Source: a virus. Taken from it: 32,563 bases of DNA. The notes beneath the pieces are model-generated. The model did not search any database and was not told where the DNA came from. It saw nothing but the letters and a program-made list of their open reading frames with translations. Of the stretch, positions 1-32,563 are shown one piece after another (the first letter of the stretch is position 1; each line of letters starts with the position of its first letter). Location of the stretch: positions 1-32,563 of the IMG/VR virus record IMGVR_UViG_3300043445_000138; one strand, written 5' to 3'. A program made the position numbers and the translations under genes.

Positions 1-1356
1 TCACACTGCATTTTCAGACAACAGGATACTGAATCTGTGGACGCTGATTGTTGTAGCCATGACGCCTGCGGTGAAGACGATGCCCATGCCGTCGGCATCT
101 TTTTGGTCCACGCCTTTTATTGAAAAGGCGATGCGCGCGGTGAAATTCTGCTCCTGGCCTTTGCGGTTTAATCCGCCCTCGCGCATCCACGGCGTGATCG
201 CGCCTTCGATGAGTTCGCGCACAAGGCTGGTGTCAAGGATCGGGGTTTCATTTTCGCCGGCGGCTGAGGCGACCGGAGCGGCCTCGCGGCCGCGATCCTT
301 GAAGCCTTTTATGACTACATCGGGGTGAGCGAGCGCGGGCACTTTGCGCTTCCAGAACTTCATGAGCTCGTCGAAATCACCGCCTGAGGTGACGGTGCCT
401 CCGCCGGTGAGTGCGGCAGCCAGGGGCAGCGTTTTGCATTCTTGAGTCAGGATGGTTTCGCTGAAGCTGGCCCCGGCCAGCTCGACTGTGCGAACGAGCG
501 CATTCTCGGCGGTGTGCTGGACTGACAGGTCCGAGACGGCGTTTTGGCCGACAAGTTTGAGGTAGCTGGCTCCGTTGACCGTGTCGGTGCTACGGTAGGT
601 GATAAAGGTGCCGGGGACGACGAGGTCGGGGCGGCTCATAAGGCGCAGTGACTCGAACTCTGCGTAGCCGCCAGGGCCGTAGGCGGAGGGCGGACTGCCG
701 GCCGGGGCGATGACGAGGGAGACGTCCGCGAGGTTGGCGCGGCGGCCGATGTGGATCGTGGGTGTGGGGGCGGTGGTGTAGTCCCACCAGACGACGGCAT
801 CGGGGGCGCTGGCGAGGAGGCGGGTGATGGCGTCGGCGAGCGTGAGATCGGTGATTTCGTCCCAGCCGGTCGCATAGTCAAAGCCGGTGATGGTGCCCAG
901 CAGGATCGGCACGCCGGAGGAGATGGCTTGGTTGATCACAACGGCGAGGCTGTCGGCGATGTTTACGCTGGTGCCGTCGTTGAGCTGGTTCAAAATGACG
1001 AAGCCGCTGGCGACGTAGATGGGCGTTGTGGAGACAGCGGGGTCGGCGACGACCGCGACTTGCTGCACAAAGGCGCGGCGCTCCAGCCAGTCCCACGGGC
1101 CGAGGATTTCGTAGCTGGTGGTCTCGGCGGTGGGGCCCGCGAAGCGGGGGAAGCGGCGGACTCGCCCAACAAAGACGGGCACGCCGTCTCGGGTGAGGGT
1201 GAGGGTCTCGGCGTAGGCGAAGATGGGGTCGGCATCCCACGCGGCGGTGAGGTGGTCGAGGGTGAGCGCATCGGCCTGCATCGAGGCGTAGGACAGTCGC
1301 GGGTTGGCCAGGCCGAGGCTGGCGAGGGGGGAGCCGTTGAGGAGGAAGGTGCTCAT
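1..1356 (-). CDS. Tail hub/baseplate-like protein
   Basis: 451 aa, complete: the stop codon is the first three bases of the window. The chain is beta-rich with little low-complexity sequence, and its N-terminal part (about residues 1-110) resembles the first beta-barrel of phage hub proteins (GPD/gp27-like, late control D family). It follows the tape-measure gene, overlapping it by the four bases ATGA (1353-1356), which implies translational coupling. This is where tail-tip genes sit in long-tailed phages. If right, the protein closes the distal end of the tail tube and carries the fibres. The family call rests on gene order and general resemblance, not on a diagnostic motif. Confidence 0.5.
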   Translation of the reverse strand: MSTFLLNGSPLASLGLANPRLSYASMQADALTLDHLTAAWDADPIFAYAETLTLTRDGVPVFVGRVRRFPRFAGPTAETTSYEILGPWDWLERRAFVQQVAVVADPAVSTTPIYVASGFVILNQLNDGTSVNIADSLAVVINQAISSGVPILLGTITGFDYATGWDEITDLTLADAITRLLASAPDAVVWWDYTTAPTPTIHIGRRANLADVSLVIAPAGSPPSAYGPGGYAEFESLRLMSRPDLVVPGTFITYRSTDTVNGASYLKLVGQNAVSDLSVQHTAENALVRTVELAGASFSETILTQECKTLPLAAALTGGGTVTSGGDFDELMKFWKRKVPALAHPDVVIKGFKDRGREAAPVASAAGENETPILDTSLVRELIEGAITPWMREGGLNRKGQEQNFTARIAFSIKGVDQKDADGMGIVFTAGVMATTISVHRFSILLSENAV

Positions 1357-2786
1357 TGGGCGGATTTGCCGAGGGTTTTTATCTGCGCGGCGAGGGTGGC
1401 GATCGAGGCTTTGAGAGCGGCGCTCTCCAGTTTTTGTTTATCAAAGACGGCCTGAAGGTTGGCGGCGGCTTCGACGAGGGCCTTGGCTTCTTCGGCGGTG
1501 GTGCCGCCTTCCTGCGCGGCGGCGGCGGCGTCGTTGAGGGCCTTGGCGGCGGTGAAGAGTTCGGGCGACTTGGCGGCGGCCCCGGAGCGGCCGACCTGCT
1601 GGGCGCCAGCTTGCAGGCCGGGGGCGGCGGCGCGGGTGTTGAAAAGTGCGGCGGCCTCGGCGGCGGCGTCTGCGCGGGCGGCGGCGTCTGCTTGGCGGGC
1701 GGGGACAAGAGCGGCCTCGGTCTGAACGCGGCGGGTCTCTTCCTGTATGGGGGCGAGGGCTTTTTGCTGACCGCGCACACGGGCCACCTCGGCCTCGGCT
1801 GCGGCGAGGTCTTCGGCGCTCTTAAGGGCGGCTTTATTGGCGGCCTCGAGCTGCTTGGTGGCCTCGGCCAAGGCGGTCTCGTTGGCGGCTTTTGTCTTCG
1901 GGTCGTTGAGGCGGGAGAGCTCGGCGTTGAGCGGCACGTTGGCGCGGGCGGCGGCGCTGGCGACGGTGCGGCTGCCACCACGGGCGGCGGCGTTGTTGGC
2001 GGCGATCTCGCGCTCGATCTCGCGGGCGCGGGCGAAGGGCTGGCTGGCGGCCGTGAAGTTGGCGGCGGCTCCCGTCTCGGCACGCGAGGCTTCGTCGCGG
2101 GCGGTGCGGCGGATGCCGACGACGCCTTCGGCCTGGGCGACTGCGGAAGCACTGCGGCGCGTGGCGGCGCGCTCGGCGATCGCGGCGCGGCGGGTGACTT
2201 TCTCTTCGGCGGAGAGCGAGGGGTCGGCCTCGATCTTGGCGAGGTCGAGCTGGTCCTGAGCGTCTGCCAACTCGTTGGCGGCGGTTATGGCGGCGGTGAG
2301 GGCGGTGAGGGCATCGTCGGCCCGGCCGGCGATGGCATCGAGTTCGGCTCGCAGGGTGTCCAGCCTTTGTTCGCCGAGTTTTTTGGCCGCAGCGGTGACG
2401 GCATCGACGGAATTTGCGGCATCGTCGGCGGCTTTCTTTTTTTGGACAAAGCCCTGGATGATGGGGAGCAGGATGGTGGCACCGATGGCCCCGATGGTGA
2501 GCAGCCCGCCGATGAGGTTGGTCTTGAGCAACGCACCGACCGCCTTGATGGCGGCTCCGAGCTGGCCGAGGGCGAGGACGTTGCCTCGGGAAATATCGCC
2601 GAAGACTCGACCGGCGGCGGCGCCCTTATCGAAGTTTTCACCCAGTTCGTTGACTGCCTTGCCTTGGGCGAGCGCAGCGGCCGTGCCCTTGCCGGCGGCC
2701 TTGGAGACATCATTGAGCGACGACGCGGCGGCCTTGGAGCCGGTGGTATCGGCGGTGGTGACGATTTTTATGTCGAGGGGGTCCAT
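1353..2786 (-). CDS. Tail tape-measure-like protein
   Basis: 477 aa and very Ala-rich. A hydrophobic stretch at about residues 70-113 (ending LLPIIQGF) is followed by long charged alpha-helical, coiled-coil-like sequence to the C-terminus. Tape-measure proteins fill the tail lumen, set tail length and carry hydrophobic segments that may help DNA cross the inner membrane. The place between tail-tube-like and hub-like genes fits. At 477 aa it is short for the class, so a short tail is expected. It overlaps the next gene by ATGA. The high Ala and GC content creates long open frames on the opposite strand here, which I treat as shadows. Confidence 0.6.
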   Translation of the reverse strand: MDPLDIKIVTTADTTGSKAAASSLNDVSKAAGKGTAAALAQGKAVNELGENFDKGAAAGRVFGDISRGNVLALGQLGAAIKAVGALLKTNLIGGLLTIGAIGATILLPIIQGFVQKKKAADDAANSVDAVTAAAKKLGEQRLDTLRAELDAIAGRADDALTALTAAITAANELADAQDQLDLAKIEADPSLSAEEKVTRRAAIAERAATRRSASAVAQAEGVVGIRRTARDEASRAETGAAANFTAASQPFARAREIEREIAANNAAARGGSRTVASAAARANVPLNAELSRLNDPKTKAANETALAEATKQLEAANKAALKSAEDLAAAEAEVARVRGQQKALAPIQEETRRVQTEAALVPARQADAAARADAAAEAAALFNTRAAAPGLQAGAQQVGRSGAAAKSPELFTAAKALNDAAAAAQEGGTTAEEAKALVEAAANLQAVFDKQKLESAALKASIATLAAQIKTLGKSAQ

Positions 2787-2825
2787 GGTTGGCAGGTCAA
2801 TTTGAGAGCGAGAGACCGCAGGGAA

Positions 2826-3233
2826 TCAGGGCGCGAGGAGCGCGGCCCAGCGAGTGGTGGCGATGATGCCGAGCGCATCCGCACCGGCCACGAAAGGGGC
2901 GAAGGCGGGGTGGGCTTCGCTGATGATGCCGGTGGCGCGGGCGGCATCCACAGCGCGGCGGATGCCGATGTGGGGCGAGGTGGTGAGCGCGTCGTATTCA
3001 GCGTCGGTGAGTCGCGCCAGCACGACCTCGGTTTCTTGTTGGCGGGGCACCGGTGGAGTGGCAGGCGCAGGCGGAGGCAGGATCAGCTCATAATCCTCGG
3101 CGGCGACGCTGGCTGTCTCGGGCTGGATCACGGTGCTGGCGGCGTGTGCGCGGAGGATGCCCGTCACCCCGTCGGCAAGGCGGCGATGGGTGGGGCTGGC
3201 GGTGTTCGCGCGAAAGGTGTATTTCATGTTCAT
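2826..3233 (-). CDS. Small protein between fibre and tape-measure genes
   Basis: 135 aa, family not recognised. It starts at one of two close ATGs (3233 or 3227), three bases after the stop of the fibre gene. A Pro-rich linker in the middle separates a short N-terminal part from a helical C-terminal half. The position just after a tail-fibre gene is where fibre chaperones or tail-assembly proteins often sit, but nothing in the sequence proves this. It reads as a normal member of the late operon. Confidence 0.55.
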   Translation of the reverse strand: MNMKYTFRANTASPTHRRLADGVTGILRAHAASTVIQPETASVAAEDYELILPPPAPATPPVPRQQETEVVLARLTDAEYDALTTSPHIGIRRAVDAARATGIISEAHPAFAPFVAGADALGIIATTRWAALLAP

Positions 3234-3236
3234 AAA

Positions 3237-4559
3237 TTAGAAAATCAAGGTCCACCCGATCGAAACCAGATCAGCCCGCACTGCGGCGGATGCGGCGGTG
3301 GGATCACCCGTGGAGCCCGTGATATCGACGTAGAGGTATGCTGGCCGGGTGACGGCGTAGGCGTTAAACCAGCTGTCGATGAAGGCGGATGTGAGTCCGG
3401 GGCAGTTGGAGGCATATAAGTTATTCTCTCCCGTATTTGGCCACGCCCAGTTTGGAAGGCTTGTGAGGCAGGGGTTGTCGGAACAGTTGACGGTGTTCAC
3501 GTTCGCCCAGTTCGGCAGACTTGTGAGGCCGGGGCAGTTGTAGCAGCTGACGTTATTCACGTTCGCCCAGTTCGGCAGAGTCGTGAGGCCGGGGCAGTTG
3601 TAGCATCCGACGAAGCTCACGTTCGCCCAGTTTGGCAGAGTCGTGAGGCCGGGGCAGTTGGGGCATGCGACGAAGCTCACGTTCGCCCAGTTTGGCAGAG
3701 TCGCGAGGCCGGGGCAGTTGGAGCATTCGACGAAGCTCACGTTCGCCCAGTTTGGCAGGCTCGTGAGGCCGGAATTGTCGGCGCAGTTGACGCTACTCAG
3801 TCCGGTCATGCTGCCCACCGAAAAAGCCACGATCTGCCGCGATAAAATCTCCAGGCTGGTGATATTTCCACTGCGGGTGCCGCCTCCGTTGGAGACCGAG
3901 AGGATGCCCATCGCCCGCAGGCCAGAGCCTGCGGGTATGGTCAGCGTGATGTTGTTGCCTGGCGCTCCCGTGCCGGCTTGCACGCCCAAGGTGCCGTCGG
4001 GGTTGATGAGGCGCGCATACCCGGTCGAGGTTTTAGCCGTAAACACACCTGCATCGGTGCGCGTGGTCGCGAAGTGCATGGTGCCGTCGTTGAGCGGCCA
4101 GCGGCGGGTGAGTTCGGCGATGAGGGCATCTGCCAATTTCGACGAGATGACCGCAGCCGACAGGGAGTCGCCGGTGGCGAGGCCGGTGACGAGTGCTTGC
4201 CGCGCCGCGGCCTCGGCGGCGATGTCACTCGCGAGTCCCGCATCCGCCGCCACGCGCGCGGACGTCTCGGTGGCGAGGCCGGTGGCGAGTGCTTGCCGCG
4301 CCGCAGCCTCGGCGGCGATGTCACTGGCGAGTGCCGCATCCGCCGCCACGCGCGCGGTCGTCTCGGCGGCGAGCTGGGCGGGGGTCGCGGCGGCGTAGGG
4401 CAGGGCATTCCAGGCGAGCGCGCCGTCGCCGATTTTCACGCGGGGCTGCGCTCCCGACGAGGCGGGCAGCTCGATGCCGGGCTCGCCCTGGGCGAGCACG
4501 GGGTTGAGCGAGGTCCAGTTGGCGGCCGTGTCGCGGCGGAGTTTGATGCGGGTGGGCAT
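3237..4559 (-). CDS. Tail fibre-like protein with LRR-like repeats
   Basis: 440 aa. The frame is open further upstream, but the ATG at 4559 is chosen because the longer version would run through gene 4603-5070. Residues 1-55 (MPTRIKLRRDT... with GEPGIEL) look like the N-terminal attachment module common in tail fibres (as in major tropism determinants). Residues 64-128 are two 32-aa Ala-rich helical repeats, probably a trimeric stalk. Residues about 255-375 are six 20-aa repeats built on LPNWANV-x-x-V-x-C-x-x-CPGL, a leucine-rich-repeat-like solenoid with paired Cys. The last 65 residues form a cap. The repeat face varies from copy to copy and is the likely receptor-binding surface. No reverse transcriptase is nearby, so this is not a retroelement-diversified protein within the window. 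Confidence 0.7.
   Translation of the reverse strand: MPTRIKLRRDTAANWTSLNPVLAQGEPGIELPASSGAQPRVKIGDGALAWNALPYAAATPAQLAAETTARVAADAALASDIAAEAAARQALATGLATETSARVAADAGLASDIAAEAAARQALVTGLATGDSLSAAVISSKLADALIAELTRRWPLNDGTMHFATTRTDAGVFTAKTSTGYARLINPDGTLGVQAGTGAPGNNITLTIPAGSGLRAMGILSVSNGGGTRSGNITSLEILSRQIVAFSVGSMTGLSSVNCADNSGLTSLPNWANVSFVECSNCPGLATLPNWANVSFVACPNCPGLTTLPNWANVSFVGCYNCPGLTTLPNWANVNNVSCYNCPGLTSLPNWANVNTVNCSDNPCLTSLPNWAWPNTGENNLYASNCPGLTSAFIDSWFNAYAVTRPAYLYVDITGSTGDPTAASAAVRADLVSIGWTLIF
3421..3790 (-). repeat. 60-bp tandem repeats in the fibre gene
   Basis: About six tandem units of exactly 60 bp (20 codons). The four from 3541 to 3780 are nearly identical and carry GTTCGCCCAGTT in register. 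Differences cluster at codons for the residues around the first Cys of each unit. The outermost copy (3421-3480) is degenerate. Unit number could change by recombination or slippage without shifting the frame. Confidence 0.9.
4191..4375 (-). repeat. 96-bp tandem repeat in the fibre stalk
   Basis: Two near-identical 96-bp units (beginning GAGTGCTTGC at 4191 and 4287 on the + strand) encode the duplicated 32-aa helical segment ARVAADA-x-LASDIAAEAAARQ. This looks like stalk lengthening by in-frame duplication. Confidence 0.85.
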
Positions 4560-4602
4560 GCGGAGTGGCAGTCGATGATCTGTGGTTGGGATGGCGGCGG
4601 GA

Positions 4603-5070
4603 TCAGCCTTCGAGGGCGGCGCCGCTGTAGGTGCTGTCGGCGGCGCCGCCGTCGATCTCGTCGAAGAGGGAGGGCAGGCTGGTGCCGTCGGTGGTGAAGA
4701 GGCCGCAGGTGAAGGTGTAGCGGATGGAGGGCGAGACGCCGAGCTGGGTGCGCTCGACCGAGACCAGCGCGGCGTGGTTGTAAAATGTCTCCGAGTCGCT
4801 GTCGCGGCCGCATACGATCTCCAACTGGCCGTCGGTGGGCAGATGGGCGAGGTGCGACAGGAGGAAGCGCTCGGCGAGGCGGAGGGTGCCTTTGGCCAGG
4901 CGCACGGAAAACGCGAGCGTATCGGCCTTGTTGCCGCGGCCCACCGGGCGCACGGCTGCCGCTCGGAAGAGTTGCTGCACGTCCACGACCTGTGTGCCGT
5001 TGAGCTGCACGTTTTGCGCGGCTTCTTTGCCGCCGGTGGCAAGCCAGAGTGATCCGTATTTGACCTTCAC
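4603..5070 (-). CDS. Tail protein of unknown family
   Basis: 155 aa, starting at a GTG (5070). The chain is mixed alpha/beta with conserved-looking aromatic and Gly positions and no signal peptide or membrane segment. It lies between the tail-tube-like gene and the fibre gene. By position it may be a tail-assembly, chaperone or minor tail protein; I do not recognise a family. The spacer upstream (5071-5184) holds an unusual hairpin. Confidence 0.6.
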   Translation of the reverse strand: MKVKYGSLWLATGGKEAAQNVQLNGTQVVDVQQLFRAAAVRPVGRGNKADTLAFSVRLAKGTLRLAERFLLSHLAHLPTDGQLEIVCGRDSDSETFYNHAALVSVERTQLGVSPSIRYTFTCGLFTTDGTSLPSLFDEIDGGAADSTYSGAALEG

Positions 5071-5100
5071 GGTTAGGTGGTTTTCGGAGTCGGATTTTTT

Positions 5101-5173
5101 GTCACAGAGCCGAGCCGGAGTTCGGCAGGGAGGTCACAGAGTCCGAGCCGTTCGGAGGGTCGCACTCTGTGAC
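5101..5173. repeat. Hairpin-forming spacer with three copies of one box
   Basis: GTCACAGAG occurs at 5101 and 5133 and, inverted (CTCTGTGAC), at 5165. The pair 5133-5142 / 5164-5173 is a perfect 10-bp stem with a 21-base loop that itself contains CCGA...TCGG. Read with the genes (- strand), the element is followed by an A-run, not a T-run, so it is not an ordinary intrinsic terminator. It fills the spacer between two tail genes. Confidence 0.75.
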
Positions 5174-5184
5174 GAAGATCGGGG

Positions 5185-6105
5185 TTAGGGCGTGGGGACG
5201 ACGCCGATGGTCCAGAGCGCGGGGAGCACGTTGGTGGCGGGTTCGCGCACCGATTGGAACGTGAGTTCGCCGGTGCGCAATTCGCCCCCGTAAACGAAGC
5301 TGCCCGGCTCGACCATGGTCTTGGCGAGGGTGATCGAGGGGGAGCCGGTCGAAGGGCCGGCGACCACAATGTCGTGAAGCGGTGCCTCGGCGCCAATGTC
5401 CACCCCGTCGTTCAAGAGCGCGAGGTAGGCGGCTTCGGTGAGACCGGCCGGGCGGCATTTCACGGCGGCCTCCAGGCTCTTCAGGTAGAACTGGACGGTG
5501 GGCTCGCCATCGGGGCGGTAGGCTTCGAGGTTGAGGGCGAAGTCGATGTCGAAGCCGCCATCGCTCTGGAGGGTGACGCCGTTGCGCACGCCGGTGTAGC
5601 GACCGCGGAACATCTTGGTCTTGTCGAAGCCGGTGAGGAGCACGCCGGCGCCGACGGTGCCGCCTTGGACAAAGTAGTTGGCGAGCGTGGCCGGGCTGGT
5701 GTTGTTGGCGCACAGGCCGGTCCAGGTGATCGGGCTCTTGAAGAGCGCGGCGGCGGCCGAGCACTTCAAGTTGGCCAGCGTGGTGATGCTGGCGTTGAGC
5801 ACGGTGAGCGTGCGGCCGTTGCGCGGGGTGATGACGAGGGGTTTGTCGGTCGCGCCGAAGATGGCATCCTCGATCTGGGTGGCGGCGTAGGGGAAGAGCT
5901 TGTCAAGGTTGAGCCACATGGAGGGCTGCGCGGTGACTTCGACGTAGCGGTTGAGGAGCTTGCGGCCGGTGCGGCCAAAGCCGGAGGACACCGAGTCGGA
6001 ATACTCTTCGACGAGGGTCGCGACGATGTTGGTTTCGGAGTGGATGGAGGCTCCATCGAAGGTGATGGAACCGGGGCCTCGGACGAGTGTGGTGCGATTG
6101 ATCAT
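5185..6105 (-). CDS. Major tail (tube) protein-like
   Basis: 306 aa, beta-rich, with no signal or membrane segments. It lies between the neck genes (gpG-like, tail terminator-like) and the tape measure, where the major tail tube gene is expected. No sheath-like gene precedes it, which fits a non-contractile tail. The start at 6105 is preceded by three closely spaced TTTAAG boxes (6111, 6124, 6130) instead of a Shine-Dalgarno sequence. The family is inferred from position and beta-rich composition; a tail adaptor is the main alternative. Confidence 0.5.
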   Translation of the reverse strand: MINRTTLVRGPGSITFDGASIHSETNIVATLVEEYSDSVSSGFGRTGRKLLNRYVEVTAQPSMWLNLDKLFPYAATQIEDAIFGATDKPLVITPRNGRTLTVLNASITTLANLKCSAAAALFKSPITWTGLCANNTSPATLANYFVQGGTVGAGVLLTGFDKTKMFRGRYTGVRNGVTLQSDGGFDIDFALNLEAYRPDGEPTVQFYLKSLEAAVKCRPAGLTEAAYLALLNDGVDIGAEAPLHDIVVAGPSTGSPSITLAKTMVEPGSFVYGGELRTGELTFQSVREPATNVLPALWTIGVVPTP

Positions 6106-6130
6106 GGGAGTTTAAGTCGGAAGTTTAAGT

Positions 6131-6370
6131 TTAAGCGGTGGCGGCCGGCGGCGGGACTTCGGGAGGAATGATGGCGGGCACTTCTGCGGCCGGGACGGTG
6201 GCGATGTAGGTGCGCTGCAGGCCGAAGAGCGCGAGGCCGTCGCCGTCGGGCTGCTGGTAGCCGACCGTGCGGCCGGTGGCTGCATGGGCGAAGAGCTGCG
6301 TGTGCGGGCGCTCGACGGCGGTCGAGGGGTCGAGGGCGGGTGGCGTGGTGTTGTTGGCGGATTTTTTCAT
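6131..6370 (-). CDS. Small Pro/Ala-rich phage protein
   Basis: 79 aa, starting at ATG 6370 (MKKSANNTT). A longer open frame exists, but it would run across gene 6403-6852. The middle (about residues 25-58) looks like a small beta fold, and the tail is Pro- and Ala-rich. It sits between the tail terminator-like and tail tube-like genes. The family is not recognised. Confidence 0.5.
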   Translation of the reverse strand: MKKSANNTTPPALDPSTAVERPHTQLFAHAATGRTVGYQQPDGDGLALFGLQRTYIATVPAAEVPAIIPPEVPPPAATA

Positions 6371-6402
6371 GATGAGTAGCGGGAGAACGAGTAGACGGGG
6401 GC

Positions 6403-6852
6403 TTAGACGGGCAGGCCGACGGAGGTCTCGAACGTGAGGTCGAAGATCATTCGCTCTTCGTCGGGTATCTCCTCGATGGGCCGGCTGAGGCATTGCACCG
6501 GGTTGATGCCGTCGAGCCCCGCCACGGCGCGGAAGTCGGCCTCGTGCAGGCCGGTGAGCACCGCCTCGGCCAGCTCGTAGGCGTCGGGCAGCGTCGAGTT
6601 GATGGCCGGGGCTTCGATGGCGCGCACGCGGATCTGGAGCTTCGTCACGTAGGGACCGGGGAGGTCGGGGTTCACCTCGACGGGCAGCGCGGGGAACACG
6701 TAGAGGCAAGCGCCGATGGTCGCGACGGCGGCCTCGATGTCGGAGGTGATGACGCCTTTTCTGCGCCCGACGACGGGCACACCGGCAAGCGCGGGGAGCG
6801 CGGCGAGGTGGGCGACGACGGCGTCCTGGAGGGTTTTGGCGAGGATGCTCAT
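6403..6852 (-). CDS. Gp37-like / tail terminator-like protein
   Basis: 149 aa, starting at ATG 6852 and overlapping the upstream gpG-like gene by ATGA. It begins with a helix (SILAKTLQDAVVAHLAALP) followed by alternating strands, the pattern of small Mu gp37-like or tail-terminator proteins that cap the tail tube and join it to the neck. In Mu the gp37-type gene also follows gene G. The family is inferred mainly from order, length and secondary-structure pattern. Confidence 0.5.
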   Translation of the reverse strand: MSILAKTLQDAVVAHLAALPALAGVPVVGRRKGVITSDIEAAVATIGACLYVFPALPVEVNPDLPGPYVTKLQIRVRAIEAPAINSTLPDAYELAEAVLTGLHEADFRAVAGLDGINPVQCLSRPIEEIPDEERMIFDLTFETSVGLPV

Positions 6853-7439
6853 TTCTTGAGGGAGACGGCGACGTGGCGCTCGATGGCGTTGTTGATGTGG
6901 CGGGTGGTTTCGGCGGGCTTGGGCAGGATCGTGGGGTCGGGGCGCTGGGTGACGCTGCGCACCAGCCGGTAGAGCATGACGCCGAACTTGCGCTTGCCTT
7001 GGGCCTTCCTGGCGAGGCCGATGGGGCGGCCACCCTGGCCGAAGATGACTTCGAGCTCGCCGCCGAAAGAGCCGGCTGAGCGGCCGTGGGCCTCCGGGGC
7101 GACCGGGATCGTCAGGTATTTCTTGCCGGGGCGCGGCTTGATCGTGCCGCCGTAGAAACGCTGGCGGATGCCGAGGGGGCCGGCGATGGACACGGTGACC
7201 TCGCCGCCCTGGGCTTTCCAGGTGGTGGCCCGCAGGGCGCGGCCGTAGAAGCGCGTGCTCTTGCCGCCCAACTGGTTTTTGCGGGAGTTGGAGAGCAGCG
7301 CCAGGCGATTGGTGACGATGTCGTGGGCGGCGATGCCCACGACCGGGCCAAGCTTTTCCGGCCGCAAGGCGAGCAGGGCGCGGGCGGGGGCGGTGAGCCC
7401 CTCGCCGGTGAGCGTGATGCTTAGGCCGAGCTGGCTCAT
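6849..7439 (-). CDS. gpG-like virion morphogenesis protein
   Basis: 196 aa. It resembles the Mu gpG / tail-completion family: an N-terminal strand (LGLSITLTG), a helix with a repeated 'ARALLALRP' type pattern, then a basic segment around the RxxFYG motif (residues about 68-100). It is expected to act late in joining head and tail. It starts at ATG 7439, overlapping by four bases the stop of a possible 34-aa ORF (7436-7540), and it lies directly after the MuF-like gene as in Mu-type genomes. Confidence 0.6.
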   Translation of the reverse strand: MSQLGLSITLTGEGLTAPARALLALRPEKLGPVVGIAAHDIVTNRLALLSNSRKNQLGGKSTRFYGRALRATTWKAQGGEVTVSIAGPLGIRQRFYGGTIKPRPGKKYLTIPVAPEAHGRSAGSFGGELEVIFGQGGRPIGLARKAQGKRKFGVMLYRLVRSVTQRPDPTILPKPAETTRHINNAIERHVAVSLKK

Positions 7440-7540
7440 GCGGGACCCCCACGCTGGCTTGCAACGGGCGTGCAGGCGGGTTTTCTTGGAGCTGCGCAGC
7501 GAGAGTCGCCACGGGCGTTATGCTTGGGGCCGCGAGGCAT
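7436..7540 (-). CDS. Possible 34-aa leader ORF before the gpG-like gene
   Basis: A short frame from ATG 7540 ends in an ATGA overlap with the start of the gpG-like gene. The peptide is basic and Pro/Arg-rich (MPRGPKHNARG...). No Shine-Dalgarno sequence is visible. It fills an otherwise empty 130-base spacer and could couple translation of the next gene, or be chance. Confidence 0.25.
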   Translation of the reverse strand: MPRGPKHNARGDSRCAAPRKPACTPVASQRGGPA

Positions 7541-7569
7541 CAGGCACTGGCTGGCAGGGGGGGCGCTTC

Positions 7570-8745
7570 TCACGGGGTGCCCCCTTCCGTTTTGACGTAG
7601 AGCGTCTGCAGGTTGACCGCGCCGGTCTTGGGCGCGGGGCGCCAGGTGACCATGACCGAGCGGCCGATGATGGCTTTTTCGAAGACCAGGTCGCCGGGGG
7701 TGTCGCCGGGGGTGACCTTGTCGGGGTCGCGCCATACGTGGGGCAGCAGCTCGATGTCGAGCGAGTCGAGCGGGCGCTGGTCGCCGCGCTTCTCACCGCC
7801 GGGGCCGTGGTCGCGCCACACCTTGCGCAGGTGGTCGGCATCGAGCTTGAGCACGGCTTCGGGCTTGAGCTGCACGCCGGCCTGGCGGGCGAGGTCGAGC
7901 GTCTTGCCCGTGGCCTGGCCGAGGTCGAGGGTGCGCTTGAATTGGTTGTCGGCCAGTGCGGCTTCCAACGTGTCGCGCAGGCGCTGGCCCTGCCACACGA
8001 CCTTGCCGCCGCGCACATCGACCTGGTCGCCGAAGATGGACTTGAAGCCTTCGACGGTGGCGGGCGAGGCATCGGGGAGCGTCGCCTGCAGCGAGTCGTT
8101 GAAGCCCGCCGCGATGGGCGTGACCGGCTCGCCGGGCTGGAGGAAGCCCAGCTCCTCGGCGGTGGTGCGGTCGAGGCTGCGCACGCCCATGCCGGAGTTG
8201 AAATCGAAAGGCGGATACGGTGTGCCGAAGCGCGAGATCGCCGCCCACACCGGGTCGCTCTTGAGCGCGATCATGCGACCGCCGAAGAACGTGCCCCCGG
8301 CGGCGGCCCAGCGGGCGGCCCAGTCGCGGGGTTCTTCGCGGCCTTCGTCGCGCACGAGTTCCCACAGCGGGTAGGCGTCGAGGGCGGCGGGGTCTTGCTC
8401 GGCGAGGAAGCGGCCGTAGCCCTGGGCCTGCTCAAGGGGCGTGTCGAGAATCAAGTTGAGGCGCGACTCGCTGCCAAGATCGGTCAAGTCACCGGGGTCG
8501 CGGGAGGTGTCGCCAAAGGAGCCGAGGAGTTTTTGGAGCGCGTCGCGGGCCTCGGTGCGGGAGATCCTGGCCTCGGCGAGTCCTTCGACCTGGCGGCGGG
8601 CCTCGGCGAGGAAGCGCAGGTCTTGGACGCGGGCGGAGAAAAACGCCCGGTCGCGCAAGCCGAGCGACACCTCGCCCCACTGCTTGGCGGAGAGATCGGC
8701 CAGCACGGGAGTGCGGCGGCGGAGGGTGTCGAGGATGTCGGGCAT
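7570..8745 (-). CDS. MuF-like head protein with probable BECR nuclease C-terminus
   Basis: 391 aa, starting at ATG 8745 (MPDILDTLRRRTP); the open frame continues upstream but overlaps gene 8751-9200. Residues 1-250 match the phage head-morphogenesis (Mu gpF/gp30-like) pattern, including the Gly/Asp/Phe-rich segment PPFDFNSGMGVRS (residues 178-190). Residues about 296-388 look like a separate domain: a helix with WRDHG (H313), a DI-x-LLP-x-V-x-x-DPDKV element, a strand ending in FEK (K357) and a last strand QTLYV (T381, Y383). That is the order seen in phage PBECR (Barnase-EndoU-colicin-RelE-like) RNase domains, which are known to be fused to MuF proteins. The MuF call is good; the nuclease domain is inferred. 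Confidence 0.7.
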   Translation of the reverse strand: MPDILDTLRRRTPVLADLSAKQWGEVSLGLRDRAFFSARVQDLRFLAEARRQVEGLAEARISRTEARDALQKLLGSFGDTSRDPGDLTDLGSESRLNLILDTPLEQAQGYGRFLAEQDPAALDAYPLWELVRDEGREEPRDWAARWAAAGGTFFGGRMIALKSDPVWAAISRFGTPYPPFDFNSGMGVRSLDRTTAEELGFLQPGEPVTPIAAGFNDSLQATLPDASPATVEGFKSIFGDQVDVRGGKVVWQGQRLRDTLEAALADNQFKRTLDLGQATGKTLDLARQAGVQLKPEAVLKLDADHLRKVWRDHGPGGEKRGDQRPLDSLDIELLPHVWRDPDKVTPGDTPGDLVFEKAIIGRSVMVTWRPAPKTGAVNLQTLYVKTEGGTP

Positions 8746-8750
8746 GGGAG

Positions 8751-9200
8751 TCAGAGTCCGTCGCTGAGGGTGCGTCCGGTGGTGCGGTCGCGGGCTTTCC
8801 AGCGCGGGGTGGGCGTGCTGGCTTGCTCGGTGGTGGGGGTGGCGGGAGTGACGACGAAGAACCTGCAGGCGGCCACGTCGCGCAGGAGCCCGAGGGCGTT
8901 GCTGTTGGCAGTGCGGCGGTCTTCGGTGAGCAGCGACGCGACAGGCAGGCGCGTCGCCAGCTCGAAGCGTATGCGGCTGATGGCCGCGCCGAGGAGCTCG
9001 TCGGGGATGGTGTCGCCCTCGCCGAGGGTGTTGCGCTCGCAGCCGCGCACGTAGCCGCGGATCTCGCGCACCACCTGAGTGATGATCTCGGGCAGCGGGT
9101 TGACCTGCGCGGCTTGGAGCGCTGCGCCCTTCATCGCCGCCAGCTCCGGGCCGGAGAGCTTGGTCGTGACGTCGGCTTCGGTGAGAGTGATCCAGGCCAT
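8751..9200 (-). CDS. gp36-like (DUF1320-type) head-tail adaptor
   Basis: 149 aa, from ATG 9200. It opens with MAWITLTEADV, then a helical core (EIITQVVREIRGYVRG; IPDELLGAAISRIRFELATRLP), the layout of Mu gp36 / DUF1320 proteins thought to sit in the neck. It is flanked by the 471-aa secreted-looking gene and the MuF-like gene. Length and pattern fit the family, with a longer, Pro/Thr-rich tail than usual. Confidence 0.6.
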   Translation of the reverse strand: MAWITLTEADVTTKLSGPELAAMKGAALQAAQVNPLPEIITQVVREIRGYVRGCERNTLGEGDTIPDELLGAAISRIRFELATRLPVASLLTEDRRTANSNALGLLRDVAACRFFVVTPATPTTEQASTPTPRWKARDRTTGRTLSDGL

Positions 9201-9203
9201 GGG

Positions 9204-10619
9204 TTAGAATTCGCCCCACTCAATGGTGACCGTGAACACACCGCCGGTGACGGTCACGCCGTTGAGGTTGATGGCCATGCCCTGCGCGGTGCCGGAGAGG
9301 ACGATGGGTTTTCCGTTCTCGCCAAACTCGAAAATGTAGTCGCCGGAAAGTCCTGACGCCGCCGAGCCCACGGGCAGGTATTGGCGGCGCAGGGTGCCCG
9401 CCGCCGTGCCCGGCGTGGGGTTCGCGGTGTAGGCAATGGGCGTCGAGCTGTTGGCAGGGTCGGACGCATCGTGTTGTGCGACCGAAAAATTGCTGGACGT
9501 GCCACCGGAATTGGCGGTCGAACGGCGGATGGCCAGCACCTCGACTGTGCCCGTCGTGGTCTGGATGCCGCTGATGCGGATTTTCGTCACGTTCACGGTT
9601 GTCGTGGCGTTGCCAAAAATAGCCGCGATGTCAGTGGCCGAAGCGGCGGCGGTAATCGAAGCGGTCGCACTGTAGGTGCGCATCGCAGTGCGGAATGCCG
9701 CCGTGTAGGTCGCGCCAAACCTATTCTGCGACAGCTCGCCGTAGCGGGCTGTCGCCGCCGTGCTGGTCGTGAGACTGTCGCGGCGCACGCCAAGCATGAA
9801 CACACCGGTGTCGCCCGTGTTGGCCACGCCATCCTCGGCCTTGCCCAAGTTGCCCGAAGCATTTCCGGGAGAAATGGAGCCGGTGATCGCGGCGAGCGAG
9901 TTCGAGTCAATAAAGACCTGTTGTCGCAAAGTCGCATAGGCCTGCACGGTTCCGCCCACGACGGCGGTCGATACCCGCACCCGAAAGTAGCGAGCCGTGA
10001 GGTTCAGCGTGTAGCGGTTGATCGCGCTGGCCGAGAGTGTGAGGGTGGTAATGGGTGCGGTCGTGACCGTGTTGCCCACGCGCACCGGCTGCAGCTGCCC
10101 GGCGACCGCAACGTCGTCGGTCGCCTCAAAAGTGAGCACGCCGGCGGAGATGCCCGCGCCCGTGACCACGGTGAGCGAGGCGGAGTTGAAGTCTTTCGCA
10201 TCATACCAGCCATTATCCGTGTTGGTGAGCAGCTCGCGGTTGAGCGCGGGCGCGTTGAGTGAAGCACCGACGACACTCCGAGCCTCGGCACTGGTCGTGC
10301 GCACGCCGGTCGCCATGTCGCCCACGCCTTGGTTCACCTTGGCATCGAGCGTTGTGATCTCCGTCGCAATGGTCGCCAGCGAGGCGTTGCCGGTCAGCTG
10401 ATTCGCTGCGCTGGCATCGCCGCCGCCGCCGCCACCGCCGCCGCTGGCGTTGGTGAAGAGGGCTCCGGTGGGGGTGAGCAGGACCGGGTAGGTCTGGCCC
10501 ACGGTGAGCGTGGGCGGCGAGTTGGGATCGACGACGAGGCCCTGTGCGAGCTGGGCGCGGACGGGCAGCACGGCGAGCAGGCCGAGCGCGAGGAGGAAGA
10601 GGCGGGCGAGGTGTTTCAT
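9204..10619 (-). CDS. Signal-peptide protein in the head gene cluster
   Basis: 471 aa with a classic Sec signal: MKHLAR, a hydrophobic run LFLLALGLLAVLP, then cleavage likely after VRAQ (about residue 22). An eight-Gly linker (about residues 60-67) leads to a short helical segment (ANQLTGNASLATIATEITTLDAK) and a long Ser/Thr/Ala-rich beta part to the C-terminus. It lies between the capsid and gp36-like genes, where a cytoplasmic virion protein would be expected. A strong terminator hairpin (10646-10677) precedes it. It could be a head fibre or decoration protein, or an unrelated inserted gene for an exported protein. Function unknown. Confidence 0.65.
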   Translation of the reverse strand: MKHLARLFLLALGLLAVLPVRAQLAQGLVVDPNSPPTLTVGQTYPVLLTPTGALFTNASGGGGGGGGDASAANQLTGNASLATIATEITTLDAKVNQGVGDMATGVRTTSAEARSVVGASLNAPALNRELLTNTDNGWYDAKDFNSASLTVVTGAGISAGVLTFEATDDVAVAGQLQPVRVGNTVTTAPITTLTLSASAINRYTLNLTARYFRVRVSTAVVGGTVQAYATLRQQVFIDSNSLAAITGSISPGNASGNLGKAEDGVANTGDTGVFMLGVRRDSLTTSTAATARYGELSQNRFGATYTAAFRTAMRTYSATASITAAASATDIAAIFGNATTTVNVTKIRISGIQTTTGTVEVLAIRRSTANSGGTSSNFSVAQHDASDPANSSTPIAYTANPTPGTAAGTLRRQYLPVGSAASGLSGDYIFEFGENGKPIVLSGTAQGMAINLNGVTVTGGVFTVTIEWGEF

Positions 10620-10645
10620 GGGTTGGCGAGAGTGTGGGCGGGCTC

Positions 10646-10677
10646 AAAACAGCCGCCCGCCGGTGGGCGGGAGGCTG
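10646..10677 (-). terminator. Terminator after the capsid gene
   Basis: On the - strand, CAGCC-T-CCCGCCC pairs with GGCGGGCGGCTG-type sequence (one bulge) and is followed directly by TTTT. It lies 15 bases after the stop of the capsid gene and before the 471-aa gene. It probably limits read-through, so that capsid mRNA is most abundant. Confidence 0.65.
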
Positions 10678-10691
10678 GGGTTGAACCGCGC

Positions 10692-11612
10692 TCAGGTGAT
10701 CGTGAGTCGGCGGACGCAGGCGGTGCTGACGACCTGCGGATCTTCGCTCCACATGACGGTGTGCACATCAAGGACGGGCTCTTCGCGGTGGGTCATGACC
10801 GCATCCACCGAGCCGCGCAGCGTCGTGAAGTTTTTCGCGAAGCTGGGATCGTATTGGGTGGGGTTGGCGGAGTTGTAGAACAGGAACACCTCGGCACCGA
10901 CAATGTTGGTCGCCGCCTTGGCCGCGCCGAACTTTGTCGTATCCCTGGAGAGGATGCCGACCTTGAGCTCCATCTGCGGGTTGAGCGTCATGGCGACGGC
11001 CTGCGCCGGCGTGAGGCCGATCAACTCGGCGCCGGGCTGGCGGGCGCGCACGAGCGGGTGATTGCGGAACACACGCCAGGCGCCGATGCCGAAGGCGATG
11101 CGGTTGGGCATCATGCCGGTGGCGGTGGCGATGGCCTCGATCTGCTCATCGAGCTCGGCGACGGGGTCGTTGGAGGCGTTGCTCCACACGCCACGGGCGC
11201 CCACGGCGGTGACACCGGCCTTGAGGATGCCGAGGACTTTATCCTCGTGGCTGAGCGTGGTGGCGCCGAGGAGGGTCTTGATCTTGTTCTCCTCGAGCAA
11301 CTGGGCATCGGCGCCGGCTGCCTCTTTCTCGGCGTCGTCCACGGTGACCTGCAGGCCCTGCGGCTTGCAGTTGTAGAACGGGTCGGTGGATTCGAGCTTG
11401 ATGCGGTTGGGCTGGTTGCCGAGGGCGCGGGAGGTCTCATAGACCTGGAACGCGTTCTTGTCGTCGAAGCGCTTGAACTGGCCGCTCGACTGAGGGACGC
11501 GGACGGTGGGGAACAGGAACTCGGCCAGCGAAGACTGGAGATCCTGGGCGAGGCCGGCCGCGTAGTTGGACAGGCGGCCGTTGTAGGAGGCGTTATTGCG
11601 AAGGGAGGACAT
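10692..11612 (-). CDS. Major capsid protein
   Basis: 306 aa, about the length of capsid proteins in B3/Mu-like transposable phages. The alpha/beta pattern and segments such as LAEFLFPTVRVPQSSGQFKRF near residue 30-50, and a central helix-rich region with PNRIAFGIGAWRVFRNHP, are typical of HK97-fold major capsid proteins that start with a 'leader and E-loop' arrangement. Neighbours agree: decoration protein and protease/scaffold upstream, terminator downstream. Several hundred copies would form the icosahedral shell. Confidence 0.75.
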   Translation of the reverse strand: MSSLRNNASYNGRLSNYAAGLAQDLQSSLAEFLFPTVRVPQSSGQFKRFDDKNAFQVYETSRALGNQPNRIKLESTDPFYNCKPQGLQVTVDDAEKEAAGADAQLLEENKIKTLLGATTLSHEDKVLGILKAGVTAVGARGVWSNASNDPVAELDEQIEAIATATGMMPNRIAFGIGAWRVFRNHPLVRARQPGAELIGLTPAQAVAMTLNPQMELKVGILSRDTTKFGAAKAATNIVGAEVFLFYNSANPTQYDPSFAKNFTTLRGSVDAVMTHREEPVLDVHTVMWSEDPQVVSTACVRRLTIT

Positions 11613-11663
11613 GATGATTTAGCGAATGAGTGAGTAGCGGGTCGTGGGTAGGCGGAGGACGGC

Positions 11664-12056
11664 TCAGGTGAGGGCGAGCGGCTCGGTGAGGATGGCCTGG
11701 ATGAGCTCGTTGGCGGCGCCGGCCTCAAGGGCACGGGCGACGCGGACACGGGCTCCGCTGCCGGCATCGGCCTGCACGGTGCCGTCGTTTCGCAGCGTGA
11801 GGTAGGTGCCGCGGTTAATGGCGCCGGGCGAGGTGGGGGCGACCTTCACGGTCACGATGCCGGAGTAAGCGCCGGAGATGGCGATGGTGCTCTTGCCGGT
11901 GGTGGGCTCGCCGTCGATGATGACGCCGAGGGGGATGTCGGCCGCGTTGTTGACGACGGCTGCGTTGAGACCGGAGGCCTCGACGAAGAGACCTTCGCTG
12001 TCGGACTGGTCGGCGGTGGGAGTGAGGGCCACGAGGGCCTTGTCGTTTACGATCAT
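11664..12056 (-). CDS. Head decoration / cement-like protein
   Basis: 130 aa, beta-rich, from ATG 12056. The pattern (N-terminal ALVALTPTADQSDSEG, then GVIIDGE and a hydrophobic strand GIVTVKVA) is that of small trimeric capsid-stabilising proteins (gpD- or DUF2190-like), which contain a 'GIxxxGxxxxGxxxxV' type core. It lies between protease/scaffold and capsid genes as in many head operons. Confidence 0.6.
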   Translation of the reverse strand: MIVNDKALVALTPTADQSDSEGLFVEASGLNAAVVNNAADIPLGVIIDGEPTTGKSTIAISGAYSGIVTVKVAPTSPGAINRGTYLTLRNDGTVQADAGSGARVRVARALEAGAANELIQAILTEPLALT

Positions 12057-12095
12057 GGGAGGAGGTGGTTACGGGACTTGGGTTGCGGAAAAAGA

Positions 12096-12557
12096 TCAGG
12101 CGGTGAAGAGGGCGGGCTCGGCGGCGCGCACGGCGGCGTGGGCTTGCTCGTAGGTGCAGCGGTTTGCGGTGCGGTAGGCCTGCACCTTGGCCTCGGCCTG
12201 GCTGAGCTTGTCGGCGGCGGGAGCGTGGCCACCGGGCGGGCGCTTGCCGTCGCGATTGTGCACGGGGGCGTAACCGCTGCCCTGCTTGCCGAGGGCGGCG
12301 ATGAAGGCGAGGCCCTCGTCGCGGTTCTTCGTGAGCAGCGCAGTGGCGGCGGTGCGGGCCTCGCCTTGGAGACCCGCCTTGTCGAGGTCGTGCTCGACGA
12401 GTTGCTTCTCCAGCGCGACGAGGCGGTTCTTTACCTCGGGCAGTTGCTTGCCTGCGGCCATGTTGTCGGTGGCGGGCGTGAGGGCGGATTCGATTTCCGC
12501 GTCGGTCGCGGTGGCGGCGAGGCCGAGCAGCGCGAGGAGTTTGGCTTTATAGTCCAT
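12096..12557 (-). CDS. Possible internal scaffold product (Z-like)
   Basis: An in-frame start inside the protease gene would give 153 aa covering only the helical, charged half. It follows an A-rich stretch with AGGA about 20 bases upstream, which is weak for ribosome binding. In Mu a scaffold is made from an internal start of the protease gene, so the arrangement is expected. No direct evidence beyond position and domain boundary. Confidence 0.35.
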   Translation of the reverse strand: MDYKAKLLALLGLAATATDAEIESALTPATDNMAAGKQLPEVKNRLVALEKQLVEHDLDKAGLQGEARTAATALLTKNRDEGLAFIAALGKQGSGYAPVHNRDGKRPPGGHAPAADKLSQAEAKVQAYRTANRCTYEQAHAAVRAAEPALFTA

Positions 12558-13112
12558 GGTGGTGTTGTTTTGATTTTCCTGGGCGGAAAGGGATTGGTCG
12601 CGGTTGGCGATCGGCAGCATGCCTTTGAAGCGGGGGTCGTTGGTGAGGGCGCCGCGCAGGAGCACGACGGGCGCGACTTTCTCGCCCTCGCGATAGTCTC
12701 GGGGGGCGAAGCCGAGCACGGGGCTGAACAGCCGGTAGTCGCCGCCCTCCAGCGCGGCGCGCCCGCTGGCGGAGAACTTCACGCGGCCCCACAGGCCGTC
12801 GTCGCGGGCCTCGACCTCCTCGATCCAGCCGGCGGCGCGGGTGCTCTTGTCGTCGTCGTGCGAGAAATGATCGAAGTCCACGAGCATGCCGGGGAAATTG
12901 GGCTGCGCGGCCGAGGCGCGGAACTTTTCGGCGATGACCTCGGCGCTCTCGCGGTCGAGCACCTGGGTGATGGTGACCTCGCCGCCACCCGGCAGGCGCA
13001 TGGGCGCGGCGAGCTCGCCGTAGGGCGCGAGCTGCACCCAGCCATCGGTCGGGAGCGCGAAGGCCGCGTCGCTGGCGCGGTTGAGGGTGATGGGGAGGCT
13101 GGTGGTGTTCAT
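12096..13112 (-). CDS. Mu I-type prohead protease / scaffold
   Basis: 338 aa, starting in an ATGA overlap with the portal gene (13109-13112). Residues about 1-175 match the Mu gpI protease family: PGMLVDFDHFSHDDDKSTRAAGWI has the His-bearing segment, followed by GLWGRVKFSASGRAAL and YRLFSPVLGF with the expected Ser. The C-terminal part (from about residue 186) is highly charged and helical, suited to an internal scaffold. An internal in-frame ATG (12557) opens exactly at this junction (MDYKAKLLALLGL) and may give a separate scaffold, as gene Z does inside gene I of Mu. Confidence 0.75.
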   Translation of the reverse strand: MNTTSLPITLNRASDAAFALPTDGWVQLAPYGELAAPMRLPGGGEVTITQVLDRESAEVIAEKFRASAAQPNFPGMLVDFDHFSHDDDKSTRAAGWIEEVEARDDGLWGRVKFSASGRAALEGGDYRLFSPVLGFAPRDYREGEKVAPVVLLRGALTNDPRFKGMLPIANRDQSLSAQENQNNTTMDYKAKLLALLGLAATATDAEIESALTPATDNMAAGKQLPEVKNRLVALEKQLVEHDLDKAGLQGEARTAATALLTKNRDEGLAFIAALGKQGSGYAPVHNRDGKRPPGGHAPAADKLSQAEAKVQAYRTANRCTYEQAHAAVRAAEPALFTA

Positions 13113-14653
13113 CGGGCGAAAAGGTTGGTGAGCCAGGCGAGCGGGCCTTGGCGGCGGTTCTTGGTGGTGGCGGTGGCCTCGGCGCCACCGGCGGCGCCGT
13201 TGATGAGGGCGGTGCCGAGGATATGCTCGAAGGCCTTGGCGGTCGCGCTGTCGGCCCCCTGCTTCTTCATGAGCGCGGGGAGTTGCGTGCGGATCTCGGC
13301 GGCGGCGGCTTCAAACGCGGCGTCGTCTTCCTTGGCGAGCGCGTCCTGGAGCGCGGCGCGCAGGGGGGCGAGGTCGGCCTGGATCGCCTTGGCGAGTTTC
13401 TCCAGGCTGGCACGGCGCAGGGCCTCGGCATCGGGCGAGAGCGCGCCCGCGCGGTTGAACGTGGATCCGGGCGCGCCGCCACCAAAGGCCGGCGCAGCGG
13501 CGACGGGGGCGACGGTTAGCTTGAGGCCGGTCTTCTCCGCCAGCTCGGCGGCATCGAGCCGGAAGCCGGCCTGCGACGCCTTGACCGCGTGATCGAGGAG
13601 CTGGCCGACATCGGTCTGGTCCTTGGCGGCGAGCTCGAAGTAGGCGAGCGGGCGCACGCCGGGAGCGAGATTGAGGAGGACGCGGTCGAGCTGGCGCTGG
13701 AAGATCTCACTGATCTCGCCGGCCTCGGCCTGGGCAAGCTCGGCAAACGTATCGGCATGCACATCGCTTTGCCCGCTACCGAGGCCGGTGGGGCCGTTGA
13801 GCATGGTCAACTTGCCGGAGGTGCCGGCCAGCACGAGCTGGGCGTCCTGGTAGTCGAGGTGCTGCTGGAAGGGGTTCACTCCACGGGCGCCGCTGGTGAC
13901 CGTCTGGACCTTCGCGCCGTTGGGCAGCGCGCCGCGCATGTCGCCCACGACGGCCTCAGCCATGGCCTGATACTCCTTCTCCTTCTCGGGCGGCACCTGA
14001 GCGGGCATCTCGATGAACAGCGGGTCTATGCCGTAGACCTCGATGAAGGCGTCCCAGTCTTTTTGAGAGAGATTTTTCCGCAGGAAGCAGATGAGGCCGA
14101 TTTCGTTGATCGGGTCTTCGATGTCGCGGATGACGAAGTGCGCGGGGTCGATGGGCGTGCCGCTGATGGTGCCGGACGAGGCGGCGGGGTTATACACCCA
14201 CGGGCCGTAGATGGTGTCGCGGGCCATGAACCACTGCTCAACCGGCTCCAATCGCACGATGCCGCCGGCGGGGTTGTCGCCCGCGTAGCGCTTCTCCAGG
14301 TGGGCAAAGCCCCGGAAGGTGGCGAGCCCGAGGAAGCGGATGGCCTCGCGGAGGTTCTCAACGCGGTCGTAGGCGGCGCGCAGCGTCTCGGCCTGCGCCT
14401 TGGCGGCGGGCGAGTCGTCCACGCTCTTGATGTCCCAATCGAGCTTGCCGAGGGCGGAGAGCCGCAGGTGCTTGAGCGCGCGCAAGGTGGCCTCGCGTTT
14501 TTCGATAAAGCGATAAGTCCACATCAGCTCGGCGTAGGCCCCGCGCTCGCCCCCTTCGAGGAGCGACACGGCGCGCTGGAACGTGAGCGAGCGGAGCGGG
14601 TTGAACTGGGCGCGCCACTTGGCGGCGGCCTGGAGTTGGCGTGGAAGGCTCAT
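13109..14653 (-). CDS. Portal protein (Mu gp29-like, DUF935)
   Basis: 514 aa, matching the DUF935 portal family: N-terminal region with WTYRFIEKREATLRALKHLR (about residues 46-65), then the conserved-type segments LGLATFRGFAHLEKRY and VEQWFMARDTIYGPWVYNP, and a helical C-terminus rich in Ala. Twelve copies would form the ring through which DNA is packaged. Its start overlaps the end of the terminase gene (14650-14653, ATGA) and its end overlaps the protease start, as expected in a tightly coupled packaging block. Confidence 0.85.
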   Translation of the reverse strand: MSLPRQLQAAAKWRAQFNPLRSLTFQRAVSLLEGGERGAYAELMWTYRFIEKREATLRALKHLRLSALGKLDWDIKSVDDSPAAKAQAETLRAAYDRVENLREAIRFLGLATFRGFAHLEKRYAGDNPAGGIVRLEPVEQWFMARDTIYGPWVYNPAASSGTISGTPIDPAHFVIRDIEDPINEIGLICFLRKNLSQKDWDAFIEVYGIDPLFIEMPAQVPPEKEKEYQAMAEAVVGDMRGALPNGAKVQTVTSGARGVNPFQQHLDYQDAQLVLAGTSGKLTMLNGPTGLGSGQSDVHADTFAELAQAEAGEISEIFQRQLDRVLLNLAPGVRPLAYFELAAKDQTDVGQLLDHAVKASQAGFRLDAAELAEKTGLKLTVAPVAAAPAFGGGAPGSTFNRAGALSPDAEALRRASLEKLAKAIQADLAPLRAALQDALAKEDDAAFEAAAAEIRTQLPALMKKQGADSATAKAFEHILGTALINGAAGGAEATATTKNRRQGPLAWLTNLFAR

Positions 14654-16236
14654 GCGAGGATGGTGCGTTCACGCCGGGAGCTGCGGGCGCGGGAGGCTTG
14701 GGTGGGGCCGAAACGGTGGAAGTTGCCGGGGGTGCCAGAGGTCTTGGCGGCGTGCAGCGAGAGTGCCCACGCCCAGAACTCGTCGGCGTGGCCGCTCTCG
14801 TTGCGCTCGGCGACGAAGCGGATGTTGCCGGCGGCGGTCGTCTCTTTGCGGATCGAGCGGAAGGCGGCGGTGATGGTGCGGTCGTCGGGGATGCGGGCGC
14901 TCTTGTCCTCGGCGGCGGCGCGAGCGGGATAGGCCAGCTCTTCCTTCACCGCACCCGTGAAGGTGACGGCTTCGACCTTGTAGGTGCCGAAGCGGGCCTG
15001 CGCACGCTCGACCAGCTGGCGACCGATGCCGGTGTTGTCGATGCAGGCGCGGCGCATCGAGGGCAGCGCGAGCAGTTCGTAGAGGGCGTGCTCCTGCGCC
15101 TCGAAGGTGCAGTTCTGGAGCTTCACCAGCTTGCGGGTGAAGTGGACCCCGCCGAGGTGTTCGTTGACCCAGAAGCAGGTCAGGTCTTTCACGCGGCCGA
15201 TGTCGCCGCCGAGGTAGAGCGGGTTCTTGCACGCGGCCAGCTCGGCCATGGTGTATTCCCAGCGCTCGGTGGGTTTGTATTTGATCCCGTCGATCAGCTC
15301 ATAGCTGAGGAAGGCGCCGGCGTCGTCGGCCGGCACGCACATGAACTCTTGGAGAAATGATTCCTCGTCGGCGCAACCGGCTTTGATGAAGTCGAAGTAG
15401 TCGGCCTCGTCCATCGCCATGCGGGCGTCGTCGGCGGGGAGCTTCAACTGGAGCTTGTAGAGCAGGCCGGCATCGAGCGCATCCTGGAGCGTGACGGTGT
15501 GCAGGCTGATGCCCTTGGGGTTGCCCTTGTGCTTCACCTCTTGGATGAGCTCGTTGAAGAACGTGGCGGAGCCGCGGTGCGTGGACCACGCGGCGAGCGA
15601 CCCGCCCCACGTGATGCCGGGGTAGGCGATGGCCCAGAGCTTGCGCGGGTCCTTGTGCAGGCCGAACTCGTCGATCTTGCGCCCGCCGCGCTTGCCGGCC
15701 TGCGCGTCGGGGTTCGACGACATGGAATTGGCCCGGCGACCGTTGGCGAATTGGAGCACCTGCGCGCTGTTGCCTTTGTCATCGAGGATTTTCTCGCCAA
15801 GATACTCCGCCCCGATGTTGAGCAGGCGGGCGAAGGCCTTGCAGTCGTCGAGGAAGAGCCGCGCCTGGATCTCGTCGCGGCTGGTGATCCACTCGTCGAA
15901 CTGGGCATCGACCAGGCTGGTGGTCGTGACGATCTCGTAGGCGCTCGCCCAGGTCATGCCGATCTGGCGGGACTTCTCCATGAGCTTGAGGCGGGAGCGG
16001 TCGCGCACCCACTTCGCCTGGTAGTCGAGCATGAGGGTGTTTTTGGCGGGGATGTTTCTGGCCTTTCCGCCAAACGCGCCCTTGGTCGGGACGTGCGGGG
16101 CTCCGGCGGACGCTCTTAAGCCTGCCTTAAGAACGCCACCAGCGCGCGAACGGGGGGCGGGACGGGTCTTGATACCCCCCGGCGCGTTTACGGGCCGGGA
16201 ATCCGCTGCTTTGGGACTCGGGAATTGAGCGGTCAT
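14650..16236 (-). CDS. Terminase large subunit (Mu gp28-like)
   Basis: 528 aa. The ATPase half has a Walker A-like EKSRQIGMT (residues 87-95) and a Walker B-like KIDEF (187-191). The nuclease half has the RNase H-type acids: D345 in LGGDIGRVKD, D400 in RACIDNTGIG and D475 in HADEF. It translocates and cuts DNA during packaging. The start overlaps the small-subunit stop (ATGA, 16233-16236), so the unusually long, basic, low-complexity N-terminus (about 70 residues) seems translated, though MLDYQAKWV (ATG 16032) is an alternative start. That N-terminal stretch contains one copy of the TTAA-N7-TTAA motif (16115-16131). Confidence 0.9.
   Translation of the reverse strand: MTAQFPSPKAADSRPVNAPGGIKTRPAPRSRAGGVLKAGLRASAGAPHVPTKGAFGGKARNIPAKNTLMLDYQAKWVRDRSRLKLMEKSRQIGMTWASAYEIVTTTSLVDAQFDEWITSRDEIQARLFLDDCKAFARLLNIGAEYLGEKILDDKGNSAQVLQFANGRRANSMSSNPDAQAGKRGGRKIDEFGLHKDPRKLWAIAYPGITWGGSLAAWSTHRGSATFFNELIQEVKHKGNPKGISLHTVTLQDALDAGLLYKLQLKLPADDARMAMDEADYFDFIKAGCADEESFLQEFMCVPADDAGAFLSYELIDGIKYKPTERWEYTMAELAACKNPLYLGGDIGRVKDLTCFWVNEHLGGVHFTRKLVKLQNCTFEAQEHALYELLALPSMRRACIDNTGIGRQLVERAQARFGTYKVEAVTFTGAVKEELAYPARAAAEDKSARIPDDRTITAAFRSIRKETTAAGNIRFVAERNESGHADEFWAWALSLHAAKTSGTPGNFHRFGPTQASRARSSRRERTILA
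16115..16131. repeat. TTAA-N7-TTAA motif, copy 1
   Basis: CTTAAGCCTGCCTTAAG, within the terminase N-terminal coding region. The two CTTAAG hexamers start 11 bp apart. On the coding strand it forces CTT, TTA and AGA codons, which are uncommon in this DNA. See the findings for the four-copy comparison. Confidence 0.85.
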
Positions 16237-16805
16237 AGCAGTCCAGCGGCCTCCTCGATCCGCTTTAGGGTTTCGGCGGTGAGCCCGCCCTTGGACTTCA
16301 GGCCGTCGAGCGCGGCCTTGGCGCGGGCGTTTTTCTCGGCGCGTTCCTCGCGCTCGGCGACGAGTTTGGTGATGCGCTCGGCGGAGAGCGCGAGATCGGA
16401 CTTGAGCTTCTTGGCGGCCTGGTCGCCGGCGCGGAGGCGCGAGACGTTGAGGACCATCTTCTCCATCTCGTCGGCCTCCAACTCGCGGCCTTCGAGGCGC
16501 GCGCGGAGGATCTGGTCGGTGATCTGCTCGGCAAGCATGACGGCGGCCGCATCGGTGCGGTTCTCGCCGGCGTCGCCCTCGGTGAGCAACTGGCCCAGCT
16601 CGCGGGCGCGTTTCACCTCGGCGAGGTATTCGGCGAAGTTTTTTTTCTTCACCGAACGGGCGCTCTCGTGCGACGCGGTGATACCGCGCTTGGCCATCGC
16701 CGCCTGGATCTGCGCGAGCGTGGGCGACTCGCTGAGCTGGTAGAGCTCGTCGAGCATGGCCCGCAAGTCGGGGCCGGAGAGATGTTGTTCGGCGAGATTA
16801 GGCAC
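16233..16805 (-). CDS. Terminase small subunit (gp27-like, DUF3486)
   Basis: About 190 aa, if started at GTG 16805; the frame is open to 16904, but the first 33 residues are low-complexity and overlap the next gene. An N-terminal helix-turn-helix-like segment (residues about 10-45: ELYQLSESPTLAQIQAAMAKRG, then ITASHESARSVKK) is followed by charged helices, the pattern of Mu gp27/DUF3486. Small terminases bind phage DNA and load the large subunit. It overlaps the large subunit by ATGA. No Shine-Dalgarno sequence is seen at GTG 16805, so the exact start is unsure. Confidence 0.65.
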   Translation of the reverse strand: MPNLAEQHLSGPDLRAMLDELYQLSESPTLAQIQAAMAKRGITASHESARSVKKKNFAEYLAEVKRARELGQLLTEGDAGENRTDAAAVMLAEQITDQILRARLEGRELEADEMEKMVLNVSRLRAGDQAAKKLKSDLALSAERITKLVAEREERAEKNARAKAALDGLKSKGGLTAETLKRIEEAAGLL

Positions 16806-16992
16806 GAGGGAGGACGGCGAACGGCGGGCGCTTAACGAAGGTGGGGAGGCGGTAGGCGGACAGCGTGGGGACGCGCTTGACCTGCCGGGCGCCGACCAAG
16901 GCACCCGGCAGGATTTTGACCTTCACCGACTGTGCGCTGGCCAGAACCCCGCGACGCGTGGTCGCGGGAAGGGATGTGTGGGAGCGGCTCAA
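16798..16992 (-). CDS. Small basic protein, TTG start with strong RBS
   Basis: 64 aa from TTG 16992. The choice of this rare start is supported by AGGAGGG at 16999-17005, six bases upstream, and by the TTGA overlap with the stop of the gene before (16989-16992). A longer ATG frame (17043) would overlap that gene by 55 bases. The protein is basic with a hydrophobic middle (KVKILPGALVGARQ), family not recognised. It overlaps the small terminase start region by a few bases. Confidence 0.55.
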   Translation of the reverse strand: MSRSHTSLPATTRRGVLASAQSVKVKILPGALVGARQVKRVPTLSAYRLPTFVKRPPFAVLPRA

Positions 16993-17258
16993 GCGAGGCC
17001 CTCCTTTGCGGCGTAGTCGCGGCCGTCCGCCGTGATGCGCCAACGCTTCATCTCGGGCGAGATGGCGCGGTCCACCGGGGCGACGAAGCCCTTGTCCTGG
17101 AGATACACCAGCTCGTCATCGAGCTGTTGATCGGTTGGCTCGAAGCCGCCGACCTTGGCGCCGATCTTGAGCATGGCGGGCTTGAGGCCGACCGCGCCGG
17201 CGGCGGCCAGCTGGGCGACGAGGTTCTGGCGGAAGAGTTCGCGGGTGGCGGCGTTCAT
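16989..17258 (-). CDS. Small winged-helix-like phage protein
   Basis: 89 aa, ending upstream of the small terminase genes. The sequence has the feel of a compact winged helix: two helices, then DDELVYLQDKGFVAPVDRAISPEMKRWRITADGRDYAAKEGLA, where the W-R-I-T-x-x-G-R-D pattern is common in wHTH wings. In transposable phages a small gene sits here between the lysis genes and gp27. It starts in an ATGA overlap (17255-17258) with the membrane protein gene. Function unknown; DNA binding is an inference. Confidence 0.6.
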   Translation of the reverse strand: MNAATRELFRQNLVAQLAAAGAVGLKPAMLKIGAKVGGFEPTDQQLDDELVYLQDKGFVAPVDRAISPEMKRWRITADGRDYAAKEGLA

Positions 17259-17626
17259 GAGGTTTGGCGGGGGAGGCGTTCGAGGATGCGGTCGATCTTG
17301 CCCTCCTGGCGGACGAGCTGGCTGTTCATCAGGTCGGTTTTTTCGTCGAGGGCGGCGAGGGCGGCGCCGTGCGCGCGCTGGGTTTCATAAATTTCGGCGC
17401 GGCGGCCGGAGTGGCGCTTGAGCTCCTCTTTGATCTCGCGGATGTCCTTGTCGTGGGAGGTCGTGGTCACGAACTCCTCGTCGGCTTTCACGCGCAGCGG
17501 CGACTCGGGCGATTTCTCGCGGAGCTTTTTTATACCTACGGCAATGCCCACGAGGAAAGCGACGCAGCCGAGGAAGCCGGCGAGCTGCACGGGATCGGGA
17601 GTGGCTTGGGCGAGGAGGAGGAGCAC
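17255..17626 (-). CDS. Membrane-anchored coiled-coil protein
   Basis: 123 aa. A short hydrophobic N-terminus and a transmembrane segment (residues about 14-33: VQLAGFLGCVAFLVGIAVGI) are followed by a charged region and a coiled coil (about 60-120, ending RILERLPRQ). This layout suits either an inner-membrane spanin or a Mu gp25-like protein with a role near lysis or virion assembly. It lies between the spanin-like pair and the terminase block. No catalytic motif is visible. Confidence 0.6.
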   Translation of the reverse strand: MLLLLAQATPDPVQLAGFLGCVAFLVGIAVGIKKLREKSPESPLRVKADEEFVTTTSHDKDIREIKEELKRHSGRRAEIYETQRAHGAALAALDEKTDLMNSQLVRQEGKIDRILERLPRQTS

Positions 17627-17661
17627 GGTCAGTTGAGATCTGAGAGTTGAGAGATCGGAGT

Positions 17662-17880
17662 TTAGCGGGAGCGGGCTTCGGCGTCGGCGAGGGCGTGGAG
17701 GATGTCGCGGGTAAAGGTGGGAGCGGCTTGGGCGGCGGCGGGAAACTCAGGATGCTGGAGGAAGCGCCGGGCTTGCGGGGCGGGCGTCGTGCAGCCGGTC
17801 GCGATCATCGCGGTGAGGGCAAGCAGCAGGGCAAGCCCACGGGGCGCGTTGCGCGGCGGTGACGGCGGTGTCGATTGCAT
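17662..17880 (-). CDS. Lipoprotein, outer spanin-like (Rz1-like)
   Basis: 72 aa with a lipoprotein signal: positive start (RNAPRG), hydrophobic LALLLALTAMIA and the lipobox ending at C (ATGC, about residue 30), followed by a short Pro/Ala-rich tail. Outer spanins are small outer-membrane lipoproteins of this type that, with an inner-membrane partner, fuse the two membranes at the end of lysis. It starts inside gene 17747-17995 in another frame, the arrangement of embedded Rz1 genes. Confidence 0.65.
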   Translation of the reverse strand: MQSTPPSPPRNAPRGLALLLALTAMIATGCTTPAPQARRFLQHPEFPAAAQAAPTFTRDILHALADAEARSR

Positions 17881-17995
17881 CGTGGGTGGCGGCGAGGCGC
17901 TGGCGGCGAATCTCCTCGGCGACCTGCTCGATCTGACGGGCGAGGGCCGGATAGGCCTTGGCCAGGGTGAGCAGGAGGCCGAGGAGGGAGGCCAT
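17747..17995 (-). CDS. Inner spanin-like protein
   Basis: 82 aa from ATG 17995. The N-terminus is hydrophobic (MASLLGLLLTLAKAYPAL), followed by an amphipathic helix (ARQIEQVAEEIRRQRLAA...) and a Pro/Cys-rich tail read in the frame that overlaps the lipoprotein gene. A membrane end, a coiled coil and an overlapping outer-lipoprotein gene form the classic spanin pair. The membrane segment is short, so the assignment is tentative. Confidence 0.5.
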   Translation of the reverse strand: MASLLGLLLTLAKAYPALARQIEQVAEEIRRQRLAATHDAIDTAVTAAQRAPWACPAACPHRDDRDRLHDARPASPALPPAS

Positions 17996-18000
17996 GGCGG

Positions 18001-18189
18001 TTACTTGGCCGCGAGGGCCTTGGCGGCGGCGCGCTTTTGCAGGATGGACCAGACGACGCCGATAAGCGCGACGAGGGCACCGGCGCCCGTGCTGATGTCG
18101 TCGGCCGAAGCTAGGCCTTTCGAGGTAAGAACGCCGCCGCCGTAGGTGGCGAGGTGGCGGATGATGCCGAGGATGGTGTCTTTGTTCAT
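18001..18189 (-). CDS. Holin (Pam3-gp28-like)
   Basis: 62 aa: MNKDTILGIIRHLATYGGGVL, a polar linker (ASADDISTG), then a hydrophobic helix (AGALVALIGVVWSILQ) and a basic tail. This closely follows the small two-helix holins typified by Pam3 gp28, which form inner-membrane lesions at the lysis time. It is next to the spanin-like genes. The stop and the next start lie six bases apart. Confidence 0.7.
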   Translation of the reverse strand: MNKDTILGIIRHLATYGGGVLTSKGLASADDISTGAGALVALIGVVWSILQKRAAAKALAAK

Positions 18190-18200
18190 GGGAGGGAAAT

Positions 18201-18782
18201 TCAGAGGGACTTGGCACCGGGCTTGGTGATCGGCAGGCCCTGCGCGGCCTTGGCTGCGTCGCCCACGGCGCGGGGGATGTGGACCTCGGCGCCGCGCAAC
18301 GTGGCCACCCCGCCGGGGTGGTTGTCGTTGATCCAGCCCGTGACGCTGCCGGGCTTGAGACCGTGGGCCTCGGCGAGCTGCGCGACGTTCTGGAGCGGGT
18401 TGGCCACCAGCGCGGGCCAGATGTGTTCGCGGCAGATGCGCGCCACCTCGCCGTGCGGCAGTCGCGCACGCGGCGCGGCGGCATCGCCGATGGGCGCCGT
18501 GATCTCCGCGTCCTGCACCAGCCGCTCCATCACCGTGCCGGAGGCCACAAAGGGCGTGCCGTTGGAGTCGCGACCGGTGATGTATTTATCGACGACCTCG
18601 GACCGCGGCAGGCGTATGACCACGCGGCCCTTGGTCGTCGAGATGTGGAGCGCGGCTTGGCGACCGGAGAGGCAGATGTCGAGCGCCAGGCCCTCGATGT
18701 TTTGGACGACCTCGGTGATGCGGCGCACGCTTGAAGCAGGGGCGCTTTGTGGTAGGCTTGAAGGTGTAGAGGAAGAGACCAT
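18201..18782 (-). CDS. Unknown protein with HTH-like segment, first late gene
   Basis: 193 aa, first gene of the late operon. The N-terminal half is beta-rich. Residues about 130-155 (LQNVAQLAEAHGLKPGSVTGWIND) look like a helix-turn-helix. In transposable phages an endolysin often occupies this place before the holin, but no lysozyme or amidase motif is seen. A regulator of late expression or an assembly factor are both possible; I do not recognise a family. The region upstream (18783-18890) holds a short palindrome and a strong terminator of the preceding gene. Confidence 0.6.
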   Translation of the reverse strand: MVSSSTPSSLPQSAPASSVRRITEVVQNIEGLALDICLSGRQAALHISTTKGRVVIRLPRSEVVDKYITGRDSNGTPFVASGTVMERLVQDAEITAPIGDAAAPRARLPHGEVARICREHIWPALVANPLQNVAQLAEAHGLKPGSVTGWINDNHPGGVATLRGAEVHIPRAVGDAAKAAQGLPITKPGAKSL

Positions 18783-18821
18783 CGGCGTGATGGCTCCACC
18801 TTACCGGCTCCCGCGAAAACC

Positions 18822-18842
18822 CGTTACCCGTAGGTTTCCTAC
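18822..18842. promoter_or_regulatory. Possible operator before the late operon
   Basis: CGTTACCCGTAGG runs into the palindrome GTAGG-TTT-CCTAC (18830-18842). It is 40-60 bases upstream of the first late gene. CGTTAC-type boxes recur at 20492-20505 and 20841, near the repressor. This is a candidate activator or repressor site; no clear -10/-35 was found. Confidence 0.35.
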
Positions 18843-18890
18843 CTTGCTTAGTTTGCGGCTTTTTCGCGCCCCGCCGTTCATCGGGACATG

Positions 18891-18919
18891 AAAAAGCCCC
18901 GGTCTCGGGAGACCGGGGC
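18891..18919 (-). terminator. Intrinsic terminator
   Basis: A perfect 11-bp stem (GCCCCGGTCTC / GAGACCGGGGC, two-base loop) at 18896-18919 is followed on the - strand by TTTTT (18891-18895). It lies just after the stop of gene 18924-19160 and insulates the late operon from the genes upstream. Confidence 0.9.
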
Positions 18920-18923
18920 GGGC

Positions 18924-19160
18924 TTACTTCCTTAAGTCGGGTCGCCCGCGTGAACGGTGCGCTTTCCAATACTCCGGGAAGTAGGTGGCGGCGATATGCT
19001 CACGCATTTCCTGGACCGAGATCGTGGCGTGCCCACCCAGCTTGGCCCGGATTCTGGCTTCGAGCATGCTCCCGAGCGCGGCCTTTTCGCCGCGGGGGGC
19101 ATCGCGCAGATCGGCCATGAGCCCGAGGATGACGAGCAGCTCGGGATCAGTTGGCGGCAC
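18924..19160 (-). CDS. Small phage protein of unknown function
   Basis: 78 aa, GTG start at 19160 overlapping the previous gene by 14 bases; an ATG at 19118 is an alternative. It is helical and charged, with a basic C-terminus (RGRPDLRK) and a middle segment (TISVQEMREHIAATYFPEYWKAHRS) that may bind nucleic acid. It ends directly before the terminator at 18891-18919. Not recognised. Confidence 0.5.
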   Translation of the reverse strand: MPPTDPELLVILGLMADLRDAPRGEKAALGSMLEARIRAKLGGHATISVQEMREHIAATYFPEYWKAHRSRGRPDLRK

Positions 19161-19608
19161 GCAGGACGGCGTCGAGTTCCTGTTTGCGCGCCTCGGTCAT
19201 GGCGCGATGGGCGGCTCCTTCCGAGGTGGCGAGTTCGGCGATGACGGCGGTGATGTCGTCGGGGCCGAACCCCACTACGGCCTTGAGATCAAGGGAAGTG
19301 TTCTGCTGCACAAGGTTGAGGAGGTGGAGGCCCTTGCCCCGCAGCTCGGCGAGGCAGGCCGCGAAATACGTGTGCTCGTAGGTGTTGGCCTTGCCTTCGA
19401 GGATCACGCAATCCTCGTAGGACTTGAGCATCTCGTAGGCGGTGAACCAGCGGGTCGAGAGATAGGCCAGGTAGGCGCGCTGCTGGTCGAAGTCGCGTTC
19501 CAGATCGACGAAGAACTTCCGCAGGTAGAGCCAGTCAAGGTTGCGCAGGCCGCAATCCAAGCCCAGCTCGTATTGGGGGTCGTCGAGGTGAGTGGCCGTC
19601 GTGGTCAT
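19147..19608 (-). CDS. Helical protein of unknown function
   Basis: 153 aa, all-helical, Tyr- and Leu-rich in the first two thirds (LRNLDWLYLRKFFVDLERDF; WFTAYEMLKSYEDCVILEG). No membrane or signal segment. It lies after a terminator (19645-19673), so a local promoter or partial read-through must supply it. In Mu-type phages this region holds accessory genes between early and late blocks. Not recognised. Confidence 0.55.
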   Translation of the reverse strand: MTTTATHLDDPQYELGLDCGLRNLDWLYLRKFFVDLERDFDQQRAYLAYLSTRWFTAYEMLKSYEDCVILEGKANTYEHTYFAACLAELRGKGLHLLNLVQQNTSLDLKAVVGFGPDDITAVIAELATSEGAAHRAMTEARKQELDAVLRAAN

Positions 19609-19644
19609 GCCATAAAAGTAAAGAGGATTACCGGCCTGTAAAAC

Positions 19645-19673
19645 AAAAAGCCCCGACCGGTGAAGGTCGGGGC
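19645..19673 (-). terminator. Intrinsic terminator
   Basis: A 9-bp stem (GCCCCGACC / GGTCGGGGC, six-base loop) at 19650-19673 is followed on the - strand by TTTTTGTTT (from 19649 down). It ends the transcript of gene 19690-20043. Confidence 0.9.
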
Positions 19674-19689
19674 GGGAGGGGGAAGCGGA

Positions 19690-20043
19690 TTACTTCGCGG
19701 CTCGTTCCTGCTGACCGGCGAGCAGGCCGTTGCGGTAGCCGATGCGGAACTGGAGTTCGTCGCCCGGCGCGTGCGTGGCCGACATGCTGCGCAACGCGTC
19801 GTCGGTCGGACTGCCGGCACCGCTGAGGCCCATCTGGCGACCGAGAGCGTAGCCAGCCGAATAGCCTGAAGATGTGCCGCCGTTCGGTCCCATGCGCTGC
19901 TCGATGGAGCGCGTGTCGCGATCCGACTTCCCGCAACTGTTCATGAGCGTGGAGCACGCCAGCACGATCACCGCGAAAAAGATGAAGATAAAACACCCGG
20001 CTTGGGCGGGAGTGGCAGGCGTGACGGGTTGTCCTTGTGGCAT
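19690..20043 (-). CDS. Single-pass membrane protein
   Basis: 117 aa, from ATG 20043. One strong transmembrane segment (residues about 16-33: CFIFIFFAVIVLACSTLM) is followed by a polar C-terminal domain with Gly- and Tyr-rich segments (SGYSAGYALGRQMG; FRIGYRNGLLAGQQE). The repeated aromatic-Gly pattern suggests a small repeat or helical-hairpin domain outside the membrane. It is expressed from the repressor side of the late genes, so it could act in the lysogen, for example in exclusion of other phages, but that is conjecture. Confidence 0.55.
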   Translation of the reverse strand: MPQGQPVTPATPAQAGCFIFIFFAVIVLACSTLMNSCGKSDRDTRSIEQRMGPNGGTSSGYSAGYALGRQMGLSGAGSPTDDALRSMSATHAPGDELQFRIGYRNGLLAGQQERAAK

Positions 20044-20047
20044 CGCG

Positions 20048-20275
20048 TTATTTCGATGGCTCGATGGACAGCACCTGCGCGGCATCGAAGCCCCTCACCC
20101 GCCCGTCGAGAAACTTGATGCGCACGCGGGCGGTGCCCCGAGGCCGATCCACGTCGGCCGTCCACGAGACTCCCTCAAACGTGCCCTCGGTCGTGACGAC
20201 CGTGCGCAAGACCGAGGTGCCGCGCGGCACATTGTGCTCTCCGAGCAGCAGGGCTTCGATTTCGGCGGGTGTCAT
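20048..20275 (-). CDS. Small beta-rich protein
   Basis: 75 aa, starting in an ATGA overlap with gene 20272-20478. A short N-terminal helix (TPAEIEALLLGE) is followed by strands (SVLRTVVTTEGTFEGVSW; TARVRIKFLDGRVRGFDAAQVLSI), giving an SH3- or barrel-like look. Not recognised. Confidence 0.55.
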   Translation of the reverse strand: MTPAEIEALLLGEHNVPRGTSVLRTVVTTEGTFEGVSWTADVDRPRGTARVRIKFLDGRVRGFDAAQVLSIEPSK

Positions 20276-20478
20276 TCGAAGTGTTTTGCAACGATGGCTT
20301 GGGCTGCGTCGATGGCGCCGAGCGCCGACTGGGGCGCACCCGCCTCGACCGCTTGGTCATGCAGCGTGTTGAGGACGGCGGTGCAATTATCGGCATCGAG
20401 ACTGCCGCTCTTGAGCAGCGCGATGGCCACCCGACCCAACACCGCCAGCACAGCTTGGGGAACGTCTTCTTTCGGCAT
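20272..20478 (-). CDS. Small helical protein
   Basis: 68 aa, all-helical (VPQAVLAVLGRVAIALLKSGSLD...). It is the first of a short operon that runs away from the repressor. The palindrome GTTAC-CCCC-GTAAC lies 14-27 bases upstream of the start and may control it. Not recognised. Confidence 0.5.
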   Translation of the reverse strand: MPKEDVPQAVLAVLGRVAIALLKSGSLDADNCTAVLNTLHDQAVEAGAPQSALGAIDAAQAIVAKHFE

Positions 20479-20491
20479 ACCCCACCCCTAT

Positions 20492-20505
20492 GTTACCCCC
20501 GTAAC
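20492..20505. promoter_or_regulatory. Palindromic operator candidate
   Basis: GTTACCCCCGTAAC, a perfect 5-bp inverted repeat with a four-base spacer, lies between the repressor stop and the start of gene 20272-20478. There is no T-run, so it is more likely a protein-binding site than a terminator. Confidence 0.45.
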
Positions 20506-20513
20506 GTGTCAGG

Positions 20514-20819
20514 CTAAATTTTTTTAAGCAGCGAAGATAATTCGGATTTCAGCTCGGCCAGTTTGGCTTCTGCCGCCTCTGCGCGGGCACGCCATTTCTC
20601 CAGCTCAAGCGGGTCGGCAGACTTTGCACCAGTCGCGAGATCATTTAACCGCCGCGCGATTTTTTCGCCGATGGGCTTCTTACCACTTTCGAGCATCCAT
20701 ACGTAATTTCCCGACACGTCTAAACGCGCCCCAAGCTCCTCTTGGGTGAGGCCGAGCGAATTACGAAAAGTTAGAATGCCGCTGGGTGTTAAATCTAACT
20801 TTTTAGTTGACGTGTTCAT
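20514..20819 (-). CDS. XRE-family repressor
   Basis: 101 aa. Residues about 15-60 form a standard XRE/Cro helix-turn-helix (FRNSLGLTQEELGARLDVSGNYVWMLESGKKP), and residues about 70-100 a short coiled coil (LEKWRARAEAAEAKLAELKSELS) that would serve for dimerisation. It faces the early operon across 58 bases, the usual place of a prophage repressor in a divergent switch. A cleavable C-terminal domain of the LexA/Mu c type is absent. The assignment to lysogeny control is an inference from the location. Confidence 0.75.
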   Translation of the reverse strand: MNTSTKKLDLTPSGILTFRNSLGLTQEELGARLDVSGNYVWMLESGKKPIGEKIARRLNDLATGAKSADPLELEKWRARAEAAEAKLAELKSELSSLLKKI

Positions 20820-20834
20820 TTCGGGTTCTAATTA
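20807..20834 (+). promoter_or_regulatory. Probable early promoter
   Basis: TTGACG at 20807-20812, 16 bases, then TAATTA at 20829-20834, inside and just before the repressor start. It would drive the + strand early operon (first ATG 20878). AACT-TTTT-AGTT and CTAATTAG inverted repeats here, and CGTTAC at 20841, are operator candidates that could let the repressor control both directions. Confidence 0.55.
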
Positions 20835-20877
20835 GTTAGGACGTTACGCGATTCGTTCCGCGAAACCAGACCCAAAA

Positions 20878-21138
20878 ATGAAACCGAAAAAAAACCGCAC
20901 AACCGACACCGACGTCGTGCATGCCTCGACCGGCCGCTTCACGATCAGCCTGGATGGCAAGCCGCCCGCCCCGGCGCTGCTCCACAGCGTGACCCTGCTT
21001 CCCAATGGCGGCATCCGCATGACGCGGCTTCTGCGCGGCGTGCCGAGCGGCCGCCGCTGGAAGGTCAGCAGCACCATTCGCGGCGTCACCAGCATCGTGG
21101 TGACGGCCGGCATCCAGACGGAGGTCGCCGCCAAATGA
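20878..21138 (+). CDS. First early protein, unknown
   Basis: 86 aa. The start is very basic (MKPKKNRTTD), followed by strands and a Gly/Arg-rich middle (MTRLLRGVPSGRRWKVSSTIRG). It is the first gene of the early operon, preceded by A-rich DNA without a Shine-Dalgarno sequence. In Mu this place holds the small Cro-like ner gene, but this protein has no HTH look. Unknown. Confidence 0.55.
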   Translation: MKPKKNRTTDTDVVHASTGRFTISLDGKPPAPALLHSVTLLPNGGIRMTRLLRGVPSGRRWKVSSTIRGVTSIVVTAGIQTEVAAK

Positions 21139-21302
21139 GCAAGCATCCGCGCCCGCCGATCCGCTTTCCCGGCATCACGGCTGATGCGCGCCGCCTCAAG
21201 GTGACCCGCATCCACCTCTACCTCGTCTTGAGCGGCCAGCGCACGAGCCACCGCCTGCTGAAGCGCTATGCCGCCCTCCAAAAAAAGAAGGAGGCCGCAT
21301 GA
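21135..21302 (+). CDS. Very small basic early protein
   Basis: 55 aa (MSKHPRPPIRFPG...LQKKKEAA). It starts in an ATGA overlap with the previous gene and ends in one with the next, so it is coupled on both sides, which supports it despite its size. Highly basic and probably helical; not recognised. Confidence 0.55.
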   Translation: MSKHPRPPIRFPGITADARRLKVTRIHLYLVLSGQRTSHRLLKRYAALQKKKEAA

Positions 21303-21706
21303 ACAGCGACCTGATCGACACGCTGGCTGGCCTACCCGAGGCGCAGCGCAGGCAGCTCGCGGCGTCGCTTCGCGAACGCGCAGCCGAATTGGTCTCGGTG
21401 GCGAGTCGCCTGGAGCCGGTCGCAGCAACCACGCCGGCGATTGCGCGCAACGGCCACCGCTGGGTGTTCCGCGAAGAACCCTTCTACTGCCGCGTGCGGC
21501 GCTCCTGGGCACTGCGGGCACCTGAGGTGTTCCGCGCAAGCGGCCTCACCCTAGAGCAGTTGGCCGCAAAGCTAGGTGTGAGCGTGATCACCGCCCACAA
21601 CTACCTGCGCAGCCCCGCCGCAGGCCGCGCCGATGCCATCGCAGCCGCCTTGGGCACCACCGCCGAAGCACTTTTCACCCCGGCGGACGACCGCCCCGCC
21701 GCCTGA
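21299..21706 (+). CDS. HTH-containing early protein
   Basis: 135 aa. The N-terminal helices (LIDTLAGLPEAQRRQLAASLRERA) and a linker lead to a C-terminal helix-turn-helix (residues about 92-120: LTLEQLAAKLGVSVITAHNYLRSP). It is likely a DNA-binding regulator of early or lytic functions. It overlaps gene 21135-21302 by ATGA. Confidence 0.6.
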   Translation: MNSDLIDTLAGLPEAQRRQLAASLRERAAELVSVASRLEPVAATTPAIARNGHRWVFREEPFYCRVRRSWALRAPEVFRASGLTLEQLAAKLGVSVITAHNYLRSPAAGRADAIAAALGTTAEALFTPADDRPAA

Positions 21707-21712
21707 TCGCCC

Positions 21713-21913
21713 ATGAAATCCAAAACACTCAGCAGCGCCCAGATCCAGCGCGCCCAGAACTTCGTCAATTCCGCCCAGGCAAAAATTTTGAACGCGGCGC
21801 ATCGCCGCCACGCTCCAGCTCCTCGCAAAGCTCGCCCCAACCCCAAGTCCAAAGCCCGAGCCCACCAGCTGCAGCTCGCCGGCCTGCTCAACGCCCACCG
21901 CCCCGCCGCCTGA
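21713..21913 (+). CDS. Basic Ala/Arg-rich small protein
   Basis: 66 aa, rich in Lys, Arg and Ala (KSKTLSSAQIQRAQNF; RKARPNPKSKARAHQLQ). It may be disordered and nucleic-acid binding. It starts six bases after the preceding stop and ends four bases before the next ATG (TGAGCCATG junction, repeated at several places in this operon). Confidence 0.45.
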   Translation: MKSKTLSSAQIQRAQNFVNSAQAKILNAAHRRHAPAPRKARPNPKSKARAHQLQLAGLLNAHRPAA

Positions 21914-21916
21914 GCC

Positions 21917-22168
21917 ATGATCCTCGAAGTCATCCCCGGCGAAAGCCGCCCTGCACCCAAGGCCAAAACATTTTGGCAGACTCTCGAAGAGGTCGCTACC
22001 ACGCGCGGCATCGACCTCCGCACCGTTTTGGACGTCACGCCTGCCACAATCCGCCGCTGGAAAAATGGCGGAACACCACCGAGCACCACTCTGCGCTATT
22101 ACGCCTGGCAGCTCGGTCTTGATCGCAACGCGTTCCTCAACTTCCGCGCCGCCCGTCCGGCCGCCTGA
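21917..22168 (+). CDS. HTH early protein
   Basis: 83 aa. Residues about 18-60 form a helix-turn-helix (FWQTLEEVATTRGIDLRTVLDVTPATIRRWKNGGTPP) of the type used by small phage regulators such as Cox or Ner-like proteins. It sits among small early genes and may bind phage ends or operator DNA. No direct evidence of target. Confidence 0.6.
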   Translation: MILEVIPGESRPAPKAKTFWQTLEEVATTRGIDLRTVLDVTPATIRRWKNGGTPPSTTLRYYAWQLGLDRNAFLNFRAARPAA

Positions 22169-22178
22169 ATTTCCGACC

Positions 22179-22556
22179 ATGAAAAAACTACTCAAAACAA
22201 CCGCTCGCACCTTCGGACTGAAACTCACCCGCCGCTCTAAACTGGAAGTCGAAACCGGCTCAGCCAAACTGCGTGCATACTGCGAAAAGCGCCAGCATCG
22301 CTCGGGCGTTGGGGTCAAGTTCTTCGTCAATCGTGCGAACCCACCGTTTACGCTCCAAGCCGATGGCCGTCCACTCAATGGCGTAGCCGTCGCCGCGCCG
22401 CGCCCAGGCTTTAACCCAACCCACGGTCACGAGGGCGTCGAGGGTCGCGTGGAAATCATCCCGGCCAAGTCCGTCTTCAGTTTCGCTCATGCACGCCAGA
22501 ATCGGCGGGAGCGCTTCCGTCCTCAAGCCCGAAACACCACCGCCGCTCAACGCTAA
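22179..22556 (+). CDS. Weakly supported early ORF
   Basis: 125 aa from ATG 22179 (MKKLLKTTARTFGLKL). The spacing fits the operon: it follows the last stop by ten bases and ends six bases before the next ATG. The composition of its second half is less natural, and a competing ORF lies on the other strand (22260-22490). One of the two may be a shadow; I cannot decide from sequence alone. Confidence 0.4.
   Translation: MKKLLKTTARTFGLKLTRRSKLEVETGSAKLRAYCEKRQHRSGVGVKFFVNRANPPFTLQADGRPLNGVAVAAPRPGFNPTHGHEGVEGRVEIIPAKSVFSFAHARQNRRERFRPQARNTTAAQR
22260..22490 (-). CDS. Possible antisense winged-helix-like ORF
   Basis: 76 aa from ATG 22490 (MSETEDGLGRDD). The residues read like a real small domain: DALVTVGWVKAW, then DGYAIEWTAIGLERKRW with the aromatic pattern of a winged helix. 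It opposes a + strand ORF in the same place. No Shine-Dalgarno sequence is visible. It could be an inserted cargo gene running against the early operon, or chance. Confidence 0.4.
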   Translation of the reverse strand: MSETEDGLGRDDFHATLDALVTVGWVKAWARRGDGYAIEWTAIGLERKRWVRTIDEELDPNARAMLALFAVCTQFG

Positions 22557-22561
22557 ACCCC

Positions 22562-22954
22562 ATGCCCGCGCCCACTCTCAACCGCCCCGAGCTCATGCTC
22601 GACTTCCTGCTCCCCGCCGGGCGCGAGAAATTCCGGCTGGATGAGGTGGCGCGCATCCTTAGCGACGACGCCGGCAAGCCCGTCTCGATCCAGTCGATCC
22701 GCAACGGGCTGGAGAGCGGCGCCCTCTTCGGCAGCCGGTTCAATTTTTCCTCGGTGCGCGCCGCCGTCGCACGCCACCGCGTGCAATGGCTCACCCGCGA
22801 AGACGTGCTCCTCGCCCTCCTCGAAAGCCGCACCGCCCCCGAGGCCGAACGCCTCGGCCGCATCCTCGCCATCATCGCCAGTTTCTCCCCCGAGGCCCTC
22901 GACACCGTGATCGCCACCGCCGTCGCCACCCGCACCCGCAAACGCGCCCGCTGA
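22562..22954 (+). CDS. Early protein with wHTH-like N-terminus
   Basis: 130 aa. Residues about 20-60 (GREKFRLDEVARILSDDAGKPVSIQSIRNGLESG) look like a HTH, followed by helices with a hydrophobic middle (DVLLALLESRTAPEAERLGRILAIIAS) and a basic C-terminus (RTRKRAR). DNA binding is likely. Not recognised. Confidence 0.55.
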   Translation: MPAPTLNRPELMLDFLLPAGREKFRLDEVARILSDDAGKPVSIQSIRNGLESGALFGSRFNFSSVRAAVARHRVQWLTREDVLLALLESRTAPEAERLGRILAIIASFSPEALDTVIATAVATRTRKRAR

Positions 22955-22984
22955 ATTTTTCCGACCACCGACCATATCCAGACC

Positions 22985-23401
22985 ATGAATACACCGACCA
23001 ATAATAAAAAAACTGCGCCCTTCACCGACGAACGCGTTGAAGCCATCACCAAACGCCTGGCTGATTTGCCCAAGGACGACCAGAGCGCCGTGATCTGGCG
23101 GCTCATAGGCAACATGCAGTATCGGGCTGTGGACCGCCCCAACGCTCCGGCCCGCGAGTTCTTCGAGCTGATGGAAAAAAATGTCGCCGCTGCCGAAGCT
23201 AAGAACGCCGGCCTGCTGAACGCCGAGCAGCTCAATGGGTGCGCCTGCGTCACCTGCGGAGATAACCACCGTCCGATGATTCCGCTTGGGATCGAGACGA
23301 AGCTATCCACCGAGCTTTTCGCCTGCAACCGCTCCGAATGCACCGTCGATCCCGACGTGATCCGCAACCGCATCCCTGTCTCCGCCCGCGTCGCCGCCTG
23401 A
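22985..23401 (+). CDS. Early protein with a Cys cluster
   Basis: 138 aa. A helical N-terminal half (TDERVEAITKRLADLPKDDQ) is followed by a possible zinc site: CACVTCGDNH (about residues 86-95), then C-x4-C (C114, C119). Zinc ribbons of this sort often bind nucleic acid or mediate protein contacts. The start follows the recurring leader (A/T-rich run, then CCGACC, then ATG). Unknown function. Confidence 0.55.
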   Translation: MNTPTNNKKTAPFTDERVEAITKRLADLPKDDQSAVIWRLIGNMQYRAVDRPNAPAREFFELMEKNVAAAEAKNAGLLNAEQLNGCACVTCGDNHRPMIPLGIETKLSTELFACNRSECTVDPDVIRNRIPVSARVAA

Positions 23402-23404
23402 GCC

Positions 23405-23647
23405 ATGAGCACCCAACACCTCTCCCCCGAGACGCGCCACACGCTCAAGTGCATCGGCGTCGAGATCCACGCCCGCCGCGAAAAGCTCGGCCTGGACATC
23501 ATGACCCTCGCCGCCCGCGCCGGCATCGACGCCGACCTGTGGGCCGGCATCGAGGCCGGTGAGATCAACGCGACCATGGATGACCTCTTCGCCATCGCCG
23601 AAGTCCTCGGCGCGCCCCTCCACGAAATCGTCAAAGCCGCCATCTGA
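23405..23647 (+). CDS. XRE-like HTH protein
   Basis: 80 aa, essentially one helix-turn-helix domain: HARREKLGLDIMTLAARAGIDADLWAGIEAGEINATMDDLFAIAEVLG. The pattern (recognition helix followed by 'E-A-G-E' and a helix with LFAIAEVLG) is that of Cro/CI-type regulators. It could be the Cro- or Ner-like counterpart of the repressor at 20514. It starts four bases after the previous stop. Confidence 0.65.
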   Translation: MSTQHLSPETRHTLKCIGVEIHARREKLGLDIMTLAARAGIDADLWAGIEAGEINATMDDLFAIAEVLGAPLHEIVKAAI

Positions 23648-23650
23648 GCC

Positions 23651-23887
23651 ATGCACCCCTGTCTCCCCAATGCCATCCCGTTCCTGCCTGGCTGCGTCGT
23701 GCGCCGGGTGGCGGCCCGCCCCCAAGGCTTCACGCGCTACTCGGCGACCTACTGGTTCAACGGGCGCGGCTACCAGGCCACCATCGAGTGCGCCACCACC
23801 CCCGGCCTCATCGAGGTCATGCAACATTTCGACCGCCATCCCACCTCCTTCACCGCCGTCTCCGCCCCCGTTTCCAAAGCCCTTTAA
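23651..23887 (+). CDS. Small beta-rich protein
   Basis: 78 aa, small alpha/beta with strands VVRRVAARPQGFTRYSATYWF and GRGYQATIEC. Its stop codon lies inside copy 2 of the TTAA-N7-TTAA motif. Not recognised. Confidence 0.5.
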   Translation: MHPCLPNAIPFLPGCVVRRVAARPQGFTRYSATYWFNGRGYQATIECATTPGLIEVMQHFDRHPTSFTAVSAPVSKAL

Positions 23888-23899
23888 GCCACCTTTAAA
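23883..23899 (+). repeat. TTAA-N7-TTAA motif, copy 2
   Basis: TTTAAGCCACCTTTAAA, two hexamers 11 bp apart, ending directly before ATG 23901. It takes the place of a Shine-Dalgarno sequence and could be an operator or transcription-factor site for the downstream transposition genes. Confidence 0.85.
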
Positions 23900-23900
23900 A

Positions 23901-24620
23901 ATGTCCACCGAACTCCTTAACCCCTCCGAAACCGCCAACGTAGAACTGGGCCGCGAACTCACCCTTCGCTACAACCGCGCCATCAACGCCTGGGGGGCCA
24001 TCCTCCACTTCGGCGCGATGCTCGCGCAGCTGGAAACCCATTTGACGGCATCGTTGCCGTCAAATGAACGCGAGCGCGGCCGCTACGTAAAAGGCTCCGG
24101 CCTTAAGGGCTTCCTCGACACCTACGCGCCGGAGATCGACGAGCGCAAAGCCCGCCGCATCCGCGACGTGGCGCAGGCCGTCGCCGAGCGCGAGAAGATC
24201 GACATCGCCCTCTTCACCGAGCCGGTCGAGGCCCTGCCCGCCGCCGACCGCAAGAAGATCGAGGGCGCGCTCTCCTTCCTCGAGGAGAAAAACATGAAGG
24301 CCGTGCAGCTCGAACTCGGCCTCGTCTCCCGCATGGGTGCCGCCGCCAAGGGCGGCGACCTGGGCGGGCGTCGCAAGGCCGCCGCCGACATGACCGCCGC
24401 CGAGATCGCCCAAGCACAGGAGGCCACCCGCGCCGCCAACGAGAAGGAGTGGACCGCCTGGCTCGACATGCTCGAAGCCTCCGGCCTGCGCATCCCGCAG
24501 TGGTCGTGCCTGCCCCTGCACAAGCTGGAGCGCATGTCGTCGCTCCTCCTCGACGTGCGCAAGCTCGTTGACCAGGCCATCGCCACCGAGCGCCGCAGCC
24601 AGAAGGGAGGCCGCTCATGA
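23901..24620 (+). CDS. Early protein coupled to the transposase
   Basis: 239 aa, all helical. The first 110 residues (LGRELTLRYNRAINAWGAILHFGAML...RYVKGSGLKGFLDTYAPEIDERKARRIRDVAQAV) recall DUF3102-like proteins, small phage/plasmid helical proteins with a repeated-R pattern. It ends in an ATGA overlap with the transposase (24617-24620), so the two are made together and may act together, for instance as an accessory to transposition or as a regulator. The gene contains a 12-bp hairpin (24039-24066). Function unknown. Confidence 0.55.
   Translation: MSTELLNPSETANVELGRELTLRYNRAINAWGAILHFGAMLAQLETHLTASLPSNERERGRYVKGSGLKGFLDTYAPEIDERKARRIRDVAQAVAEREKIDIALFTEPVEALPAADRKKIEGALSFLEEKNMKAVQLELGLVSRMGAAAKGGDLGGRRKAAADMTAAEIAQAQEATRAANEKEWTAWLDMLEASGLRIPQWSCLPLHKLERMSSLLLDVRKLVDQAIATERRSQKGGRS
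24039..24066. repeat. Perfect 12-bp hairpin inside a coding region
   Basis: CATTTGACGGCA, loop TCGT, TGCCGTCAAATG, a perfect inverted repeat in gene 23901-24620. It encodes HLTASLPSN, so codon choice alone can hardly explain it. It could be an attenuator, a protein-binding site or a fossil of a small palindromic repeat. Confidence 0.85.
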
Positions 24621-26677
24621 GCCAGCTCCTCGACAACTCCCGCCGCCTGTTCTTTGTCCCCGCCGCCGACCGCGAGCTGTTCGACACGCAGATCCCCAGT
24701 GCCGCCCGCTCCCGGTGCGAGCTGCTGCTCTGCTGCATGGAGCGCATACACCTCGCCCGCAACCGCAAGGCCGAGTGCGCCGAGATCGCCCGCGGTCTCA
24801 CCCACCTGCGCGGCTGCTCCGCACACCAGCTCAAGCGGCTCTACCTCTCCTTCCGCGCCGCCGGCAACGACTGGCGCAAGCTCGTCCCGGCCTACCACCT
24901 CCCGGCCGAGGAGCACCAGCGCGGTAATCTCTCGCCCGAGTTCATCCGCTACTGGCAGGCCCTCGCCGAGGAGAACCAGCGCGCCGCCCGCCCCGCCTAC
25001 CGTGAGCTCCTCCGCCGCTGGCGCCGGGGCGACGAGATCGGCGGCATGGGCACCTGGCGCCGCTGGTGGCAGGCCAAGTTCAAGGGCCGCCCGCTTCCTG
25101 TCGAGTGCCCCGAAGACATCCCCGCCGGCTGGTCCTACGAAAACCTCCTCGCCCACATGCCCGCCAAGGTCGAGACGATCATCGTGCGCGACGGTCTCTT
25201 CGCCGCCCACGCCGGTCTGTCGCAGATCCTGCGCGACCGCAACCAGCTCCGCCCGCACGAGCTGCTCACCTTCGACGACGCGCAGCTCGACTTCCGCGTC
25301 ATGGCCGAGGGCGGCGTGCGCAAGCTGCGCGGCGTCTTCTGCCTCGACGTGGGCGACGCGTATCTGCTCAGCCACTACACCAAGCCCGTCCTCGCCAAGG
25401 AAGACGGCGGCGAGGAAGGGCTCATGCGCGGCGAGGTGCGCCAGCTCCTGTTCTATCTCCTGCGCGACTATGGCATCCCGCGCGATTATCCTCTCAACCT
25501 CCTGGTCGAGAGCGGCGCGGCCTCCGTCTCCAAGGAAGACGCCGCATGGCTCCACGCCATGAGCGAGGGCCGGATCATCGTCCACCGCACCAGCGTCACC
25601 GAGCGCACTGCCTTCCTCGGGGCCTACTCCGAGCGCTACGGCCAGCCGTGGCACAAGGGCTGGATCGAGGCCTTCTTCAACCTCCTGCACAACGAGTGCG
25701 CCGGTCTCTCCGGCCAGTTCGGTCGCAACCAGCTCGAAGGCAAGACGGGCGATTTCGAGAAAAGGAAGGAGGCCGCGCTCACCCTCTACAAAGCCGCCGA
25801 GCTCCTGCCCGATTTCTACCGCGACCAGCTCTCCATGCCGTTCCCGTCGCTGGCCCGCGCCAACGATTTTTTGGTCGATGTCATCAACCGCATCAACCAC
25901 CGCCGCGACCACCGCCTGCAAGGCTTCGACCGCGTGCCCCAGTGGAGGCTCACCGAGGGCGACACGTGGCGCGACTGGGCCGATCTCCGCGCCCTCCCGC
26001 CCGCCGTCCACGACGCGGTGCAGACGCGTGAGGTGATGGAGTCCCCCGCCGAGCGCCGCGCCCGCCGCTGGGCCGGTCTCGACCGCATCTCGCTCTCCGA
26101 GCTGTCGCTCATCCCGCTGCTCAACGCCAAGCGCACCGTGACCCTGGCAAAGCCCTTCGAGGTGAAGCTCCAGATCGACGGCAAGGGCCACGTTTTTAGG
26201 AAAACCGACAAGGCTCTCGCCAAGGAAGGGCTCACCTTCACCGCCCACTTCGACGAAGACCGCGCCGACTGCATCCACCTCTTCGACGAGGCGGGCCGCC
26301 ACGTCGCCACGCTGCCCCGCGTCGATGGGTTTAACCCGCTCGACCGCGAGGCCTACAAAGCCGCCAGCAAGGAAAACGCCGCCGCCAACCGCGTGCTCCT
26401 CGACAATATCCAGGCGCGCACCGCCGGCCGCGCCGGCGAACGTCTCGCCGCCGAGCAGCACAACCGCGAAGTGCTGGAGACCGCCGCCGCCGACATCGAG
26501 GCCGGCCGCATGCAGCTCACGCCCGCCGAGCGCGCCACGCTCTCCATGCAGGCCGGCGCGGCCGAGGTCCGCACCACCCGCGCCGCCTCCACCAAACGCA
26601 CCACCAAGAAACGCGAGGCCGCCGACAAGACCCTCACCTCCATCACCACCCAGGCCGCCACCATGACCGGCCTCTGA
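24617..26677 (+). CDS. Mu-type DDE transposase (MuA-like)
   Basis: 686 aa, close to MuA (663 aa). N-terminal helical DNA-binding region (1-200), RNase H-fold core with D220 or D221 in LLTFDDAQLDF, then NLLVESGAAS where the second catalytic acid is E298, then E351 in KGWIEAFFNLL. Residues about 505-570 form the Mu-transposase C-terminal barrel, followed by a charged, Ala-rich tail (to 686) that in MuA contacts MuB and ClpX. It would join phage ends to target DNA for replicative transposition and integration. The substitution of Glu for the usual second Asp is noted in the findings. ATGA overlap with the upstream gene. Confidence 0.85.
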   Translation: MSQLLDNSRRLFFVPAADRELFDTQIPSAARSRCELLLCCMERIHLARNRKAECAEIARGLTHLRGCSAHQLKRLYLSFRAAGNDWRKLVPAYHLPAEEHQRGNLSPEFIRYWQALAEENQRAARPAYRELLRRWRRGDEIGGMGTWRRWWQAKFKGRPLPVECPEDIPAGWSYENLLAHMPAKVETIIVRDGLFAAHAGLSQILRDRNQLRPHELLTFDDAQLDFRVMAEGGVRKLRGVFCLDVGDAYLLSHYTKPVLAKEDGGEEGLMRGEVRQLLFYLLRDYGIPRDYPLNLLVESGAASVSKEDAAWLHAMSEGRIIVHRTSVTERTAFLGAYSERYGQPWHKGWIEAFFNLLHNECAGLSGQFGRNQLEGKTGDFEKRKEAALTLYKAAELLPDFYRDQLSMPFPSLARANDFLVDVINRINHRRDHRLQGFDRVPQWRLTEGDTWRDWADLRALPPAVHDAVQTREVMESPAERRARRWAGLDRISLSELSLIPLLNAKRTVTLAKPFEVKLQIDGKGHVFRKTDKALAKEGLTFTAHFDEDRADCIHLFDEAGRHVATLPRVDGFNPLDREAYKAASKENAAANRVLLDNIQARTAGRAGERLAAEQHNREVLETAAADIEAGRMQLTPAERATLSMQAGAAEVRTTRAASTKRTTKKREAADKTLTSITTQAATMTGL

Positions 26678-26727
26678 TTTTTCCCAGCTCTCCACTTTTT
26701 CCAACTCCGACCAACCAACACCGACCA

Positions 26728-27813
26728 ATGGCCACCAAAGAAACCCTCCCCACCGCCTCGCAACTGCGCGAATGGATCACCTCGGGCACCGAGAATCCCA
26801 AGCGCTTCGCCTACCCGCAGGAGGCCATCGAGCCCACCCTCGGCATGCTCGACTACGCCCACTTCTGCTGCGACTCCAACATCGAGCTCGTCACCGAGAA
26901 ATGCCGCGCCATGGGCTTCACTTACGACCGCCAGTATTACTACCAACTGCTCACGGGCCGCTACTTCCGCGTCGATGGCGACGGCAAAGTCCAAGGCTCC
27001 TGGCGCAACCTCCGCGAGCTGTGGACGCAGGTCGAACTGCGCCTCACCTTCGCCCGCCAGATCTCCAAGGTCATCTTCACCGAGACCACCGTGTGGGAGA
27101 AGATCAACGAATACGTGCAGCGTAAGCGTGTCTCCTACACGTCCTGCAAATTTGGCGCCATCGTGGGCTACACCGGCTCACAGAAATCCGCTTCGTTCAA
27201 CGAGCTGATCCGTCGCGAGGAGCCGGGCACGATCATCCGCATGGAGGCCCCGCCGCTGCCCTCCCTGAGCGAGTTCATCCACAAGCTCTCCGACATCCTC
27301 GGCTCCGCCAAGAGCGACGGCCGCGCCGAGCGCCGCGACTTCATCCGCAAGCATTTCAAAGTGCCTCGCCGCACGCTGATCGTGGACAACATCCAGCGCT
27401 GCCTGTGCCGCTCCGTGAAGAACGGTTCGTATCAGCCGATCTTTGAGTTTCTCCTCGAGCTCCAGGAAGACACCGGCTGCACGATCATCATCAGCTGGAC
27501 GCCCGACGCCGACAAATTCGAGGAGGCGCTCAAAAGCGCCTTCTTCGAGCAGTTCATCGGCCGCATCGGGGGCGAGCGCGAGATCTTGCGCCTCGACGAG
27601 TTCACCAACGACGAGGACATCCGCCGGTTCTGCCGCACGTTCAAAGTCGAGGAGGCCGACATCGAGGAGCTGATGCCCCGCCTGCGCACCCTCGTGCAGG
27701 AGAAGGGCAGGGTGCGGCCGCTCATCCAGGCGCTCCAGGCAGGCCACCGCCTGGCCAACGCCGCCAACAAGCCCTACCGCGCCGCCCACCTACGCACCTA
27801 TCTCGCCGACTGA
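26728..27813 (+). CDS. MuB-like target-selection ATPase
   Basis: 361 aa, AAA+ fold. Residues about 1-110 are N-terminal DNA-binding-type helices; the ATPase has a Walker A-like GYTGSQKS (147-154), where a Gln stands in place of the usual third Gly, and a Walker B-like RRTLIVDNIQR (D220). MuB binds and prepares target DNA, and stimulates MuA. It lies directly after the transposase, the conserved A-B order. Start codon ATG 26728 follows the recurring 'CACCGACCA' leader. Length exceeds that of Mu B (312 aa). Confidence 0.8.
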   Translation: MATKETLPTASQLREWITSGTENPKRFAYPQEAIEPTLGMLDYAHFCCDSNIELVTEKCRAMGFTYDRQYYYQLLTGRYFRVDGDGKVQGSWRNLRELWTQVELRLTFARQISKVIFTETTVWEKINEYVQRKRVSYTSCKFGAIVGYTGSQKSASFNELIRREEPGTIIRMEAPPLPSLSEFIHKLSDILGSAKSDGRAERRDFIRKHFKVPRRTLIVDNIQRCLCRSVKNGSYQPIFEFLLELQEDTGCTIIISWTPDADKFEEALKSAFFEQFIGRIGGEREILRLDEFTNDEDIRRFCRTFKVEEADIEELMPRLRTLVQEKGRVRPLIQALQAGHRLANAANKPYRAAHLRTYLAD

Positions 27814-27827
27814 TTTTTAACCCCCCG

Positions 27828-27844
27828 CTTAAGCACACCTTAAA
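27828..27844 (+). repeat. TTAA-N7-TTAA motif, copy 3
   Basis: CTTAAGCACACCTTAAA directly before ATG 27845, the same layout as copy 2 before ATG 23901. Half-sites 11 bp apart. Confidence 0.85.
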
Positions 27845-28114
27845 ATGTCTTCAAAATTCAAATACGAGACCCGCCTCAACGGGCGCGGCGGCTGGGAGAT
27901 CGGCATTCTCGGCGACCGCGCCGGCGACGGTGAAGGCAACTACGCCACCGAGAGCGACGCCTTTGCCATCGCTCGCCGCAACTACGAACCCGGCGAGATC
28001 CGCCGCGGCGAAGAGCCGACCGTCACTCCGGCGCGCAAGCCCGCCCGCAAACCCATCCCGCAACCCAGCATGTCCGGCCGCCTCGTCCGCCGCGTCAAAG
28101 CCCTCACGCGCTAA
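27845..28114 (+). CDS. Small early protein
   Basis: 89 aa. The N-terminal part (KYETRLNGRGGWEIGILGDRAGDGEG) looks beta-rich; the C-terminal half is basic with a PARKPARKPIPQP repeat, likely disordered and nucleic-acid binding. Preceded by copy 3 of the TTAA motif. Not recognised. Confidence 0.5.
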   Translation: MSSKFKYETRLNGRGGWEIGILGDRAGDGEGNYATESDAFAIARRNYEPGEIRRGEEPTVTPARKPARKPIPQPSMSGRLVRRVKALTR

Positions 28115-28117
28115 GCC

Positions 28118-28387
28118 ATGACACCCGCACAAATCACCCACATCCGCCGCCTCGCGTGCAGCATGGTCACCGAGCTGGCCCAGATCACCGGCGCCCTGGA
28201 CACCATCGAAGAGATCCACCGCAACCCCGACCCCGCCACCGGCGAGAGGGATGCCGTTGCCATCGCCGAAGCTCAGGCCGGTGCGCAGGACGCCGCCATT
28301 CAGCTCTCCGTCACCGCCGAAGAAATCTTCCCTCTTCTGGCCGTCAGCAAATTCGCCAACACCCGCCGCAAGCTCATCCCCGCCTGA
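28118..28387 (+). CDS. Small helical early protein
   Basis: 89 aa, all-helical (HIRRLACSMVTELAQITGALDTIEEI; DAAIQLSVTAEEIFPLLAV). Four bases after the previous stop; tightly packed operon member. Not recognised. Confidence 0.5.
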   Translation: MTPAQITHIRRLACSMVTELAQITGALDTIEEIHRNPDPATGERDAVAIAEAQAGAQDAAIQLSVTAEEIFPLLAVSKFANTRRKLIPA

Positions 28388-28393
28388 TTCACC

Positions 28394-28705
28394 ATGCGCT
28401 ACATCATCGCCACCAATCCTGACGGCACCGCCCAGCCCTTTCTCGGGCTGGCCCCCGTCACCCACAAGCAACTGGCCCAAAACGCCGCCCAGCTCGGATT
28501 CACCGACGTGCGCTCCGCCGGCTTTTGCCACATGGGACCGGCCCTGGGCGTGACGACCCACTACCGCAGCGACGGGCTCGGCCTCTCGCCCGCACCGGAT
28601 GACGCCCAACTCATCCACCTCCACTACCGCGCCACCCTCGATCTCGTCCCCGAGTTCCAGATGCGCAAAGCCGGCGCCCCCGCCCAGCTCGCCGCCACCG
28701 TTTAA
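28394..28705 (+). CDS. Small alpha/beta early protein
   Basis: 103 aa: strand RYIIATN, helix (HKQLAQNAAQLGF), and a strand-rich end (DDAQLIHLHYRATLDLVPEFQM). It resembles small phage accessory proteins in size and fold but matches no family I know. Confidence 0.5.
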   Translation: MRYIIATNPDGTAQPFLGLAPVTHKQLAQNAAQLGFTDVRSAGFCHMGPALGVTTHYRSDGLGLSPAPDDAQLIHLHYRATLDLVPEFQMRKAGAPAQLAATV

Positions 28706-28737
28706 CGTCAGCACCCAACTCAAACACACCGACAGCC

Positions 28738-29196
28738 ATGCCTAAAATCGACACAAACAAAGTCGCCGAAATCCTGAAACGCAACGAGGTCGAGCCCGCT
28801 CTCCTCCGCACCATCGTCGAGGAAATGAACCTCCTCACCTCGCCCGAGGTGGACGAAGAGAAGGCGCCCGCCATCAAAAAACAATTCGTGATCCTGATCT
28901 CCGATCCGGACGGCCGTCTGCCCAAGGGCAACAACTTCGCCGGCTGGGTGCTCCAGGTGCCGGAGAACGAATCCGCGCTCACCACTCAGGACCGCATCTG
29001 CAAAGCCGCCTACGAGTTCAACACTACGAAGAAAGGCCGCCTCATGCCCGTGCGCACGGTCGGCGAAGCTCTGGAGAACGTCCCCGCCAAACACTTCAAG
29101 GAATCCCAGCTCTTAGTGAAGACGAAGACCCCGGTGCTCATGCTCACCACCGACAACGAAATCCCCACCGACGCGCCGGCCCGCCGCCGCAAATAA
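28738..29196 (+). CDS. Early protein of unknown function
   Basis: 152 aa. Helical start (NKVAEILKRNEVEPALLRTIVEEMN) followed by strands in a well-formed domain (KQFVILISDPDGRLPKGNNFAGWVLQVP). A helix and two basic segments end the protein (PARRRK). No catalytic motif. It resembles a small accessory protein of phage replication in its layout but this is only an impression. Confidence 0.5.
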   Translation: MPKIDTNKVAEILKRNEVEPALLRTIVEEMNLLTSPEVDEEKAPAIKKQFVILISDPDGRLPKGNNFAGWVLQVPENESALTTQDRICKAAYEFNTTKKGRLMPVRTVGEALENVPAKHFKESQLLVKTKTPVLMLTTDNEIPTDAPARRRK

Positions 29197-29327
29197 AACC
29201 ACATCCGGCTAGCTGGACTGAAATTCAACATGACCCGCCCGCAAGGGCCGACACCAGGACGCGAGCTTAGGTAAGGCGAGAAGCACCTCGGGGAATTTTT
29301 AGCCGTAATTTTCAACCACCACCGACC
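29197..29327. other. Longest spacer of the early operon
   Basis: 131 bases without a supported gene. It holds a CCGGCTAGCTGG near-palindrome (29208-29219), a GCCC-GCAA-GGGC hairpin (29237-29248) and a leader ending CACCGACC before ATG 29328. No T-run follows either hairpin. An ATTCAAC heptamer (29223) looks like one attC box but lacks the partners. Nothing firmly identified. Confidence 0.5.
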
Positions 29328-29666
29328 ATGTCCACGACCAAGACCAAAAACCACACCGCCATCACGCGTGCGCAACTTACCCGCGTGCTGGAGGCCGCCA
29401 CCCGCATCGAGTATCCGAGCGACAAAGAGCGCGACTTCCGCGTCGCCGTCATGAAGCGCCTGCCCGTCGTCTCCGAACTCCCGCAACTCGGCGAAGAGGC
29501 GGTGCAGGAACGTGCGATCGACGTGCGCTCCTTCGAGGCCGTCGCCAAGATCGAGCGCCCCAACGACGAGGAGCGCGCCTTCCGCGACCTCGTCATGGGC
29601 AAACTCGCCGTGGCCTTCGGCCTCAAAGCCATGCGCACCGTGTCCCTCGTCCCCGCCAAGAAATGA
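29328..29666 (+). CDS. Small protein with internal duplication
   Basis: 112 aa. Two related 27-residue segments: EAATRIEYPSDKERDFRVAV (about 23-42) and EAVAKIERPNDEERAFRDLV (about 70-89), each followed by M-K/G-R/K-L, so a helical unit has been duplicated. The ends are basic. It overlaps the next start by ATGA. Function unknown; repeat units may bind a partner. Confidence 0.55.
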   Translation: MSTTKTKNHTAITRAQLTRVLEAATRIEYPSDKERDFRVAVMKRLPVVSELPQLGEEAVQERAIDVRSFEAVAKIERPNDEERAFRDLVMGKLAVAFGLKAMRTVSLVPAKK

Positions 29667-29935
29667 AGACCGTAATCGTCACCACTCGTTACGCGTCCGA
29701 TTGCTTCGTCGCCCGCGCCGGCAAGGGCAAGAGAGCCAAGACCGCATCCTCCACGTCGCTCGTCACCTCGGCGGTGCGCGCGGCCGCGTATAAGTATTTC
29801 CGCATGGATGAGTCCAACGTCCAAACCATCGACGACATCGAGATCCAGCGCGTCCCCGGTGCCACCGGAAGCAACGTCGGCGACACCTTCCGCGCCACAC
29901 TGCCCGATTTGCCCGACACGAAAGGAGGAGCCTGA
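29663..29935 (+). CDS. Small alpha/beta early protein
   Basis: 90 aa. Strand TVIVTTRYASDCFVARA, a basic Ser/Thr-rich turn (GKGKRAKTASSTSLVT), a helix (AVRAAAYKYFRM) and strands. Its 3' end carries the AAAGGAGG ribosome site of the next gene. Not recognised. Confidence 0.55.
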   Translation: MKTVIVTTRYASDCFVARAGKGKRAKTASSTSLVTSAVRAAAYKYFRMDESNVQTIDDIEIQRVPGATGSNVGDTFRATLPDLPDTKGGA

Positions 29936-29936
29936 T

Positions 29937-30206
29937 ATGAGCACTGCACCAAAACCCTTCGCCGCGCTGACGCTCCCCGAGTGGGCCGACTACATGCGCG
30001 AGATCTTGCAACGCGAAGGCCGCGCCGTGCGCTCCGGCGGCGCCAATCTCACAATCGAGGCCAAGTCCCTCACCACCGACCAGTGGTATTCCCTCCCGCT
30101 CCCGCCGGACGGCAAACCGCAATTCACCACCACCACCGACCGCGACCAAGCCCTCGCCCGCATCTTGGAGCCGAACGCCGCCGTCAGACGCGATCCGCAG
30201 CAATAA
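29937..30206 (+). CDS. Last early-operon gene, ends inside attC-like site
   Basis: 89 aa, from ATG 29937 with a clear Shine-Dalgarno sequence (AAAGGAGG about eight bases upstream). A helix (LPEWADYMREILQREGRAV) and strands form a small alpha/beta protein. Its last 12 codons lie in the left arm of the attC-like repeat (30170-30206), the way cassette genes commonly end. It could be the last phage gene or the first cassette. Not recognised. Confidence 0.55.
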   Translation: MSTAPKPFAALTLPEWADYMREILQREGRAVRSGGANLTIEAKSLTTDQWYSLPLPPDGKPQFTTTTDRDQALARILEPNAAVRRDPQQ

Positions 30207-30283
30207 ACCAATATCATGAAAACGCTTGAAATCTTAAAATCACCGGAAGCCTGCGGATCGTTGTCTGTAGGGCATGGTTCTGC
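30170..30283 (+). other. attC-like recombination site 2
   Basis: Read left to right: R''-like GCCGAAC (30170-30176); a spacer; L'' CAGACGCGATCCGCAG (30185-30200); a variable loop (30201-30250); L' CTGCGGATCGTTGTCTG (30251-30267); spacer; R'-like GTTCTGC (30277-30283). L'' and L' pair over about 15 positions with one extra base on the right arm, the extrahelical feature typical of attC. The right half is nearly identical to that of site 1 (GTT-TCTGTAG-GC-TGGTT). Both outer boxes deviate by one base from RYYYAAC / GTTRRRY. Confidence 0.7.
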
Positions 30284-30797
30284 TCCGTTGTCCGAGTCCG
30301 AACGCGAGCAAGTCGAAGCGCTCTTCAACGCCGGAGCGGCCCGAATGACCGCCGACGATGAGCACTGGATACATGGCCACGACGAGGGCCTCAGCTACTG
30401 CTACGAATGCGCGACCAAGAAGGTGGCCGAGCTGCTCGAAAAAGAACCCAGCGCCGACTACTGCGTAGATGGGGGCTGGCGCTCCGAAAGCGACTCCACG
30501 CCCTTCTGTGAATCGTGCAGCAAACTGCTCGACGCGAGCCTCACGGAATACGGATGCGAGGCGGAGCTGGATCAGTTCACGACCTACGGTTTCGATCCGA
30601 AATCGGACGACGACTGCCGGGCGATGTCCGAAGTCATCAACGCGATGGGCTGGGAGGTGCACGACTTACCGCACGAAGCCGAATACAAGAAGCGCTCGCG
30701 TGCCGAACGCTTCGCGCAGCTCTACGCGCTTTGCCGATCGATCCTCGATAAACTGGCTTTGCAGAACACCATCGTGAGCAATTCGGCGGGATCGTAG
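30216..30797 (+). CDS. Cassette ORF: Cys-rich, zinc-binding-like protein
   Basis: 193 aa if started at ATG 30216, which lies in the loop of the attC-like site; TTG 30288 or ATG 30345 (after the site) are likely starts. Two CxxC pairs, YCYECATKK (about residues 61-69) and FCESCSKLL (about 96-104), suggest a zinc-binding fold; there is a further C113 and C137. The rest is acidic and helical. Codon use looks less extreme than in the phage genes. It lies between two attC-like sites, so it is a cassette gene. No family recognised. Confidence 0.6.
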   Translation: MKTLEILKSPEACGSLSVGHGSAPLSESEREQVEALFNAGAARMTADDEHWIHGHDEGLSYCYECATKKVAELLEKEPSADYCVDGGWRSESDSTPFCESCSKLLDASLTEYGCEAELDQFTTYGFDPKSDDDCRAMSEVINAMGWEVHDLPHEAEYKKRSRAERFAQLYALCRSILDKLALQNTIVSNSAGS

Positions 30798-30824
30798 TTC
30801 CGCCGGCAATTTACCACCCAAATT

Positions 30825-31151
30825 ATGAGCACTAAAAATCCGCAAGAAGCAGCCGAATTGGATCCAAGAACTGGTTCGGCTGTTTCGCCGCTCCTCAACC
30901 GCGAACGCATCCTCGCCGCGCTCGCCGACTCCCTCACGCAAGAGGAAATCGACACCGCCGCGCAAACGCTGAGCAACGACGCCGCGCCTGCCGAAATCGT
31001 CGGAATACTGGCGATCCTCGCGGCCCTGCGCAACTCCCGCACGGAAGCCGCTGGCGAGGCCGAAGACGACGGATTCACCGGCGACCTAGAGCGCGCCGAC
31101 GCAGAGCGCTACGATCAATGCTTCGCCGCGCTCGCCGAGGAGTGGGAATGA
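30825..31151 (+). CDS. Cassette ORF of unknown function
   Basis: 108 aa, all-helical and acidic (NRERILAALADSLTQEEIDTAAQTL; GDLERADAERYDQCFAALAEEWE). The stop lies five bases before the R''-like box of site 1. It shares the cassette with the Cys-rich ORF upstream, 27 bases away. The acidic character would suit an antitoxin-like or inhibitor protein, but nothing proves this. Confidence 0.55.
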   Translation: MSTKNPQEAAELDPRTGSAVSPLLNRERILAALADSLTQEEIDTAAQTLSNDAAPAEIVGILAILAALRNSRTEAAGEAEDDGFTGDLERADAERYDQCFAALAEEWE

Positions 31152-31155
31152 TTCT

Positions 31156-31241
31156 GCCGAACGTCGCGGTCAGAGACGCGGAGGACGGCTCCCATACGCA
31201 AAGGGGCGATTGCCCGCGTTCTCTGTAGTGCGTGGTTGGGC
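31156..31241 (+). other. attC-like recombination site 1
   Basis: GCCGAAC (31156-31162), spacer, L'' CAGAGACGCGG (31171-31181), loop (31182-31213), L' CCGCGTTCTCTG (31214-31225), spacer TAGTGCGTG, GTTGGGC (31235-31241). The L boxes pair perfectly apart from one extra base on the right arm; the outer ends extend the pairing (GATTCTGCCGAAC with GTTGGGCAGGATC). R' is a perfect GTTRRRY box. Left half matches site 2 at GCCGAACG-CGC-GTCAGA. Confidence 0.8.
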
Positions 31242-31270
31242 AGGATCGAAACTTTAACCTCACAAATAAC

Positions 31271-31495
31271 ATGAAAGTAAAACTACCTGAAGGCTGGGAG
31301 AAATGCCGCGTCGGCATCAAGGGCGTGCGCAAATGGCGAAACATGGCGACCGCGTGCTGGGTGACAGAACGCGACGACGACACGGAGACGCTCCACTGCG
31401 GAATCAAGGGCGTAGCCGTGAAGATCGACCGCACCACGAACAGCGCACAACAGGCGGTGGACTCTATCCACGCGATGACTTTGCCCAACAGGTGA
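31271..31495 (+). CDS. Cassette ORF, 74 aa
   Basis: Starts 29 bases after attC-like site 1 and ends within the GCCCAAC box (31483-31489), the reverse complement of the GTTGGGC that opens the cassette. This is the signature of a cassette. The protein (MKVKLPEGWEKCRVGIKGVRKWRNMATACWV...) is a small beta-rich, basic one. Twenty-four bases separate it from the integrase ATG. Confidence 0.6.
   Translation: MKVKLPEGWEKCRVGIKGVRKWRNMATACWVTERDDDTETLHCGIKGVAVKIDRTTNSAQQAVDSIHAMTLPNR
31483..31489 (+). other. R''-like half box before the integrase
   Basis: GCCCAAC exactly complements the cassette start GTTGGGC at 31235. No matching L' / R' half follows; intI begins at 31520. It may be a truncated attC, or part of an attI-type site. 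Confidence 0.5.
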
Positions 31496-31519
31496 TTCTG
31501 GAACCCGAGTTCGTATATC

Positions 31520-32563
31520 ATGAAACTCTCGATGACCCGCATTCGCTGGCTCCGTCTCACCGCTAAACAGCAGGCGGCCATCGAGGCTCAGATTGAAGCG
31601 ACTCGATCCGACATCCGCGTCCGCAAGTGGGCACTTACCACCGAGCGGAGCTACACCATGTGGGTCCGCCGCTACGGCATCTGGCTCGCGATGAGCCCCG
31701 AGGCTCGCACCGCGCCAGATGCCACCGCCCGCGTCACCGGCTATCTCAAACAACTCGTCTCCGGTCCCAGTCCACGTTCGGGCACAACTCTTAAGCAGGC
31801 CTTAAACGCCCTCGTTTATTATTACAAAGAGGTCCGCAAAGAACCTCTCGGCCGCCTCGGTGACATTCCCCAACCCAAGCGTGCCGAGCGCCTGCCCCAC
31901 GTCCTCACCCGCGACCAGGTCCGCGAGTTGATTGCCGCGGTCGTGGACACGCCCGACTATCCTTACCGCCTGATCGCCCGTCTTCTCTACCACACCGGCA
32001 TGCGCATCGGCGACGTCCTCGATCTCCGCGTGCAAGACATCAACTGGGAGCAGTCCGAACTCCTCCTCCGCGATGGAAAAGGCGGCAAAGACCGCGTCGT
32101 CCCGCTTCCTCGCGCCATGCTCCCCGAGCTGCGCGCCCAGCTCGACCGCGTCAAAACCCTCTGGCAACGCGATCAACTCGACCGCATCCCGGTCGCGCTG
32201 CCCGATTCACTTTTTAATAAATGCCCCCGCTACGGCCTCGCCTGGCCGTGGTTTTTTGTTTTTGCCGCGCCGTCTCGCTGCCGCCATCCCCGCCTCGGTC
32301 ACATCGTCCGCTGGCGCCTGCACGACAAAACCCTCCAGACCGCCATGCGCGACGCCGCCGACCGCGTCGGCCTCCTCGGTGTCGCGACACCTCACCGCCT
32401 GCGCCACGCCTACGCGACCCACCTCCTGGAGAGCGGCGTAGATATTCGCGCCGTCCAAGACATCCTCGGCCACGTCAACGTCGAGACGACGATGATCTAC
32501 ACGCACCCCTCGACCCGCGGCGTCCACGTCCGCGCCTCCGTCGAAGCCTTGGCTATCCCATGA
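31520..32563 (+). CDS. intI: Integron integrase (IntI-like tyrosine recombinase)
   Basis: 347 aa, complete to the last base of the window. Tyrosine recombinase residues: R162 in HTGMRIGD, K187/K190 in RDGKGGKDR, H292 and R295 in PHRLRH, H318 in ILGHVN and the nucleophile Y327 in MIYTHP. The IntI-specific extra segment is present (about 226-262: ALPDSLFNKCPRYGLAWPWFFVFA...SRCRHPR, closely matching [25 protein letters not shown] of IntI1). This excites folded attC DNA recombination. It is on the same strand as the cassette ORFs. Its early part contains copy 4 of the TTAA motif (31790). ATG 31532 is an alternative start. Confidence 0.9.
   Translation: MKLSMTRIRWLRLTAKQQAAIEAQIEATRSDIRVRKWALTTERSYTMWVRRYGIWLAMSPEARTAPDATARVTGYLKQLVSGPSPRSGTTLKQALNALVYYYKEVRKEPLGRLGDIPQPKRAERLPHVLTRDQVRELIAAVVDTPDYPYRLIARLLYHTGMRIGDVLDLRVQDINWEQSELLLRDGKGGKDRVVPLPRAMLPELRAQLDRVKTLWQRDQLDRIPVALPDSLFNKCPRYGLAWPWFFVFAAPSRCRHPRLGHIVRWRLHDKTLQTAMRDAADRVGLLGVATPHRLRHAYATHLLESGVDIRAVQDILGHVNVETTMIYTHPSTRGVHVRASVEALAIP
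31790..31806 (+). repeat. TTAA-N7-TTAA motif, copy 4
   Basis: CTTAAGCAGGCCTTAAA inside intI (codons CTT AAG CAG GCC TTA AAC). Half-sites 11 bp apart. The codons CTT and TTA are out of style here. Flank TC before and ACGCC after matches copy 1. Confidence 0.85.

Follow-up and report, generated by a model that had tools for sequence, protein, structure and literature searches.

Integrons are bacterial gene-capture devices in which a promoter at attI, Pc, reads the newest cassette first, and in conventional attC sites the extrahelical extra bases lie on the L'' arm. Integrons and CALINs are already known in phages (PMC9892861). In the integrons of Treponema, intI is transcribed toward attI and the cassettes follow the 3' end of intI (PMC3607928).

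The locus described here closes a linear virus record from IMG/VR that is 32,563 bases long (the whole record is referred to as the window) and whose last base is the end of the intI stop codon. The reading that we favor, with a probability of roughly 85%, is a complete phage-borne integron with conventional recombination geometry, in which the genes are reversed and would be read by a phage operon instead of Pc. On sequence grounds, the polarity of attI, intI and attC is standard, and it is the genes that are reversed, each having attC at the 5' end.

The window phage is Mu-like, judging from the joint presence of a MuA-like DDE transposase (24617-26677, + strand; the rve_3 match is weak on its own), a MuB-like ATPase (26728-27813, +; AAA_22, E 9e-14) and a Mu-type portal protein (13109-14653, -; Portal_Mu, E 1.1e-42). 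A terminase large subunit is encoded at 14650-16236 on the - strand (Terminase_6C, E 4e-12). The ends of the record are probably not the phage ends. Among the structural genes, positions 3430-3780 hold tandem copies of a unit of about 60 bp (GTTCGCCCAGTT..GGCA) that code for a repeated segment. An Rfam scan of the window gave no match.

The two attC hairpins proposed in the earlier note, at 30170-30283 and 31156-31241, proved to be real: both fold into attC-like stems with z of about -2 (-1.9 and -2.0; ssDNA, both strands). A weak attC at 30761-30880, absent from that note, has the right-arm motif and folds poorly (z -0.95/-1.33). All three sites are assigned to the - strand; for the first, this makes the right arm R'' and the left arm R', with a predicted crossover at 30175/30176. 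The right-arm motif scores 29.6, 23.9 and 26.8 bits at the three sites in order of position, always on the + strand and within the same 1 kb, and the next-best score in the window is 8.2 bits, although the motif was built from a set that includes these three sites. In both good sites, the right arm carries two more unpaired bases than the left (7 left and 9 right at 31156-31241), as the earlier note had observed, and extra bases on the right arm are also found in most attC sites of the related phages described below. Relaxed hairpin matches elsewhere in the records are chance palindromes and were excluded from the counts.

Once the weak site is counted, the array consists of three single-ORF cassettes. 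Cassette A encodes 193 aa (30216-30797) and cassette B 108 aa (30825-31151), each from an ATG inside its attC; cassette C encodes 74 aa from an ATG (31271-31495) or 87 aa from a GTG at 31232, and its TGA stop lies within attI. The reported placement of all cassette ORFs and intI (31520-32563) on the + strand, with the cassettes upstream, therefore holds. Codon scores favor these ORFs in cassette A (51 vs 20 for the best - strand ORF) and in cassette B (40 vs -17). None of the three proteins has a convincing match in Pfam, NCBIfam or PHROGs. The putative attI (AACAGGTGATTCTGGAACCCGAGTTCGTATATC, about 33 bp, 31487-31519, -) fills the space between the last cassette and the intI ATG, and its crossover is predicted between 31488 and 31489.

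The intI gene is intact and encodes an integron integrase of 347 aa. It scores 273 bits against the integron-integrase model TIGR02249 (cut-off 265) and matches IntI4 of PDB 2A3V (E 1.9e-46) in an alignment that spans the IntI-specific insert, here the AWPWFFVF region. The catalytic residues are R162, H292, R295, H318 and Y327.

Viral-contig scans revealed relatives of this integrase with 70-81% identity in six records: G001 (IMGVR 3300045051_000975), G002 (IMGVR 3300011997_000009), G003 (IMGVR 2508501067_000006), G004 (IMGVR 3300049823_000465), G006 (IMGVR 3300020202_000132) and G007 (IMGVR 2517572100_000006). Another record, G005 (IMGVR 3300033475_000115), was found via its transposase, which is 88% identical to that of the window (G002, 29%; G001, 26%). 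The G005 integrase passes TIGR02249 and is 35-38% identical to the window's, and its array is reversed as well. In the IntI tree, the window clade is grouped with full support and the G005 integrase stands apart, with long branches placed uncertainly. Altogether, the layout of the window recurs in seven further phage records, so that what the earlier note had seen at one locus is beyond chance and more general than that note could show. In the related records, the strong right-arm motif matches lie on the intI strand.

An eighth record, G008 (IMGVR 3300000271_000006), is a 69.9 kb phage record unrelated to the window phage. It carries reversed-cassette arrays near 36.9-40.0 kb (+) and at 2.7-3.0 and 13.6-15.0 kb (-), one of them a seven-site array that terminates in a copy of attI without intI. 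Since no IntI match was found anywhere in the 69.9 kb, these arrays would need an integrase in trans.

Two more distant records deserve mention. In the phage record L006 (IMGVR 3300001199_000109, 1954-3816), a distant IntI (39%) is accompanied by ORFs directed toward intI and by a single attC, in which the extra base apparently lies on the right arm; this may be a further lineage in which the layout is reversed. L039 (Virus Rctr41k, KX853513, 68-5678) has an integron-like integrase with co-directional upstream ORFs, and no convincing attC was found upstream of this integrase.

Could the window integron be a decayed remnant, with both integrase and sites inactive? The poor fold of the middle attC (30761-30880) would fit. 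However, the catalytic residues are intact and invariant in five relatives, and between G003 and G007 intI differs by 143 synonymous vs 34 non-synonymous codon changes, indicating that IntI is under purifying selection. The array content of these two close relatives differs, and attI and intI are kept in both. From this selection and this turnover we infer that IntI is probably active, and we regard decay as unlikely.

A second possibility is that a host chromosomal integron merely adjoins a prophage by chance and is unconnected with the phage. The window record breaks off precisely where intI stops, the kind of end seen in trimmed proviruses, and integrons have been reported in Verrucomicrobiota, the likely host phylum (PMC8618304). 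The right flank of intI, at which the window record stops, is known from the relatives, and there the evidence points the other way. G003 and G007, which belong to a phage type other than that of the window, have homologous phage genes on both sides of mutually non-homologous arrays, which places the integron inside the phage. G001, G002 and G005 share homologous genes 3' of intI, and the 70 kb G008 phage record carries such arrays without any intI. Finally, a search of a genome collection with clade patterns (84,980 species) detected no relative of the intI clade above 41% identity, as opposed to several at 70-81% in the viral scans. Chance adjacency to a host integron thus appears quite improbable, and the phage-borne reading is retained in what follows.

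The direction of the cassette genes is nearly uniform. In 40 of 41 cassettes of the related arrays, a count that includes weak sites with motif-based limits and cassettes that are not all independent, the better-coding ORF lies on the strand of the attC right arm and points toward attI and intI. The exception is G006 8223-8578, where a + ORF of 114 aa starting in attC stands against a - ORF of 42 aa. G007 was left out of this count; it has a variant attI, and the attC-like sites upstream of it are all weak. Many more cassettes in conventional order, which the earlier note had named as evidence against its own proposal, did not turn up. At 23 of the 41 sites, an ATG frame starts inside attC and remains open for 40 codons or more beyond the right arm, although a few of these frames are probably due to chance. 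Because these ATGs lie inside attC, a crossover at the right arm would cut off the starts on excision.

Pfam domains were identified on the right-arm strand in ORFs of five arrays: Dam methylase, C5 methylase, DUF5131, ASCH and HTH, with the C5 methylase and DUF5131 genes coming from the G007 region that adjoins attI. The ASCH-domain protein is an integron cassette in G004 (178-609), and a relative is encoded just upstream of the G007 integron (8482-8970).

The limits of the mobile unit could be mapped in cassette A, whose protein has a homologue in a G008 cassette (54.6% over 185 aa, E 1e-64). The G008 copy was found by protein comparison, and with the cassette A ORF as query no further viral copies appeared. 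At the DNA level, homology covers window positions 30171-30770: it starts at the left box of the cassette's own attC, takes in the right arm and the ORF, and ends three bases past the left box (GCAGAAC) of the next attC. Outside both ends, ungapped identity falls to 0.34 (null median 0.36), which is the random level. Just inside the 3' end it is 0.70-0.76, and across the leftmost 24 bases of the homologous stretch about 0.50; the left boundary is therefore softer than the right, since the attC hairpin itself is only about 50% alike. Both junctions were mapped by anchored ungapped comparison, as a gap-permissive global alignment was too noisy for the left one. By these limits, the mobile unit includes the attC before the ORF and excludes the one after it. 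A cassette common to G003 and G006 likewise stops at the next left box, and an attC common to G002 and G005 (92%) starts at the left-box AAC and extends beyond the right arm. Junction mapping in relatives, which the earlier note had suggested, thus indicates that the mobile units span from left box to left box, with ORFs that read toward attI and intI.

These junctions also bear on the more conservative explanation that the cassettes are ordinary, with attC at the 3' end of each gene, and entered from a distal attI on the left, the sequence before intI being a leader. In its favor, each + ORF stops at an attC or a few bases short of one, and the right-arm boxes partly match GTTRRRY. Yet the attC that belongs to the shared cassette is the one 5' of the ORF and not the one 3' of it, the start codons lie within the upstream attC, the distal array ends have no conserved sequence, and copies of attI are present at array ends that lack intI. 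The arm that carries the bulges, moreover, is that of conventional controls with the opposite ORF direction. We therefore consider ordinary cassettes very improbable.

The controls were two phage integrons of normal layout, those of the Vibrio anguillarum phage p16 and the Shewanella prophage M16-3, with intI set to the + strand. In these, most cassette ORFs are on the - strand, and it is chiefly the right arm that carries the extra bases, just as it does in the window family. Since the bulge arm is shared, the attC sites of the window family have conventional polarity relative to intI, and it is the ORFs that are opposite. Complementarity of the R boxes was dropped as an orientation criterion, because identical matching ends are predicted either way.

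The position of attI leads to the same picture. A sequence of about 30 bp directly before the intI start, beginning with the AAC in the box of the last cassette (AACARGTGATTCTGG...TTCGTATATC), is kept in the window, G001, G002 and G006; G004 has AACGAGTGATTCTGG, and G003 and G007 have a variant. The cassette-side bases before this AAC vary among records. G006 contains three attI copies (4615, 9730 and 18814 in intI-forward coordinates), each of which ends an array, and intI follows only one of them. Almost no conserved sequence was found at the distal array ends, where the bases outside the distal left arms have near zero information. As the conserved sequence lies before intI and the distal ends are unconserved, attI can be placed 5' of intI, its standard position. 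No clear attI was seen beyond the opposite end of intI, where its presence would have spoken against the earlier proposal. The integrase starts only about 30 bp beyond the last cassette, so that the divergent promoters usual in integrons would have little space. A promoter scan, of limited power in these hosts, showed no sigma-70-like site in this interval.

The earlier note had offered two explanations, ORFs antisense to their cassettes or an inverted integron like that of Treponema denticola, and the first of these is favored by the attI position, the attC polarity relative to the controls, the junctions and the starts inside attC. A Gemmatimonadota contig, L013 (JACPPC010000004.1, 10001-14286), has attC sites past the 3' end of intI with left-arm bulges and resembles an inverted integron of the Treponema type, here in a phylum other than the spirochaetes. 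A Treponema-type arrangement, with intI reading toward attI, cassettes past the intI 3' end and genes co-directional, can hardly apply to the window: intI and cassette genes are indeed co-directional as in Treponema (PMC3607928), but cassettes and attI-like sequence lie at the 5' and not the 3' end of intI with the ORFs directed toward attI, the relatives have phage genes downstream of intI instead of attI and cassettes, and L013 has its bulges on the opposite arm.

If the window does hold a conventional integron with reversed genes, IntI would fold the + strand of attC, which corresponds to the cassette 'bottom' strand, and would insert the cassette at attI beside intI, as in other integrons. 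Transcription of the cassettes would come by read-through from the rightward early phage operon (transposase, ATPase and small genes) and not from Pc. It would run from the oldest cassette to the newest and then into intI, which would be co-transcribed after the cassettes. Cassette genes would be retained only in the reading direction of the phage, many of them starting within their own attC. The array may thus serve as a slot for the exchange of small accessory genes between phages, unrelated ones included, with DNA methyltransferases, an ASCH-domain protein and a helix-turn-helix regulator as examples of what is exchanged.

Should this prove true, a phage family would have separated capture from expression, keeping the recombination geometry and turning the genes. 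The expression gradient would be inverted, with the newest cassette last, followed by intI, and phages would be using integrons as an accessory-gene exchange slot of their own. The starts within attC suggest that the hairpins may double as translation starts. Integron annotation tools are likely to misread such a layout. We also lean toward the broader view that these loci form a phage-adapted class of integrons, with genes whose starts fall at or within the attC of the same cassette, a phage operon that reads toward attI, cassettes common to unrelated phages, and integrase supplied in trans to phages that carry attI and cassettes only. This class would comprise at least two integrase lineages, the window clade and that of G005.

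In the literature searched, which did not extend to subscription papers and preprints, we found no report of all-reversed arrays, of attC 5' of the cassette genes or of integrons in Mu-like phages. The nearest described systems are the integrons of Vibrio anguillarum phages and the Shewanella prophage M16-3 (PMC9892861; MK672802, MZ568829), which are phage-borne, have the same intI/attI/attC polarity and also include an attI copy at an array without intI. Their genes run away from intI, whereas those of the window family are reversed, and they derive from host chromosomal integrons, whereas the intI clade of the window was not found in host genomes. The CALINs of virulent phages (PMC9892861) resemble G008 in being phage attC arrays without an integrase, but the G008 array has its own attI at the end and its genes are reversed. 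The inverted integrons of Treponema (PMC3607928) share the co-directional intI and cassette genes; there, however, intI points toward attI, while in the window intI points away from attI and the genes toward it. A gene lying against the array direction is also known from a V. cholerae toxin-antitoxin cassette with an opposite promoter (PMC11014356). Such reversed genes in chromosomal integrons are exceptions with their own promoter, whereas in the window family practically all cassettes are reversed and co-directional with the phage operon. Where genes in a typical integron run away from attI and have attC at their 3' end, those of the window family run toward attI in all but one of the cassettes counted and have attC at the 5' end.
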